Below, in pieces: positions 1 through 64,000 of a DNA stretch of 64,000 bases. A program made the translations under genes and the position numbers. The stretch is from the NCBI GenBank assembly GCA_001899235.1, contig MKVR01000013.1:1-64000 (forward strand), given 5' to 3'. The notes below the pieces were generated by a model that worked only from the letters and a program-made list of their open reading frames with translations, had not been told where the DNA came from and made no database searches. Each line of letters starts with the position of its first letter. Position 1 is the first letter of the stretch. The DNA comes from Nitrosospira sp. 56-18. Its GTDB lineage: Bacteria > Pseudomonadota > Gammaproteobacteria > Burkholderiales > Nitrosomonadaceae.

Positions 1-83
1 ATACCGATGCCCTGATGCAGCAGGTCGCCCAGCTCAATTCCGAAAAGGAAATCCTCCCTCCTCCAGGCGATCATGTGCATTGA
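1..83 (+). CDS. C-terminal end of an unrecognised protein (cut by window start)
   Basis: One frame is open from the window edge (first full codon at base 3) to a TGA at 81-83 and encodes about 26 residues ending in PPPGDHVH. There is too little sequence to assign a family. It lies about 100 bp upstream of a His-rich periplasmic protein on the same strand, so it may belong to the same metal- or envelope-related group, but that is only context. The frame could also be open by chance. Confidence 0.35.
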   Translation, partial: TDALMQQVAQLNSEKEILPPPGDHVH

Positions 84-184
84 GGGCGAGGGCAAGATAT
101 CCAATCGTCTTCCCTGACCAGCAGGACATTACGATGATTTTCGCACAGCAGGTTAACAATTCCGTCACACTAAGGAGAATGAAG

Positions 185-673
185 ATGAACAAATTCCTGG
201 CCACCGCTCTGATCAGCATGGCGATGGCCGTGTCACTGCCTGCCAAGGCTCACACCGAAGCGTATTTTGATTCCATCAATGCGCCTCATGGTGGCCAGAT
301 GCGCATGGCAGGCCCCTACCATCTGGAGCTGGTAACCCAGGATAAGGAAATCACGCTCTATGTGGCAAACCACTCGGATAAAAAAATCAGCACGGAAGGC
401 GGTGTGGGCAAAGTGGCGTTCCAAATTGGCAAGGCCAAGCCAACGGAATCGATCAAGCTGGAACCGGCGGGAGACAATACCTTCAAGGGAACAGGAGAAT
501 TTTCACTCACTCCCGACACTGTCGTAATCGTTTTTCTGAAATTGCCGGAGGATGAAGCGCAGTCCGCCCGTTTTACTCCGCTCAAGCCAAAAGCAAAATC
601 CGAGAAGAAAGCCGCTGAAACGAAGAAGCCAGCGTCCGGACATGACCACCATGATCATCATATGCATCACTGA
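185..673 (+). CDS. Secreted His-rich periplasmic protein, probably metal-binding
   Basis: The product is 162 residues. Residues 1-22 form a clear signal peptide (MNK start, hydrophobic core, cleavage after PAKA). The mature part begins HTEAYFD and carries an HGGQ segment followed by GPYHLELV. A Lys-rich linker then leads to a C-terminal tail dense in His (HDHHDHHMHH). I start at the ATG at 185 because AGGAG at 173-177 is 7 bases upstream; the ATG at 179 is too close to that ribosome site. HGG...YHLEL proteins of this size often sit near heavy-metal efflux genes, so periplasmic copper, zinc or nickel binding is a reasonable inference. The exact ligand is not shown. It is tail-to-tail with the next gene, 14 bp apart. 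Confidence 0.8.
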   Translation: MNKFLATALISMAMAVSLPAKAHTEAYFDSINAPHGGQMRMAGPYHLELVTQDKEITLYVANHSDKKISTEGGVGKVAFQIGKAKPTESIKLEPAGDNTFKGTGEFSLTPDTVVIVFLKLPEDEAQSARFTPLKPKAKSEKKAAETKKPASGHDHHDHHMHH

Positions 674-687
674 TCACGCTGGCTGGA

Positions 688-2007
688 TCAGCTGTCCGGG
701 AAAGCATCTGGATGCAGCGCGGCACGACGGCCTCGCTGTACATCCACTCCCGCCAATATCATCAGGCCAATGATGAAATAAATGCCAGTGATCAGCATGG
801 CGAGACGGTGATCGCCTTGCGAAACCCAGCTTACTACGCCATACGTCAGCGGGCCCAGTATCGACGAGAGCTTTACCGCAAGTCCCCACAGGCCAAAAAA
901 CTCCGCTCGGCGTGTATCGGGGCTGAAGTAGCCTACCAGCGCCCTCGCCGCGGATTGCGAAGCTCCCAGGCATAACCCTGCCAAATTGGCAGCTGCCCAG
1001 AACATCATGCGGCTCTCGGCCATCCAGGCTAGCAGAATCATGACAATCCAACCCACCAGGGTCAGCGCAATGGTCGGCACATGGCCGATTCTGTCTTGCA
1101 GGTTACCGAAAGAGAAAGCCCCCGCGGACGCCGTAAGGTTAACCACAAGAATCAGAAACATGGTGTCGCTGGTGCTGAAACCCATCGCCTGCTGCGCATA
1201 TATCGCCGCCAGAGTAATCACCGCCTGAATGCCGGCCTGATAAAACACCAGGCAGGCAAGAAAACGCACCAAGTCCCGGTAATCCTGCACGTGACGAAGC
1301 GTATGGCCCAGCCGGGAGAATGCCTCCAGCATGATATTTCGTCCCGGAAAATGCGGCTGAGGCAGCGCCCGTTCCTTCAAATAACAAAAAGTCGGAATAC
1401 TGGAAACGGCGAACAGGCCGGCGGTAATCAGCATGGTGACGGGAACAAACTCTTCCGCTGTCTTACCCGCGCCCTGCGCCCAGGTTACGTAGGCGAGCGA
1501 ACAGCCCAAGCTGACCAGCCCACCCAGATATCCCAGACTCCAGCCCCAACCGGACACCTTCCCCAGCGCCTTGCCCCGCGCCAACTCCGGTAAAAATGCG
1601 GCAATGAGATTTTCGCCGCAGCCAAAAAAGAAATTGGAACAGACAAGAAAGACTATAGCCAGCCAGAGCTCGCCGGACCCGGCCAAAGACAGCAGCGCAG
1701 TGAATATCACGCAGCCGATGGTACTGAAAACAAGCAGGCGCTTTTTCGCGGCATAAGCATCGGCGTAGGCTCCAAGTACCGGAGCGGTCAGCACGATAAG
1801 CGCATACGAAACCGCAAGCGAAGCCGTCCAGGCGAACGTTGCCCATTCCTTACCCTCCGCCACCACGGCCACGAAGTAAGCATTGAAAATAGCAGTAATG
1901 ACGACTGTCGTATAACCCGAATTGGCGAAATCGAACATCGCCCATGACCAGGCTTCCCGTCCGCTCACGCCCTCCGCCAGATACTGCCTTCCATCATTTC
2001 GAGCCAT
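688..2007 (-). CDS. MFS transporter, UMF1/Atg22-like family
   Basis: A 439-residue polytopic membrane protein with about 12 hydrophobic segments. The N-terminus has REAWSWAMFDFANSGYTTV, typical of the UMF1 branch of the major facilitator superfamily, which includes yeast Atg22 amino-acid effluxers. A basic loop (YAAKKRLLV) follows the second or third helix. Bacterial members have no settled substrate. The frame extends upstream to 2232, but the start at 2007 (MARNDGRQ) places the family's N-terminal motif about 20 residues in, as usual. The ribosome site before it is weak (GGGAC). It stands alone between a convergent gene and a gene-poor kilobase. Confidence 0.85.
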   Translation of the reverse strand: MARNDGRQYLAEGVSGREAWSWAMFDFANSGYTTVVITAIFNAYFVAVVAEGKEWATFAWTASLAVSYALIVLTAPVLGAYADAYAAKKRLLVFSTIGCVIFTALLSLAGSGELWLAIVFLVCSNFFFGCGENLIAAFLPELARGKALGKVSGWGWSLGYLGGLVSLGCSLAYVTWAQGAGKTAEEFVPVTMLITAGLFAVSSIPTFCYLKERALPQPHFPGRNIMLEAFSRLGHTLRHVQDYRDLVRFLACLVFYQAGIQAVITLAAIYAQQAMGFSTSDTMFLILVVNLTASAGAFSFGNLQDRIGHVPTIALTLVGWIVMILLAWMAESRMMFWAAANLAGLCLGASQSAARALVGYFSPDTRRAEFFGLWGLAVKLSSILGPLTYGVVSWVSQGDHRLAMLITGIYFIIGLMILAGVDVQRGRRAALHPDAFPDS

Positions 2008-3045
2008 GCTTGCGTCCCGCAGAGTTTGTCGATAATCGATCAAATACCAATTCTGGTTTGTCCCCCCAACTGAAACTACCGCATTCGGAAAGCGCAATAG
2101 AAATCCATTCCGGATTTTACGGCAATCCATACTCGCCATTGTTTTGATACCACCTCCAGAGGCTCCCCTTGATCGATAGTAGAGTTCTCCGTAGCACTCA
2201 CCTCTCCTGAAAGTAAGTAAGCACACACACACGCTAAAAACCCATACCAGCCGCTAGACAGCTGAAATAAGCCTTTACCGGCGCGGTGTCCTGCTGCATT
2301 CAACCGCTACTCGATCCGCTTCGCAAAGTCCGCGGGTCGCGCTCCGGGAAGCCATGGATATCGCACCTTGGCGTCGTACTCCGCAACGACCACCGTCATA
2401 TGCTTTCTTGACTATCCGATTTTATCAGCCACGTGTCCGCGAGGGCTTGTCCAAAGCTTATAGGTAACAAGTTGTACTTAGGTCCAATAGCTATCAACAA
2501 TGAAATTGATAAGATAAAAACCATTCCCTCGGGGGAAAGAAGTGCCGGACCGCTATGCCAAATGCCCTGGCAACCCCTCGTTCTGCGGATTAACGACAGG
2601 ACACCTTGAACAGAGAGGCTAATTATGCATAAACCTGTTGAACTGGCAGCTTCACGGATGGCGGTTTCGCGGATTTTCCATCTCTTGATCCGCCTGGTGA
2701 ATGCGATAGGAACGCTATTCTGGTATGAACGCCGGTTATCCGATGCAGCTACCAGGCAGAAAGAAACACGCGAAACCAGGGCCAAATGCTATTCCCCGAA
2801 CTCGGGAATAAAATGCTGAACGACTGTGGCCGACGCCGGATTCTACCCCAGCATTTGCAGTAATTTCCCAGCAGGCATTCCACTCAGGCTGGTCTGTGGT
2901 CGAGCCAGCGCGGCTCGGACCCACTATTAACTCCTGCAAATCAACGGTAGGGACTATCGGCGTGGGCGCACCTATATATCGATCGTTGGCAGAAACAAAA
3001 GTGCAATAAAACCGGCTGGACCAATCCGTGTCAGGCCGGTTTTAA
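2008..3045. other. Gene-poor stretch of about 1 kb
   Basis: No confident gene is visible. A 64-codon frame at 2625-2819 has a plausible ribosome site and is listed separately. On the minus strand at 2307-2399 a 30-codon frame reads MTVVVAEYD...FAKRIE and may be the tail of a decayed gene. No inverted repeats, transposase or RNA motif was recognised. Several short frames on both strands look like chance. Confidence 0.5.
2625..2819 (+). CDS. Possible small protein of unknown function
   Basis: A 64-codon frame begins with ATG and has AGAGG 6 bases upstream. The product starts MHKPVELAASRM, is amphipathic in its first half (SRIFHLLIRLVNAIGTLFW) and ends in a charged tail. I do not recognise it. 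The good ribosome site argues for it. The lack of neighbours, the short length and the decayed look of the surrounding DNA argue against it. Confidence 0.3.
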   Translation: MHKPVELAASRMAVSRIFHLLIRLVNAIGTLFWYERRLSDAATRQKETRETRAKCYSPNSGIKC

Positions 3046-3158
3046 CCTGAATCCACCGTGTAGCGAACTCATCACATAGGTGAAGGTCGACTACCGAGGA
3101 AAGTCTTTGTGGATCATAGTACTAAACTGGAAATCAGCGGGCAACTGCCGGATTTAGG
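3046..3158 (+). repeat. MITE-like element, short form (copy 1), perfect target duplication
   Basis: A 113-bp element starting CCTGAATCC and ending CCGGATTTAGG, so its ends are inverted repeats. It is flanked on both sides by TTTAA (3041-3045 and 3159-3163), a perfect 5-bp target duplication. The inside matches the right half of the 234-bp copy at 41270: TAGCGAACTC, an imperfect TCA...GGTGA palindrome, AAAGTCTTTGTGGATCATAG and CTAAACTGG. The left internal half is missing. The right-hand target duplication contains the stop codon of the minus-strand gene that ends at 3160. No coding capacity is seen. Confidence 0.85.
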
Positions 3159-3159
3159 T

Positions 3160-3435
3160 TTAATGCTTCGACTGTCCCACTCCTGCGCACACGTTCATCA
3201 GTACGCCTATCAGATTCAGCATCCCTTCGATCAGCAGATTCAAATGCTCTTCGCTTCGTTCAAAAGTTCGCAGCAATGCCAAAGTCTGATCCACGGGAAT
3301 TTCCCCGTGCTTTATCTGATGATGTGCCAGATTCAACGCAAGCAACCGGGCACATTCAGCAAGTTGCTCCTTGGTTGCCTTATTGATAAGAATCTCCGCC
3401 AGCTCGTAGGTCTGGTCAAATGTTACCTGGTCCAT
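3160..3435 (-). CDS. Conserved hypothetical protein, small helical
   Basis: A 91-residue protein starting MDQVTFDQTYELAEIL, with a helical core (AECARLLALNLAHHQIKHGEIP) and a hydrophobic C-terminal helix (LIEGMLNLIGVLMNVCAGVG). The LALNLAHxQxKxGE pattern looks like a conserved family of unknown function; I recognise the pattern but no role. GGGA lies 6 bases before the ATG at 3435. The frame stays open upstream to 3654 with another ATG at 3471, but the 3435 start fits the ribosome site better. The stop codon lies inside the target duplication of the repeat element at 3046-3158, so the element landed exactly at the gene end. Confidence 0.65.
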   Translation of the reverse strand: MDQVTFDQTYELAEILINKATKEQLAECARLLALNLAHHQIKHGEIPVDQTLALLRTFERSEEHLNLLIEGMLNLIGVLMNVCAGVGQSKH

Positions 3436-3796
3436 ATCATTCCCATCCAATTTCCTGAGCCCGCTGTCCATGAGCTTTTGGAGCAATCCGGCAGCATGCT
3501 GTTCGTGCCGAACCGAACAACGGAGCCGGATATTTATAGTTATGATTACCCGCAAGCCAAAACATGCGAGCTTACCCTGCGTCAAAAATCCATTCGCATC
3601 ATAACCACATCCAGGCGTTTTACTATTGGACTGAAGTACCCCCAGCCGCATCATTTAAACGCCGCCTCCGCTTCCAGCATCCGTAAAAGTTCTCGCGAGA
3701 CCCCGGCTCGCCATCCGGTTGACTGGCAAAATTGATGCTTCTATATTACTTGCGTAATAAGGTACCGTCTGTCTACAGCTACAAGGAGAGTGAAAC
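3436..3796. other. Intergenic region between divergent genes
   Basis: This 361-bp stretch separates the minus-strand hypothetical gene from the plus-strand hydrolase, so it should hold both promoters. Near 3740-3780 the sequence is AT-rich (ATATTACTTGCGTAATAAGG), compatible with a promoter for the hydrolase unit. No conserved operator or RNA structure was recognised. Confidence 0.4.
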
Positions 3797-3853
3797 ATGA
3801 AGCTCGTTCAATTTTTCCGTAACGCAATCTTTGCCGTAGCAATCGCGCCATGA
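3797..3853 (+). CDS. 18-codon signal-peptide-like leader frame overlapping the hydrolase start
   Basis: ATG at 3797 has a strong ribosome site (AAGGAG at 3783-3788). The frame reads MKLVQFFRNAIFAVAIAP and stops at 3851-3853, overlapping the ATG at 3850 of the next gene as ATGA. The peptide looks like the basic and hydrophobic parts of a Sec signal peptide. Continuing in the next frame gives ...SLQANA-AGVEF, which resembles a signal-peptide cleavage site. Either this is a translationally coupled leader, or a one-base change has split the export signal from a once-secreted hydrolase. Confidence 0.5.
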   Translation: MKLVQFFRNAIFAVAIAP

Positions 3854-4533
3854 ATACGCCGTCCTTGCAAGCCAATGCTGCTGGCGTGGAATTCGTCATG
3901 GTGGATACAAAAGCGATTCAAAGTGCCCATTATGAGCGCCTGACGCGGGATAACGCGATTTTGCTCATTGTCGACCATCAGGTAGGCTTGTACACGGGTG
4001 TCCGCGACATCGATATCCTGCAGCTCAAGCACAATATCGTGGGTTTGACGAAAGCAGCCCAAGCTCTCAAGATTCCCGTTATCGTTACGACCACGACCGA
4101 AAGAATGTGGGGACCAATGATCCCCGAACTCCAGGAAGCGCTGGCTAGCATCCAGCGCATCCAACGCACCACCGTGAACGCTTGGGATGATTCCCGAGTG
4201 GTTGCCGCCGTGAAAGCAACGGGGCGCAAAAAGCTTGTTATTACGGGCATCTCGACCGATGTTTGTTTGGCGTTGCCGGCAATTGCGGCCCTGGCTGATG
4301 GCTACACGACGTATGCAGTCGTCGACGCAGCCGGGAGCTTTACGAAAGAACAATCCGACTTGGGCGTAATGCGGATGGTCCAGGCTGGCGTAATCCCTGT
4401 TGGTTATTCAAACGTGGCTGTCGAAATTTTGGCCGACAACGCTGCTCCCGAAGCAAATGCTGTCTATAGCGCCTTAAATATGCCGTTTGCGGGTCTCGTC
4501 TATGACCTGAATCAATATTTCTCTCAGAAGTAA
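3850..4533 (+). CDS. Isochorismatase-family cysteine hydrolase (YcaC-like)
   Basis: A 227-residue protein with the isochorismatase-like fold. A beta strand ends in LLIVDHQ with the catalytic Asp at residue 42. VNAWDDSRVVAAVKATGRKKLVI follows, and the nucleophile Cys139 lies in GISTDVCLA. The basic catalytic residue is probably Arg106, at the position matching YcaC's IARPGNINAWD segment. The substrate of YcaC-type enzymes is not settled; they act on amides or related bonds. The start at 3850 has no ribosome site of its own and overlaps the stop of an 18-codon leader with a strong site, so translation is coupled or the true start has been frameshifted. About 250 bp without a gene follow. Confidence 0.8.
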   Translation: MNTPSLQANAAGVEFVMVDTKAIQSAHYERLTRDNAILLIVDHQVGLYTGVRDIDILQLKHNIVGLTKAAQALKIPVIVTTTTERMWGPMIPELQEALASIQRIQRTTVNAWDDSRVVAAVKATGRKKLVITGISTDVCLALPAIAALADGYTTYAVVDAAGSFTKEQSDLGVMRMVQAGVIPVGYSNVAVEILADNAAPEANAVYSALNMPFAGLVYDLNQYFSQK

Positions 4534-4789
4534 GCTCTTTTGCCGATCTGGCTGTTCGACACTGGGGCGGATGCAAAAGCAATTTCCCATCACTAGACTA
4601 ATCGCAAAAGCCTGCACAGTATTAGTCAGGACAATATCACGCTAGAAAAGCTATTCTGGAACAGGCAAACCTAACTAGAAAGCAACGGGAAAAATAATCG
4701 CATAAAGAGGGTGGGGATTAGAGCCTGGAGTATCCTCGGGGTGCCCGAAGTGCAGAGTGCATCGAGGATTCACCCGTGAGCTTTGGATT

Positions 4790-4865
<76 letters not shown>

Positions 4866-5204
4866 CCAAGGAAATACATCCCGATTATAGAGGTTTGAAA
4901 AACTGCGGGCAAATGCGTTCTCAGGTGAGAAAGCGGATTCCCCTCCCAACTGCAATGTCAGGGAAAGATTACCGTGAACCGGGCAGCACCGCAAAGTACG
5001 CAGCCGGTAAAAATACGTTCCCCTCACCCGTCACCATCAGTAATCACGCAAAAATACCTCATTGAGCAAATTCATAAGTAAATTCCTGGGTTTGGCCAGG
5101 AATTCACAAGTGTTCCATAAATAACGGTTACTATTTCACGCCATTTTCGCCGAATAGCATTCAACACCTAGACAAGTTGAACGGTTTAAGTCAAACTTGC
5201 CGCC
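4866..5204. promoter_or_regulatory. Upstream region of aroQ with a perfect 9-bp inverted repeat
   Basis: This 339-bp stretch lies between the tRNA-Thr start and aroQ. It holds a perfect inverted repeat, AATTCCTGG at 5081-5089 and CCAGGAATT at 5096-5104, with a 6-base loop and no T run after it. It is more likely an operator or a structure than a terminator. The DNA from 5105 to 5204 is AT-rich and should carry the aroQ promoter. No known regulator motif was identified. Confidence 0.4.
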
Positions 5205-5672
5205 ATGAAAAAGAGCGCTCCCTCAGTGAGGCAAATCCTGGTTCTCCACGGCCCAAACCTGAATCTGTTGGGAACCCGCGAACCTGGAATTTACGGTAAT
5301 ACGACGCTCGCCGAAATTAACGGAAGTTTGGCGATTTTAGCCGAAAAAGCTGGCTTAGCATTAGAAGCATATCAAAGTAATGCCGAAGCCGACCTGATAG
5401 CGCAAGTCCATCGCGCAATTGAGGAAAAAATTGATTTCATCATCATCAATCCGGCGGCATTTACCCACACCAGCATCGCGCTGCGCGATGCTCTCGCGGC
5501 CGCCCGCATTCCTTTTATCGAAATACATCTTTCCAACATATTTGCCCGGGATGCCTTTCGCCAGAAATCCTATTTCTCCGATCTCGCGGTAGGGGTGATC
5601 AGCGGCCTTGGGGCGAAAGGGTATGAGCTGGCATTGCAGTTTGCCTTGACCTCTATTCGTGCAGAGGGTTAG
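5205..5672 (+). CDS. aroQ: 3-Dehydroquinate dehydratase, type II
   Basis: A 155-residue cytosolic enzyme of the shikimate pathway that removes water from 3-dehydroquinate to give 3-dehydroshikimate. Family signatures are [18 protein letters not shown] with the catalytic Tyr near residue 30, [26 protein letters not shown] with the catalytic His, and [14 protein letters not shown]. Length is typical for the dodecameric type II enzyme. The order aroQ-accB-accC is common in proteobacteria. Here 202 bp separate aroQ from accB, so accBC may also have its own promoter. Confidence 0.97.
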
Positions 5673-5874
5673 CTGGCTGCCAGGCTTTGCCAAACGCAAA
5701 TTAATGGATGCGCGTTATGCGATTGATTATTGTGCGACCGCAGTGGTTCAGCTTGTTGCTTTCGCCTCTGTTTTACAAGTGGCGTAAGCAGCCTGGATAC
5801 GGAAGCTCATTGAGCATGGCGGCATTGGGACAGTTCAGGACGCCTAGACTGGGCGGTGCTCCGGGAGGTGCATT

Positions 5875-6336
5875 ATGGATTTAAGAAAACTCAAGAAATT
5901 GATCGATCTGGTAGAGGCTTCCGGCATTGCCGAGCTGGAGATAACCGAAGGCGAAGAAAAAGTGCGCATCAGCAGATCGACATCCTCGTCCCAGACGCAG
6001 GTGGCCACCGCGCCGCCCCTATCTGTACCGCAGCCCGGTTCGGTTGCAACAGCTCCTCCTCCCGGAGGCGCAGGGGCGGCTGCGGCGGCGGTATTGCCGG
6101 AAGGCCACGTGGTCAAGTCACCCATGGTAGGTACGTTCTATCGTTCTTCGGCGCCCGGCGCCAATCCCTTCGTGGAGATCGGGCAGACGGTAAAGGCTGG
6201 CGATACGCTCTGCATCATCGAGGCAATGAAGCTGCTCAACGAAATCGAATCGGACAAGAGCGGAACAATCAAGGCGGTGCTGGTGGAAAACGGCCAGCCG
6301 GTGGAGTATGGCGAGCCCTTGTTCGTGATCGAATGA
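5875..6336 (+). CDS. accB: Biotin carboxyl carrier protein of acetyl-CoA carboxylase
   Basis: A 153-residue protein that carries biotin between the carboxylase and transcarboxylase halves of acetyl-CoA carboxylase, the first step of fatty-acid synthesis. The N-terminal helix ([23 protein letters not shown]) is followed by a Pro/Ala-rich flexible linker (about residues 40-75) and the biotinyl domain. The biotin acceptor is Lys119 in the EAMKL motif. GGGAGG just upstream of the ATG is a strong ribosome site. accC follows 64 bp downstream. Confidence 0.97.
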
Positions 6337-6400
6337 CCGGCATTCGATTCGTTATGGAGGAAGCAGGTTTTCATCGGCTCGGCGAGACACTACGTAGACA

Positions 6401-7756
6401 ATGTTCGAAAAAATTCTAATAGCCAATCGTGGTGAAATCGCCCTCCGGATACAACGCGCCTGTCGCGAGATGGGCATCAAAACCGTCGCGGTGCATTCCC
6501 AGGCCGATGCGGACGCGAAGTATGTAAAGCTTGCCGATGAGTCTGTATGCATCGGGCCAGCGCCATCGGCACAAAGTTATCTCAATATTCCGGCGATCAT
6601 CAGTGCGGCGGAAGTCACCGATGCCGAAGCGATCCATCCCGGCTATGGTTTTCTTTCCGAAAATGCCGATTTTGCCGAGCGTGTCGAAAGAAGCGGTTTC
6701 GTTTTCATAGGTCCGCGTCCGGAGACTATTCGCCTGATGGGCGACAAGGTCAGTGCCAAAAACGCGATGAAGAAGGCGGGTGTTCCCTGCGTGCCTGGCT
6801 CGAATGGCGCCTTGCCCGAATCCCTCGACGAAATACGGGGAATCGTCCGGGCAATCGGCTATCCGGTCATCATCAAGGCGGCGGCGGGTGGAGGCGGCCG
6901 GGGAATGCGAGTGGTTCACACGGAAGCGGCGCTGTCGAACGCTGTCATCATTACGCGCAACGAAGCTCAGGCAGCATTTGGCAGCCCCACGGTCTACGCT
7001 GAGAAATATCTGGAAAATCCGCGTCATATCGAAATCCAGATACTTGCGGACGAGCACCGGAACGTGATCCATCTGGGTGAACGAGATTGCTCGATGCAGC
7101 GCCGCCACCAAAAAATTCTCGAGGAGGCGCCGGCGCCCGGCATCACCCCGCGAATGCGGGATCGTATCGGCGGCCGTTGCGCGGACGCGTGCCGCCGAAT
7201 CGGGTATCGCGGTGTCGGAACGTTCGAGTTTCTGTTCGAGAAGAATGAGTTCTATTTCATCGAAATGAACACGCGTTTACAGGTGGAGCATCCTGTTACC
7301 GAGGCCATCACCGGAATCGACCTGGTGCAGGCGCAGATTCGGGCTGCGGCAGGAGAAAAACTCACCATACGCCAGCGGGATGTCGCATTCCGGGGGCATG
7401 CAATCGAGTGCCGCATCAATGCTGAAGATCCATACAAGCTTACCCCGTCAGCCGGTCGCATTACCCAATATCATGCACCGGGAGGGCCAGGCATCCGGGT
7501 TGATTCCCATGTCTATGCTAACTATATGGTGCCGCCCTATTACGACTCCATGATCGGCAAAGTCATAGCCCACAGGGATAATCGCGAACAGGCCATAGCC
7601 CGCATGCGCATCGCGCTATCCGAGATGGTGATTGAAGGCATCAAGACCAATACGCTTTTGCATCTCGACTTGTTGTCCGATGGCGCTTTCCTGAATGGAG
7701 GAACCAGCATTCACTATCTCGAGCAAAAACTTGCCAACTATAACAAGCCGGGCTAG
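6401..7756 (+). CDS. accC: Biotin carboxylase subunit of acetyl-CoA carboxylase
   Basis: A 451-residue ATP-grasp enzyme that carboxylates the biotin on AccB with ATP and bicarbonate. The N-terminal domain starts [32 protein letters not shown] lies around residues 79-93. The ATP lid has [12 protein letters not shown] (159-170). [14 protein letters not shown] holds metal and bicarbonate ligands near residue 290. Length matches the family. It forms an operon with accB. The carboxyltransferase genes accA and accD are not in the window. Confidence 0.97.
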
Positions 7757-7889
7757 CGCCTGTTAACCAGGGAAAGAAGGTTGGAACCCGTGTGAAGGTT
7801 CTGTTTTCTGGAAAAGATGAGCGGCGGGAAAATGGCAAATCAAGGAAGCAGCATACGGATGTCCAACCCACCTTCGGGTTGTTGACCCA

Positions 7890-8792
7890 GTGTCGTGGAT
7901 CGCCGTAACCCTTGAAACGGATAGCGCGCATGCTGAAGCGCTGAGCGATGCCATGCTCGAGCTGGGCGCGCTGTCGGTGGATATTCGCGACGCGGGGGCG
8001 GGGACGGAGCGGGAGCAACCTCTGTTTGGCGAGCCAGGAGAAGTCCCGGGAGAGACCTGGTCCGCTTCGGAAATGACCGCCCTATTTGGGGCAGACGCAG
8101 ATATTCCCGCGATAATGAAAGCCGCGATTCGGGCGGCCCGGCTGAGCGATTCCCCGGCGTACATCACCACCTCTATCGAGGAACAGGATTGGGTACGGGT
8201 TACGCAATCGCAATTCGGTCCCATTCAAATATCATCACGTTTATGGATCGTTCCCAGTTGGCATGAAAGCCCGGACTCTTCCGCGATCAGCCTTATGCTC
8301 GATCCAGGTCTCGCCTTTGGCACGGGTAGCCATCCATCCACGTGGCTCTGTCTTGCCTGGCTTGACGAAAACCTGCAAGGCGGGGAAGATGTCCTCGATT
8401 ATGGTTGCGGTTCAGGCATACTTGCCATTGCCGCGGCAAAGCTGGGCGCCGCTCGTGTAATCGGGATCGATATCGATCCGCATGCGATTGCGGCAAGCCG
8501 CGAAAATGCGTTGCGTAATCGATGCAGCGAAGCCGAAACGCAATTTCATGGTGATTTTTTTCCGCAAGGCCAGCCGCGGGCAGATATCGTAGTGGCCAAT
8601 ATCCTGGCCAAGCCCCTTATCATGCTGGCCCCGATACTGTCGCGCGCCATGAAGCCAGGCGGACGCATTGCGTTGTCGGGCATCTTGGATGAGCAGGCCA
8701 GAGAGGTCATCGAGGCTTATCGACAATGGGTGGACATGCGGATCGCGGGTGAACGGGAGGGCTGGGTATTGCTGTCAGGGACGAGAAAGTGA
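7890..8792 (+). CDS. prmA: Ribosomal protein L11 methyltransferase
   Basis: A 300-residue SAM-dependent enzyme that trimethylates ribosomal protein L11. An N-terminal substrate-recognition domain (MSWIAVTLETDSAHAEALSDAMLELGALSVDI) is followed by the methyltransferase domain: LDPGLAFGTGSHPST, motif I DYGCGSGILAIAAAKLGA, IGIDIDPHAI and the VVANILAKPL segment. The start is GTG at 7890. No strong ribosome site precedes it; a small ACCCACCTTCGGGTTGT hairpin lies just upstream instead. accC-prmA is a common order in betaproteobacteria. Confidence 0.95.
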   Translation: MSWIAVTLETDSAHAEALSDAMLELGALSVDIRDAGAGTEREQPLFGEPGEVPGETWSASEMTALFGADADIPAIMKAAIRAARLSDSPAYITTSIEEQDWVRVTQSQFGPIQISSRLWIVPSWHESPDSSAISLMLDPGLAFGTGSHPSTWLCLAWLDENLQGGEDVLDYGCGSGILAIAAAKLGAARVIGIDIDPHAIAASRENALRNRCSEAETQFHGDFFPQGQPRADIVVANILAKPLIMLAPILSRAMKPGGRIALSGILDEQAREVIEAYRQWVDMRIAGEREGWVLLSGTRK

Positions 8793-8816
8793 TGCTGGAT
8801 TTTCTTGAGAAAAGCC

Positions 8817-9809
8817 ATGGCGCTCATTACCCGGTGTCCTAATTGCGGTACTGCCTTCCGCATAACGCCAATCCACCTGCAGGCGCATGGCGGCGACGTG
8901 CGTTGCGGGCGCTGCACTCGCATCTTCAATGGTTTTTCCGCACTGACTACCATGCAGGAGCCGGAATCGGCTGTTCCCGCAACAGCGGAGGGCGTGGACA
9001 CGACGCCCGTGGAAACGTTGTCCGATGCTTCCGAAGCGGCTCCTGAGGCTCCTGCGATTGACTCGGGTACGATTCCCGAACCTCGCATTGAGGCTGCTTC
9101 CAGCGTGGCTTCCGAAGCTGCTCCCGAGCCTGATCCAAAGCCTGCCCCCGAACCTGCTCCCGGAACTGGCACGATCGATTCCGAAGCCGATCTGCAGCAG
9201 ATCCTGGCGCAGAGAACTTATTCACGCACGCATAGCGGGCATGAAAACCCGCCGGCGCAATCGCTGGCCGCAGCGGCAGCAGCGCATGGTCCATCCCCCG
9301 TCGAGCCGTATATCTCGGGATGGGGGAAACCAGAAGAATCCGCAGTGGCGCCACCGCACTCCGGAGGTTACGAGATACCGGAGCCAGATGATATTCCACG
9401 GCGGAGCGGGAGTGCGCGTGGCATGCGCCGGAATCATGCATACGATGGCGAGCGGCCGGTTTCGCTTTTATGGAGCGTTGCCTCCTTCTTTTTACTGATG
9501 GTGCTGGCAGCACAGGCTGTTTATTTCTATCGTAACGATATCGCTGACGCCATGCCTGCCGCGAAACCGCTTCTGGATCAATACTGCAAGCTGCTGGGAT
9601 GCACCGTGCAAACCCCGTTGCGCCCGGAATTGCTGAATATCGAATCTTCCGGAATGGGATTGAAAATTCAGGATTCCAGCAAAATCATCCCCAATGCCAT
9701 GGTGCGTAATCATGCGCCTCGTTCCCAGGCGCTTCCTTCCTTTGAGGCGGCGCTGACGGATATCCGGGATCAGCCTGCGGCAAACCGCGTCTTTTCCCCC
9801 GGCGCCTAG
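8817..9809 (+). CDS. Zinc-ribbon and DUF3426-type membrane protein, C-terminus lost
   Basis: 330 residues. The N-terminus is a zinc ribbon with CPNC (C7, C10) and CGRC (C30, C33). A long acidic Pro/Glu/Ala-rich linker follows (about 50-200), then one transmembrane helix (about 216-237) and the start of a DUF3426-type domain with two cysteines (257, 262). The family is membrane-anchored with unknown function and usually follows prmA, as here. The frame stops at TAG 9807-9809, earlier than usual. The missing tail (EFNAQLHLSSGG) is readable in another frame just downstream, so the gene end is damaged. The ATG at 8817 gives the family N-terminus MALITRCPNC. Confidence 0.75.
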   Translation: MALITRCPNCGTAFRITPIHLQAHGGDVRCGRCTRIFNGFSALTTMQEPESAVPATAEGVDTTPVETLSDASEAAPEAPAIDSGTIPEPRIEAASSVASEAAPEPDPKPAPEPAPGTGTIDSEADLQQILAQRTYSRTHSGHENPPAQSLAAAAAAHGPSPVEPYISGWGKPEESAVAPPHSGGYEIPEPDDIPRRSGSARGMRRNHAYDGERPVSLLWSVASFFLLMVLAAQAVYFYRNDIADAMPAAKPLLDQYCKLLGCTVQTPLRPELLNIESSGMGLKIQDSSKIIPNAMVRNHAPRSQALPSFEAALTDIRDQPAANRVFSPGA

Positions 9810-10015
9810 CGCGAAAAAAAGAGATCCGATCGAGTGCCGCTGGGCCAGGCCACGAATTCAATGCCCAGCTCCATCTCAGCAGCGGCGGGTTGAGCGCAAC
9901 GGATGCCCTTTTCCCTGATTTATCCCGATTCGGGGCATCGCTTTATTTTGATGCAGCTGTAAATATCGGAAAGTGGAAGGTGAGCGGCGTCAACGCGATA
10001 TTGGATCGGCGCTGA
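9810..10015 (+). pseudogene. Frameshifted tail of the preceding DUF3426-type gene
   Basis: From 9812 the frame shifted relative to the upstream gene is open to a TGA at 10013-10015. It reads RKKEIRSSAAGPGHEFNAQL and then HLSSGGLSATDA, which looks like the normal C-terminal part of the family. The break coincides with a TAG and a run of seven A residues (9814-9820). Adding one A, or removing two, restores the frame after the run, but the TAG is a second lesion. The last 30 or so codons no longer resemble the family. Confidence 0.6.
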
Positions 10016-10102
10016 ATGTGCCACACATTAATGGGCTGTGCTGGAGGCACATTTGGATTAAAATTGAAATCCCGTCAACCCGATATTTCCAGCTTGCGCA
10101 GA

Positions 10103-10915
10103 ATGGCATCTGAAACCCTGGTCGAAGTCAACGACCTGAATTTCTCCTACGGTGAGCGCCCTCTGCTGAGGGGGATCAATATGACGATGCATCGCGGCAA
10201 GGTCATTGCCATCATGGGAGGCAGCGGCAGCGGGAAAACCACCTTGTTGCGTCTTATTGGCGGGGCAATCGTCCCGACTTCGGGTCATGTGAAAGTCGCC
10301 GGCGAGGTTGTGCACAAACTGAATAGAGATGACCTTTTCCAGTTGCGCCGCAAGATGAGCATGCTCTTTCAGTTCGGAGCCTTGTTTACGGATCTGTCCG
10401 TGTTCGATAACGTTGCATTCCAGATTCGGGAACATACCGATTTGCCGGAATCCATGGTACGCGATCTGGTGCTGATGAAGCTGCAGGCCGTAGGGCTCCG
10501 GGGAGCGCACGATCTCATGCCCGCGCAACTTTCGGGAGGGATGGCGCGTCGCGTCGCGCTGGCTCGTTCGATCGCGCTTGATCCACTGCTCATCATGTAT
10601 GATGAGCCTTTCACCGGACTGGATCCCATTTCACTAACCGTGATTGGAAACCTGGTTCGCCGCCTCACCGATGCGCTGGGCATGACATCCATCGTAGTGA
10701 CGCACGATGTGCAGGAATCCCTGAAAATCGTCGATTATGTCTATTTCATTTCCGATGGCGTAATTGCCGCGCATGGGACGCCGGACGAAGTACGGGAATC
10801 GGTTGCTCCTTTCGTGCATCAGTTCGTGCATGGCGAAGAAGATGGTCCCGTGACCTTCCACTACCCGGCAAAGGCCTACGCAAGCGACCTGAAACTGGAG
10901 ACTGGTCTTGCCTAG
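10103..10915 (+). CDS. mlaF: Mla phospholipid transport system, ATP-binding protein
   Basis: A 270-residue ABC ATPase powering the MlaFEDB inner-membrane complex, which moves phospholipids between the inner and outer membranes and keeps the outer leaflet asymmetric. Walker A GGSGSGKTT lies at 39-47, the signature LSGGMARR around 144-151, Walker B LIMYDEP around 164-170, and the switch His in VVTHDVQES. The ATG at 10103 gives the usual short N-terminus; the frame is open back to 10016. It overlaps mlaE by 8 bases. Confidence 0.95.
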   Translation: MASETLVEVNDLNFSYGERPLLRGINMTMHRGKVIAIMGGSGSGKTTLLRLIGGAIVPTSGHVKVAGEVVHKLNRDDLFQLRRKMSMLFQFGALFTDLSVFDNVAFQIREHTDLPESMVRDLVLMKLQAVGLRGAHDLMPAQLSGGMARRVALARSIALDPLLIMYDEPFTGLDPISLTVIGNLVRRLTDALGMTSIVVTHDVQESLKIVDYVYFISDGVIAAHGTPDEVRESVAPFVHQFVHGEEDGPVTFHYPAKAYASDLKLETGLA

Positions 10916-11705
10916 ACGCGTCGCTATCGGCATCCGAGGCATCGGTCACCGGGTAATTGATAGTACATGGCGGCTAGGCTACGCCAGCCGCTTTTTCCTG
11001 CTGATATTGCTTAAATCCGGTACCAGCCTTCGCCGCTTCAGCCTGGTCATTCGCGAGCTTTATTTCACAGGGGTGCTGTCGCTGATCATCATCAGCGTTT
11101 CGGGATTGTTCGTCGGCATGGTGCTGGGCTTGCAGGGTTACGAGACACTGCAGCGATTCGGGGCCGAATCGGCCGTGGGGACGATGGTGGCGTTGTCCCT
11201 GGTGCGCGAGCTGGGTCCGGTCGTGGCCGCACTGCTGTTTGCCAGCCGTGCCGGCTCCGCCATAACGGCGGAGATCGGCCTGATGAAGGCCACGGAACAA
11301 CTGGCGGCAATGGAAATGATGGCGGTTGACCCCATTGCGCGGGTGGTCGCCCCCAGGTTCTGGGCCGGCGTTATTTCAATGCCGTTCCTGGCAGCCATGT
11401 TCTCGGTAGTGGGGGTATTCGGCGGCTATCTGGTTGCCGTGGTGCTTATCGGCGTGGATGACGGTTCGTTCTGGTCGCAAATGCAGAATGCCGTGGATTT
11501 TCGGTACGATATCGTCAACGGCATTATCAAGACATGTGTCTTCGGGGTGGCGGTGACTGCTGTGGCGGTGTTCGAGGGTTACGACGCGTCTCCCACGGCT
11601 GAAGGCGTATCGGGAGCGACGACCCGTACCGTGGTGACTTCATCCCTGGTGATTCTGGGACTGGATTTCGCTTTGACTTCGTTCATGTTCAGGGGAATGA
11701 GCTGA
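10908..11705 (+). CDS. mlaE: Mla phospholipid transport system, permease
   Basis: A 265-residue integral membrane permease of the MlaE family. Conserved features include VLSLIIISVSGLFVGMVLGLQGYETL, the LVRELGPVVAALLFASRAGSAITAEIG block, MKATEQLAAMEMMAVDP and the C-terminal GYDASPTAEGVSGATTRTVV. The start is a TTG at 10908 inside the end of mlaF (8-base overlap), which points to translational coupling. The gene ends one base into mlaD. Confidence 0.95.
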   Translation: MPRRVAIGIRGIGHRVIDSTWRLGYASRFFLLILLKSGTSLRRFSLVIRELYFTGVLSLIIISVSGLFVGMVLGLQGYETLQRFGAESAVGTMVALSLVRELGPVVAALLFASRAGSAITAEIGLMKATEQLAAMEMMAVDPIARVVAPRFWAGVISMPFLAAMFSVVGVFGGYLVAVVLIGVDDGSFWSQMQNAVDFRYDIVNGIIKTCVFGVAVTAVAVFEGYDASPTAEGVSGATTRTVVTSSLVILGLDFALTSFMFRGMS

Positions 11706-12187
11706 TGCAGCGTGCAACAATGGATTTATGGGTAGGACTGTTCGTTCTTGCCGGAATCGGCGCACTACTGTTTTTGGCGCTGAAAGTGGGGAATATGGGT
11801 ACTTACAGTTCGGCCGAGGGCTACACCCTGGTGGGTAATTTCGAGAATATCGGAGGATTGAAAGTCCGTGCACCGGTTAAAAGCGCCGGGGTGGTTGTCG
11901 GGCGGGTAACGGACATCCAGCTCAACACAAAGACATACGATGCGGCCGTAACCATGAATATCGATACCCGTTATCAATTCCCCAAGGATACTTTCGCCAG
12001 CATTTTGACATCCGGGCTGCTGGGAGAGCAATACATCGGATTAGCGGCGGGTGGTGACGATACGTTACTGAAAAATGGCGACAAGATCATGAAAACAAAC
12101 TCGGCACTGGTCTTGGAAGAACTGATCGGCCGCTTTTTATTCGACAAGGCGTCGGAGAACAAGGAAGAAAAGAATGGCAAGGATTAG
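11705..12187 (+). CDS. mlaD: Mla system MCE-domain substrate-binding protein
   Basis: 160 residues. One N-terminal transmembrane anchor (WVGLFVLAGIGALLFLALKVG) is followed by a periplasmic MCE domain with the sequence FENIGGLKVRAPVKSAGVVVGRV. MlaD forms the hexameric lipid channel of the complex. Its ATG overlaps the mlaE stop (TGATG). The Lys/Glu-rich C-terminus is normal. Length is typical. Confidence 0.95.
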   Translation: MQRATMDLWVGLFVLAGIGALLFLALKVGNMGTYSSAEGYTLVGNFENIGGLKVRAPVKSAGVVVGRVTDIQLNTKTYDAAVTMNIDTRYQFPKDTFASILTSGLLGEQYIGLAAGGDDTLLKNGDKIMKTNSALVLEELIGRFLFDKASENKEEKNGKD

Positions 12188-12266
12188 GGCAATTCCAGGA
12201 GGCCGCTTGCCGCTTTGTTCAGCCCCAAGGTCAAGTAGTTACAGGTTAATTTTTAGCGAGGTAATC

Positions 12267-12911
12267 ATGAAAACCCATTTTGCTGCCTTTGTATTGCTTG
12301 CAACGTGCTTTTTAGGCCTTGCGGCCCCCGCATGGTCGATCGAGGTGCGTCCGGATGCCCTTGTGGACAAGACGGCGCAGGAGGTATTGGCCATCGTCAG
12401 ACAGGACAAGGAAATTCAGGCTGGCAATACCACGAAGATTCTTGATCTGGTCGAAGCCAAGATTTTGCCGCATTTCGATTTTACCCGGATGACCCGGCTG
12501 GCTATGGGCAAGAACTGGGCGAAAGCCGCGCCTGACCAGCAGCAGCAATTAGTGAATGAGTTCAGGACACTGCTGGTGCGCACCTATTCAAATGCGCTGA
12601 CCACCTACCGCGACCATACCATTACGGTGGAACCATTAAAAGATCTGGGAGATGCTACCGATACCACCGTGAAAACAAAAGTGATGCAGGATCAAGGGCA
12701 GCAGCCGGTGCCGATGGACTACAGCATGGAGAGGACCAATGACGGGTGGAAGGTATATGATGTAACGGTGGCTGGCGTCAGCCTGGTGACCAATTATCGC
12801 AGCACTTTCAATAGTCAGGTACGCGAGGGAGGGGTCGAAAAGTTGATCAAAACGCTGGTGGACAAAAACCGGGCGCTGGTAGCAAACGATAAAAAAGCTG
12901 CGGCGCGATAA
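12267..12911 (+). CDS. mlaC: Mla system periplasmic phospholipid-binding protein
   Basis: A 214-residue soluble shuttle that carries phospholipid between the outer-membrane MlaA and the MlaFEDB complex. Residues 1-23 are a signal peptide (MKTHFAAFVLLATCFLGLAAPAWS). The mature domain has ILPHFDFTRMTRLAMGKNW and a QVREGGVEKLIKTLVDKN C-terminal segment typical of MlaC/Ttg2D. GCGAGG lies just upstream of the ATG at 12267. mlaB follows 4 bases after the stop. Confidence 0.95.
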   Translation: MKTHFAAFVLLATCFLGLAAPAWSIEVRPDALVDKTAQEVLAIVRQDKEIQAGNTTKILDLVEAKILPHFDFTRMTRLAMGKNWAKAAPDQQQQLVNEFRTLLVRTYSNALTTYRDHTITVEPLKDLGDATDTTVKTKVMQDQGQQPVPMDYSMERTNDGWKVYDVTVAGVSLVTNYRSTFNSQVREGGVEKLIKTLVDKNRALVANDKKAAAR

Positions 12912-12915
12912 GTCC

Positions 12916-13218
12916 GTGTTATCGGAAGTGCTTCTGTCCGAGGATGATCGGTTGCGTGTCGCCGGGTCGATAACCATCCATAATGTCGCGGCGGTTGTTG
13001 AGCAAGGCATCGCCCTGTTCGATCGCGGAGTTCAAATCATCGATCTCTCTAAGGTGGAGAATGTGGATTCGTCGGCAGTCAGCATGCTGCTCGAATGGCA
13101 GCGCGAGGCTGACCGTCGCGGACGGCGAATCGATTTCATGAATATGCCGGAAAAACTGGCTAGCCTCGTGCGATTATATGACCTTTTCGAATTGATTCCG
13201 CAAAACTCGGCCAGATAA
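12916..13218 (+). CDS. mlaB: Mla system STAS-domain protein
   Basis: A 100-residue STAS-domain protein, the small cytoplasmic subunit bound to MlaF. The core is VQIIDLSKVENVDSSAVSMLLEWQREADRRGRRIDFMNMPEKL, with the Ser pair of the STAS loop preserved. The start is GTG at 12916, 4 bases after the mlaC stop, which implies coupling. A repeat element begins 19 bp after its stop and separates it from ibaG. Confidence 0.9.
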   Translation: MLSEVLLSEDDRLRVAGSITIHNVAAVVEQGIALFDRGVQIIDLSKVENVDSSAVSMLLEWQREADRRGRRIDFMNMPEKLASLVRLYDLFELIPQNSAR

Positions 13219-13237
13219 AAACCGGATCACGCATTAT

Positions 13238-13350
13238 CCTAAATCCGGAAGTTGTAGCGCTCACTTATAGGTGAACGTCGAGTACCACAGAGAGTCTTTG
13301 TGGATAATGGGTTCTAAACTGGAAATGAGCGGTCGACCACCGGATCCAGG
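13238..13350 (+). repeat. MITE-like element, short form (copy 2)
   Basis: 113 bp, the same length and structure as the copy at 3046. It starts CCTAAATCCGGAAGTTG and ends CCGGATCCAGG. Inside are TAGCGCTCACTTATAGGTGA, AGTCTTTGTGGATAATGG and CTAAACTGGAAATGAGCGGTC. The flanks are ATTAT and ATCAA, so the 5-bp target duplication is degraded or absent. It lies between mlaB and ibaG, genes that usually sit close together in one operon. Confidence 0.8.
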
Positions 13351-13370
13351 ATCAATATAAAGGATGCAAA

Positions 13371-13619
13371 ATGGTTACTCCGGAAAGCATAAAAAGTCAT
13401 ATCGAAGCTGCGATGCCTTGCGAACTTGTTCATGTGGAAGGTGATGACGGCTATCACTTCAGCGCAGTTATCGTCAGTGCGGAATTTCAGGGAAAAACGA
13501 AGGTTCAGCAGCACCAGCTGGTATACCGGGCGCTCGGTGACAGGATGAAACAGGAAATTCACGCCCTTTCCATGAAAACGCTTACGCCCGAGCAATGGGC
13601 GGAGAATCGCTCGGCCTGA
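13371..13619 (+). CDS. ibaG: BolA-family protein, IbaG type
   Basis: An 82-residue BolA-fold protein. It begins MVTPESIKSHIEAAMPCELVHVEGDDGYHFSAVIVS and contains KVQQHQLVYRAL, with the conserved His and Cys that ligand an Fe-S cluster when paired with a monothiol glutaredoxin. The position after mlaB is typical; the usual next gene murA is absent here. The ribosome site AAAGGA is upstream of the ATG. The repeat element at 13238-13350 ends 20 bp before the start and may affect expression. Confidence 0.9.
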   Translation: MVTPESIKSHIEAAMPCELVHVEGDDGYHFSAVIVSAEFQGKTKVQQHQLVYRALGDRMKQEIHALSMKTLTPEQWAENRSA

Positions 13620-13659
13620 CAGCATCCTTTTCGGGAAGCTTCCCCCGCCGTTTCGCTAT

Positions 13660-14508
13660 CTATTCTCCAGGCGCCATTGCCGTTCGCATCTTCTGCATTG
13701 CCTTTACTTCGATCTGGCGAACGCGTTCGGCGGATACTCCCAACTCGTCAGCAAGATCGTGCAGTGTCGCGGTATCCGTTTCCCTCAGCCAGCGCGCTTC
13801 GATAATTCGCCGGCTGCGCGCATCCAGGCTGGACAGGGCCCGTTCCAGCCCCTCTCCACGCAATCGCCTGGTTTGCTCGGCTTCCAGCATCTGGGTCGGT
13901 TCAGATCCATCTGTAAGATAGGCGATCGGGCTGTACGTTTCCTCATCGTCTTCCTCGCCCAAAGGCTCCAGCGAGATATCCCGTCCGCTAAAGCGGGTTT
14001 CCATTTCCACGACATCCTCTGCCCTGACTCCCAATTGACTGGCTACGGCATTCACTTCTTCCGGATTCATGGTATCCAGCACCGGTTTCATGCTGCGGAG
14101 GTTAAAGAACAGCTTGCGCTGCGCCTTGGTTGTCGCGATCTTTACCAGCCGCCAGTTGCGCAGTATGAATTCGTGTATTTCCGCTTTGATCCAGTGCACC
14201 GCAAACGATACCAGCCGCACGCCGCGTTCCGGATCGTAGCGCTTCACCGCTTTCATGAGCCCTATATTGCCTTCCTGTATCAGGTCGGCCTGCGGCAGTC
14301 CATAGCCCTTATACCCGCGGGCAATGGCAACGACAATGCGCAGATGCGACAGAACCAGCTGTCGTGCCGCGTCGATATTGCCTTCATCCCTCAGGGATCG
14401 GGCCAAGCGGACTTCTTCCTCTTGTGTAAGGATAGGAAAGCGATTGGCCGTCTGGATGTAGCTTTCGATGCTACCGCTAGCTGAAGGCAAGGCCAGGGCA
14501 AAGGTCAT
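13660..14508 (-). CDS. rpoH: RNA polymerase sigma-32 (heat-shock) factor
   Basis: A 282-residue sigma-70 family factor directing heat-shock transcription. Region 2 includes DLIQEGNIGLMKAVKRYDPERGVRLVSFAVHWIKAEI. The RpoH box QRKLFFNLR sits at 130-138 and sets this factor apart from RpoD. The region 4 helix-turn-helix is LHDLADELGVSAERVRQIE. It is in the same direction as ftsX, with a 116-bp gap between them. This ftsYEX-rpoH cluster is classical for proteobacteria. Confidence 0.97.
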   Translation of the reverse strand: MTFALALPSASGSIESYIQTANRFPILTQEEEVRLARSLRDEGNIDAARQLVLSHLRIVVAIARGYKGYGLPQADLIQEGNIGLMKAVKRYDPERGVRLVSFAVHWIKAEIHEFILRNWRLVKIATTKAQRKLFFNLRSMKPVLDTMNPEEVNAVASQLGVRAEDVVEMETRFSGRDISLEPLGEEDDEETYSPIAYLTDGSEPTQMLEAEQTRRLRGEGLERALSSLDARSRRIIEARWLRETDTATLHDLADELGVSAERVRQIEVKAMQKMRTAMAPGE

Positions 14509-14624
14509 ATTTCCTCCGGATATGGTAAATGCCGCCTAATTACAATTGGGATAGGGCAATAGGGGTAATATTGATAAGATGAACAAATTATCGGGAAGTT
14601 CCGGGTCGGATTGAGGATCATGGG

Positions 14625-15533
14625 TCATCGGGGTTCTATTTGCCACAGGTGACTTTCCACCGAGAGCCAGGCTCCGGCCCATCCCAGCGAGGCCGAAAAC
14701 AATAATAGACTCAGACTGTCTCCCAGCGAAAGCTGATAGAGCTGCCAGTTGATATCATAGAGATGCATCAGGTTTTTCAGCTGCTCATCGATCAGGTTGG
14801 TTCCGAGTGTCGTGATAAGCAAGGCGACGGCTCCTCCAGCCGCTCCCTGAAGCGCGCCAAAATAGAGAAACGGGCGGCGGATGAAACCGTTGGTCGCTCC
14901 TACCAGCTTTGATACCTCTATTTCATCCCTCATCGTGAGGATTTGCAAACGTATGACATTGAACGTAACCACCAGCAGGGCGACGCTCAACAGGACCGAA
15001 AGCATCAGGACAGCAAGCCGGCCAAGGCCGAGCATTGCCTCCAATCTCTTGGCCCAGGCGGAATCCAGTTGCACATGCTCGATCTCGGGCCACTTCTGCA
15101 ACTCCGCTTGCAACTCGTCCAGCTGATAGGATGGAACGCTGCTCGCCGTAATCACGAAAGCATCCGGCAGCGGATTCTGTTCAAAGCTTTTCGCAATATC
15201 CGCCAGCCCAGTGCTCTGTCCAAACTCCTGTAGCGCATTTTCTTTCGAAATGAACTGGATGGTGGTGATGCCTGCATGGTGTTCCAGTCGCGATTTCACG
15301 TCCATTACCGCCTCTTCGCTTGTATTCAGTTTCAGGAAAAGACTCAGCTGGGGGGTGGTCGAAAATTGGCCGGCCACTGCCTCAAGATTCTCCAGCATCC
15401 CATAAATACCGGCGGGTAAGCTGAAGGCGATTCCTATGACGCTGATGCTGAGCAGGCTGCCTAGCGGCGACATCAGCAAGCGTTTCAGCGCCAGCACGAA
15501 GGCCTCGAAATGATGAGAAAGCCAGACGCTCAC
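14625..15533 (-). CDS. ftsX: Cell division protein FtsX (ABC permease-like)
   Basis: A 302-residue membrane protein with four transmembrane segments (one near residue 25, three at the C-terminal end) and a periplasmic domain. FtsEX couples division to activation of peptidoglycan hydrolases. Signatures include LLSISVIGIAFSLPAG near the N-terminus and MRDEIEVSKLVGATNGFIRRPFLYFGALQG. The GTG start at 15533 overlaps the ftsE stop by 4 bases (GTGA), so the two are translationally coupled. Confidence 0.95.
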   Translation of the reverse strand: MSVWLSHHFEAFVLALKRLLMSPLGSLLSISVIGIAFSLPAGIYGMLENLEAVAGQFSTTPQLSLFLKLNTSEEAVMDVKSRLEHHAGITTIQFISKENALQEFGQSTGLADIAKSFEQNPLPDAFVITASSVPSYQLDELQAELQKWPEIEHVQLDSAWAKRLEAMLGLGRLAVLMLSVLLSVALLVVTFNVIRLQILTMRDEIEVSKLVGATNGFIRRPFLYFGALQGAAGGAVALLITTLGTNLIDEQLKNLMHLYDINWQLYQLSLGDSLSLLLFSASLGWAGAWLSVESHLWQIEPR

Positions 15534-16183
15534 GTCGCCAGTTCGCCTTGGCGAAGCGTAAAAACCCGTTGCTGGGCGTTCCCGAGCAATTCGCTGTCAT
15601 GAGTGGCGATCAACACCGTCACTCCCACCTGGTTGAATGATTTGAACATATCCATTATGTCTCTCGCATAATCGGCATCCAGGTTGCTGGTAGGCTCGTC
15701 GGCTATCAGGATGGAGGGCCGGCTGACGATGGCGCGGGCCACGCACAGCCGTTGCTGTTCTCCCCCGGAAAGCGTGATCGGGCGCGCCTTCTCCTTGTCC
15801 AGCAACCGGACTTTGTCGAGCGCGGCGCGCACTCGTGCAGCCGATGAGCGGGCATCAAACCCGCTTATCTGCAAGGGCAGCAAAACATTGTCGAATACGC
15901 TGCGGTCGAACAGAATCTTCTGGTCTTGAAAGACCAGGCCGAGATTACGCCTGAGGAACGGAATTGCTCCGCTTCGCAGCGTGCCCACATTCTGGCCGTT
16001 GACGATGATACTGCCGGAAGTAGGGCGTTCGATAGCTGCAATGAGCTTCAGCAGCGTTGTTTTTCCCGCCCCGGAATGTCCGGTTATCAGTGCCATTTCT
16101 CCAGACTCGAGCGCAAAGCTCACATTCTTGAGTGCGTCGAAACCGTTGGGGTAGCGCTTATGAACCTGGCTAAAGCTAATCAT
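15530..16183 (-). CDS. ftsE: Cell division ATP-binding protein FtsE
   Basis: A 217-residue ABC ATPase partnering FtsX. Walker A GHSGAGKTT lies at 35-43, the signature LSGGEQQRLCVARA around 142-155, Walker B ILIADEPTSNLD and the switch ATHD follow. It begins MISFSQVHKRYPNGFDALKNVSF as in the family. ftsX overlaps its end; ftsY lies 54 bp upstream in the same direction. Confidence 0.97.
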   Translation of the reverse strand: MISFSQVHKRYPNGFDALKNVSFALESGEMALITGHSGAGKTTLLKLIAAIERPTSGSIIVNGQNVGTLRSGAIPFLRRNLGLVFQDQKILFDRSVFDNVLLPLQISGFDARSSAARVRAALDKVRLLDKEKARPITLSGGEQQRLCVARAIVSRPSILIADEPTSNLDADYARDIMDMFKSFNQVGVTVLIATHDSELLGNAQQRVFTLRQGELAT

Positions 16184-16237
16184 CGAGTGTTACCGTCTCG
16201 AACAGTCTCATTTCAAGCGCGTGGCCCGTTCCACAGT

Positions 16238-17233
16238 TCAATCGAACAATGCCTGGACAAATTCAGTTGCCACAAACGGTCTCAGGTCATCCATGCCTTC
16301 GCCCACGCCGATGAAGCGAATCGGCAACAGGCTCTTCTGCTCGCGTTGTTTCGCGATGGCGGCGATGACGCCCCCCCTGGCCGTGCCATCGAGCTTGGTG
16401 ATGACGAGGCCGGTAAGATCGAGTGCATCATCGAAAGCCTGAACCTGGTTAACTGCATTTTGACCCGTGTTGGCGTCGAGCACCAGCAGCACCTCGTGCG
16501 GCGCGCCCGGGCAGGCTTTGCCGATCACGCGTTTTACTTTTTTGATTTCTTCCATGAGATGAAGCTGGGTTGCGAGCCGCCCAGCGGTGTCCGCCAGCAC
16601 GATATCTATCCCGCGCGCCTTTGCCGCATTGATAGCGTCGAAGATGACCGCTGCCGGGTCTCCCTTCTGCTGGCCGCTGTTTTCCTGGGCGATCACGGCA
16701 ATATCGTTGCGCTCGCCCCAGGCTATCAGTTGTTCGCGCGCAGCGGCGCGAAAAGTGTCTCCCGCTGCCAGCAGCACGGATTTTCCCTGCGCCCGGAAAT
16801 AGTGGGCGAGCTTGCCGATGGAAGTCGTTTTTCCTGCTCCGTTCACGCCTGTGAGCATGATGATGAAGGGCTTGGCTGTGCGGTTATCAAGCGGCTGGGC
16901 CAGAGGCTCGATCAGATTGACCAGCGCCTGCTGCAACGCAGATCTGAGTTGTGCGGCATCGGTCAGCCCATCGCGCCTGACCTGCCTCTTCAAGTCCTCG
17001 AGCAGCCAGCTGGTGGCATTCACGCCGACATCCGATACGAGCAATATCGTTTCCAGCTCCTCATAAAGCGCCTCATCTATCCTGCCGCTGCCAAACAGAG
17101 CGGTAACCTGCTTGCCAAACTGGTTCCGGGTCCGGGAAAGCCCCTGCCTGACACGTGCAGCCCAGCCGCCTGTGTCTGCTTCGACAGGTGCGGCGGAACC
17201 GGTGTTATTTTTGGATTTAAAGAAACTCGGCAT
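16238..17233 (-). CDS. ftsY: Signal recognition particle receptor FtsY
   Basis: A 331-residue SRP GTPase that docks ribosome-nascent-chain complexes at the membrane. The short acidic/basic N-terminus (MPSFFKSKNN) is followed by an NG domain: G1 GVNGAGKTTSIGKLA (129-143), DTFRAAAREQL, DTAGRLATQL and TKLDGTARGGVI. The start at 17233 is chosen because it gives the family's compact N-terminus; the frame stays open to 17332. The A domain is short, as in many betaproteobacteria. The promoter region is shared with the divergent M16 peptidase. Confidence 0.96.
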   Translation of the reverse strand: MPSFFKSKNNTGSAAPVEADTGGWAARVRQGLSRTRNQFGKQVTALFGSGRIDEALYEELETILLVSDVGVNATSWLLEDLKRQVRRDGLTDAAQLRSALQQALVNLIEPLAQPLDNRTAKPFIIMLTGVNGAGKTTSIGKLAHYFRAQGKSVLLAAGDTFRAAAREQLIAWGERNDIAVIAQENSGQQKGDPAAVIFDAINAAKARGIDIVLADTAGRLATQLHLMEEIKKVKRVIGKACPGAPHEVLLVLDANTGQNAVNQVQAFDDALDLTGLVITKLDGTARGGVIAAIAKQREQKSLLPIRFIGVGEGMDDLRPFVATEFVQALFD

Positions 17234-17567
17234 TCTGGTAGGCTGTCGACAATTGGGGATTTCTGGATAATCCTGCTCTGCGAAACAATGATTTTGCTGA
17301 TTTTGCCGGAGGGATGCGTCAAGGGATGACACGAACGACCGGTTCTCTTTCCCAGGAATCCGGCAAGGCCGTTATCCGCAAAGCCTTGTCCCTTTGTCCC
17401 CTTGTCCCTCGGGTTGCTGATAAAATCAGATTCGCCCCGATTTTACCAGCAAGATGCTCTGCCGAGGACTTATTCAGAATTCCTTGGCTGGTGGCCATGG
17501 GAGATTCATGCAGAAGATGCGGTTGATCCGAATTTTATGCCGTTTGCCCCGGTTCAGGTTATTTAAA

Positions 17568-18980
17568 ATGCCAGACTATTTATTCGCCATTTCGCTTTTT
17601 CCCGTCATTCGAACAGTTGCGGCGGGCGCCGTTTTTCTCGGCTGCCTGGCTGCGCCCGACGCATTTGCCACGACTCACGAGTACATGCTCGGCAATGGGC
17701 TCAAGCTGATCGTAAAGGAAGATCACCGTTCGCCCGTGGTAATTTCCCAGATCTGGTACAAGGCGGGCAGCGTCGACGAGTTGAACGGTACTACTGGCGT
17801 GGCCCATGTGCTGGAGCATATGATGTTCAAGGGAACGCGCAAAGTCCCGGGCGGGGAATTCTCGAAACGCATTGCCGCGGCGGGCGGCCGGGACAATGCG
17901 TTCACCAGCCGCGACTACACGGCCTATTTCCAGCAACTGCAGAAATCCCGATTGCCGTTGGCGATGGAACTGGAGTCGGACCGGATGCGTAACCTGGTTC
18001 TGACGAAGGAAGAATTCTCGAAGGAGATCCGGGTAGTGATGGAGGAGCGCAGATTGCGGACCGACGATCAGCCGCGCGCCCTGGTGCATGAAAAAATGGC
18101 CGCGACTTCTTTCCAGGCTCATCCGTATCGCCGTCCCGTAATCGGCTGGATGGATGATCTGGAAAATATGACAGTTCGCGACGCCAGGGAATGGTATGAC
18201 CGCTGGTATTCTCCGAATAACGCCGTGCTGGTGGTGGTGGGCGACGTGAGCGGGAAAGAGGTTTTCAGGTTGGCGCAAAAATACTACGGCCATATCAAGT
18301 CCCATCCGGTATCGTCCTTGAAAGAACGCAAACCGCAAAAGGAGCCGCCGCAGATCGGGATAAAGCGGCTTACGGTAAAGGCTCCCGCCAAGCTACCCTA
18401 TATCGCGATGGGTTATCACGCGCCCGTATTGCGGGATCCGGCTGCCGACTGGGAGCCTTATGCGCTGGAAATGCTGGCAGGCGTGCTGGATGGCAATGAA
18501 TCTGCCCGGCTTAATAAGGAACTGGTGCGCGAGCGGCAGGTCGCGAACTCGGCAGGAGCAGGTTATGACTCTACGGCGCGCGGCCCCGGCATGTTTTATC
18601 TCGACGGGACGCCCAGCGAGGGCAAAACGGTTGGTGATCTGGAAACAGCCTTGCGCGGGGAGGTGGAAAAACTCATCCGCGAAGGGGTGACTGAAGAAGA
18701 ACTCGCCCGAGTGAAAGCGCAGGTCGTGGCTGGTCATGTATTTCAGCTCGACTCCATGTTTTACCAGGCCATGCAGATCGGCCAGCTGGAGAGCATAGGC
18801 ATGTCCCACCGGGATGTGGATACCATGCTGAAAAAGTTGCAGGCCGTAACCGCCGAACAGGTGCGTGAGGTCGCAAAAAAGTACCTTAAGGATGACAGTC
18901 TCACAGTCGCCGTACTGGATCCTCAGCCGCTGGATCAGAAAGCGCCGTTTGCTGTTCCGCCCGGCGGCTTGCGGCATTGA
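17568..18980 (+). CDS. M16 zinc peptidase, catalytic subunit (PqqL-like)
   Basis: About 470 residues. A signal peptide (hydrophobic segment ending GCLAAPDAFA) precedes an N-terminal M16 domain with the inverted zinc motif HVLEH (H80, E83, H84) and a downstream EIRVVMEERR segment supplying the third ligand. A second M16 domain follows (about 230-440). It is a periplasmic protease paired with the non-catalytic M16 protein encoded next. Upstream starts at 17508 (GGGAG 4 bases before) and 17454 are possible and would lengthen the N-terminus; the signal peptide is best placed from 17568. Confidence 0.92.
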   Translation: MPDYLFAISLFPVIRTVAAGAVFLGCLAAPDAFATTHEYMLGNGLKLIVKEDHRSPVVISQIWYKAGSVDELNGTTGVAHVLEHMMFKGTRKVPGGEFSKRIAAAGGRDNAFTSRDYTAYFQQLQKSRLPLAMELESDRMRNLVLTKEEFSKEIRVVMEERRLRTDDQPRALVHEKMAATSFQAHPYRRPVIGWMDDLENMTVRDAREWYDRWYSPNNAVLVVVGDVSGKEVFRLAQKYYGHIKSHPVSSLKERKPQKEPPQIGIKRLTVKAPAKLPYIAMGYHAPVLRDPAADWEPYALEMLAGVLDGNESARLNKELVRERQVANSAGAGYDSTARGPGMFYLDGTPSEGKTVGDLETALRGEVEKLIREGVTEEELARVKAQVVAGHVFQLDSMFYQAMQIGQLESIGMSHRDVDTMLKKLQAVTAEQVREVAKKYLKDDSLTVAVLDPQPLDQKAPFAVPPGGLRH

Positions 18981-19118
18981 GCCACGCGGTTCACCATTCC
19001 ATATTGCTTCAAGCCTCTTTCCATGTGCCGCAGGCGCAGGCCTGCCCGGCGGAGATTTATTCAGCTCTTTCTTGCATGCGTTTTTCATCGACTCGCCCAG
19101 CCATCCGGAGAAGTTTCA

Positions 19119-20477
19119 ATGCATAGGCTACGCTACCTGTTTGTTCTCTTGTCAGGAATCTGCTTTCAATCGGCATTCGCAGCACTGCCTATTCAGCACT
19201 GGCAGGCGGCTTCCGGCGCCCAGGTCTATTTCGTGGAAAGCCGGGACTTGCCAATACTGGATGTCAGCGTGGATTTCAATGCGGGTAGCAGCACCGACAG
19301 TGTGGACAAATCGGGCCGGGCGGGTTTGACGCTATACCTGCTCAGTCTCGGAGCGGGAGGCTTGTCTGAAGACCAGATCGCCAAGGCGGCGGCCGATGTC
19401 GGCGCCCAGCTTGGGGCGCATTTCGACCAGGACAGGGCTGGCATAACCCTGCGTACCCTGAGCAGTGCCCGCGAACGCACCCAGGCGCTGGATATATTGG
19501 GGCGCGTCGTCCAGAAGCCGGAATTCGTGCCGGACATTTTGCAACGGGAAAAAGCAAGAATCATTGCGGGGCTGCAAGAATCTGATACCAAGCCGGAGAT
19601 CATTGCAGACCGTGCCCTGATGAAAATGCTCTACGGCGACCATCCGTACGGGTTGCGCGGCTCGGGAGAGGTGGAGACTGTCAGTCAGATACAGCGCGAG
19701 GATCTGCTCGACTTTTACCGTTCCCATTACCTGGCGTCCGGAGCGGTAGTTTCGATAATGGGTGATGTAAGTCGTGCGGAGGCCATCGCCATCGCCGAAT
19801 CACTGACAGATCAACTGCCCCAGGGTATCCAGGGCAGGTCGGTAAATGAAGTGCCGCCGGTGCAGAATCCGGTACCAGGGGCCAAAATGATTGCCCATCC
19901 TGCGACGCAAAGCCATATTCTCCTTGGCTATCCGGGCCTTCGCCGCCACGATCCGGACTATTTTCCATTGCTCGTCGGCAATCACATATTGGGAGGCGGA
20001 GGGTTCACATCCCGGCTGATGGAAGAGATCCGCCAGAAGCGTGGACTGGCGTATAGTGTCCATAGTCATTTCTCGCCACTCAGGGAAAGGGGACCGTTTG
20101 AAATTGGCTTGCAAACCAGGAAAGAGCAATCCGAAGACGCGCTGGCGCTGACACGGAAGGTGCTGGCCGATTTCGTGGCGAACGGCCCGACACAAAAGGA
20201 GCTTGCCGAGGCCAAGCAGAATATCATCGGCAGTTTTCCCTTACGCATTGACAGCAACAAGAAAATAATAGGATATCTCGCATTGATCGGGTTTTATGAC
20301 CTGCCCCTGACCTACCTCGACGATTATCTTAAAGCCGTGAGCGCAGTGACTGCCGGGCAGGTCAAGGATGCCTTCCAGCGTCGCATCGATCCCGAAGGGA
20401 TGGTCAGTGTTGTCGTGGGAGCGCCGGAGAAGAAACAGCAGGAGTCTCTCAAGACCGACAGAAGCGATGCAAAATGA
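19119..20477 (+). CDS. M16 peptidase-like protein, non-catalytic subunit
   Basis: 452 residues with a signal peptide (MHRLRYLFVLLSGICFQSAFA). At the place of the HxxEH zinc motif the sequence is RAGLTLYLL, so it cannot bind zinc there. It keeps the substrate-side segment RLMEEIRQKRGLAYSVHSHF in the C-terminal half. Such proteins form heterodimers with the catalytic M16 partner, here encoded just upstream. The ribosome site GGAGAAG lies 7 bases before the ATG. The target of the pair is not known. Confidence 0.92.
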   Translation: MHRLRYLFVLLSGICFQSAFAALPIQHWQAASGAQVYFVESRDLPILDVSVDFNAGSSTDSVDKSGRAGLTLYLLSLGAGGLSEDQIAKAAADVGAQLGAHFDQDRAGITLRTLSSARERTQALDILGRVVQKPEFVPDILQREKARIIAGLQESDTKPEIIADRALMKMLYGDHPYGLRGSGEVETVSQIQREDLLDFYRSHYLASGAVVSIMGDVSRAEAIAIAESLTDQLPQGIQGRSVNEVPPVQNPVPGAKMIAHPATQSHILLGYPGLRRHDPDYFPLLVGNHILGGGGFTSRLMEEIRQKRGLAYSVHSHFSPLRERGPFEIGLQTRKEQSEDALALTRKVLADFVANGPTQKELAEAKQNIIGSFPLRIDSNKKIIGYLALIGFYDLPLTYLDDYLKAVSAVTAGQVKDAFQRRIDPEGMVSVVVGAPEKKQQESLKTDRSDAK

Positions 20478-20522
20478 GGTTTTGAGAAATGCATAACTGC
20501 GTGCAGATATACCGGCGGCGGC

Positions 20523-21862
<1,340 letters not shown>

Positions 21863-21898
21863 CGATGGACGAATCGACCGATAGTCGGGCCTTGGGGA

Positions 21899-22654
21899 TC
21901 AGCCAGGAGTTTCCTTGTCGAAATTTCGCTGCTGTGCGGCGAGTTCTTCCGGAATAGGATAACGCCTGGGTCCGAAAATAGCGGTACCCACGCGAACCGT
22001 GGTTGCCCCCTCCTCGATGGCGATATCCAGGTCTTCCGACATGCCCATCGAGATCGTATCGAGATCATGGCCTTCCCGCTTCAGTTGGTCATACGCTTCC
22101 CGGAGCATGCGAAACTGGCTCCGCTGCAGGGCAGTGGCTTTGGTGAGTTCGGGGATCGCCATCACGCCCCGCAGTTTGAGGTGGGGCAGCTTCACGATGT
22201 ATGCGGCCAGATCCGAAACATCCTCGGGCGCCACACCGCTTTTGCTGTCCTCGCCGCTTACATTTACCTGGAGGCATACCTGAAGCGGCGGCAGCGATTC
22301 GGGTCTGTCTTTCGACAAGCGGTCGGCGATTTTTTTCCTGTCCACGCTATGGACCCAGGCGAAATTCTCCGAGATACGTTTTGTTTTATTGCTCTGTATG
22401 GGGCCGATGAAATGCCATTCGATAGGCAGGTCGCGCAGCGCCTCGATTTTCATCAACGCTTCCTGGAGATAGTTTTCGCCAAAAATGGTTTGTCCTGCTG
22501 CAAAGGCTTCCCGCAGGCACTCCGCGGGATTCGTTTTGCTCGCGGCTAAAAGCGTGATCGTCTCCGGCCGCCTGCCTGCTTTTCCCGCGATGCTTTCGAT
22601 GCGCGCCCTGACTTTCTGCAGGCCCAACGCTATAGTTGTCGTGTTTGGTTCCAT
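21899..22654 (-). CDS. yggS: PLP-binding homeostasis protein, YggS family
   Basis: A 251-residue alanine-racemase-like TIM-barrel protein that binds pyridoxal phosphate (Lys40 in LLAASKT) without known enzymatic activity and keeps free PLP in balance. Conserved parts: FGENYLQEALMK, WHFIGPIQSNK, VCLQVNVSGEDSKSGV, SMGMSEDLDIAIEEGATTVRVGTAIFG. It converges with the ferredoxin gene and is 118 bp from dnaE, in the same direction. Confidence 0.95.
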   Translation of the reverse strand: MEPNTTTIALGLQKVRARIESIAGKAGRRPETITLLAASKTNPAECLREAFAAGQTIFGENYLQEALMKIEALRDLPIEWHFIGPIQSNKTKRISENFAWVHSVDRKKIADRLSKDRPESLPPLQVCLQVNVSGEDSKSGVAPEDVSDLAAYIVKLPHLKLRGVMAIPELTKATALQRSQFRMLREAYDQLKREGHDLDTISMGMSEDLDIAIEEGATTVRVGTAIFGPRRYPIPEELAAQQRNFDKETPG

Positions 22655-22772
22655 ATTGACTTCAGTTCAAGGTTTCGCTCCCCTTCCCGAGATAACAATG
22701 GCATATAAGGGAAACAAGCATAGTAGAGCTACTTGCCTTTATGGTCAAGAAAAGGCGGTTTTTAAATCCGGT

Positions 22773-25700
22773 TTAGTAATTTATCTCGATATTTCCGGCA
22801 GTGAAGTGAGCCTCGAGCGATTGAATCAGGCTCTCCTCCAGGATCACGCACCATGCCTCGCCCAATTCCAGTTCGCATAGGGCATGGTGGTTGCGATAAG
22901 CCACCCATACCGGACAGTATTGTTCAGTAGTGTTGCCGTGGCCGCCGGGGACGGCCCGGCGGGTGTTGCCGCCTCTGCGATACGGTGCAAGTATTTCTTT
23001 CAGCGCAGCTCCGCTGGATGAGCCATTGCAGTATAGCTTTATATTTTTAGCATAACGGGAACGAGCAGTATCGAAATCATACAACCGTTCCGCGGAAATG
23101 CGAAGCTCGCCGCTTTCGTCGTCGCCCATCCTGTTGCTCACCTTCGCCTCTACCAGCAGCAATTGGTCCTCCTTTACCCAATTGCGCGCAGACTCGAATA
23201 ATTCACTATACGCCACTACCTCGATACGTGCGCTGCCGTCGTCCAGTACGATCACGCCCATTCTGCCGCGCCGCGTCATCTGGGTACGGACGGAATAGAC
23301 AATGCCCGCAAGAAGCTGCGGCTCCCGCTGGGGATTCAGCCGATCCAGCCGCGTACGCACGAAATTTTTCAATTCCTCGGCATGGGCGGTGAATGGATGC
23401 CCGCTCAAATAAAATCCCAGGGCCATTTTTTCGTTTTTGAGTTTTTCCTTCTCTGCCCAGGCGGGGACGTTTATCAGGTGCAGTTGTTCGGCCGAGTTGC
23501 CGCCACCGCCGAACAGGCTTACCTGGTTGGCCGCGCGGGCCGCCTGTTCCGCGGCTTCGAGCGCAACTCCCACCGATGCCAGCAGTCCGGCGCGGTGCGG
23601 GTTCAAGGAGTCGAAGGCGCCTGCGCGAATGAGCGATTCCACTACTCTCCGATTGACGATACGCTTGTCCACCCGAAGACAGAAATCGAACAAATCGGTA
23701 TAGAGCCCACTCTGTTCGCGTGCTTGCAGGATGGCCGCGATGGCCGATTCCCCGGTTCCCTTGACGGCCCCCAGACCATATCGTATGGTTTTTTCGTCCA
23801 TGGGTAAAAAGCGGTAGCCGGATAAATTGATGTCCGGCGGAAGAATGATGAGCCCGTTCGCCAGACTATCCTCGAAAAATGCGTGCACCTTGTCGGTGTC
23901 ATCCATGTCGGCGGACAAGGTTGCAGCCATGAATTCCGACGGGTGATGGGTCTTGAGATAGGCCGTCTGGAAAGCGATCAATGCGTAGGCTGCCGCATGG
24001 GATTTGTTGAATCCATACCCCGCGAATTTCTCCATCAGATTGAACAGTTCTGCCGCATCATCGCGTGCCAGGCCATTTTTTACCGCACCCGCCACGAAAA
24101 TGTCGCGTTGCTGAGCCATCTCCTCGACCTTCTTTTTGCCCATTGCGCGACGGAGCAGGTCGGCACTGCCGAGACTGTATCCGCCTATGACCTGCGCAAT
24201 CTGCATCACTTGTTCCTGATAAATCATCACCCCATAGGTGGGCTCAAGTATGGGCCGCAAGCGCGGATCCATGTACTCCACGCGCTTGCCGTGTTTGCGT
24301 TCCACAAATTCTGGAATGAGCGCCATGGGTCCCGGACGATACAGCGCCACCAGGGCAATGATGTCCTCGAAACGGTCCGGCCTGGCCTTTTGCAGCAGAT
24401 CCTTCATGCCGCGAGACTCGAACTGGAATATTCCCACGGCGTTGCCCTGGCGTAGCAGAGCATAGGTTGCCGGATCATCCAGTGGCAGGTTTTCCAGGGA
24501 AAAACAAGCCCAGCCCCGGGCGTCCGGCTCGCTGGCTTGCTGGTTCTTTTCCCCGGCCGCCAGCACGGCCGATCCCGTTTTGCGCTGCCTGATATATCTG
24601 ACCGCCCAGTCGAGTATGGTCAACGTTCGCAAACCGAGAAAATCAAATTTAACCAGGCCAATTTTCTCCACATCATCCTTGTCGAGCTGGCTTATCACCG
24701 AGTCGCCGGCATCGGTGCAGTAAACCGGGCAGAAATCGGTAATTTTTCCAGACGCGATCAGCACGCCACCCGCATGCATGCCCACGTTTCGCGTAAGCCC
24801 TTCCAGGCGCTCCGCGAGTTCGAGCAGATTGCGGACTTCTTCTTCCTCTTGCGCGCGCAGATTCAGTTGCGGTTCTTCGGCGCGCGCTTTTTTTAACGTC
24901 ATGCCAAGCTCGAACGGGACCAGCTTCGCCAGTTGGTCCACAAAGTTGTATGGCAGGTCGAGCACTCTTCCGACATCGCGCACCACCGCTTTGGCAGCCA
25001 TGGTGCCGAATGTCGCGATCTGGGAGACGCTTTCCGCGCCATATTTCTGTTTTACATATCCGATCACTTGCTCACGGCCATCCTGGCAGAAGTCGATATC
25101 GAAATCCGGCATGGAAATACGCTCGGGATTGAGAAAGCGCTCGAACAGCAAATCGTAGCGAAGCGGATCGAGATCCGTTATCCCCAGGGAAAAAGCGACG
25201 AGCGAGCCAGCGCCGGAGCCGCGGCCGGGACCCACGGGGACGCCATTTTTTTTAGCCCAGTTGATGAAATCCGCCACGATAAGAAAATAGCCAGCGAAGC
25301 CCATCTGCACTATGGTGCTGGTTTCGAATTCCAGCCGCGCCCGATACTTGGGCATCTCTGCATACCGCATGGCGCCATCTGGAAACAGCGCATTCATTCT
25401 TATTTCGAGTCCGGTCTCCGCCTGCTCGCGCAAATAATGCTCCAGGCTCTCCTGGTTGGGCGTGGGAAACAGCGGCAGGCGGTTGACGCCTAATTCAAGG
25501 GTGAGATTGCAACGTTTTGCAAGTTCGACAGTGTTGACCAGCGCGGAGGGGATATCGGCAAACAGCTCTTCCATTTCCGCCTGCGTTTTGAAATACTGCT
25601 GTACCGTGCAGCTTTGGGGGCGGCGCCGATCGCCCAGGACATAACCCTCCGCGATGCATACCCGTGCTTCATGCGCCCTGTAATCTTCGGAATTCAAAAA

Positions 25701-26321
25701 CTGTATCGGGTGGGTGGCAATTACCGGCAGGTCCAGCGTAGAAGCCAGCATGAGGGAGCGCTGCACGAGTGTTTCCGCATTCGCATTTCCTGCTCGCTGG
25801 ATCTCCATGTAAAAACGATCGGGAAAAAGGCGTTCCCATTCTGTTGCAAGCATGCTTGCCTGGGCAGAGGCGTTCTGTATCAGCGACAGGCCGATATCTC
25901 CGGTATCTCCGCCCGATAACGCGATCAATCCACCCGTTCCCTCTTCGTTACCGTGGAACCACCCCTTTCTTATTTCCGCTCTTCCCCGATGCTGGTTTTC
26001 CCGATAGGCTCGCGACAGAAGGCGGCATAATCGCAAATAGCCAGCATAGGATTGGCATAGCAGCAGGATGCGCGTCGGCTTGTCGCGATCCGCCTCATTG
26101 CTGATCCACGCGTCGCAGCCGATTATTGGCTTTACTCCCTCGGTGCGCGCCTCCTGGTAAAACTTTACCAGCCCGAAAAGATTGGAAAGATCGGTCAGTG
26201 CCAGCGCCGGCATGCCATCCGCAGCCGCTTTGGCGACGGCCTCCTCCACGCGCACGATTCCATCCGTGATGGAATACTCGCTATGCAACCGAAAATGAAC
26301 GAATGTGGGAGATGCGGGCAT
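22773..26321 (-). CDS. dnaE: DNA polymerase III, alpha subunit
   Basis: About 1,182 residues, the replicative polymerase subunit. An N-terminal PHP domain starts FVHFRLHSEYSITDG. The C-family polymerase core has GPGRGSGAGSLVAFSLGITDLDP and the catalytic Asp pair in PDFDIDFCQDGR. A helix-hairpin-helix region and an OB domain (RGRMGVIVLDDGSARIEVVAYSELF) follow near the C-terminus. Two starts are possible, ATG at 26330 or 26321; the second gives the usual MPASPTFVHFRLH. A 247-bp spacer separates it from comM upstream. Confidence 0.97.
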   Translation of the reverse strand: MPASPTFVHFRLHSEYSITDGIVRVEEAVAKAAADGMPALALTDLSNLFGLVKFYQEARTEGVKPIIGCDAWISNEADRDKPTRILLLCQSYAGYLRLCRLLSRAYRENQHRGRAEIRKGWFHGNEEGTGGLIALSGGDTGDIGLSLIQNASAQASMLATEWERLFPDRFYMEIQRAGNANAETLVQRSLMLASTLDLPVIATHPIQFLNSEDYRAHEARVCIAEGYVLGDRRRPQSCTVQQYFKTQAEMEELFADIPSALVNTVELAKRCNLTLELGVNRLPLFPTPNQESLEHYLREQAETGLEIRMNALFPDGAMRYAEMPKYRARLEFETSTIVQMGFAGYFLIVADFINWAKKNGVPVGPGRGSGAGSLVAFSLGITDLDPLRYDLLFERFLNPERISMPDFDIDFCQDGREQVIGYVKQKYGAESVSQIATFGTMAAKAVVRDVGRVLDLPYNFVDQLAKLVPFELGMTLKKARAEEPQLNLRAQEEEEVRNLLELAERLEGLTRNVGMHAGGVLIASGKITDFCPVYCTDAGDSVISQLDKDDVEKIGLVKFDFLGLRTLTILDWAVRYIRQRKTGSAVLAAGEKNQQASEPDARGWACFSLENLPLDDPATYALLRQGNAVGIFQFESRGMKDLLQKARPDRFEDIIALVALYRPGPMALIPEFVERKHGKRVEYMDPRLRPILEPTYGVMIYQEQVMQIAQVIGGYSLGSADLLRRAMGKKKVEEMAQQRDIFVAGAVKNGLARDDAAELFNLMEKFAGYGFNKSHAAAYALIAFQTAYLKTHHPSEFMAATLSADMDDTDKVHAFFEDSLANGLIILPPDINLSGYRFLPMDEKTIRYGLGAVKGTGESAIAAILQAREQSGLYTDLFDFCLRVDKRIVNRRVVESLIRAGAFDSLNPHRAGLLASVGVALEAAEQAARAANQVSLFGGGGNSAEQLHLINVPAWAEKEKLKNEKMALGFYLSGHPFTAHAEELKNFVRTRLDRLNPQREPQLLAGIVYSVRTQMTRRGRMGVIVLDDGSARIEVVAYSELFESARNWVKEDQLLLVEAKVSNRMGDDESGELRISAERLYDFDTARSRYAKNIKLYCNGSSSGAALKEILAPYRRGGNTRRAVPGGHGNTTEQYCPVWVAYRNHHALCELELGEAWCVILEESLIQSLEAHFTAGNIEINY

Positions 26322-26577
26322 GCTGCACAAATGCGGCGTCGATCGGGAGCTACATCGGAAACGGATTTACTGCTGCTTACCAGTCAATTCGCGGTGTCCA
26401 GCTCATGGACATGGATGAAGCCAATTTTACATCAATCCCCGCCTTTCCTCTCCCTGGTCCGATCAATTGAGGGGCTGCCGCACGCTGCCAAAGGTGGAAG
26501 GTGGGAGGAACATGGCTGATATCCACGTGCCGCTTCGAGGCGTCCGGGATCGGTATTTCTCTTGCCCTCCAATGGGT

Positions 26578-28104
26578 TCAATGCCGGTCCAGCTTGCGAT
26601 ATTGCACTGCTTCCGCGATATGATTGCTCGCTATGTGGTCGCTCTCAGCCAGATCGGCAATTGTCCGGGCCAATTTCAGAATGCGATGGTAGGCGCGGCC
26701 AGACAAATTCAGGCGGCTGATGGCCAGCTTCAACAGGTTTTCGCCTGGCAAATCAGGAACGCAATATTTATCCATTTCTTTGACTGCCAGCCGCGAATTG
26801 GCCTTGCCTTGCCGTTCCAGTTGCTTTTGATAGGCTTTTTCGACACGCTGCCTTATCCGCGAGCTTGGTTCGCCATCCGATTGGCGCATGATGTCTTCCT
26901 GCGGCGCGGCTGGCACCTCGATCTGGATATCGATCCGATCCAGCAACGGGCCGGAAATTTTTCCGCGGTAGCGGGCCACCTGATCGGGAGTGCAACGGCA
27001 TTTTCCGTTATGGTGTCCCAGATAACCGCAGGGACAAGGGTTCATGGCCGCGATCAACTGGAACCGTGCAGGAAAATCGGCTTGCCTTGCGGCACGCGAT
27101 ATCGTTATATGCCCTGATTCAAGCGGTTCCCGCAGCACTTCCAGAACCTTGCGATCGAATTCGGGCAGTTCATCGAGAAACAGTACGCCATTCATCGCCA
27201 GGGAAATCTCGCCCGGACGGGGGTTGCTGCCGCCTCCCACCAATGCGACAGCGGATGCCGTGTGATGGGGTGAACGATAGGGACGGCGCCTCCAGGCTGC
27301 GATATCGAAGCTGCCGTTGCTCAACGATTGCATTGCGGCCGATTCCAGGGCTTCTTCTTCGGTCATCGATGGCAGGATGCCAGGAAGCCGCGCCGCCAGC
27401 ATCGATTTTCCGGTACCGGGTGGTCCTATCATCAGCACGCTATGATTGCCTGCAGCCGCAATTTCCAATGCGCGCTTGGCATGCGGTTGACCCTTGACCT
27501 CCTCCATGTCGAGATAATGCGGCTCCTCCTGGCCGGCGATCGGCGCCCCTGCTGTTTCATCTCCAGAGGTGCTGCCATAACGCTCCAGTGGCGTGCGGCC
27601 AGCGAGATGGGTGCAAATCTGCAATAGCGATGTCGCGGGATATACTGCTGCTTCCCTGACAAGCGCCGCTTCCGCGGCATTTTGCCGAGGCAGCACAAAA
27701 CTTCGGCCCGAGCGCGATGCGCCATATGTCATTGCCAGCGCGCCCCGGATTGCCCGCAATTCTCCTGTGAGAGCAAGCTCTCCCGCCCACTCGTATTCGC
27801 CCAGCTTATCGGAAGGAATCTGGCCGGTAGCCGCAAGAATCCCCAAGGCAATGGGAAGATCGAATCTCCCGCTTTCCTTTGGTAAATCGGCGGGAGCGAG
27901 ATTGACCGTTATGCGCCGGGATGGAAACTCGAACTGTGCGTTCTGGATGGCTGCCCGCACCCTGTCCTTGCTTTCCTTCACTTCCGTTTCCGGCAATCCG
28001 ACGATGGTAAAGCCGGGCAGGCCGTTTGCGATATGCGCTTCCACCGTAACCAATGGCGAATCCATGCCCGAGATGGCGCGGCTATAAAGTATCGCTAGCG
28101 GCAT
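26578..28104 (-). CDS. comM: ComM/YifB family AAA+ ATPase
   Basis: A 508-residue Mg-chelatase-like AAA+ protein. The family is the ComM helicase that helps heteroduplex extension during natural transformation. The N-terminal Lon-like domain (MPLAILYSRAISGMDSPLVTVEAHIANGLPGFTIVGLPETEVKES) precedes Walker A GPPGTGKSMLAARLPGILP, LFLDELPEF, and a C-terminal domain with RAYHRILKLARTIADL. Length is typical. It lies between ubiK and dnaE in the same direction. Confidence 0.95.
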   Translation of the reverse strand: MPLAILYSRAISGMDSPLVTVEAHIANGLPGFTIVGLPETEVKESKDRVRAAIQNAQFEFPSRRITVNLAPADLPKESGRFDLPIALGILAATGQIPSDKLGEYEWAGELALTGELRAIRGALAMTYGASRSGRSFVLPRQNAAEAALVREAAVYPATSLLQICTHLAGRTPLERYGSTSGDETAGAPIAGQEEPHYLDMEEVKGQPHAKRALEIAAAGNHSVLMIGPPGTGKSMLAARLPGILPSMTEEEALESAAMQSLSNGSFDIAAWRRRPYRSPHHTASAVALVGGGSNPRPGEISLAMNGVLFLDELPEFDRKVLEVLREPLESGHITISRAARQADFPARFQLIAAMNPCPCGYLGHHNGKCRCTPDQVARYRGKISGPLLDRIDIQIEVPAAPQEDIMRQSDGEPSSRIRQRVEKAYQKQLERQGKANSRLAVKEMDKYCVPDLPGENLLKLAISRLNLSGRAYHRILKLARTIADLAESDHIASNHIAEAVQYRKLDRH

Positions 28105-28225
28105 TCAGGCAAATTCCCGCCAATCAGCGGCGGCATGCGGTTTTGCCTGGCTGTAAGCCGGAATGAAGCCGGGCCTGCGGTATTTTTCCGGCACCGCTAG
28201 AAACGATCCTCTGCGTCGAAGCCCA

Positions 28226-28582
28226 CTATTCTGATTCTGAAAGGTCGTCCAGGTTTTCCGCCGAATTCGAGAACCCGGCTTTCTTTGCGGTTCTCCGTTG
28301 CCTCGCCGACGTCTCCGCCGGAGCTGTTTCTGAATGCAGCTTGTCAGAACGCGCTTCTGTCTCCAATTCCGTAACACGCGTTTCCAATTCGGTCAATTTT
28401 TCGCGGGTGCGTTTGAGCACTTCCTGCTGAACATCGAATTCCTCCCGCGTGACCAGGTCAAGTTTCATGAATATTCCCGAGAGCATCACGCGCAGATTTT
28501 TTTCCGCATCCTTGACCGGGCTCTGCGCCAGGAATTCATTGACCTTGGTTACCACTTCGTCCAATACTTTTTGGTTTAGCAT
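28226..28582 (-). CDS. ubiK: Ubiquinone biosynthesis accessory factor UbiK (BMFP family)
   Basis: A 118-residue coiled-coil protein that helps the Ubi enzyme complex. It starts MLNQKVLDEVVTKVNEFLAQSP, has the VMLSGIFMKLDLVTREEFDVQQEVL core and a heptad-rich segment (TREKLTELETRVTELE), then a low-complexity tail longer than in E. coli. I start at the ATG at 28582 because GGAG lies 8 bases upstream; a second ATG at 28594 is in frame. About 120 bp separate its stop from comM. Confidence 0.9.
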   Translation of the reverse strand: MLNQKVLDEVVTKVNEFLAQSPVKDAEKNLRVMLSGIFMKLDLVTREEFDVQQEVLKRTREKLTELETRVTELETEARSDKLHSETAPAETSARQRRTAKKAGFSNSAENLDDLSESE

Positions 28583-28709
28583 GATTTTCTCCATGATGTC
28601 GCTCTGCCGCGCCTTCTGCCCGAGAGGCTCTGCATCTGCAGCAGGATAAGAGGCGCTATCCGCGTGCTAAAATCTCATACTTCCCGCAATTAAGCAATCA
28701 GCCAACATT

Positions 28710-29711
28710 ATGGACCGTTTGCATCTCCTGGAAAACTGGATCAGCCGGCAGTTCCCGGAAAAGCGCTTCACCCTTGCGACGGCCTCCGCGGATGCCAGCT
28801 TTCGCCGTTATTTTCGTGCCACCTTCGAGGATGGCACCCTGATTGCAATGGATGCCCCGCCTCAGCATGAGGACTGCGGCCCTTTCCTGCATGTGGCTGG
28901 ACTGTTCTCCGCGGCGGGCCTGCATGTGCCGGAGATAGTGGCGCAGGATCCGGTCCAGGGTTTCCTGCTTCTCTCCGACCTGGGACGCCTTACTTATCTT
29001 CAGGCCATGGATGATCCGGATTCGGCAGATCGTTTGTACCGCGATGCCATTGCAGCGTTGCTGAAAATGCAAATGGCAAGCCGGCCCGGCGTGCTGCCGG
29101 AATATGACGAAGCGCTGCTGCTCAGGGAACTGCGCGTGTTCCCTGAGTGGTACGTGACCAGGCATCTGAAGGCAACCCTCGATGCAAGCCAGAAAGCCGG
29201 GCTCGACCAGGTTTTTGCGCAGATTGTGCAACGCTGCCTGGCCCAGCCGAAAGTCTTTGTGCACCGGGACTACCATTCGCGCAACCTGATGGTTGCCATC
29301 CCCAATCCCGGCGTTATCGATTTCCAGGATGCGGTTTACGGCCCCATTACCTACGATCTGGTATCCCTGTTCAAGGATGCCTATATCCGGTGGGAGGAGG
29401 AGCGCATCCTGGACTGGCTTATCCGTTATTGGGAACAAGCCAGGGCCATGGGCCTGCCTGTTCCCGCGGATTTTGCCGGGTTTTACCAGGACTTCGAGTG
29501 GATGGGAGTGCAACGCCACGTCAAGATCCTGGGAGTATTCGCACGCCTGTGGCATCGCGATGGCAAGGAAGGCTATCTCCGGGATATCCCCCTAGTGCTG
29601 GAATATCTGCGCAAGACCTGCAGCCGCTATCCGGAGCTCACCCCTTTGTTCGCGCTGCTGGACAGGCTGGAAGAAAATCCCCTTGAAGAAAGAATTGGCT
29701 ATACTTTCTAA
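28710..29711 (+). CDS. amgK: N-acetylmuramate/N-acetylglucosamine kinase, AmgK
   Basis: A 333-residue aminoglycoside-phosphotransferase-fold kinase. In cell-wall recycling AmgK makes MurNAc-1-phosphate. Catalytic loop FVHRDYHSRNLMV (HxDxxxxN) and metal-binding VIDFQDAVYGPITYDLVSLFKDAY are present. The N-terminus MDRLHLLENWI and the SADASFRRYFR segment are typical. murU follows almost directly and catalyses the next step, which supports the assignment over a generic kinase. Confidence 0.92.
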   Translation: MDRLHLLENWISRQFPEKRFTLATASADASFRRYFRATFEDGTLIAMDAPPQHEDCGPFLHVAGLFSAAGLHVPEIVAQDPVQGFLLLSDLGRLTYLQAMDDPDSADRLYRDAIAALLKMQMASRPGVLPEYDEALLLRELRVFPEWYVTRHLKATLDASQKAGLDQVFAQIVQRCLAQPKVFVHRDYHSRNLMVAIPNPGVIDFQDAVYGPITYDLVSLFKDAYIRWEEERILDWLIRYWEQARAMGLPVPADFAGFYQDFEWMGVQRHVKILGVFARLWHRDGKEGYLRDIPLVLEYLRKTCSRYPELTPLFALLDRLEENPLEERIGYTF

Positions 29712-29730
29712 AGCCGCGCCATTCAGGGCC

Positions 29731-30456
29731 ATGATCCTTGCGGCCGGACGTGGCGAGCGGATGCGGCCCCTGACTGATGCCTTGCCCAAACCATTGCTGC
29801 GCGCCGGTTCCCGGCCGTTGATCGAATATCATGTGGAAAAACTTGCGCGAGCCGGCTTCGCCGGGATCATTATCAATCATGCCCATCTTGGCCATATGAT
29901 AGAAGCGGCCCTGGGCAGCGGCGAGCGCTACGGCATCCCCATCCGTTATTCTCCAGAACCTGCAGCGCTCGAAACCGCCGGGGGTATCGCGCAGGCACTG
30001 CGGTTATTGGAAGACGGAATTCCAGATGACAGGAAAGGACAGCCATTTCTGGCGGTCAATGCGGACATTTATTGTGAACTCGATTTCCTGGAGCTGCTGC
30101 CTGTCCTGCATCGAATGCAGATCGAGCCGGAAGATGATCTTGCTTACCTGGTGCTGGTAGACAACCCTTCGCATCATCCGGACGGAGATTTTGCTCTCGA
30201 TGCCGGCAGAGTTGTTCCACGGAGTAGCGAGGGCGGCGAAATGCTGACCTTCAGCGGCATAGGGATATATCGCCCGCAGTTTTTCAGGGAAGTGGCGCCC
30301 GGTTCGGTAGCAAAGCTGGCGCCGCTATTGCGAAAAGGCATAGCGGCGGGGAAAGTGGGGGGCAAGCACTATCGGGGAATCTGGGTCGATGTCGGCACGC
30401 CCGAACGCCTGCGTGCGCTCGATTTGAAGCTTGGCGCCGCTCCAGCGCAACTTTAG
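29731..30456 (+). CDS. murU: MurNAc-1-phosphate uridylyltransferase, MurU
   Basis: A 241-residue nucleotidyltransferase that turns MurNAc-1-phosphate into UDP-MurNAc in the fosfomycin-insensitive recycling route. The N-terminus MILAAGRGERMRPLTDALPKPLL is the family signature, followed by AGFAGIIINHAHLG, FLAVNADIYCE and YRGIWVDVGTPERL. The ATG at 29731 gives the canonical start; a TTG at 29683 would extend it into the end of amgK. With amgK it forms a two-gene unit. Confidence 0.92.
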   Translation: MILAAGRGERMRPLTDALPKPLLRAGSRPLIEYHVEKLARAGFAGIIINHAHLGHMIEAALGSGERYGIPIRYSPEPAALETAGGIAQALRLLEDGIPDDRKGQPFLAVNADIYCELDFLELLPVLHRMQIEPEDDLAYLVLVDNPSHHPDGDFALDAGRVVPRSSEGGEMLTFSGIGIYRPQFFREVAPGSVAKLAPLLRKGIAAGKVGGKHYRGIWVDVGTPERLRALDLKLGAAPAQL

Positions 30457-30656
30457 CGAACGCTTGCAGTATAGCGAGGCGAGCTTTCGATCCCCTGGAG
30501 TGCCGCTGAGATTGGGCTCTCCCTTCGTTGGGCCATGACGAAAACTCTTGAACTGATAGGCGGTCCCAAATAGGGATAGGCATGAGCGAAAATAAGCAGA
30601 TCTGGACGACTATGCGCGCTTTGCTTTATCCGTAAAATCCTGCAAAAATCATTATT

Positions 30657-31976
30657 ATGATTCCGGTAAAAACTTTTGCCGCAAGACGCCGCAGCATCGC
30701 CTCCCGCATGCAGGGCGTTGCCATCCTTCCCACCGCGCGGGAACAGGTGCGAAATCGGGATGCCCACTTTCCCTATCGTTTCGACAGTTATTTTTATTAT
30801 CTGACCGGCTTTCGCGAGCCGGAAGCCGTGCTGGTAATAGTGGCGGACCCTGGCAACGAGGATAAGACGAGGCATATCCTGTTTTGCCGCGACAAGGACC
30901 CGGAGCGCGAAATATGGGAAGGTTTTCGTTATGGCCCCGAGGCCGCAGGGGAAGCATTCGGGTTTGACGAGGCATACTCCATTATCAAGCTGGAAGAAAT
31001 GATGCCGCGGTTGCTTGCCGACCAGCCTGCCGTGTATTGCGCGCTGGGGCAGGATGCCTCCTGGGATACGAGGTTGACCGGATGGGTGAACAGGGTGCGC
31101 GAGCAGGCGCGAAGTGGCGTCACGGCGCCTGCCCAAATCCGCGACATCCGGCTTCTGCTGGACGAAATGCGCTTGTTCAAAGGCGCCGAAGAACTCGAAG
31201 TCATGCGTGGCGCTGCGGAAATATCCTGTGGCGCTCACCGCCGCGCCATGCTCAAAACCGGTCCTGGCATGGGTGAATATGAAATCGAAGCCGAGCTGCT
31301 TTACGAATTTCGACGCAGGGGCGCGCAATCCCCCGCATACACCTCCATCGTGGCGGGTGGTGCCAATGCCTGCGTACTGCACTATGTCGAGAATAATGCC
31401 CGCCTGAAGGATGGCGAACTCCTGTTGATCGATGCAGGGTGTGAGCTGGATGGCTACGCATCGGATATCACGCGCACCTTTCCCGTGAACGGAACATTCA
31501 GCGCGCCGCAAAGAGACCTGTATGAGGTGGTGCTGGCCGCGCAGGAGGCGGCGATAGCGGCGGTGCGTCCGGACAATCACTGGAATGTTCCGCACGAGGC
31601 AGCGCTGCAGATATTGGCGCAGGGATTCATCGATCTGGGTTTATGCCAGGGCAGCGTCGACGGTGTCATACAGTCGGAAGATTACAAGCGTTTCTATATG
31701 CACCGCACGGGCCATTGGCTGGGCCTGGACGTGCATGACGCGGGGGAGTACAAGCAAAACGGAACGTGGCGCGCGTTGCAGCCGGGAATGACCTTGACCG
31801 TGGAGCCCGGTTGCTACGTTCGGCCTTCGGAGAATGTCCCTGCGTATTTCTGGAATATCGGTGTGCGCATCGAGGATGACGTCGCGGTAACGGGGATCGG
31901 ATGCGAGGTATTGACCTCCGCCGCGCCCAAGAGCGTTGCGCAAATCGAGGAGTTGATGCGAAACCGGGAGGCATGA
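30657..31976 (+). CDS. pepP: Xaa-Pro aminopeptidase
   Basis: A 439-residue M24-family metallopeptidase that removes N-terminal residues next to proline. The N-terminal domain covers residues 1-170. The pita-bread catalytic domain has metal ligands in LLIDAGCELDGYASDITRTFPVNG, HRTGHWLGLDVHD, TVEPGCY and GVRIEDDVAV. The ATG at 30657 is at the family-typical place. Its stop lies 4 bases before a small membrane protein gene. In this lineage pepP often sits beside the UbiH/VisC hydroxylase genes, as here. Confidence 0.95.
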   Translation: MIPVKTFAARRRSIASRMQGVAILPTAREQVRNRDAHFPYRFDSYFYYLTGFREPEAVLVIVADPGNEDKTRHILFCRDKDPEREIWEGFRYGPEAAGEAFGFDEAYSIIKLEEMMPRLLADQPAVYCALGQDASWDTRLTGWVNRVREQARSGVTAPAQIRDIRLLLDEMRLFKGAEELEVMRGAAEISCGAHRRAMLKTGPGMGEYEIEAELLYEFRRRGAQSPAYTSIVAGGANACVLHYVENNARLKDGELLLIDAGCELDGYASDITRTFPVNGTFSAPQRDLYEVVLAAQEAAIAAVRPDNHWNVPHEAALQILAQGFIDLGLCQGSVDGVIQSEDYKRFYMHRTGHWLGLDVHDAGEYKQNGTWRALQPGMTLTVEPGCYVRPSENVPAYFWNIGVRIEDDVAVTGIGCEVLTSAAPKSVAQIEELMRNREA

Positions 31977-31980
31977 TCCC

Positions 31981-32388
31981 ATGGACGAGAAAAACAGGAT
32001 AATCATCAGGCGCATATCCCGAAACGAACAGACAGGCATTCCTGAAGAGGAGATCATGCGAGTTGCCCCCGTGGGTTGGGCTGGCCGATGGGCGCTGTAT
32101 CTGGTCCTTATTCCGGTGTTCATCCTTCTGGCGATTTTAGGCGTTTTCTTTTTTACCGCGTTTTTTGCGTTGTTCGCGGTAGCGGCTGCCGGGCTTGCGC
32201 TGCGTCTATGGTGGCTGCGCCGCAAGCTGCGTGAATCTCTGGAGGGGCGAGAGGGCCGTGTATCGGAGAAAGGGATATCGGAGGGAGACTATGTCGTGAT
32301 CGAGGATGCGGAAATTGTCGAAGAAAGTAGTGGGACAGACAAGACATCGGGGTCAGCCGGTGGGAAGGATAGGGACATTGGAAAATAA
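31981..32388 (+). CDS. Small membrane protein of unknown function
   Basis: 135 residues. An N-terminal basic segment (KNRIIIRRISRNEQTGI) is followed by a transmembrane stretch of two close helices (about residues 36-76, VLIPVFILLAILGVFFFTAFF and onward). A charged C-terminus with VVIEDAEIVEE ends in a Gly/Ser/Lys tail. It starts 4 bases after the pepP stop, so it is probably co-transcribed and perhaps translationally coupled. I do not recognise a domain. Confidence 0.75.
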   Translation: MDEKNRIIIRRISRNEQTGIPEEEIMRVAPVGWAGRWALYLVLIPVFILLAILGVFFFTAFFALFAVAAAGLALRLWWLRRKLRESLEGREGRVSEKGISEGDYVVIEDAEIVEESSGTDKTSGSAGGKDRDIGK

Positions 32389-32504
32389 AATAATCGGATC
32401 AATACCTGCGCAAGGACAAGGAAGGCCAGGGAAGATCAACTGTCGGACGCATTGTTGATATCACCACCGGTGCGGGAGGCGTACTGAAGCCGCCAGGAAA
32501 TCAA

Positions 32505-33818
32505 ATGACCATCGATATCACGGATACCAGCGATACCGGCGCTCGGCACGACTATGACTTGATCATCGTTGGCGGCGGCCCCGTCGGCATGGCGCTGGCC
32601 CTTGCCTTGCGGGGTAGCGGCGTGTCCGTGCTGTTGCTGGAAGCACGGGGATTGCCCGGGAAGACCGAGGATTCCCGGCCATTGGCGCTATCCCACGGCA
32701 GCCGGCTCATCCTGCAGCGCCTGGGCGTATGGCAGGGATTGCCCGAAGTCACTCCTATCACCACCATTCATATTTCCAATCGCGGCGGTTTTGGACGAAC
32801 CATACTTGCCGCTGCGGATATGGGCGTGCCTGCCCTGGGCTATGTCCTGAATCACCATGACATCTTCCGCGCCATGCACAAGGCGCTTCGAAATTCCGGC
32901 ACCACTTATCTGACGGGAGCGCAGGTGGTACGCCTGGAAACCCTTGCGGAAGCGGCATCGGTCGAATTCCAGCACGAAGGTCGCACAAAAAAGGCATCGG
33001 CAGGGTTGCTGGTCCTGGCGGATGGGGGCCGTCTTATCGAGCAAATAGAAGGCGTGACCCAACATGTGCATGATTATGGGCAATGGGCTGTAGTGGCTCG
33101 CGTCAAAAGCGAGCACCTTCCAGCGTTCGCCAATGCTTCTCCCGAGGATCCCGCCTATGCCCCAGCCGGGGACGAGCCCGGATTAGAGCGCGCCAAAGGC
33201 GCTCGCCGGCCTGGGAAGCGTATTCATCCCCATCCCCAGCCGGGCGTGGCTTACGAGCGCTTCACTCCCGATGGCCCGGTAGCGTTGCTGCCATCCGGCG
33301 AATATTTTGCATTGGTGTGGACGGTTTCTCCTTCTCTGGCGCAGGAAATCCTGGGCCTTGACGATGCGGCTTTCCTGATACGGCTGCACGCCCATTTCGG
33401 GGATCGCCTCGGCAAATTCATTGAAACCGGGAAGCGAGCCGGTTTTCCTCTAGCGCTCAAGTATGCAAGCCCGGTCACGGCCTGCCGGAGCGTTCTCATA
33501 GGCAACGCCGCACAAACCTTGCACCCGGTCGCAGGGCAGGGGTTCAACCTGGGGTTGCGCGACGCCTGGGAACTGGCCGACGAAATCATTGCGGCTTCCC
33601 CCGAGGCCGGTACCCCCGCGATGCTGGCGAGATATCGGGAAAAGCGCCGTGTGGATAGCAATGTGGGCCGTATTTTTACCGATTCGCTGGTCAAGCTTTT
33701 CTCCAACGACGATCCTCTTCTGAGCAGCATGCGCAGCCTGGGGTTAGGTGCACTGGATTGCCTCCCTCAGGCCAAGCGCTTCGTCGCCAGGAGAATGATG
33801 TTCGGTGCGAGGGGTTAG
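32505..33818 (+). CDS. UbiH/UbiF/VisC-family FAD hydroxylase, ubiquinone synthesis
   Basis: A 437-residue flavoprotein monooxygenase. Rossmann motif DLIIVGGGPVGMALALAL is at 18-35, VLNHHDIFRAMHKAL near 115-127, and the FAD ribose-site GNAAQTLHPVAGQGFNLGLRDAWELAD near 330-357. It hydroxylates the benzoquinone ring during ubiquinone synthesis; whether it is UbiH or UbiF cannot be told from this alone. Residues about 203-243 (DNA 33111-33233) are Pro/Glu/Arg-rich and look inserted between the usual AVVARV and GVAYERFTPDGP blocks. Confidence 0.88.
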   Translation: MTIDITDTSDTGARHDYDLIIVGGGPVGMALALALRGSGVSVLLLEARGLPGKTEDSRPLALSHGSRLILQRLGVWQGLPEVTPITTIHISNRGGFGRTILAAADMGVPALGYVLNHHDIFRAMHKALRNSGTTYLTGAQVVRLETLAEAASVEFQHEGRTKKASAGLLVLADGGRLIEQIEGVTQHVHDYGQWAVVARVKSEHLPAFANASPEDPAYAPAGDEPGLERAKGARRPGKRIHPHPQPGVAYERFTPDGPVALLPSGEYFALVWTVSPSLAQEILGLDDAAFLIRLHAHFGDRLGKFIETGKRAGFPLALKYASPVTACRSVLIGNAAQTLHPVAGQGFNLGLRDAWELADEIIAASPEAGTPAMLARYREKRRVDSNVGRIFTDSLVKLFSNDDPLLSSMRSLGLGALDCLPQAKRFVARRMMFGARG

Positions 33819-33984
33819 GGAAACGCTGAGCAAATCTCCGCTCGCGCGGCGGCGGCTTCGCAGGATGGCATGCGCAAAAGGCAGCGGCGCGGCTGACTAG
33901 ACTGCGATGGTTGGAGCAGTCTCTTCCAGAGGAAGATGCAGCCCTGCAGCGGGCGGTAAGCGCCCAACGATATCCTTGGTCTAC
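33819..33984. other. Intergenic DNA with no recognised feature
   Basis: These 166 bp follow the hydroxylase stop and lead into a duplicated dusB leader. They contain a GC-rich stretch (CTCGCGCGGCGGCGGC) but no stem followed by a T run, so no intrinsic terminator is evident. Confidence 0.4.
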
Positions 33985-34182
33985 ATAAGGATATTTATGC
34001 TTTACGCATCTGCGCCAGCTTCTTCCTTTTTGTTTCCTGTTGAATTTTGTGCTGCTCCTTTGCTGTCCTGCTCCTGGCTTCTTGTGCCAAATCCCCTGGG
34101 TTGGCGCGACTTTCCGGCCGTAACGAATAGCCTTGTCGTCGCATTCATGGCGGCGATGGTTCACGCGCCTTCCGTCTTCCTG
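33985..34182 (+). repeat. Decayed tandem duplicate of the dusB leader and 5' end
   Basis: This stretch matches 34210-34417 over its whole length. Shared blocks include ATAAGGATA, GCTTTACGCATC, TTTCCTGTTRAA, CTCCTTTGCT, GGCGCRACTTTCCGGC and then the dusB codons around CTTRTCGTCGCA..CATGGCGG. The copy has lost about 30 bases covering the dusB start codon and has many substitutions in the coding part (GGCGATGGTTCACGCGCCT against GGGGGTCACCGACCGTCCG). It is therefore a non-functional relic that still carries a second copy of the leader. Confidence 0.75.
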
Positions 34183-34209
34183 TAAAATGAAATAATGTCC
34201 TTTAGGTTT

Positions 34210-34417
34210 ATAAGGATACTGCTTTACGCATCCGTGCCGGTTTCTTCTTCTCTGTTTCCTGTTAAACTTTAAGGCTTCTCCTTTGCTCCCGGCTCCTTGT
34301 GCTGGGGCTGGCGCAACTTTCCGGCAGCAACCCATCATGCAGATCGGTTCTCATATTCTCAAGAATAATCTTATCGTCGCACCCATGGCGGGGGTCACCG
34401 ACCGTCCGTTTCGCCAG
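34210..34417 (+). repeat. Functional copy of the duplicated leader, including the dusB start
   Basis: This is the intact partner of the relic at 33985-34182. It covers the leader of dusB and its first 27 or so codons. Its leader holds a pyrimidine-rich stretch (TTTCTTCTTCTCTGTTTCCTG), also kept in the relic. About 27 bp separate the two units. Confidence 0.7.
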
Positions 34418-35350
34418 TTGTGCAAGAGCATGGGGGCGGGCATGGCCGTGTCGGAAATGGTATCCAGCAACTCCTTGTTGTGGGGTTCCGAAAAGACTCG
34501 TCGCCGCGCCAACCATGAGGGAGAGGTAGACCCGATCTCGGTGCAGATCGCTGGTGCCGATCCGGTGATGATGGCGGAAGCCGCCCGCTACAATGTCGCG
34601 CAGGGGGCGCAGATCATCGATATCAATATGGGATGCCCCGCCAAGAAGATTTGCAACGTGATGGCCGGATCCGCATTGTTGCAGGATGAGCCGCTGGTGG
34701 GAAAAATACTGGATGCCGTGGTCGGAGCGGTCGAGGTGCCGGTCACGCTCAAGATCCGCACCGGCTGGGACAAGCAGCATAAAAATGCGCTCGCCGTCGC
34801 ACATATTGCCGAGAGCGCGGGAATTCAGGCGCTCGCCATACACGGACGCACGCGCGCTTGCGCCTATACCGGCCATGCCGAGTATGACACTATCGCCATG
34901 GTAAAAGCTGCCATCAACATACCAGTTGTCGCTAATGGCGACATCAATACGCCGGAGCAGGCGAGGCGGATACTTGACTATACGGGAGCCGACGCGGTGA
35001 TGATCGGCCGGGCAGCGCAGGGACGGCCCTGGATATTTCGCGAGATCAGCCACTATCTGGAGACCGGCAAACATATCCCGTTACCGGAAGTAGCCGAGAT
35101 TCACCGTGTTCTCATCGATCATCTGCACGACCTGTATGAATTTTACGGTGAATACTCCGGAGTGCGGATCGCCCGCAAGCACATCTCCTGGTATACGAAG
35201 GGTCTGGTCGGCTCCGCCGTGTTCCGCCATCAGATGAATCAGTTGCAAAGCGCCGAGCAGCAATTGGCGGCGGTTGACGAATTTTTCCACACGCTTGCCG
35301 CTTACGGACGCAGATTGGTCTATGCTGAGTCTGAGGAGCTGGTCGCATGA
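34337..35350 (+). CDS. dusB: tRNA-dihydrouridine synthase B
   Basis: A 337-residue flavin-dependent enzyme that reduces uridines in the tRNA D-loop. The TIM-barrel starts MQIGSHILKNNLIVAPMAGVTDRPFRQLC. The catalytic Cys is in NMGCPAKKICNVMAGSALL, and GRTRACAYTGHAEYD and VMIGRAAQGRPWIF bind FMN. The ATG at 34337 gives the conserved N-terminus. Its 3' end overlaps fis by 4 bases (ATGA). dusB-fis is a conserved operon. Confidence 0.96.
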   Translation: MQIGSHILKNNLIVAPMAGVTDRPFRQLCKSMGAGMAVSEMVSSNSLLWGSEKTRRRANHEGEVDPISVQIAGADPVMMAEAARYNVAQGAQIIDINMGCPAKKICNVMAGSALLQDEPLVGKILDAVVGAVEVPVTLKIRTGWDKQHKNALAVAHIAESAGIQALAIHGRTRACAYTGHAEYDTIAMVKAAINIPVVANGDINTPEQARRILDYTGADAVMIGRAAQGRPWIFREISHYLETGKHIPLPEVAEIHRVLIDHLHDLYEFYGEYSGVRIARKHISWYTKGLVGSAVFRHQMNQLQSAEQQLAAVDEFFHTLAAYGRRLVYAESEELVA

Positions 35351-35589
35351 GCATAATCAATGAAAATGAAATTGCTCGCTGTGTGCGCAGCGCGGTGGAG
35401 GAGTATTTCAACGATCTGGATGGCGAAAAGCCCCATGCCATCCACGAGATGGTGATGTGCAGCGTGGAAAAACCGTTGATCGAGATGCTCATGCAGCAGG
35501 CCGGCGGCAACCAGACGCGCGCTGCGGAGTTGCTGGGCATTAACCGCAACACGCTTCGCAACAAGATAAAGCAGTACAACATCAAATAG
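35347..35589 (+). CDS. fis: DNA-binding protein Fis
   Basis: An 80-residue nucleoid protein. It ends in the typical helix-turn-helix GNQTRAAELLGINRNTLRNKIKQYN, preceded by the HEMVMCSVEKPLIEMLMQQ dimer helices. Fis bends DNA and regulates rRNA and tRNA promoters. Its ATG overlaps the dusB stop, so translation is coupled. It is shorter at the N-terminus than E. coli Fis, as usual in betaproteobacteria. Confidence 0.96.
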   Translation: MSIINENEIARCVRSAVEEYFNDLDGEKPHAIHEMVMCSVEKPLIEMLMQQAGGNQTRAAELLGINRNTLRNKIKQYNIK

Positions 35590-35693
35590 CAGGGCCGATA
35601 GCGGGCCGCAGCCGGACTTTTCAGCCCTGTCGGCAGCGGTGGCCATTTCTGTTTACAATCGCTGCAATCCCAACTAAATAAAAAGAACATTCC

Positions 35694-37283
35694 ATGAGCA
35701 TCAAGCAGGCCCTGATAAGCGTTTCAGACAAAACCGGCATAGTTGAATTCGCGCATGCATTGCGCAAGCTGGGAATCGCCATTCTTTCGACTGGAGGAAC
35801 GGCCGGATTGCTGAAAAACGCCGGCATCGAGGTTACCGAGGTCAGCAATTACACCGGTTTTCCCGAGATGCTTGACGGACGCGTAAAAACTCTTCACCCT
35901 AAAATACACGCCGGCATTCTTGCACGAAAAGATGTGCCCGAGCACGAGGCAGCGATGGAGAAGGCGGGCATTCCCACCATCGATCTCGTCATAGTGAACC
36001 TCTATCCCTTCAGCCAGACCGTGGCCCGGCCGGACTGCACCTTGCAGGAGGCAATCGAAAATATCGATATAGGGGGCCCGGCCATGGTGCGGGCCGCAGC
36101 AAAAAACTATGGAAGCGTTACGGTAGTGACCGATCCCCAGGATTATGCGCCGCTGCTCGTGGAAATAAAATTGGGAGGCGAGGTCAGCGAGGCCTTCCGC
36201 TTTCGCCTGGCCTGCAAGGCATTTTCGCATACCGCCGCCTACGATGGCGCGATCAGCAACTATCTCACTTCGCTTGGCGTATCCAGCCCGGAGGGCGGTG
36301 CGGATAGTCAGAGTCAAGCCATGCGCCAGACCTTCCCTGGACGGTTCAACCTCAATTTCGATATCGCGCAGTCCCTGCGTTACGGCGAAAATCCCCACCA
36401 GAAAGCGGCTTTTTACCGGGATCTGCAACCCGTGGCGGGTAGCCTCGCCAGCTATGCCCAGTTGCAGGGCAAGGAACTGTCATACAACAACATCGCCGAT
36501 GCCGACGCAGCCTGGGAATGCGTCAAGACATTCGACGAGCCCGCCTGCGTTATTATCAAGCACGCGAATCCCTGCGGCGTTGCAGTAGCGGATTCTCTCC
36601 TTGCAGCTTACAAGCGGGCTTTTGCCACCGATCCGACTTCCGCGTTTGGTGGCATCATCGCCTTCAATCGTCAACTGGATGGTGCCACCGCCGAGGCCGT
36701 CGCCGCACAATTTGTCGAAGTGGTCATCGCCCCCGAATTAACCGATGGCGCGCGCGAGGTCTTCGCGCGCAGGACCAATGTCCGCGTACTGACGGTACCG
36801 TTCGAGGCGGGTCATAACGCCTTTGACTTCAAGCGGGTGGGCGGAGGCATGCTGGTACAAACGCCAGACAGTCTCAATATCGATGCCGCCGAGCTGAAAG
36901 TGGTGACCAAGGCGCGGCCGACACCGCAGCAATTGCAGGATTTGCTGTTTGCCTGGCGGGTGGCGAAATTCGTCAAGTCCAATGCCATTGTGTTTTGTGC
37001 CAATGGCCGTACGCTCGGCGTGGGGGCGGGGCAAATGAGCCGGGTGGACAGCGCACGCATTGCCTCGATCAAGGCCAGGAACGCGGGACTGGCTCTGGAC
37101 GGTTCGACAGTGGCGTCGGATGCCTTTTTTCCGTTTCGTGACGGCCTGGATGTGGTCGTGGAAGCAGGGGCAAGGGCGGTGATCCAGCCTGGCGGCAGCG
37201 TGCGCGACGCGGAAGTGATCGCTGCCGCGGATGAGCAGGGCGTTGCCATGGTATTGACCGGCGTAAGGCATTTTCGGCATTGA
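35694..37283 (+). CDS. purH: AICAR transformylase / IMP cyclohydrolase
   Basis: A 529-residue bifunctional enzyme for the last two steps of IMP synthesis. The N-terminal cyclohydrolase domain ([53 protein letters not shown]) and the C-terminal transformylase domain ([36 protein letters not shown]) are both complete. A 104-bp gap with TTTACAATCGCTGCAATC separates it from fis. purD follows 189 bp downstream. Confidence 0.97.
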
Positions 37284-37472
37284 ATACCTGGCTGGCCGAC
37301 TATTTCAGTCCAATGATTTCATCAACTCGCATTGCACGGCTTACGCATGAGTTATCATATCCCCGGCTTCATCAAGCCGAGGCTCATCGTACCCATCCGG
37401 GAATAAGACGCAAGATGGGAGACAAAGCTGGTAGGGCAGGCATAATCCGAATTCGAATCTCGATATCCTGAT

Positions 37473-38786
37473 ATGAAACTACTTGTAATTGGCGGCGGCG
37501 GCAGGGAGCATGCCTTGGCATGGAAGCTACTCCGCTCATCCCGCGGCCCCGCCCTTCCTACGGTCTTCGTGGCGCCCGGAAACGCGGGGACGGCGCTGGA
37601 CGAAGACCTGGAAAATGTCCCGCTCACCGGAATTCCGGAACTGGTCGAGTTTGCCAGGAAAGAATCGGTCGCGTTTACTGTCGTCGGACCCGAAGCGCCC
37701 TTGGCGGATGGCATCGTGGATGCGTTTCACGCCGCCGGCCTCAAGATTTTCGGCCCTACCCGGCAGGCCGCGCAACTGGAAACATCCAAGGAGTTTGCCA
37801 AGGCCTTCATGCAGCGGCATGGCATTCCCACCGCGGCTTACGCGAGCTTCGATTCCCCTGATGAAGCGCATCGTTACGTGGATGAAAAAGGCGCACCCAT
37901 CGTCGTCAAGGCGGATGGCTTGGCTGCAGGCAAGGGAGTGGTGGTGGCCATGACGCTGGAAGAGGCCCATGCCGCGGTGGACGCAATGCTCGTGAAAACA
38001 TCGGCGGGAAAGGTGGCCGCCCGCATTGTGATCGAAGAGTTCCTGGAAGGCGAGGAGATCAGCTTTATCGTCATGGCCGATGGCCGGCATGTGCTGCCGC
38101 TGGCAACCAGCCAGGACCACAAGCGCCTGAAAGAAGGCGACCAGGGGCCCAATACGGGCGGAATGGGCGCTTATTCTCCCGCGCCGGCGATAAGTCCCAT
38201 GCTGCATGCCAAAATAATGCGGGAAGTCATCCATGCCGCCATGGCCGGCATGGAACAGGAAGGGATTCCCTTTACCGGTTTTCTGTACGCCGGGTTGATG
38301 ATCCTGCCTGATGGCGGCATCCGGGTGCTCGAGTTCAATTGCCGCATGGGCGATCCGGAAGCCGAGGTCATCCTGCTGCGCCTGAAAAGCAACCTGATCA
38401 CCCTGATGGAGCACGCGATAGGCGGCACGCTTGACAAAGTGGAAGCGGAGTGGGACCGGCGCACTGCTTTGGGCGTAGTCATGGCTGCGCACGACTATCC
38501 CGGCACGCCGCGCAGGGGCGACGTGATCCACGGCCTGCCCGATCTTCCCCAAATGCCCGCATCGGAGAAGGATTTCCACGTATTCCACGCGGGAACTGCC
38601 TGGGGTGGTGAAAACGGCAAGGAAATCGTCACTGCCGGCGGGCGGGTATTATGCATCACCGCCTTGGCGGATGGCGTCAGGATGGCGCAGCGCCGCGCAT
38701 ACGAAATCGCCGAGCATATCCATTTCGACGGCTGCCAGATGCGGCGCGACATCGGATACCGCGCTATCAATCAATCGCGCAAGTAA
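37473..38786 (+). CDS. purD: Phosphoribosylamine-glycine ligase
   Basis: A 437-residue ATP-grasp enzyme making glycinamide ribonucleotide in purine synthesis. It begins [19 protein letters not shown]. The ATP-grasp core has [31 protein letters not shown] and [27 protein letters not shown] supplies metal ligands. The spacer before it holds a GGCTTCATCAAGCC hairpin near 37365 without a T run. hemF follows 25 bp downstream. Confidence 0.97.
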
Positions 38787-38811
38787 TCGGACCAGGGGCG
38801 GACTGCAATCC

Positions 38812-39711
38812 ATGAATGCAGCGGAACAGGCCAGGGAATTTTTTACCGGACTTCAGGCCCGGATCGTCCAGCGGCTGGAAGAAGTGGATGGAGCGCGGTT
38901 CCGCCGGGATGAATGGGAGCGGCCCGAAGGCGGCGGTGGATTGAGCTGCGTGATGGAAGAAGGCAACGTGCTGGAGCGCGGTGGGGTGAATTACTCCCAT
39001 GTGTTCGGCGGCGGCCTGCCGGCTTCCGCTACCGCAGCCCGGCCCGAGTTATCCGGCCGCTCGTTCGAGGCGATGGGCGTATCGCTGGTGTTGCATCCGC
39101 GCAATCCCTACGCCCCCACAGTGCACTTGAACGTGCGCTTTCTGGAGGCGCGCAAGGAAGGCGCCGAGCCGGTATGGTGGTTTGGCGGCGGGATGGATCT
39201 GACTCCCTACTACGGCTTCGAAGAAGACGCCGTACATTTCCACCAGGCCTGCAAAGAGGCCCTGTCCCCTTTCGGGGAGGATTATCACCCGCGCTTCAAG
39301 AAGTGGTGCGACCAGTATTTTTACCTCAAGCACCGCAAGGAGCCGCGCGGCATCGGCGGCATTTTCTTCGATGATCTCAGCAAGCCGGATTTCGATACCT
39401 GCTTCAGCCTGACGAAAAGTGTCGGCAATCATTTCCTGGATGCTTACGTGCCTATCCTGGAACGGCGCCTGGTCATTCCTTATGGCGAGCGGGAACGCGA
39501 CTTCCAGGCATACCGACGCGGCCGCTATGTGGAATTCAATCTGGTGTGGGATCGGGGCACCTTATTTGGCCTGCAATCAGGAGGGCGCACCGAGTCCATC
39601 CTGATGTCCCTTCCCCCTATCGTGAAATGGCGCTACGACTGGAAGCCGGAACCGGGAAAGCCGGAAGAGAGGCTTTATACGGACTTTCTGACAGGCAGAG
39701 ACTGGGTGTGA
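38812..39711 (+). CDS. hemF: Oxygen-dependent coproporphyrinogen III oxidase
   Basis: A 299-residue enzyme that decarboxylates coproporphyrinogen III to protoporphyrinogen IX using O2. Family blocks: [79 protein letters not shown], and [28 protein letters not shown]. The ATG at 38812 is the canonical start. The aerobic enzyme fits an oxygen-respiring host. It is the last gene of the purH-purD-hemF run before tRNA-Ala. Confidence 0.97.
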
Positions 39712-39830
39712 CGAGATTCGATCTATTTCATGCGATGGCTAATCTTTGAGGCAGGAGTAAAAACCACCTGTTGCCTGCCGCGTCATATGATGGCATCGCT
39801 TTTTGATATAAAATACGCCAGAAATCAACC

Positions 39831-39906
<76 letters not shown>

Positions 39907-39937
39907 ATTAGATGTCTAGGAAGTCCTAAAATCCCCC

Positions 39938-40196
39938 GTGCCATTCCGCACTGCGCTCGAAAGATTGCTGACGGAAATCGAAAAGCGGTCACGCACTCGA
40001 AATCTCACATTCGACCATCATGCCATGCCGGGCCGAAAACGCGATTTTCAGGCGTTAGCCGATAAGTTCGATGCAGGACTGGAGCGTGCACCCCGCACAT
40101 TTGATGATTATCTGGAGGGACTATGTATTTTTAAACGTGGGGCGCGACAGACAGACAGAGTTTTACTGCAAGATTTTCCCAGAATTCTTTGAATAG
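39938..40196 (+). pseudogene. Small hypothetical gene with a frameshifted C-terminus
   Basis: A GTG-started frame of 84 codons (to 40192) reads MPFRTALERLLTEIEKR...MPGRKRDFQALADKFDAGLE and ends abruptly after RGARQTDR. A one-base shift after a GACA tandem tract (near 40147-40160) gives FYCKIFPEFFE and a TAG at 40194-40196, which looks like a more natural ending. This suggests a slippage frameshift. I do not recognise the family. It lies 32 bp from tRNA-Ala and just before the membrane protein at 40212, probably as a two-gene cargo. Confidence 0.45.
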
Positions 40197-40211
40197 GGTG
40201 AGGTACTTCAT

Positions 40212-40832
40212 ATGCTGAGCCTCTACGAAGAATTGAAGATCTGGCAAGGCGCGATTAGCTCGCTTCTTGGCTTTTTGGCGCTGATGGTCGCAGCGCTATG
40301 GAATTTTCACCTAAACCGTAAACGGGATGCGGCACTTCGGTCAGATGAAGCTCTTTCGGTAGCCGCCGCGCTATATGGTGAAATCATGCTCCTTCGCAAG
40401 GAAGCGGCGCAGATAGCTACTACCGTTGCGAAGATGGCAATGAGAGAGACACGGTATGGCAGTTCCTCATACAAAATTGATTCACACTTCCTTGAAGCGA
40501 ACAAGCTGTCGGAACCAATGTTCTATAAAACTTTGGCCCCGCAAATTGGCGTATTGAGTCCTGATCTAGTGATTGCCATCACTGAATTTCATCGCAATTT
40601 TCAGGAAGTAAAAATATCGTTGCCGCTACTCGTTGAAAATAGCGACAGAGGGTACGATTATAGCTGGTCATCAGTTCTTATACCGGCGCGCGATGCCGTC
40701 AAAAATATCATTCCTGCTTCGAGGAAAATCGAGCAACTTACGTCCATTTCCACCCCAATGAAGGATTTGGAGTTAAGAGAAGTCGAAGAAGTTATTGAGT
40801 TTGAGCAGATTCAATATGACAACCGGGGTTGA
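40212..40832 (+). CDS. Hypothetical membrane-anchored protein
   Basis: 206 residues. One N-terminal transmembrane helix (about 13-33, AISSLLGFLALMVAALWNF) is followed by a basic turn (HLNRKRDAALRSDEA) and a mainly helical cytoplasmic part (AALYGEIMLLRKEAAQIATTVAKM...). A GGTGAGG ribosome site lies 9 bases before the ATG. I do not recognise a domain. The base composition is lower in GC than hemF. It sits between the tRNA-Ala gene and a diverged copy of the tRNA's 3' end, so it is probably acquired cargo. Confidence 0.65.
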   Translation: MLSLYEELKIWQGAISSLLGFLALMVAALWNFHLNRKRDAALRSDEALSVAAALYGEIMLLRKEAAQIATTVAKMAMRETRYGSSSYKIDSHFLEANKLSEPMFYKTLAPQIGVLSPDLVIAITEFHRNFQEVKISLPLLVENSDRGYDYSWSSVLIPARDAVKNIIPASRKIEQLTSISTPMKDLELREVEEVIEFEQIQYDNRG

Positions 40833-41051
40833 CTGCAAAGATCTGCGACACATAATCTCTGCTGGCGAGTGCCGATTTAATAGCGATATTCACCCACGTA
40901 AAAGCCGCACCATGACTGGATTCGCCAGCTGGGCACTCAGCCCGCCTTTTTTGGTAGATTTACGAGCTACCGGAAGCATGTGGGGGTATATCTTGGGGTA
41001 TAAAAATAGAGTCAGGCTTGTAGCGCATTATTTGAAGCCATTCTATGATTC

Positions 41052-41071
41052 AGTTCGATCCTTCTTGTCCC
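41052..41071 (+). repeat. tRNA-Ala 3'-end-like direct repeat (possible att site)
   Basis: This 20-bp stretch differs from the tRNA-Ala 3' part at 39882-39901 at 3 positions (AGTTCGATCCTYCTYGTCYC). About 12 bases later a second block TTCCACCA resembles the end of the tRNA, and a terminator follows at 41106. The pattern fits an attR left by an integration that displaced the original tRNA trailer, with the tRNA 3' end at 39882-39906 as the other end. No integrase is present. Confidence 0.45.
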
Positions 41072-41105
41072 AATTGACTGTTCCACCAAGTCCCGAGAAG
41101 TCCCG

Positions 41106-41132
41106 AAAGCCCCACGTCCAGCGGGCTTTTTC
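41106..41132 (+). terminator. Rho-independent terminator
   Basis: A stem AAAGCCC / GGGCTTT with a loop of about 10 bases is followed by a run of T. It would suit the original downstream end of the tRNA-Ala transcript, now about 1.2 kb away. Confidence 0.7.
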
Positions 41133-41178
41133 ATTGATTTTCCATACTGGCGCGTCCGCCTGTTCTATTGAATCCAGT

Positions 41179-41610
41179 GCTCAAAGGTTAGAGAAGTCAG
41201 GCCGGATTGTCAGCTGTGATGTAAAAGGTTTTCCCCTGGATTCCCGGCATCATTGGAGGAAGGAATAAACCTAAATCCGGCAGTTGGACAGGATGGAGTG
41301 TGCGGCTTTCGGCGTGCAGGGCAAGACGCAACAACGCGGAATGGCTATTTCATTCCAAGGAGTTGCAACGCAGCCATTTGCCCCAAAAATCGCGCAATCT
41401 GCCCCGTAGCAAACTCACCATACAGGTGAACATCAAGTACCTCGGAAAGTCTTTGTGGATCATAGTCCTAAACTGGAAATGAGCGGCTACTGCCGGATTT
41501 AGGATAAAGAATGGTTTATTCCACTTCATTCACGTCTATGCGGGCCAGAAACTCATTTTTCTGATTACTTGCTCCCGTTTTGCCGACAGGCTGCAGTCCC
41601 TTGCATCGTT
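41179..41610 (+). repeat. Dispersed repeat unit, copy A, interrupted by a MITE
   Basis: The unit resembles 42584-42771. Shared blocks are CAAAGGTT, GGATTGTC, TTTTCCCCTGGATTCCCGGC, CATCATTGGAGGAAGGAATAAA, then RGATGGTTTATTCCAC and CCCGTTTTGCCGACAGGCTGC. In this copy the MITE at 41270-41503 plus a duplicated ATAAA splits the unit after GGAATAAA. Without the insert the unit is about 190 bp. Its function is unknown; it may be a remnant of a mobile element. Confidence 0.7.
41270..41503 (+). repeat. MITE-like element, long form (copy 3), perfect target duplication and empty site
   Basis: 234 bp. The ends are perfect 15-bp inverted repeats (CCTAAATCCGGCAGT at the left, its complement at the right). 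ATAAA at 41265-41269 and again at 41504-41508 is the target duplication. The paralogous unit at 42584-42771 has only one ATAAA (42669-42673) and no insert, giving an empty-site comparison. The inside has GTTGGACAGGATGG, TTGCAACGCAGCCAT, CCCCAAAAATCGC, a TCACCATACAGGTGA hairpin and CTAAACTGGAAATGAGCGG. No coding capacity is seen, so a transposase must be supplied elsewhere. Confidence 0.92.
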
Positions 41611-41705
41611 TGGCGCCATTTATCTTATGCGGTCTGTATAATAAGCATTCCGCTCTGGCCGGTTATTTTCTTGCTTCTTCTCGCGGATGGTGGAGTAAGT
41701 CACTA

Positions 41706-41981
41706 ATGAATGAACTCACCATTTTTTCCGTATCCATTTATCTCGCACTATCCAGCCCTATGGCCGCACAGTCAGCCGAAAAAGCAATGTATGTGGGCAA
41801 CGGTCGATATGTTGGGGAAGGCAGGTCTGTTGAAGATGCGCAGTTGCGCCAGCGTAGCGGTGAGTATTCAGAACGTGAAAGGGACAGACAGGAAAATGAG
41901 CGACGATATGAACACTCTGAACGTGGGAGCGTGACTATGATTATCGGGATCGGCTTGATGAGCATTAATAACCAAGCCTAG
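41706..41981 (+). CDS. Small secreted protein, function unknown
   Basis: 91 residues. The N-terminus MNELTIFSVSIYLALSSPMAAQSAEKA looks like a signal peptide with cleavage after SPMAAQSA or AQSAEKA. The mature part has YVGNGRYVGEGRSVEDAQLRQRSG, then a highly charged stretch (SERERDRQENERRYEHSERG) and a hydrophobic C-terminus (MIIGIGLMSINNQA). The frame is open back to 41580, but this ATG gives the signal peptide. I do not recognise it. Confidence 0.55.
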   Translation: MNELTIFSVSIYLALSSPMAAQSAEKAMYVGNGRYVGEGRSVEDAQLRQRSGEYSERERDRQENERRYEHSERGSVTMIIGIGLMSINNQA

Positions 41982-42134
41982 AAATGGTCTTTCAAATAAT
42001 ATAAAAGCCGTTTTTTAATAGATAGGAAATATTCTGGCTATAATAACTTATAAAAATCTTCTTCATTTTGATACCAAGAAAGTGAATTGCAAAACGATAC
42101 ACACAATACGCTTCTGGCAAATCAGGGGAAATAA

Positions 42135-42317
42135 ATGACGGTAAAAGAACTGATAGAAGAATTAGCCAAGTTTGATCAAAAACAAGATGTGTTTGTTTCT
42201 CACGGCGAGGTAACTGAAGTAATACTCGTTAATCATCCGGGACATCCGAAGAATGGATATGTTTTTCTTGTCACGGATAGTGAAGACGAAGCAGTAATGA
42301 GAAAACTTTATAGCTGA
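42135..42317 (+). CDS. Small hypothetical protein
   Basis: 60 residues, MTVKELIEELAKFDQKQDVFVSHGE...; AGGGGA lies a few bases before the ATG. The opening (TVKELIEELAKFDQ) resembles small proteins that often occur in phages and islands, but that is a resemblance only and no function is known. The upstream DNA is AT-rich (42000-42110), fit for a promoter. Confidence 0.65.
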   Translation: MTVKELIEELAKFDQKQDVFVSHGEVTEVILVNHPGHPKNGYVFLVTDSEDEAVMRKLYS

Positions 42318-42924
42318 GACTCTATCCCTGTAGCCACTTCCTTCCAGGGATTCAAACTCACTTCAAGAGAAGTGATCCCATTTGTTTGCATGGCGCGTAT
42401 CGGGTCGTCCTCAACGGTGACAGTTACCGCAGCCTCAAGCCGTTGCCGGAAATACCGAAACCGCGGTTGTCAAACTGCTAAAAATCGCGCATTCTTGACC
42501 CCTGTTCGAGCCCCTGAAATGGACATTCAAAGTACGTCTTTATGCCAAATATCCCCGGCGCCAATATGCCGAACAGTGACACAGGCAAAGGTTAAAGAAG
42601 CCAGGCTGGATTGTCGACTGTGATGTGAAAGATTTTCCCCTGGATTCCCGGCATCATTGGAGGAAGGAATAAAGGATGGTTTATTCCACCTCATTCACGT
42701 TTATGCAGGGCAGAAACTCATTTTTCTGATTACTCGCTCCCGTTTTGCCGACAGGCTGCAACTCCTGCCTCTTTTCTTGCTACTTCCCTCGGGTGGTATG
42801 ACAGGAGTGGTTAGTTATACTGACTGCCTCCATGCCGATTTTGGGAAATCCTACAATAGGATAGACGACTCAACATCATAAAAGCTGTTTGCTATTCTGT
42901 TTGCATTGTGCATATATATAGCAT
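42318..42924. other. Non-coding stretch with a possible gene remnant and the uninterrupted repeat
   Basis: No gene is supported in these 607 bp. Around 42382-42480 a frame reads HGAYRVVLNGDSYRSLKPL and then a stop; the GDSYR part faintly recalls the tail of IS21-type IstB proteins. From 42584 to about 42771 lies copy B of the repeat that is interrupted at 41270. Confidence 0.45.
42584..42771 (+). repeat. Dispersed repeat unit, copy B (uninterrupted)
   Basis: Partner of the unit at 41179-41610. It runs through GGAATAAAGGATGGTTTATTCC without the MITE and so shows the pre-insertion state, with a single ATAAA at 42669-42673. Similarity fades after CCGACAGGCTGCA, although both copies show TTTTCTTGCT further on. 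Confidence 0.75.
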
Positions 42925-43175
42925 ATGCTCAAGATTCAATACAGCCGTGAATTGCGCAATAGCCTGAAGCTGATGCCGGCAATATCAGCAAAACAATTCG
43001 TGGAAAGATTGAACAATTGGCCTCTGATCCCTCCCCTCAGAATAACAATGTCAAAAAGCTTGAAGGTCGCCCTGCCTTTCGGGTTAGGGGTTAGAGGGAA
43101 ATTTATGAAATACAAAACGACCGCTTGATTGTTTTTATCGAAACCGTTGCTCCCTGTGGAGGCGCGTGCAAATGA
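42925..43175 (+). pseudogene. RelE/ParE-type toxin, frameshifted and truncated
   Basis: The start MLKIQYSRELRNSLKLMPA is typical of RelE/ParE-type toxins. Near 42995 one base is missing (AAACAATTCG where AAACAAATTCG is expected). In the restored frame it reads IRGKIEQLASDP, NNNVKKLEGRPAFRVRG, a TAG at 43092-43094 in place of the usual GxWRVIYEI, then REIYEIQNDRLIVFIETVAP and a TGA at 43173-43175. At least two lesions make it inactive. It overlaps the start of the XRE gene, as in toxin-first modules. Confidence 0.8.
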
Positions 43176-43540
43176 GAAAAATTCAGTTTATCGAGACAGA
43201 TGGGAGGCGAGATTATGCAATCGTTCCCATTGAAATTTTCGAGCGCATGGCTGAAATATCAGAAAATATGGACGATATGGCTCTCTATGATGCAGCCAAG
43301 GCCGTTGATGACGGAACTCGCATTCCTTCGGAGGTCGTCAATGCCGAGCTTGCAGGCGCTCATCCGATCAAAGCATGGCGCAAGTATCGTAATTTGACGG
43401 TTCAGGCTTTGGCGGATAAAGCGGGCATCAGCAAGCCATTCTTGAGCCAGATAGAGGGACGCAAGCGGACCGGAACAATAGCCGTATTATCCGCAATCGC
43501 GAAGTCTTTGGATGTTCCTGTTGATCTGGTGACAGAATAA
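43172..43540 (+). CDS. XRE-family antitoxin-like regulator
   Basis: 122 residues starting MRKIQFIETDGRRDYAIVPIEIFERM. An N-terminal dimer or toxin-binding part is followed by a helix-turn-helix domain (about 65-120, RKYRNLTVQALADKAGISKPFLSQIEGRKRTGTIAVLSAIAKSLDVPVDLV). The ATG overlaps the TGA of the broken toxin gene (ATGA), the expected coupling in a toxin-antitoxin operon. It now stands without an active toxin and may still bind its own promoter. Confidence 0.85.
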   Translation: MRKIQFIETDGRRDYAIVPIEIFERMAEISENMDDMALYDAAKAVDDGTRIPSEVVNAELAGAHPIKAWRKYRNLTVQALADKAGISKPFLSQIEGRKRTGTIAVLSAIAKSLDVPVDLVTE

Positions 43541-43861
43541 CCAACCTCCAAACCGAGAAACCCAAAACGTGATGTCCATTTCTATCCGTATATCACCTGA
43601 CACCATGCGCCAGAACCACGATACCTGCGCGTTACCCGGCACCGCACAGTTCGCTGATGATCAAGTCGCGCAAGGCAGGCCCAAGCCGTACCAGATGCCG
43701 GGATATGGGTGGCACAACAACACCAACCACGCAAACTGTCGTGACTGACAGCTCCTGATGAGGTATCCTTCGGGATGTCGGTAAGTTATGCTAGGCAACC
43801 ACCGTTGTTGCACCGGAACTTGAATCCGCGCCACTGATAATTTGTAAAGAGGAAGAATTTA
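43541..43861. other. Mostly non-coding stretch with a short frame
   Basis: A 58-codon frame at 43572-43748 (MSISIRISPDTMRQNH...QMPGYGWHNNTNHANCRD) has no family I recognise and no clear ribosome site. Nothing else was found. Confidence 0.35.
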
Positions 43862-44059
43862 ATGAGTTCCAAACATATTGTATTTATTGTTGCTCTTGGT
43901 GCCATTTTGACTGGTTGTGGTGGTGGTGGCGGCGGAGCCCCTGAAGCAAATGCAACGAATTGTTCTGGCGCGGGAATGCAGGCGGTGCTTCCAACTATCA
44001 CTAACGAAGCCGAGCGGCAAGCATTTATTGATAAATGCCAATCCATTGCCGGAAAATAA
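43862..44059 (+). CDS. Small lipoprotein
   Basis: 65 residues. The N-terminus MSSKHIVFIVALGAILTGC is a lipoprotein signal with lipobox LTGC and Cys19 as the lipidated residue. A poly-Gly linker (GGGGGG) follows, then a short helix-rich domain (NEAERQAFIDKCQSIAGK) with two more Cys. AGAGGA lies 8 bases before the ATG. The role is unknown. Its neighbours are the XRE gene and a repeat. Confidence 0.7.
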   Translation: MSSKHIVFIVALGAILTGCGGGGGGAPEANATNCSGAGMQAVLPTITNEAERQAFIDKCQSIAGK

Positions 44060-44670
44060 AGCTGGGTAGCTGAGTACAACTGACCTGCGCTAATGTATAG
44101 CAGTCGCGATCTCATCTGACAGAGTTTCCCGTTTGATAGGTGCAGTTGTCAGATCAGATTCAGCCTGAATCCGGCGGTTGTAGCGAACTCACCATATAGG
44201 TGAACGTCAAAATGAGTGGTCAACTGCCGGACTCCAGGCCTCCTTTGCGCCGTTCAATGTTTGTATAGGCATTCGGCCGCAACCCGTCTTTCCCTGATGG
44301 GTGCGGTCTTGCTCAGTTTCTTTCCACTCGACAACCTGATTGCGGTGCGCTCTCAAATCGCTGTCCCAGTTCGGCCAGAATCTTCTCTCCCGCCAAGGCC
44401 GCTAATGCAACCCGCGCTTTGAACGCCGCTGGGCGCATCCGCCTCGTCATCTATCCCATCTTCCACTCCAAATCAAAGCCCCCGCAGCGAATATTAAAAG
44501 GCGGCAGATCCTCCATTTATCCGGCACATCCAAATTTCCGAGACCAGTTTCATCGACACGCTCAATTGAAAATAAATTAAAGAAAAAGCCTATATTGCCG
44601 TAGATTTTCCTGAGGCAATAGACGCAATGACCAGCCCGAGGCACAGTCGAACGCTATCAAAGGAGGATGA
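44060..44670. other. Non-coding stretch containing a degraded repeat copy
   Basis: Contains the MITE relic at 44164-44238. The remaining roughly 500 bp show no gene or motif I can support; short frames here have no family look. Confidence 0.5.
44164..44238 (+). repeat. MITE-like element, degraded deletion form (copy 4)
   Basis: 75 bp. It starts CCTGAATCCGGCGGTTG and ends CTGCCGGACTCCAGG. It keeps TAGCGAACTCACCATATAGGTGAACGT but lacks about 40 bases that hold the AAAGTCTTTGTGGATC block. The flanks (TTCAG, CCTCC) do not match, so it is old or was changed after insertion. Confidence 0.7.
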
Positions 44671-44862
44671 ATGGCAGCAATTACCGTTATGTATTACGAC
44701 ACCTATAGCAAAATCGCGGACGACATGATCAGGTCAAGAAGGCCCGCCACGTATGAGGTCATCATTGAACATGTCAAGGGAATCCCGATACCCGAAACAG
44801 AGCTGCAAGTGGATGATGCCTGGCTGGACCAGAATGGATTTCTTAAAGAGGGCTATCTTTGA
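44671..44862 (+). CDS. Small hypothetical protein
   Basis: 63 residues, MAAITVMYYDTYSKIADDMIRSRRPATYEVIIEH..., ending KEGYL. A strong ribosome site (AAAGGAGG) precedes the ATG. The family is unknown. It is tail-to-tail with the thioredoxin-like gene, 110 bp away. Confidence 0.65.
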   Translation: MAAITVMYYDTYSKIADDMIRSRRPATYEVIIEHVKGIPIPETELQVDDAWLDQNGFLKEGYL

Positions 44863-44972
44863 GAGGGATGCGCGCCAGTGCAATAACGGAAACGTCTATT
44901 GAGGCAGGATATATTTCCTGGTCTTGCGAGGCGTTTGTTCGTATGGTATTCAATCCTATTCGATTGTCTTCG

Positions 44973-45521
44973 TTACAACAGCGGCCCCACGATGCCTTCC
45001 AGCTTGTCCTTACTGAGGCGTCCCAGTTTTGTGCCGACGATGGTGCCGCTACGGTCGATGACGACAGTAAAAGGTAGCGCGCCCTGCTTGTTTCCCGCGG
45101 CATCCGCCAGGGACATGGCGTTCATATCCCCCACGAGCACCGGATAGTTGATCCCGATATCCTTGCTGAATGCAGCCGCGCGTTCGGGCTGGTCGATGGC
45201 GATCCCGATGAACACCAGCCCGCGGTCCCTGAACTTGTTCTGAAGCTCGATGAATTCCGGAATTTCCGCCCGGCAGGGCTCGCACCAGCTCGCCCAGAAA
45301 TTGACCACCATGACCTGGTCGCGCCATTGGGAGATGGCTTGGCTCTTTCCTTCGAGATCGGGCAATGTGGCCGAGATGATGGCCGCCGCCCCCTTGCTCG
45401 CGACATCCGCCGATACCGGCGGGACGCTGCTCTTGGAGAGATGGCCGCGCAATAAAAAGCCGGCAGTGATGGCAAGCAGCGCCGTTGCTATGAATAGCGT
45501 TATCTGTTGCGATTTCGTCAT
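44973..45521 (-). CDS. TlpA/ResA-like thiol-disulfide oxidoreductase
   Basis: A 182-residue membrane-anchored thioredoxin-like protein. An N-terminal anchor (LFIATALLAITAGFLLRG) precedes the fold NFWASWCEPCRAEIPEF with the active Cys pair at 80 and 83, and LPFTVVIDRSGTIV holds the cis-Pro. Such proteins reduce disulfides in the periplasm, often for cytochrome c maturation. dsbD, which can supply reducing power, is next upstream in the same direction. Confidence 0.93.
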   Translation of the reverse strand: MTKSQQITLFIATALLAITAGFLLRGHLSKSSVPPVSADVASKGAAAIISATLPDLEGKSQAISQWRDQVMVVNFWASWCEPCRAEIPEFIELQNKFRDRGLVFIGIAIDQPERAAAFSKDIGINYPVLVGDMNAMSLADAAGNKQGALPFTVVIDRSGTIVGTKLGRLSKDKLEGIVGPLL

Positions 45522-45635
45522 TTCGTGCCCTTGAAAAAGTTACCCGGATCGACGATCGCCCACGCAGCCCATTTCAGGCGGGCATAACCTGCGATGCGAT
45601 GCGGATGGGATTGCCAAACGAGGAATCGGGATTCC

Positions 45636-47618
45636 CTATATCAGCACGGCATTGAGTATGTTGATAAAACGCTCCGTGTCCTGGAACCCGATAAGCCGGA
45701 TATTGGGAATGTCGCGCCCTGCCCGGTCGATGAAAAGAATGCCGGGCGGGCCAAACAGCTTGAAGCGCTTGAGCAGCGCCAAATCGGCCGGCGTGCCGGC
45801 AGTCACGTCCACCTGCAACAGCACCACGTCTTTCAACCGCGACTGCACCTTGGGATCGGTAAAGGTGAATCGCTCCATTTCCTTGCACGAAATGCACCAG
45901 TCCGCGTAAAAATCCACCATGACGTACTTATCGCGCGACTGGGCGATGCGCTGATCGAGTTCGGCCACCGTCCTGACTCTTTGAAATTCGAGGTGCTGGC
46001 CCTGCGCGGCGCGGGTTCCATCCACCTCGGCATTTATTCCGGCAATGCCTATTTTGGAAAGCGGCTGCAGGATATCCCGGCTGCCCGACAGCACACCGAT
46101 CAGCAGCGCGACGCCGACCAGCAGTGCGATCATCCCGATGCCTTTCATGAATTTCCGGAATCCCGATGCGTCGGGTTTCAGCGGATCGACGGCATGAAGA
46201 TAAATCGCGGAAACGATCAGCAGGGCCGACCACAGCAGCATGTGCGCTACGGCGGGGATCACCGGCGAGATCAGCCAGATTGCGACTCCGAGCAGAAGCC
46301 CCCCGAAGAACTGTTTCACCGCCTCCATCCAGGGCCCCGCCTTGGGCAGCAGCGCGCCGGCGGAAGCGCCGAGTAGAAGCAGCGGCACGCCCATACCCAG
46401 CGCCATGACGAACAACGCCGAGCCTCCCAGCAGCACATCCCGCGTCTGGCTGATATAGAGCAGGGCTCCGGCCAGCGGGGCCGCGACGCACGGCCCGACG
46501 ATCAGCGCCGACAAGGCGCCCATGCCGAATACCCCGGTCAAATGGCCGCCCCTCAGTTGCCCGGCTTCAGCAGTAAGCTTGCTCTGGAAAAAAGTGGGAA
46601 GCTGCAGTTCATAGAAGCCGAACATCGAAAAAGCCAGGGTCACGAAGATCAGCGCAAATGCGCCCAGCACCCAGGCATTCTGCAATGCAGCGGCCAGCAT
46701 CGCACCGGAAAGGCCCGCCGCCACGCCCGCGATCGCATAGGTTATCGCCATCCCCATGACATAGGCCAGGGACAGGATGAACCCCCGGCCGCGGGTGATA
46801 TGCTCGCCACGGTTGGCGATGATGCCGGACAAAATAGGGAACATCGGGAATACGCAGGGGGTGAACGAGAGCAGCAGGCCGATGCCGAAGAAGCCTGTCA
46901 GGATCATCCAGAAGTCACCGCTCTCGAACATGCGCTCGATCTTGAGCGATTCGGTCTCGATGGCAGGACCGGCGGGAGAAGTCTGGAACAGTTCGTCAGC
47001 GGAGCCCGGCTTGCCTGCCCCACCCGCCGGAAAAGTCCCAGGTGCGGCAACCGCATTGCCGCTGACCGCATTGGCCATCACCCCCGCCGCAGCTTTCGCC
47101 ATGGGGAGCGTCAGCTCCACGACCTTGCTGATAGGCGCATAGCATACGCCTATCGGCTCGTTGCACCCCTGGTAAGTCGCCACCAGCGTCAGCTTTTCTG
47201 CTGCCGGCGTCCCGCGCTTGAGCGCGATGCGCGCTTCGAAGGGCTTGTGGAAGACTTCGACCTGGCCGAATGTCACGTCGCTTTTCGGCGTGCCCGCGGG
47301 CATCGATATGTTTTCGACCGATGTTCCGGAAGCCGGATCTTCCGCGGATTCCCTGGGTTTGAACGCAACCTTGTCCCGGTACAGGTAATAGTCTTTCGCC
47401 GGCGTGAACTGGGCGACCAGCGTGTTCTCGTCCTGTACCCGCACCGTCATCTTGAACGCCTGGTCCGGAGGCAGCAGTTCCTGCTCGGTCTGATCCAGGC
47501 TCGAACCGAGCTTTTGCAATTCGGACAGAAATCCGAACGAGCCCTTATCCCCGGGTTCGGCGAGCGCGTGCGGGGCCAGAAAAACAAGCAGCAGCAGGAA
47601 GTATCGAATCGGGCGCAT
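45636..47618 (-). CDS. dsbD: Thiol:disulfide interchange protein DsbD
   Basis: About 660 residues. A signal peptide (IRYFLLLLVFLAPHALA) and periplasmic alpha domain (Cys in YQGCNEPIGVCYAP) are followed by eight or so transmembrane helices with the redox Cys in FTPCVFPMFP and VGPCVAAPL, and a C-terminal thioredoxin domain with YADWCISCKEME. It passes electrons from cytosolic thioredoxin to periplasmic partners. A second ATG at 47636 is possible. cutA ends 10 bp upstream, an arrangement also seen in enterobacteria. Confidence 0.95.
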   Translation of the reverse strand: MRPIRYFLLLLVFLAPHALAEPGDKGSFGFLSELQKLGSSLDQTEQELLPPDQAFKMTVRVQDENTLVAQFTPAKDYYLYRDKVAFKPRESAEDPASGTSVENISMPAGTPKSDVTFGQVEVFHKPFEARIALKRGTPAAEKLTLVATYQGCNEPIGVCYAPISKVVELTLPMAKAAAGVMANAVSGNAVAAPGTFPAGGAGKPGSADELFQTSPAGPAIETESLKIERMFESGDFWMILTGFFGIGLLLSFTPCVFPMFPILSGIIANRGEHITRGRGFILSLAYVMGMAITYAIAGVAAGLSGAMLAAALQNAWVLGAFALIFVTLAFSMFGFYELQLPTFFQSKLTAEAGQLRGGHLTGVFGMGALSALIVGPCVAAPLAGALLYISQTRDVLLGGSALFVMALGMGVPLLLLGASAGALLPKAGPWMEAVKQFFGGLLLGVAIWLISPVIPAVAHMLLWSALLIVSAIYLHAVDPLKPDASGFRKFMKGIGMIALLVGVALLIGVLSGSRDILQPLSKIGIAGINAEVDGTRAAQGQHLEFQRVRTVAELDQRIAQSRDKYVMVDFYADWCISCKEMERFTFTDPKVQSRLKDVVLLQVDVTAGTPADLALLKRFKLFGPPGILFIDRAGRDIPNIRLIGFQDTERFINILNAVLI

Positions 47619-47628
47619 GGAAATTGTG

Positions 47629-47970
47629 TCAGTCATCTTTGATAGGCGCTGCTGTTGCCGCCGTTTCGGCGGCTATCCATTTCAAATAGGCGGGCAAACC
47701 ACTGCTGATTGGGACAGCAATGACTTCGGGGAGTTCGTACGGATGCTCCGACTTTATCAACTGCTCCACGGCCGCGTAATGCCGAGCCAGCGTTTTAATG
47801 AATAGCGGCACTTCGCTGGCGGTTTCGCTTTTGTCGTGCCACCAGTAAACCGATACGCAGTCCGCAAGCACATTGACGCAAGCCGCCAGCCGCGCTTCGA
47901 CCAGTTTCTGCGCCAGCGCCAGGGCTTGAGTCCTGTCCGGAAGGTTGGTGATAACGAGTATATGCTCCAC
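47629..47970 (-). CDS. cutA: Divalent-cation tolerance protein CutA
   Basis: A 113-residue trimeric PII-like protein. GTG at 47970 starts VEHILVITNLPDRTQALALAQKLVEARLAACVNVL. Family blocks VYWWHDKSETASEVPLFIKT and HPYELPEVIAVPISSGLPAYLKWI are complete. The frame runs upstream to 48165, but that part is not family-like. CutA is linked to copper tolerance in E. coli; its exact role is debated. Confidence 0.92.
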   Translation of the reverse strand: MEHILVITNLPDRTQALALAQKLVEARLAACVNVLADCVSVYWWHDKSETASEVPLFIKTLARHYAAVEQLIKSEHPYELPEVIAVPISSGLPAYLKWIAAETAATAAPIKDD

Positions 47971-48014
47971 GGTATAAGCGCCTTCGCTAGCCCGTCTGGT
48001 AAAAATAGCGAATT

Positions 48015-48962
48015 TTACCCGCTTTCCGCGCCGGTTGCTGCGCACTCCGCAATACCATCCTCCACCGTCGGATAGCGCAGGTTGACATGCAATTCGCGCT
48101 TCATGCGGTGATTCGCCAATCGCCGCGATTCCCGCATGAAGGAAAGCAGGCTCGGCGATATGCATTCCTCGGCCTGGGTGCGGGTGATGCGGGGCGGATG
48201 AGGCAAGCCGAATTTGTCCGCTATCAGGTCGAAATATTCGCCCATTTTCAGTTCAGAGTCATCGGAAGCGTGATAAACGCGACCAGGGAGGGCATGGCGC
48301 AGTGCGGCAGCGAGAATCCGCGCGAGATCGTCGGCATGGATATGATTGGTATAGCTGTCCACTTCCGGCAGCAGCGCCGGCGTTCCGGCTCGCACCCGCT
48401 CCAGCGGGATGCGATCGCAGGCGTAGATCCCGGGCACGCGAAAGACCGAAACCTTCACCCCATTTCTTCGCCCCCAGTGGCGCAACTGCCTTTCCGCATC
48501 GACTCGTCGCAACGCGCGGCCGGTTTGTGGATTGGTTTCGCGGGTTTCCTCGATCAGCGCCCCGTGGCAGTCGCCGTACACACCGCTGGTACTGATGTAG
48601 ACAAGCTGATGTGGTAACATTGCCGACTTTGCGTTCGCGCGGGTCGCATGTTCCCCATGCGCCGTCAGCGCTGCCAGCAGGTTGGCCGTGCGCGTGTCCC
48701 GGTTGCCGTGTGCGGGCGGAGGCGCCAGGTGCAAAACTGCACGAGCCACCCCTGCGAGTTTGCGCAGGCTTTGCCGCCGGTCCAGGTCTCCGGCCACCGG
48801 AATGATGCCGTGCGAACGCAACAAGGCGCGGTTGTCGGAGCGCCTGCACAGGCCGAGCAGTCTATAGCGCGCACGCAACAATGCGGCTGCGCGGAAAGCG
48901 ATATCACCACAGCCGACGATCAGTAGCGTTGGTTTCGTTGCTCTCTTTTTATTTGTAGCCAT
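48015..48962 (-). CDS. NAD(P)-dependent epimerase/SDR-family protein
   Basis: 315 residues of the extended short-chain dehydrogenase type (YeeZ-like). LLIVGCGDIAFRAAALL is the nucleotide-binding loop. VYISTSGVYGDCHG holds the Ser and Tyr of the active site, and VFRVPGIYACDRIP and TNHIHADDLARIL follow. The substrate is unknown. The ATG at 48962 removes a short extension to 48992. It is divergent from the ferredoxin reductase gene at 48996. Confidence 0.88.
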   Translation of the reverse strand: MATNKKRATKPTLLIVGCGDIAFRAAALLRARYRLLGLCRRSDNRALLRSHGIIPVAGDLDRRQSLRKLAGVARAVLHLAPPPAHGNRDTRTANLLAALTAHGEHATRANAKSAMLPHQLVYISTSGVYGDCHGALIEETRETNPQTGRALRRVDAERQLRHWGRRNGVKVSVFRVPGIYACDRIPLERVRAGTPALLPEVDSYTNHIHADDLARILAAALRHALPGRVYHASDDSELKMGEYFDLIADKFGLPHPPRITRTQAEECISPSLLSFMRESRRLANHRMKRELHVNLRYPTVEDGIAECAATGAESG

Positions 48963-48995
48963 TTTTGATTGCTCAGCTTGTCGTATTGTCATTCA

Positions 48996-50081
48996 ATGCC
49001 ATACCAAATTACCATCAATCCGAGCAATCACGTTTTTATTGCCGAGTCCGGAGAAACGGTCCTGCAGGCCGCACTTCGCGAAGGCTTTGCGCTTCCTTAC
49101 GGCTGCCGTAATGGCGCATGCGGAACCTGCAAGGGGAAAATCATACAGGGAACGGTCGATTTCGGCAGCCACAATGAAGATACGCTTACGGAAATGGAAA
49201 AGCGGGCAGGAATGGCCTTGTTTTGCTGTGCTACGCCATTATCGGATCTGGTAATCGAAAGCCGTGAAATCGGTGCAATGAAGGATATCAAGATCAAGAC
49301 CCTGCCCTGCCGCGTGCATAAGCTGGAGCGGGTGGCGCCCGGCGTGATGATTATTTCCCTGAAATTGCCGGCCAGCGAAAGGCTGCAATTTCTTCCGGGA
49401 CAATACATTGACATCCTGATGAAGGATGGCAAGCGCAGGAGCTTCTCCCTGGCTAACGCGCCGCACGATGACGAGCTGCTGCAATTGCACGTGCGCAATT
49501 ATCCTGGCGGCACGTTTGCCGAGCACGTATTCACCCGCATGAAGGAGAAGGATATCCTGCGTTTCGAAGGACCGCTCGGCACCTTTTTCCTGCACGAGGA
49601 TTCCGACAAGCCCATCATTTTCGTAGCTAGCGGCACCGGGTTCGCGCCAGTCAAAAGCATCCTCGAGCATGCATTCTACATAAGAAACATCCAGGGCAGC
49701 GAGCGGCAGATGGTTCTTTACTGGGGCAACCGCACCAGGGCGGACATGTACATACCGGAGCTGCCAGGATTATGGCAGCAGGAGCACGAAAATTTCACGT
49801 TTATCCCGGTGCTGTCCGAAGCGTTGCCCGGGGATGACTGGAACGGAAGGACAGGATTGGTGCACGCGGCGGTGATGCAGGATTTCGATTCCCTTGCCGG
49901 ATACCAGGTTTATGCGTGCGGGGCGCCAGGAATGGTGGAAGCGGCCCACCGGGATTTCACCCGCCATCGGGGGCTGCCGGAAGAAGAGTTTTTTTCCGAC
50001 GCGTTTACGGTATCTTCCGGTTCTACCACCGGTTCTTTCGATACATCCGGCGAACCCCCGGAAGTAGGACTGCAAAAGTAG
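48996..50081 (+). CDS. 2Fe-2S ferredoxin-NAD(P)H reductase fusion (AscD/CDP-6-deoxy-delta-3,4-glucoseen reductase type)
   Basis: 361 residues in three parts. An N-terminal plant-type 2Fe-2S domain has YGCRNGACGTCKGK and a fourth Cys in LFCCA. The FAD domain has RRSFSLANAP. The NAD(P) domain has IFVASGTGFAPVKSILEHA and VYACGAPGMVEAAHRDF. Proteins of this architecture feed electrons from NAD(P)H to an oxygenase or dehydratase partner not evident here. The last 20 or so residues are a Ser/Thr/Gly-rich tail. Confidence 0.9.
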   Translation: MPYQITINPSNHVFIAESGETVLQAALREGFALPYGCRNGACGTCKGKIIQGTVDFGSHNEDTLTEMEKRAGMALFCCATPLSDLVIESREIGAMKDIKIKTLPCRVHKLERVAPGVMIISLKLPASERLQFLPGQYIDILMKDGKRRSFSLANAPHDDELLQLHVRNYPGGTFAEHVFTRMKEKDILRFEGPLGTFFLHEDSDKPIIFVASGTGFAPVKSILEHAFYIRNIQGSERQMVLYWGNRTRADMYIPELPGLWQQEHENFTFIPVLSEALPGDDWNGRTGLVHAAVMQDFDSLAGYQVYACGAPGMVEAAHRDFTRHRGLPEEEFFSDAFTVSSGSTTGSFDTSGEPPEVGLQK

Positions 50082-50132
50082 CGCTGCTCATAGCGTACCG
50101 GTATCGTCTCGCTGGCTGCCACCATTCGTCTG

Positions 50133-51353
50133 TTATTCACTGCCGCCTCCGCCGGCGACCTCGAGCCTGCGCAATGCAAGCTCCAGCCCTTTGCCATAAT
50201 GATCTCTGGCGAGCTCGGACTGGCCGATTTTCTGGTTCAGTTGCGCCAGTGCCAGGTGGGCGGGGTGGCTGGGTTCGACTGACAGGCTCGCTTCCAGGTA
50301 GCTTTGCGCTTTGCCCCACAACTCGCTGTGCACGCACAACTTGCCAAGCGCGAGCAGCAGACTGGCGTCATTGGGATGGGATTTCAGCCAGCTCTCGGCG
50401 CGTTCGATCTGCCTGATCGCATCATTTCCCAGGCATTCCGCATACAATCCCGCCAGTTCCGAATCCCATTGCCTGTCCAGGCTTTGCTCGATGATCTGAT
50501 GCGCTGCTGCGCAATCTCCTATGGACAGGCAGGCACGGACAGCAGTGGCGGCCACCCGGACATCCTTCTTATCGGATGACGACATGTTTCTCCAATATTC
50601 CTTCAAGGTTTCCGGGTTCAGCACCTTGTGCCTGATATTTTCTATGTGGGCATGGCGCCGCAATTGCTCGATTACCGTCTTGTCCAGCGCATTGCGCTGC
50701 TCCAGCTGCTTGAGCAGGTCCAGCACGGCATACCAGTTTCCGGATAATTGCTGCGCCTTCAATTCCAGCCGCAAGGCGGCGGTATGCAGCGGTGCCCCCG
50801 TGGAGCGCAGCGAGTTCAATATTTTCAATGCTTCCCCGGCGTGCTGTTCGTCCAGCAGCATCTCTGCCTGGGTTATCAGCCGCACGGTGACTTCCCTGGG
50901 CGCGAATCCTTCCGCTTTTGACAGAAACTCGTCGCGTTGCGGATATTTTCTCAGCTCGTGCGCGGAGCGGGCTCCCACCAGAGCATTGATCGTGCTGACG
51001 CGCGGCGATTCCTCCAGCTCGAGAGCCGCGGCGGCTGTTTTTTCGGCTTTGGCGTAGCGCCCTTCAAAAAAGGCCTTCAGGCCGTCCAGCATCATCCTGC
51101 GTGCCTTCTCCCGGCGCCGGCGCACGCGAAATTGACGCACCTCGGCGGGTATCCCCAGGATGATGGCGATGAGCCGCACGAAGAAATAGCCGATAAGAAT
51201 GGTGGCGAGCAGCAGCACGACCATGAGATTGAGCGAGATTTCCACCCGGTAAGGCGGGGCTACCATCAGTACATAGCCGTTGTTGTACTTGGCGGCGATG
51301 GTAACGGCCACCGCCACGGCGGATAGCGCCAGCAGCCAGAGCACCGCCTTCAT
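50133..51353 (-). CDS. hemY: HemY-type TPR membrane protein
   Basis: 406 residues. Two N-terminal transmembrane helices (LWLLALSAVAVAVTIA; LNLMVVLLLATILIGYFFVRLIA) and the HemY N-terminal domain are followed by TPR repeats (about 110-390). The exact role is unsettled; proteobacterial HemY is encoded with hem genes and is thought to act in heme synthesis or its membrane organisation. It lies 1 base from hemX in the same direction and ends the hemCDXY unit. Confidence 0.9.
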   Translation of the reverse strand: MKAVLWLLALSAVAVAVTIAAKYNNGYVLMVAPPYRVEISLNLMVVLLLATILIGYFFVRLIAIILGIPAEVRQFRVRRRREKARRMMLDGLKAFFEGRYAKAEKTAAAALELEESPRVSTINALVGARSAHELRKYPQRDEFLSKAEGFAPREVTVRLITQAEMLLDEQHAGEALKILNSLRSTGAPLHTAALRLELKAQQLSGNWYAVLDLLKQLEQRNALDKTVIEQLRRHAHIENIRHKVLNPETLKEYWRNMSSSDKKDVRVAATAVRACLSIGDCAAAHQIIEQSLDRQWDSELAGLYAECLGNDAIRQIERAESWLKSHPNDASLLLALGKLCVHSELWGKAQSYLEASLSVEPSHPAHLALAQLNQKIGQSELARDHYGKGLELALRRLEVAGGGGSE

Positions 51354-51354
51354 G

Positions 51355-52404
51355 CTACTTTCCCTTATCCCTGGCTAACCGGTATTTGCGGATGGCATCG
51401 AGGCTGGCCGAAATAAGAGGCAGCTCCACGCCCACGTCGCTGTCGCGCAATTCCCGCAATGTCTCGAGCATGCTGGAGACCGCCTCCGAACGGGTATCAA
51501 AATACCGGTCGGTCCAGTTGAGAGATGCTTCGATATCCGCCTTGAAGCTGGCCGGGTTGCGCGCCAGCAAGGCGTTCCGCGCCGATAGCAGGCGCAGCCG
51601 CAGATTTTCGCGGAGGAAGTACGCTTGCGAGGGCGGCAGAAGCGCAATATCGGGCTTGTTCATGTTCTGCACGCGAACCAGTTGTTTCATATCCTCCCAT
51701 ACTTCGCGGATCAATCGCAGCCATGTGCTTTCGGTGTCCGGTCTGTCCGGAGAAGGTTTTGGTTCCTCGGGCCGAAGCTCCAAGGCCAGCGGCAGCTTGT
51801 CGATTTCCCTTGCGAGGCTGTCCAGGCGCAGGCTCATCCCCACTGTATCGACGTACGGAGCGGTTTTCAAAAGATCCATGTCCAGGGACAGAATCTTGCG
51901 CACGGGGGTCAGTTGGGGGCGCTCGATGCGCTGCAGGCGGACATCGGCTTCCTGCAGGGCGATCAACGCCGCCTTGACGTTGTTCGCCAGCTGCAATTGC
52001 TGGTTGGCTATGAGCAGCAGCTGCTCGACCTCTTCCAGGGTTACTTCGTCGCGGCTTTTCGTCAGTTCCTGATAGAGCGCTTCCAGGGCCAGTTGCTCGC
52101 TTTGAGATTCGGACAGCTTCGCGTCGAGCGCTCCTACTTTCGACTCCATCCTGCGTCCCGCTTCAGACGCCTCGCCCGCAAGGTAGCGCGATTCCTTGCT
52201 GAACGTCTCCGCCTCTGCCAGCCGTTTGGCGAGCTCATGCTGCAATTCGGAAATCTGGCTCCGGTTGTCATACCATTGCCAGGCCATGGCTGCAGCGAAG
52301 ATCGCAGCCAGGATCAGTACTGGGACAATATCCTTGGGCCATTCCCTTCGCGATGCTGCTGTGGTTGTATCGCCTTTCTGGATATTCGCGCCCATGTCAC
52401 TCAT
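51355..52404 (-). CDS. hemX: HemX membrane protein
   Basis: 349 residues. One transmembrane segment (IVPVLILAAIFAAAMAWQWY) is followed by a long coiled coil (SELQHELAKRLAEAETFSKESRYL...) and a C-terminal domain with LLLIANQQLQLANNVKAALIALQEAD. The family is annotated as uroporphyrinogen-III methyltransferase-like, but no methyltransferase motif is visible here; a structural role in the heme pathway is likelier. The ATG at 52404 overlaps hemD by 8 bases. Confidence 0.88.
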   Translation of the reverse strand: MSDMGANIQKGDTTTAASRREWPKDIVPVLILAAIFAAAMAWQWYDNRSQISELQHELAKRLAEAETFSKESRYLAGEASEAGRRMESKVGALDAKLSESQSEQLALEALYQELTKSRDEVTLEEVEQLLLIANQQLQLANNVKAALIALQEADVRLQRIERPQLTPVRKILSLDMDLLKTAPYVDTVGMSLRLDSLAREIDKLPLALELRPEEPKPSPDRPDTESTWLRLIREVWEDMKQLVRVQNMNKPDIALLPPSQAYFLRENLRLRLLSARNALLARNPASFKADIEASLNWTDRYFDTRSEAVSSMLETLRELRDSDVGVELPLISASLDAIRKYRLARDKGK

Positions 52405-53218
52405 GTTTTTGCTGAAACGCAAGGCTTGCCTTGCCCTTTCCAGGGGACCGAAAATAGTCCAGCAAGCCCTGCAGCAGACCTTCATCGCCCATTTCGGTGA
52501 GAATCACTTGCGCAACTCCCAGCGTTCGCGCAGTCTGGGCTATGCGCTCGTGAGGCGCGAATAGCGGTGTTGCGGTCAACCAGGCTCTGCCGGATTCATC
52601 GAGCATCTCGAACAGGTTACGCAATCCTTCGCTGCTGGTGATGGTTATGCCGCCGATTTTCATTTTTTTCCAGCTTTTCAGCGACTGGACGACATCGGCA
52701 TCAGGCCTGGCGCGACGGTAACAGGATACGTATTCGAGAATGGCGCCCCGCTTCTTCAGCGTTTCGCCCAGCAGCTCGCGGCCGCCTTCCCCACGAAAAA
52801 TCACCACGCGCTTGCCTTCGACTTGCCGCAATTCTGCCATATCCAGCAAGGCTTCGCTGTCAAAACGCACTGTCGGCGCAATGACGGATTCCACGCCAAA
52901 TTTTTTCAGCGCTTTCACCGTGCCCTGGCCAACCGCCACCATCTTCAATGCCGGCAGCAAGGATTGCGGTGTTTCCTTTGCAACGATCAGGCTCATTGCC
53001 TTATCGACCGCGTTTGGGCTGACGAATACCGCGAGATGGAACTCATGCAGCCGGTCGATCAGGCTTAGCAATGGCTGCCGATCTTCCAGATCCTGGATCT
53101 CCAGGACAGGAAACAGAACAGGATTTCCTCCCTCGGCACGTATCTTTTCCGACAGCCTTGCCGCCTGGTGTTGCGGGCGCGTGACGAGGATATTGATTCC
53201 GGCGAGGGCATCCGTCAC
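52397..53218 (-). CDS. hemD: Uroporphyrinogen-III synthase
   Basis: A 273-residue two-lobed enzyme that closes hydroxymethylbilane with inversion of ring D. It starts [20 protein letters not shown], with [30 protein letters not shown] and [14 protein letters not shown]. Overall sequence is variable in this family; the pattern plus the place next to hemC make the call firm. It overlaps hemC by 4 bases and hemX by 8. Confidence 0.92.
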
Positions 53219-54180
53219 GGATGGCTCACGGATTCGGCTCTCCCAGGCCCGAGCGCGGCCAGAATCTCTTCTGCTCCGCGGACTTTCAGATTTCGGGCCA
53301 GTTGCGAACCGATAGCCGCGCCCAATTCAGGCTCGCCCCTTAATTCATCGCTGATCATGCATTTTCCGTCCTGGCTGCCAACAAACCCGCGCAGACGCAA
53401 TATTCCATCGATTATTTCGGCAAAGCCCCCCAGCGGCACCTGGCAGCTTCCCCCCAGGGCGCGGCTCATGGATCGTTCCGCTTCCACGCATTGCGCCGTT
53501 TCGAGGTGATGCAGCGGCTGCACCAGGCTGATCAGGTCGGGCCGGTCTGTGCGGCATTCTATTCCCAATGCGCCCTGGCCTACCGCCGGCAAGCTTATTT
53601 CCGCATCGAGCAGGGCGGTTATGCGGTTCTCCAGTCCCAACCGCTTCAGCCCCGCCGCAGCCAGGATAATGGCGGCGAATTGTCCTTCATCCAGCTTGCG
53701 CAGCCGGGTTTGCACATTGCCGCGCAGGGGCCGCACTTCCAGGCGCGGATACAGGGCTCGAAGCTGGCTTTCGCGGCGCAAGCTCGAAGTTCCCACCAGG
53801 CTGCCCGCGGGAAGCGCGTCGAGGCTCCGGTATTCGTTTGAAACGAATGCATCCCTGGGGTCTTCGCGCTCATGGATGGCGGCCAGGGAAAACCCGTCCG
53901 GCATATCCATGGGAACATCCTTCATCGAATGCACCGCGATGTCGGCGCGCCTGTCTTCCAGCGCCTGCTCCAGTTCCTTGATGAACAGGCCCTTGCCTCC
54001 AATTTTGGAAAGCGACATGTCGAGTATCTGATCTCCGCGGGTGGTCATGCCCAATATGCTGAATTCCGTTTGCGGGTATAATTCCGATAGCCGCTCGCGG
54101 ATAAAATTCGCCTGCCATAAGGCGAGCAGGCTTTCCCGCGTGGCGATAACCACTTTCGCTGGTATGGATGAATTGGGCAT
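53215..54180 (-). CDS. hemC: Hydroxymethylbilane synthase (porphobilinogen deaminase)
   Basis: A 321-residue enzyme that joins four porphobilinogen units. It starts [22 protein letters not shown], with [43 protein letters not shown] and the dipyrromethane-cofactor Cys in [16 protein letters not shown] at 54180 is preferred; another at 54186 is in frame. The first gene of the hemCDXY unit, divergent from ppc. Confidence 0.97.
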
Positions 54181-54302
54181 TATCATGAAGTCGAGAAATT
54201 TAAGGAATTACTTCTGATGTCGATTTTAGCATGGCAGACCCCAGCCCGGACTGAGGCGCATTTCGCGTCTGGCGGCGTGAGCCTTGCCAGGGAGCGTTCA
54301 TT

Positions 54303-57134
54303 ATGACTCTCCTTGCGCCCAGAAACACAGCTTTCGATAAAAATCACGTCGACGACAAGGATAAGGACAGGCCGGTAAAGGATGATCCGCTGCGCGAGGA
54401 TATCCGACTCCTGGGGCGCATGCTGGGCGATACTTTGCGCGAACAGGAGGGCGAGCCCACGTTCGACCTGGTTGAAACCATCCGCCAGACCGCGATCCGG
54501 TTCCGGCGCGAGCAGGATCCCAGGGCGCGGCAAGAACTGGACATGATACTGAACCAGTTGAGCAACAAGGCGACTGTCGCAGTGGTCCGCGCTTTCAGCC
54601 ATTTCTCGCAACTTTCCAATATCGCCGAGGATATGCACCACAACCGGCGGCGCCGTACCCATCTGCGCGCCGGATCGCCGCCTCAGGCAGGCAGCATCGC
54701 CCTGGCATTCGACCAGGTATTCTCCAGCGGCGCCGGCGGCGCCGCCCTGGCCGGTTTCTTTGCAAAAGCGGTTGTGTCGCCGGTGCTGACAGCCCATCCC
54801 ACCGAAGTGCAGCGTAAAAGCATTCTCGATTGCCAGTTGACCATCGCGCATCTGCTGAACGAACGAGATCGCATGGAGTTGACCCCGGACGAGTTGCGCA
54901 ATAACGAAGAAGGTTTGCGCTGCGCCATCCAGATACTCTGGCAGACGCGCATGCTGCGGCCGGAGCGCCTCTCGGTATATGACGAAATCAAGAACGGGCT
55001 GGCGTACTACCGCTATACCTTTCTTTCAGAAGTGCCGCGGCTTTACGCCGAAATCGAAGACTTGCTCGAACGGCGGATGGGTGCGGCCGCGCCGTGCATC
55101 CCCGCATTTTTACGCATAGGGAGCTGGATAGGCGGCGACCGCGACGGCAATCCTTTTGTCACCCATGAAGTCATGCTGAATGCGGCGGAACGTCAATCCG
55201 CGCTCGCGTTGGACTTCTACATGGGCGAAGTACACCAGATTGGCCGAAGATTGAGCCTCACCGAACGTCTTGTCGATGTGGATGACCAGTTGGCCGTCAT
55301 GTCTGAAGCATCGCCTGACCGAGCGCCCAGCCGCGCCGATGAACCCTACCGGCGCGCGCTGATCGGCATCTATGCCCGTCTTGCCGCAACCAGCCAGGAA
55401 CTGGGCCATGTAATCAGGCAGCGGCGCCCGGTAGGACCCTCGTTGCCCTATTCGGAAAGCGGCGAATTCATCCAGGAACTCGATATTCTTATCCGTTCGC
55501 TCAAGCAACATAAATCGGAGTTGCTGGCTCGGGGTTATTTACGCCATCTGCGGCGCGCGGTGGAGGTGTTCGGTTTCCACCTGGCGCCGCTGGATATGCG
55601 CCAGCATAGCAACGTGCATGAGCAGGTTGTCTCGGAATTGTTCGGGTATGCCCTGCACCGGGATGATTATGGCGCATTGAGCGAAGCGGAACGGATGCAG
55701 TGGCTGCTGGCCGAGATCAGCAGTATTCGTCCTCTGCGCTCGCCCTTCGTCGATTATTCCGCCATCGTGCAGAGCGAAATGAGCATATTGCAAACGGCGG
55801 CGGAAATACATCGTCGTTTTGGCCGGGCCGCGTTGCCAAATTACATCATCTCCAAGACCGACGGTATTTCGGACATGCTGGAGGTGGCGTTGCTGTTGAA
55901 GGAAGTGGGCCTCCTGCTGCCAGGCGATACGCCGCGTCTCCATGTCAACATCATCCCATTGTTCGAAACGATTGCGGACCTGCGCAAGTGTGGCCAGGTA
56001 ATGGATGAGCTTTTTTCGATCCCTTATTACCGCCAGCTCCTGGATTCGCGCGGCAATGTCCAGGAAGTCATGCTGGGTTATTCCGACAGTAACAAGGATG
56101 GCGGCTTTCTTGCCGCGAACTGGGAGCTCTACAAAGCCGAAACCGAGTTGACCAAAGTTTTTGCAAAGCACAAGGTGGCGTTGCGGTTGTTCCATGGACG
56201 CGGCGGCACGGTGGGGCGTGGCGGCGGCCCAAGTTATCAGGGCATACTGGCCCAGCCTCCCGGCAGCGTCAACGGGCAGATACGCATCACTGAGCAGGGC
56301 GAAGTCATTGGCAGCAAATATGCGGACCCGGAGATCGGGCGGCGCAACCTGGAAACGCTTGTGGCGGCCACGGTCGAAGCCACCTTGTTGGGCCATGACC
56401 CACTCGGCGAGCGTGCTGCCGATTATCACCAGACCATGGAGACGCTGGCATGCGATGCCCTCTCGGCTTATCGCAATCTCGTCTATGAAACGCCTGGATT
56501 CAAGCAGTATTTTCAGGAGTCGACTCCCATAAGGGAAATCGCCGGCCTGAATATAGGCAGCCGGCCACCTTCACGCAAGCAGTCCGATGAGATAGAAGAC
56601 CTCCGCGCCATTCCCTGGGTATTCAGCTGGAGCGTTAACCGCGCCATGATCCCAGGATGGTACGGTTTTGGCACGGCCGTGGAAAAATTTGTGGAGCAAT
56701 CTGCGGAGTGCGAGGGCAAAAATGCGAGAGGCCTTGAATTTCTACAGGAAATGCACCGCAACTGGCCGTTCATGCAGACCTTGTTATCCAACATGGACAT
56801 GGTTCTCGCAAAAACAGACATGGGAATTGCCTCGCGCTATGCCGAACTGGTTACCGATGTCCGGCTGCGCAACGATATTTTTGGGCGTATTCAGGCGGAG
56901 TGGGACCGCAGCGTGAAATGGTTATTCGCGGTGACAGGACACACCGAGTTGCTGCAGGATAATCCCACGCTGGCTCGCAGCATACGCAACCGCACGCCCT
57001 ATATCGACCCGCTCAATCATTTGCAAGTCGAATTGCTGCGCCGCTATCGTTCCGGCGATACCGCCGATACTGTAAAACGCGCAATACAACTCACCATCAA
57101 CGGCGTGGCGGCGGGACTGAGAAACAGCGGGTAG
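54303..57134 (+). CDS. ppc: Phosphoenolpyruvate carboxylase
   Basis: 943 residues. It makes oxaloacetate from PEP and bicarbonate, the main anaplerotic step. Catalytic blocks: VLTAHPTEVQRKSI (His), IGGDRDGNPFVT, GYSDSNKDGGFLAANWE, FHGRGGTVGRGGGPSY and the C-terminal SRPPSRK. AGGGAG lies about 9 bases before the ATG. An Asp/Lys-rich N-terminus is extended compared with E. coli. For an autotroph this gene supplies TCA-cycle carbon. Confidence 0.97.
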   Translation: MTLLAPRNTAFDKNHVDDKDKDRPVKDDPLREDIRLLGRMLGDTLREQEGEPTFDLVETIRQTAIRFRREQDPRARQELDMILNQLSNKATVAVVRAFSHFSQLSNIAEDMHHNRRRRTHLRAGSPPQAGSIALAFDQVFSSGAGGAALAGFFAKAVVSPVLTAHPTEVQRKSILDCQLTIAHLLNERDRMELTPDELRNNEEGLRCAIQILWQTRMLRPERLSVYDEIKNGLAYYRYTFLSEVPRLYAEIEDLLERRMGAAAPCIPAFLRIGSWIGGDRDGNPFVTHEVMLNAAERQSALALDFYMGEVHQIGRRLSLTERLVDVDDQLAVMSEASPDRAPSRADEPYRRALIGIYARLAATSQELGHVIRQRRPVGPSLPYSESGEFIQELDILIRSLKQHKSELLARGYLRHLRRAVEVFGFHLAPLDMRQHSNVHEQVVSELFGYALHRDDYGALSEAERMQWLLAEISSIRPLRSPFVDYSAIVQSEMSILQTAAEIHRRFGRAALPNYIISKTDGISDMLEVALLLKEVGLLLPGDTPRLHVNIIPLFETIADLRKCGQVMDELFSIPYYRQLLDSRGNVQEVMLGYSDSNKDGGFLAANWELYKAETELTKVFAKHKVALRLFHGRGGTVGRGGGPSYQGILAQPPGSVNGQIRITEQGEVIGSKYADPEIGRRNLETLVAATVEATLLGHDPLGERAADYHQTMETLACDALSAYRNLVYETPGFKQYFQESTPIREIAGLNIGSRPPSRKQSDEIEDLRAIPWVFSWSVNRAMIPGWYGFGTAVEKFVEQSAECEGKNARGLEFLQEMHRNWPFMQTLLSNMDMVLAKTDMGIASRYAELVTDVRLRNDIFGRIQAEWDRSVKWLFAVTGHTELLQDNPTLARSIRNRTPYIDPLNHLQVELLRRYRSGDTADTVKRAIQLTINGVAAGLRNSG

Positions 57135-57191
57135 CCGAAAGCATTGTCATCCAAATATCAATGCCGCTTGCCAGGCGACAGGGACAGGATC

Positions 57192-58571
57192 GTGAGCAAG
57201 AAACTTTATATCAAGACTTTTGGCTGCCAGATGAACGAGTACGATTCCGCCAAGATGGCGGACGTGCTGCACGCGGCTCAGGGAATGGAAAAAACGGATG
57301 ACCCGGCGAATGCGGACGTGATCCTGTTCAATACCTGCTCGGTACGGGACAAGGCGCAGGAAAAAGTATTCCACGACCTGGGGCGCATCAGGCATTTGAA
57401 AAAGCTCAATCCTGATCTGCTCATCGGCGTGGGTGGCTGCGTGGCCAGCCAGGAGGGCGCCGAAATCGTGAAGCGCGCGCCCTATGTCGATCTGGTATTC
57501 GGCCCCCAAACCCTGCACCGTCTGCCGCAACTGATTTCGGAACGCAGAATTTCCGGGCAGCCGCAAGTCGATATATCCTTTCCGGAAATCGAAAAATTCG
57601 ACCATTTGCCTCCTGCCCGCGTCGAAGGCGTCACCGCTTTTGTGTCCATCATGGAAGGATGCAGTAAATATTGCAGCTTCTGCGTGGTGCCTTATACCCG
57701 TGGCGAGGAAATGTCGCGTTCGCTGGTGGACGTGCTGGAAGAAATAGCGGAACTGGCAAGCCAGGGCGTAAGAGAAGTGACTCTGCTGGGACAGAACGTC
57801 AATGCGTATCGCGGCGCCATGGAAGGCGTGGATGGGGCGGACGAAGGCACGGTTGCGGATCTGGCGCTCCTGCTCGAATGCATCCATGAGATGCCGGGAA
57901 TCGAGCGCATCCGTTACACCACGTCTCACCCGAAGGAATTCACATCCCGGCTCATCGACACTTATGCCAGATTGCCGAAGCTGGTGAGCCACGTTCACCT
58001 GCCGGTCCAGTCAGGTTCCGACCGGATACTGGCCGCAATGAAGCGCGGCTATACGACACTGGAATATAAGTCCATCATACGCCGCCTTCGGGCCGCGCGG
58101 CCGGATATTTCCATTACTTCCGACTTCATTATCGGTTTTCCCGGGGAGACCGAGGCCGACTTTGAAGCAACCATGAAATTGATCGAGTCTGTCGGTTTCG
58201 ATGGTTCTTTCAGTTTCATCTACAGTCCTCGTCCCGGAACCCCTGCGGCGGGCCTGCCCGATGACTGTCCGTACGAGGTGAAACTCGAGCGGCTGCATAA
58301 ATTGCAGGAGCGTGTCGACAAGCAGGCCCAGGTCATCAGCCAGGCCATGGCTGGATCGATACAGCGCGTGATCGTGGAGGGTGTTTCCAGAAGAAATGCG
58401 GAGGAACTGACCGGGCGTACCGATAATAACCGCGTGGTCAATTTCGCTGGCTCCAAAGCCTGCGTCGGACATTTCATGGACGTGAAGATCACCGCTGCGC
58501 TTGCTCACACCCTGCGGGGCGAAATCGTGGATGGCGAAAACCGGCAGGTATCCGTATCGGCTGGCGGCTGA
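57192..58571 (+). CDS. miaB: tRNA-2-methylthio-N6-dimethylallyladenosine synthase
   Basis: A 459-residue radical-SAM methylthiotransferase acting on A37 of tRNA. The N-terminal cluster cysteines lie in [17 protein letters not shown] and GVGGCVAS; the radical-SAM motif is [17 protein letters not shown]-terminal TRAM domain (about 385-450) is present. GTG at 57192 with AGGA just before gives [13 protein letters not shown]; the frame extends to 57144. In operon order with phoH, ybeY and corC, a conserved RNA-processing cluster. Confidence 0.96.
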
Positions 58572-58712
58572 TATCCCGCGATCCAGCCACTGGCCATGGT
58601 ATCGACGCGCTGCTCCCAACTCCTTCATGGCTTCCGCAGCTATATGGATTACCGTGCCGCCAGTATTTTCATTGCTGTGCCGGCATGAAAGCACTTTCCT
58701 GTATGCGTTTCC

Positions 58713-59759
58713 TTGCAAAGTGATCCGGCCACTGCCAGAATTGAGAATCTTACCACCACTCCCAACGTTCCATTGAAATCCAGGCCAGTAGAACTTTCAT
58801 TGACTCCCGTCGATAACCAGCGTCTTGCAAACCTGTGCGGGGTACTGGACGAAAACCTGAGGCAGATAGAAACGGTGCTGGATGTCACCATAGTAAGGCG
58901 AGGAGAGCATTTCAGCTTGCATGGCAAGATTGCCAACGCCTCTCTGGCGGCGGAAACACTGAAGAGCTTTTATGATCAGGCTCAGCATCCGCTGGGCATC
59001 GAGGAAGTTCAATTGGGGCTCATCGAAGCCATGCGGCCTCATTCCGCGAAAGAGGGGGCTCGCCTTGCAGTTCTTCCAGCAGAAGCGGCGCCGCTGCTCA
59101 TCACTCGCCGCAGTGATCTGCGGGGCCGCACGCCGCTGCAAACTCAATATTTGCAGCAGATCCAGACTCACGACATCACATTTGCCGTCGGCCCGGCGGG
59201 CACGGGGAAGACATACCTCGCGGTTGCCAGTGCAGTCGATGCCCTGGAGCGCGACAATGTGGCGCGCATCGTGCTGGTGCGTCCGGCGGTAGAAGCGGGA
59301 GAGCGTCTCGGCTTTCTCCCGGGAGACATGGTGCAGAAAGTGGACCCCTATTTGCGCCCGCTATACGACGCCCTTTACGATTTGATGGGGTTCGATAAAA
59401 CCAGCAAGCAGTTCGAACGCAGCGCGATCGAAATTGCCCCGCTCGCGTTCATGCGCGGCCGCACGCTGAACCAGTCTTTCATTATTCTCGATGAGGCGCA
59501 GAACACCACGCCAGAGCAGATGAAAATGTTCCTCACCCGTATCGGCTTCGGCTCCAAGGCCGTGGTGACAGGCGACATCACCCAGATCGATCTGGCGAAG
59601 CACCAGAAAAGCGGGCTGATAGAAGCCCAGCAGGTGCTGGAAAAAGTGCGTGGCATCGCTTTTACCCACTTCGGCGCGGAGGATGTGGTGCGGCATCCCC
59701 TGGTTCAACGGATTGTCAATGCCTACGAAACGTATGAAAAATCTTCCAGGGGGAATTGA
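58713..59759 (+). CDS. ybeZ: PhoH-family ATPase (YbeZ)
   Basis: 348 residues. The N-terminal KH-like part is followed by the PhoH ATPase core: Walker [15 protein letters not shown] near residue 158, [18 protein letters not shown], and [23 protein letters not shown]. YbeZ works with YbeY in RNA metabolism. No ATG fits; TTG at 58713 gives the longest frame and TTG at 58773 ([12 protein letters not shown]) is nearer the usual start. It overlaps ybeY by 26 bases. Confidence 0.92.
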
Positions 59760-60279
59760 GCCGGCCGGAGAAAGCAACGGCAGCACGGGAGGGGTCGATC
59801 TCAACATACAACGCGCGACCCGCGCCCCTGGCATTCCCTCCAACGAGGAGTTTCGCAAATGGATCGGCGCAGTCCTGCCAAAGGATACAAGGGATGTGGA
59901 AATCGGGTTGCGGATAGTGAACGAATCCGAGGGCCGGCGGCTGAATCGTGAATTTCGCCATAAGGATTACGCGACCAATGTACTGACTTTCGTTTATGAC
60001 GACTCACCGGCCCTGGCTGGCGACATCGTGCTTTGTGCCAGCGTGATAAAAAACGAGGCGGCTCGGCAATGCAAGGATCTTGCCGCACACTATGCTCATC
60101 TTACGATTCATGGGATATTGCATCTTCAAGGTTTTGATCATGACGTCGATGAGAGGGCGGAGGTAATGGAGCGGCTGGAGACGGAGATTCTTGCCAGGCT
60201 GGGGTACAAAAATCCATATGAAACACCGATCTCCACCGCAGATGAGGGTTCTGGCGGGAATGGAGCGTGTCAAGCATGA
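59734..60279 (+). CDS. ybeY: Endoribonuclease/rRNA maturation factor YbeY
   Basis: A 181-residue zinc-dependent endonuclease of 16S rRNA 3' maturation. [16 protein letters not shown] and the zinc motif [12 protein letters not shown] are complete. ATG at 59734 is inside the end of ybeZ, so translation is coupled. The last codon, TGA at 60277-60279, lies within the ATGAT target duplication of the repeat element at 60281, so the element inserted exactly at the gene end. The tail ([14 protein letters not shown]) is slightly extended. Confidence 0.94.
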
Positions 60280-60280
60280 T

Positions 60281-60507
60281 CCTGAATCCGGCAGCCGATC
60301 GCTCCTTTCCAGTTTAGAATTATGATTCATAAAGATTTTTCGCGGTACTCGACATTGACCTGTATGGTGGGTTCGCCACAGGGCGGATTGTGCGATTTTT
60401 GGGGCACATGGCTGCGTTGCAACTTCCTGGAAGCCATTGTGTGTCGTTGCGCCTTGCCCCGCACTCCGGAAACCGTACTTCCATCCTGTCCAACCGCCGG
60501 ATTCAGG
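60281..60507 (-). repeat. MITE-like element, long form (copy 5), perfect target duplication
   Basis: 227 bp in the opposite orientation to the other copies. The plus strand starts CCTGAATCCGGCAG and ends CCGGATTCAGG. ATGAT is duplicated at 60276-60280 and 60508-60512. Read on the minus strand it matches the 41270 copy nearly throughout: GTTGGACAGGATGGAAG, GTTGCAACGCAGCCATG, GCCCCAAAAATCGCAC, CACCATACAGGT, AATTCTAAACTGG. It splits the ybeY-corC operon. Confidence 0.9.
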
Positions 60508-60557
60508 ATGATTCGCAGCAAACCTTTCTTTCTTGTAAACGGAACCAACTGACCTGC

Positions 60558-61418
60558 ATGGAAGAACCTCCCAAACCGGGCTGGCTGGAACGGGTCAGCA
60601 CTTTGCTGCTTCGGGAACCCGGCGATCGTGAGCAACTTGTGGCGTTGCTGCACTCTGCTTTCGAACGCAACCTGTTTGATTCCGACGCGCTCAGCATGAT
60701 AGAGGGGGTCATACAGGTATCCGAAATGCAAGCGCGCGATATCATGATCCCGCGCTCGCAAATGGATGTAATCGACATCAGCGAAACACCGGACAAGTTC
60801 ATTCCGTTCGTCATCGAGAAGGCGCACTCGCGCTTTCCGGTCACTGAAAATGACAGAAACAACGTCATAGGGATACTTCTGGCAAAAGACCTGCTGCGGT
60901 TTTATGCGGGGGAGGAAGAGTTCGATGTGCGGGAAATGCTGCGGCCTGTGGTATTCATCCCGGAGTCGAAGCGCCTCAATGTATTACTCAAGGATTTCCG
61001 CAGTAACCGCAATCACATCGCCATCGTGGTGGACGAGTATGGAGGCGTAGCCGGGCTGGTAACCATAGAAGACGTGCTGGAGCAGATAGTCGGCGATATT
61101 GAGGATGAACATGATTTCGACGAGATCGATGACAACATCGTCCAGGAACCGGGGGGCCACTGCCGTATCAAGGCGGTTACGGAAATAGCGGATTTCAACG
61201 AAAAGCTCGGATCATCGTTGAGCGATGAAGATTACGATACGATCGGCGGCCTGGTGCTGCACAGCTTTGGGCGACTCCCCAAAAGGGGGGAGTCGGTCGT
61301 CGTGGGCCCATTCAAGTTCACCGTATTGCGAGCGGATAGCCGCAGGCTGTATACCTTGCAGGTAGAGCCGAACATGGAGGAGACGCCTGTCGAGCCGGAC
61401 CTGAAACAGGAAGAGTGA
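60558..61418 (+). CDS. corC: CorC/HlyC-family CBS-domain protein
   Basis: 286 residues. The N-terminus MEEPPKPGWLERVSTLLLREPGDREQLVALLHSAF is followed by a CBS pair (about 65-185, MIPRSQMDVIDI; VVDEYGGVAGLVTIEDVLEQIVGDIEDEHD) and a CorC_HlyC C-terminal domain (DEDYDTIGGLVLHSFGRLPKRGE). It is linked to Mg/Co handling at the membrane, role not settled. The frame extends upstream into the repeat element, but the ATG at 60558 gives the family start. It has no strong ribosome site. Confidence 0.93.
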   Translation: MEEPPKPGWLERVSTLLLREPGDREQLVALLHSAFERNLFDSDALSMIEGVIQVSEMQARDIMIPRSQMDVIDISETPDKFIPFVIEKAHSRFPVTENDRNNVIGILLAKDLLRFYAGEEEFDVREMLRPVVFIPESKRLNVLLKDFRSNRNHIAIVVDEYGGVAGLVTIEDVLEQIVGDIEDEHDFDEIDDNIVQEPGGHCRIKAVTEIADFNEKLGSSLSDEDYDTIGGLVLHSFGRLPKRGESVVVGPFKFTVLRADSRRLYTLQVEPNMEETPVEPDLKQEE

Positions 61419-61457
61419 GTGTGCAGGTCAATTTACGAAGTGCGTCCATGAATCTCA

Positions 61458-61964
61458 ATGGATCCATATAGTTTCGCGCCCCTGAAAGAGTTCCCATTGG
61501 AACCTCCAATGGTAGAGGTGATAGTGGAGATTCCACGAGGGAGCTTCCTGAAGCGCGGATCTTCAGGCAGAGTGGATTTTGTTTCACCCCTGCCCTGTCC
61601 TTTCAACTATGGATCGGTCCCGGACTATATCGGACTGGAAGGCGATCTGCTCGATGCGCTGATACTGGGTCCGCGGCTGCCTGCAGGTACGCGCAAGCGT
61701 GTCAGGGTATGGGGTGCCGTGACTTTCGTCGACCGCGGCATGGCCGATGACAAGCTCATCTGTTGCGATTATTTTCCCGATGCCGCGCAGCGGGAAGCCG
61801 TGCTGCGCTTTTTTTGCTTCTACGCAAAGTGCAAGGGCATGCTGAATATCTGGCGCGGACGACCGGGGCGCAATGCCTGCGAAGGCTGGTGCGAGGCAGC
61901 CGAGGCACTGGGACGGGCAAAGCCGCGCGACCATTCATGGCGGGGACCGCCGCTCGATTATTAG
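61458..61964 (+). CDS. Inorganic pyrophosphatase family protein
   Basis: 168 residues of the soluble family I inorganic diphosphatase type. VEVIVEIPRGS is near the start, followed by FNYGSVPDYIGLEGDLLDALIL; the usual DxDxxD metal site reads E-G-D-L-L-D here. VDRGMADDKLI keeps the DxxxxDxK-type pattern. It would split pyrophosphate. It replaces the lnt gene that often follows corC in this cluster. Activity is likely but the changed first metal ligand is unusual. Confidence 0.8.
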   Translation: MDPYSFAPLKEFPLEPPMVEVIVEIPRGSFLKRGSSGRVDFVSPLPCPFNYGSVPDYIGLEGDLLDALILGPRLPAGTRKRVRVWGAVTFVDRGMADDKLICCDYFPDAAQREAVLRFFCFYAKCKGMLNIWRGRPGRNACEGWCEAAEALGRAKPRDHSWRGPPLDY

Positions 61965-62065
61965 CAGAAAGCGGCGGATTACCTGCATGATGAAAAAGGA
62001 GCCTTTCCAAGGAACGGGATGCGTGGCAGAATTGCGCCCCCTCATTACATCGAGTCAGCATTGCC

Positions 62066-64000
62066 ATGCCTCTTCTCACTGCTGAAAAGATTTCCCTCTC
62101 CTTTGGGCATCATATGCTTCTGGATCAGCTCAGCCTGCAGCTCGACCCAGGCGAGCGCGTCGGTCTTATCGGCAGGAACGGCGGCGGAAAATCGAGCTTG
62201 CTGCGTATTCTGGCTGGCGAAATCCAGCCGGATGACGGCCGGGTCTGGCGTACTCCCGGCCTCAAGCTGGCATATGTGTCGCAAGAACCGGAGCTGGATG
62301 CGTCTCTTACCGTATTTCAGGAAGTTTCCAAAGGGTTGGGTGCCATCAGCCAGCTTCTGGTGGATTACCATGAAACTTCGCATCTGCTGAGTGATGGCGC
62401 AACGGATACGGAAGCGCTCCTTGCACGGCTCGAGGACTTGCAGACCGGACTGGAAGCTCAGGATGGCTGGCGGATGCAGGCGATGGTCGAGACGGCGATC
62501 GACAAGCTGGCACTTTCCGCGGACGTTTTGGTGGGGCAGTTATCCGGTGGGTTGCGAAAACGGGTTGCCCTGGCGCGCGCGCTGGTGATGACCCCCCAGG
62601 TATTGCTGCTCGATGAGCCGACCAACCATCTTGATTTTTCATCCATAGAGTGGCTGGAGGCATTGCTCGGGGATTTTGTGGGAAGCGTCCTGTTCGTTAC
62701 CCACGACCGGCGCTTCGTCAGCAACGTGGCTACGCGCATCGTTGAACTGGACCGGGGCAGATTAACCGGTTTCCCTGGAAACTTTGCCGAATACCAGCGC
62801 CGGAAAATGGAACTGCTGGAGATCGAGGCTGTACACAATCAAAAATTCGACAAAGTTCTGGCACAGGAAGAGGTATGGATCAGAAAGGGCGTACAAGCCC
62901 GGTGCACTCGCAACGAGGGCAGGGTGCGAAGATTGGAAATGCTCCGGCTGGAGCGTGCGGCGCGGCGCGAGCGTTCGGGAACGGTCAATCTCAGCGTGGA
63001 TGAGGGTTTACGGTCGGGACAAATGGTAGCCGAACTGGCCCATGTCAGCAGGAATTACGGTACAAGGAAAGTGATAGAGAATTTTTCCTGCCGCATTCTC
63101 CGAGGGGATCGGGTCGGATTACTGGGGCCGAATGGGGCTGGAAAATCCACGCTGCTCAAGCTGATACTGGGAGAGTTGCAGCCTGATTCCGGCGAAATCA
63201 AGCACGGCACCAAGCTCGCGGTAGCCTATTTTGACCAGATGCGGGAGCAACTGAACGAGGAATCGACGCTGGTGGATACCATAAGCCAGGGCTCGGATTT
63301 TATCGACATCGGCAAGACAAGAAAGCATGTCATAAGCTATCTGGAAGATTTTCTGTTCTCGCCGGAGCGCGCGCGTTCGCCCGTCAAGTCGCTGTCCGGC
63401 GGCGAGCGGAACCGGCTTCTGCTTGCGCGGCTGTTCACCCGTCCGGCCAATGTGCTCGTTCTGGACGAGCCGACCAACGACCTGGATGTGGAAACGCTGG
63501 AACTGCTCGAAGCGTTGTTGCAGACTTACTCCGGCACCTTGTTTCTGGTGAGTCACGATCGGGAGTTTCTCGACAACGTGGTCACCCAGGTGATCGCATT
63601 TGAAGGAGCCGGGGTATTGCGCGAATATGTGGGAGGGTATGAAGATTGGGTAAGGGCACGAGATCTTTCACGGGTTGCGGTGGCAGTTCCGCCAGAACCG
63701 GCCAGATTGACTTCTTCCCCTGTCGACAGAAAGCGAAAATCCGAAACTCGCAGCAAGCTGGGTTACAGCGAAGCGCGAGAACTCGAGGAATTACCGGGCC
63801 GGATCGAGTTGCTTGAACGCGAGCAGGCCGAAGTAATGCGGCAATTGTGTTCCCCCGAAATTTACCGTGATCGCCCGGATGAGGCCCGGACGCTTCAGGC
63901 TCGAAGTGCCGCCATTGAAGAAGATCTCATGGTTCGCCTTTTGCGATGGGAGGAATTGGAGGCGAAAAGCGCAGAGAGCGGCAGAAAGTGCAGCGATAAG
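62066..64000 (+). CDS. uup: ABC-F ATPase, Uup-type (cut by window end)
   Basis: 645 residues visible with no stop before the end. Two ABC domains lie in one chain: Walker A GRNGGGKSSLLRIL near residue 36 and GPNGAGKSTLLKLIL near 352; signatures QLSGGLRKRVALARAL and SLSGGERNRLLLARLF; LLLDEPTNHLD and LVLDEPTNDLD. A charged linker (about 250-315) separates them and a Uup-like coiled-coil tail begins near 570. No transmembrane part. ABC-F proteins act on ribosomes or DNA. Start ATG 62066. Confidence 0.93.
   Translation, partial: MPLLTAEKISLSFGHHMLLDQLSLQLDPGERVGLIGRNGGGKSSLLRILAGEIQPDDGRVWRTPGLKLAYVSQEPELDASLTVFQEVSKGLGAISQLLVDYHETSHLLSDGATDTEALLARLEDLQTGLEAQDGWRMQAMVETAIDKLALSADVLVGQLSGGLRKRVALARALVMTPQVLLLDEPTNHLDFSSIEWLEALLGDFVGSVLFVTHDRRFVSNVATRIVELDRGRLTGFPGNFAEYQRRKMELLEIEAVHNQKFDKVLAQEEVWIRKGVQARCTRNEGRVRRLEMLRLERAARRERSGTVNLSVDEGLRSGQMVAELAHVSRNYGTRKVIENFSCRILRGDRVGLLGPNGAGKSTLLKLILGELQPDSGEIKHGTKLAVAYFDQMREQLNEESTLVDTISQGSDFIDIGKTRKHVISYLEDFLFSPERARSPVKSLSGGERNRLLLARLFTRPANVLVLDEPTNDLDVETLELLEALLQTYSGTLFLVSHDREFLDNVVTQVIAFEGAGVLREYVGGYEDWVRARDLSRVAVAVPPEPARLTSSPVDRKRKSETRSKLGYSEARELEELPGRIELLEREQAEVMRQLCSPEIYRDRPDEARTLQARSAAIEEDLMVRLLRWEELEAKSAESGRKCSDK

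Follow-up and report, generated by a model that had tools for sequence, protein, structure and literature searches.

A 234-bp inverted-repeat element of Nitrosospira belongs to a widespread family of short non-autonomous elements, probably mobilised by IS1380-family transposases

Abstract

We analysed a 64,000-nucleotide stretch of the genome of Nitrosospira sp. 56-18 (contig MKVR01000013.1; hereinafter the window), which carries at positions 41270–41503 a 234-bp element with terminal inverted repeats. This element is very probably a non-autonomous transposon (MITE), a member of an approximately 236-bp family moved in trans by DDE transposases of the IS1380 family. Its dispersed copies, target-site duplications and unoccupied sites are directly visible, while mobilisation by an IS1380-family transposase is predicted from the matching ends.

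An inverted-repeat element and its unoccupied counterpart

The features of the window, scored where applicable with the covariance model R1, are as follows.

41270–41503, plus strand: full-length element, 234 bp, with perfect 15-bp terminal inverted repeats (R1 217 bits, E 1e-65)
41270–41284, plus strand: left terminal inverted repeat, CCTAAATCCGGCAGT
41489–41503, minus strand: right terminal inverted repeat, CCTAAATCCGGCAGT
41265–41269: target-site duplication ATAAA, left copy
41504–41508: target-site duplication ATAAA, right copy
41288–41407, plus strand: long hairpin arm with the apical hairpin GGAATG..CATTCC, from single folds and conserved pairs (R1 matches the other strand too)
42586–42760, plus strand: paralogous empty site, with a single target ATAAA at 42669–42673
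60281–60507, minus strand: second long copy, 227 bp, target-site duplication ATGAT (read on the plus strand), 1 nt past the stop of the ORF 59650–60279
3046–3158, plus strand: short form, 113 bp, target-site duplication TTTAA (R1 E 3.6e-15)
13238–13350, plus strand, strand uncertain: short form, 113 bp, flanks ATTAT/ATCAA (3 of 5 positions alike); R1 matches both strands, with E 4.8e-14 on plus and 4.7e-8 on minus
44164–44238, plus strand: 75-bp remnant (R1 E 7.7e-10), one end of which fits the end pattern with 0 mismatches

The two 15-nt arms are 100% complementary and are bordered by the ATAAA duplication, as the original prediction had described. Its paralogous unit with the same flanks and no insert is likewise borne out: the 88 nt on the left and the 92 nt on the right of the empty site are 92% and 93% identical to the flanks of the element, and the junction reads GGAATAAAGGATGG with one ATAAA. 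No ORF of at least 100 aa overlaps the element. Its small size (<500 bp) and terminal inverted repeats, combined with the target-site duplications and many dispersed copies of the family, and with unoccupied sites both at the paralogue and at the 60281–60507 locus in relatives, support its identification as a MITE. The duplicated flank unit (41182–41595 and 42586–42760) also forms a small repeat of its own; among 23 genomes searched it occurs in the own genome (G000) alone, with a third partial copy at G000:C18:41329-41407.

The four other copies claimed for the window were all recovered, comprising one long copy, two short forms and one remnant, the last with no target-site duplication seen at 44164–44238. 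The 113-bp short form is made up of the two ends of the long form together with its right part. Sites fitting the end pattern with up to three mismatches number 23 in the window against 6.74 expected, a count reached by 0 of 100 shuffles, and ends with up to two mismatches number 224 in the whole genome against 19 for a reversed control; chance is thus excluded. From the latter figures we estimate about 100 elements in the 3.29-Mb genome. In the BLAST search of this genome, in which 40 matches were scored among 134 candidates, the copies other than the query itself are 75–91% identical to the 234-bp query. Twenty places with unpaired perfect ends, chosen among 100 listed of the 224, comprise short forms, decayed partners and ends beside other repeats, and no insertion sequence was recognised in them. 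No paired perfect ends 1–3 kb apart were noticed by eye in 18 genomes of the genus, 9 of which had matches.

Across the family, the duplication is 5 bp in length, as had been proposed: it is perfect in 65 of 127 copies and matches at four of five positions in 38 more, as against 0 and 2 of the 127 for control flanks taken 20 bp further out. The target pattern WTNAW fits 208 of the 254 flanks, while the flanks of the own copies alone give TTNAA/ATNAT. A total of 105 of the 127 copies are 234–238 bp long, and three pairs among the 127 share a site. These 127 are R1 matches, namely 73 of 111 from 71 sources and 54 of 80 from 80 sources, with partial and contig-end matches, other-strand arm matches, the short forms of the window, three known duplicates and five weaker full-model matches (L175, the second of L189, L192, L193 and L201) set aside.

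Comparison of occupied and empty sites, which had been suggested as a check, points the same way as the empty paralogue in the window. Of the 22 other genomes of the genus, all but G002, which gave no flank locus, could be compared, and in all 21 the two genes bordering the 60281–60507 copy lie closer together, by 174–300 bp. In 9 of these 21 the gap is shorter by 226–237 bp; the flanks are too diverged for reading the exact empty target. At the other extreme, one old insertion is common to G001, G022 and G015, with the flanks of the first two identical at 60 of 60 bases, indicating that some copies are fixed. Unconserved ends, or occupation of the same places in distant relatives with no empty sites, had been named as observations that would speak against a mobile element; for the family, we instead find conserved ends and sites that differ between genomes.

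Transposases with matching ends

Among 399 genomes of the order, four carry the pattern CCTRAATCCGGCRGTTG: the own genome and G016, both of the genus g1, and G186 and G058 with one match each. The match in G058 (locus L085) belongs to a 1476-bp element with one end reading CCTAAATCCGGCAGTTG and a broken IS1380-like gene, a fragment of which matches the NCBIfam IS1380 model (NF033539) with E 5.6e-6. A tblastn search with one open frame recovered an intact relative on a plasmid of Polaromonas sp. P1-6 (CP087967.1): a 510-aa IS1380 gene between the ends CCTATTTTCGGCAGT and CCTAGAAACGGCAGT, with the target-site duplication TTAAA. Its product (P0001) scores 86.5 bits with PF13701 (cut-off 34.7) and matches NF033539 with E 1.6e-45, though at 155.5 of the 180 bits of the NCBIfam cut-off. 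A 234-bp member of the family, with the ends CCTAGAAACGGCAGT and CCTAGAAACAGCAGT, lies 357 bp downstream. On the same plasmid record, an annotated hypothetical protein (L100:559-738) falls almost wholly inside the element copy (L100 501–734) and is probably not a gene.

With the Polaromonas protein as query, 15 of the 399 genomes of the order match at E<=1e-20. One of these, G092 from another genus of the order, has three open IS1380 copies that are 89% identical to the query (three scored of 30 candidates). Two of the copies were resolved as 1639-bp elements with the ends CCTATTTCCGGCAGTTGAC and CCTAAATCCGGCAGTTACC and flanks alike at four of five positions. One of the two ends of these elements contains CCTAAATCCGGCAGT, and thus the 15-base end of the window element also occurs as the end of an IS1380 element. 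Just one of the two ends of the IS1380 copies equals the MITE end exactly, while the general grammar of the ends is the same in both (the CCT-box-AGTT type). The 5-bp flanks of the IS1380 elements examined are also WTNAW-like (TTAAT/TTAAT, TTAAA/TTAAA, TTCAA/TTCAT and TTAAA/ATAAA).

The original prediction had looked to many copies plus a transposase with matching ends for support. Both exist, but the gene is in another genus (G092), and none was found here, in keeping with its statement that the window holds no such transposase. The Polaromonas query gives 0 matches at E<=1e-20 in the own genome, where a copy may have been missed since the assembly is in 54 contigs. No intact transposase with the MITE ends was found in the own genome or in the 22 genus relatives, of which the P0001 search covered G016 alone; hence, the claim of mobility is limited to the family rather than extended to the present host. 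PF13701 matches in the own genome are below the cut-off only and have stops inside. Among them is a degraded IS1380-like remnant with several stops at G000:C50:69319-69839 (L048, L056), around which no matching ends were seen. A related but degraded transposase gene in G003 lacks MITE-like ends.

Selecting a candidate transposase by protein family alone was less successful: PF13701 returned few IS1380 genes in 41 genomes, and the intact one, in G016, has the ends CCCAGATTTTCCAT. That element falls in a second IS1380 subgroup (L042:27-1518 in G016 and L160:1231-2723 in G093), with ends CCCAGATTTTCCAT or CCCAGATTTCCCAT unlike those of the MITE and with the duplications TTAAT and ATTAA. In G068, an IS1380 remnant has the ends CCTATTTTCCTCAG and CCTAAATTCCTCTG, which are not those of a MITE resident there, so that box matching inside one genome rests on the Polaromonas plasmid.

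Spread across the order and lineage-specific end boxes

BLAST detected the family in 19 of 41 genomes with the own genome included, namely 17 of the 23 of genus g1 (with no match in G003, G007, G008, G012, G016 and G017) plus G035 and G038 of other families. The covariance model reaches considerably further, with matches in 121 of 399 genomes of the order at E<=0.001, the copy counts being lower bounds as five candidates were scored per genome. At E<=1e-20, it recovers 53 genomes from 24 genera and 17 families of the order. In a sample of 398 genomes of the phylum, 17 match at E<=1e-10, the best outside the order at 1e-14; matches with E between 1e-4 and 1e-19, including all those outside the order, were not taken as members. 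The exact core pattern occurs in at least 119 stretches of named genomes. Those among the 80 listed come from Nitrosospira, Nitrosovibrio, Nitrosomonas, Gallionella, Sulfuricella, Sulfurimicrobium, Propionivibrio and Hydrogenophilales, along with vaguely named bins, one "Bordetella parapertussis" bin and two Methylococcaceae bins. R1 gives 80 matches at E<=1e-15 over these 80 sources, some of which have none. The names of metagenome bins, especially the last three groups, may reflect errors of binning or labelling. Searches of phage and plasmid records gave no match with the window element and two plasmid records with the Polaromonas copy.

In most copies the boxes at the two ends are almost identical, but the box is lineage-specific (AAATCCGGC, AGAAACCTC, AGAAACGGC, AGAAACCGC, TGATTCCCC and others), while the CCT before it and the AGTTG after it are mostly constant across lineages. 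We infer that the end boxes follow the resident transposase, a relationship seen directly on the Polaromonas plasmid only and which the one G068 remnant does not fit. In size, the departures from the norm include longer copies of 365–378 bp in genus g1, with a perfect target-site duplication in four and a four-of-five match in one. In the long forms at L106:154-531, L107:177-552, L110:138-515 and L120:127-491, the apical loop holds a GC-rich, self-complementary module of 145 bp, and pieces like this module are also present at the own-genome loci L065, L066, L070 and L078. In six copies of 263–371 bp belonging to other lineages, the apical loop is of the usual kind.

Interior fold and orientation

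The interior of the element is unlike a transposase gene reduced in size; comparison of the copies shows a conserved fold. It comprises an 18-bp end stem, the long arm with the apical hairpin, and a small TCACC/GGTGA hairpin; conservation between lineages is lowest in the right part, where a minus-strand ATG lies. Length and layout are unchanged in the Polaromonas and Caballeronia copies, whose hairpin sequence is different. In an alignment of 21 sequences, 94.3% of the 1293 cells of 62 pairs are paired as compared to 33–40% in slid controls; the fold was taken from one of the 21 sequences and then trimmed to the alignment, a procedure that in itself pushes the paired percentage up. Both sides have changed in 25 of the 62 pairs against 9.8 (sd 2.1) in shuffles, a count that kinship among the 21 sequences can inflate. 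Such changes between genera include GGAATG/CATTCC, GTGGGC/GCCCAC and GGCGCA/TGCGC.

In the window copy, folding exceeds that of shuffles on both strands (z -3.6 on plus and -4.5 on minus), the minus strand being slightly more stable, while the Polaromonas copy gives z -10.2 on plus and -6.2 on minus. Among 57 hand-chosen copies, it is the plus strand that folds better in 53: in 20 of 23 own copies, in 19 of 20 obtained independently of R1 and in all 14 that R1 recovered. Against 20 dinucleotide shuffles each, the mean z in these three groups is -5.5, -9.0 and -11.0. The ratio of G-U to A-C in the arm is 39:43 in own copies, 32:23 in relatives found without the model and 49:14, an ascertainment-biased figure, in the model-found copies. 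Rfam 15 gave 0 matches at E<=1 in the window at 41200–41600, and a known RNA family was also rejected for the Polaromonas copy, whose single match (E 0.27, 20.3 bits) falls below the gathering score of 73.

With respect to genes, 58 of 79 classified contexts are tandem pairs (35 of 50 and 23 of 29 in two sets) and 5 of 79 are convergent, contexts being taken from crude ORF calls (>=100 aa) with no genome baseline. In the tandem pairs, the element is antisense by 28:7 and 18:5, i.e., in 46 of 58 (46 versus 12), with a two-sided binomial p of 8e-6 if sites are taken as independent. The first set holds 55 copies (22 own, 8 from relatives and 25 model-found) of which 5 are unclassified, the second 50 model-matched copies of which 21 are unclassified; both window copies (41270 and 60281) lie outside these counts. 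Of the two, the 60281–60507 copy is antisense to its neighbouring ORFs, while the 41270–41503 copy runs against the trend, being co-directional with the ORFs 40795–41268 and 41580–41981 if these are genes. A Caballeronia copy sits between two convergent genes. Some gene ends abut the element, with 6 of 25 distances equal to 0 or 1; as both TAA and TGA stops fit within WTNAW, insertion there could leave a stop in place.

A model for the family and its alternatives

We envisage that the transposase would bind the CCT-box-AGTT ends and excise the element, which would then be joined to a staggered cut at WTNAW. The family is most likely old, having spread by descent as well as by transfer from genus to genus, and the boxes at its ends may have followed whichever IS1380 transposase was at hand. 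Insertions placing the plus strand in operon mRNA would mostly have been lost, such that the surviving copies in tandem pairs are antisense. Taken together, this amounts to a single old structured mobile element with a folded body of near-fixed length (about 236 bp) in at least 17 families of one order, changing mainly its short CCT-box ends to suit successive IS1380 transposases, with its fold selected for propagation and its insertion filtered by the direction of transcription. We advance this broader picture tentatively, as a possibility that falls well short of the confidence we attach to the MITE identity and the IS1380 link.

Two alternatives concern the role of the fold. The complementarity might simply be that of a palindromic MITE under no selection for folding, with pairs surviving via a few recent masters per lineage; in the arm of own copies decay favours neither strand, and related sequences can inflate pair counts. 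We consider this rather doubtful, as stems have changed on both sides between genera with pairing and length kept, and the slid controls pair far fewer cells than the alignment. Conversely, the fold could be cargo, a structured RNA or RNA gene spreading on IS1380 ends and acting on the host or the transposase, with selection on the RNA keeping the structure. The compensatory changes between genera, the near-constant length and the plus strand that is the better folded in most copies and beats dinucleotide shuffles would all suit such an RNA. Yet no Rfam family matches, the plus strand in operon copies is mostly antisense to the genes, and in the arm of own copies G-U is no commoner than A-C, which is what free decay after insertion would give; accordingly, we view the cargo reading as unlikely.

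The tandem contexts with their biased orientation, albeit from crude ORFs and with no baseline, and the Caballeronia copy between convergent genes might also suggest a regulatory or terminator cassette maintained by the host in operons. That is very unlikely given the few convergent contexts, the divergence and decay of the own copies and the lack of the 60281 copy at its place in all 21 relatives compared. Finally, the original inference of mobility is supported. The paralogous pair alone fits precise loss too, as two copies by themselves cannot separate insertion from loss, and precise loss at the 42586 unit itself is possible. As an account of an immobile sequence, in which the two window units differ by precise loss of the insert from one, it has next to no probability, being refuted for the family by the 65 perfect target-site duplications and those same relatives; the family does insert.

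Significance and relation to known elements

MITEs, IS1380 elements and folded MITE transcripts are already known (PMC10969869). No literature on this particular family was found, as judged by titles and the beginnings of abstracts, though a Polaromonas JS666 MITE cited in that review could belong to it. Relative to the earlier reading of the window, the new points are the link to IS1380, the target consensus WTNAW, the conservation of the fold, the occurrence in many families of the order and the bias in orientation. MITEs are commonly regarded as the lineage-specific debris of one insertion sequence, and here one body plan extends across many families. The combination of a constant body with lineage-specific end boxes allows questions to be asked about selection on the interior of MITEs and about change of transposase. 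The orientation bias is testable for effects on operon transcription, and the R1 model can be used to annotate a repeat present in many genomes of ammonia and iron oxidisers.

Insertion sequences of the IS1380 family are exemplified by ISEcp1. The present family resembles them in ends that begin with CCT or CCC, in 5-bp A/T-rich duplications (TTAAT, TTAAA) and in the CCTAAATCCGGCAGT end in G092. In contrast, the window element lacks a transposase gene and measures 234 bp as opposed to about 1480–1640 bp, and when set against the terminal 300 bp of each of two IS1380 elements, resemblance at E below 0.01 is confined to the ends. Tn3-derived TIMEs share 5-bp duplications and have Tn3 ends, whereas the ends here are IS1380-like. 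Correia elements have another end sequence and a TA target; an assignment to them was rejected as the ends here are CCTAAATCCGGCAGT and the target is 5 bp. Unlike in Correia elements, both the length and a covarying interior are kept here across the families of an order. The family nonetheless shares general features with bacterial MITEs such as Correia which, according to PMC10969869, are <500 bp in length with inverted ends, a target-site duplication, many intergenic copies and transcripts predicted to fold. The same review cites a MITE of Polaromonas sp. JS666 (Mattes et al. 2008), which comes from the same genus as the plasmid carrying a member of our family and could belong to that family.
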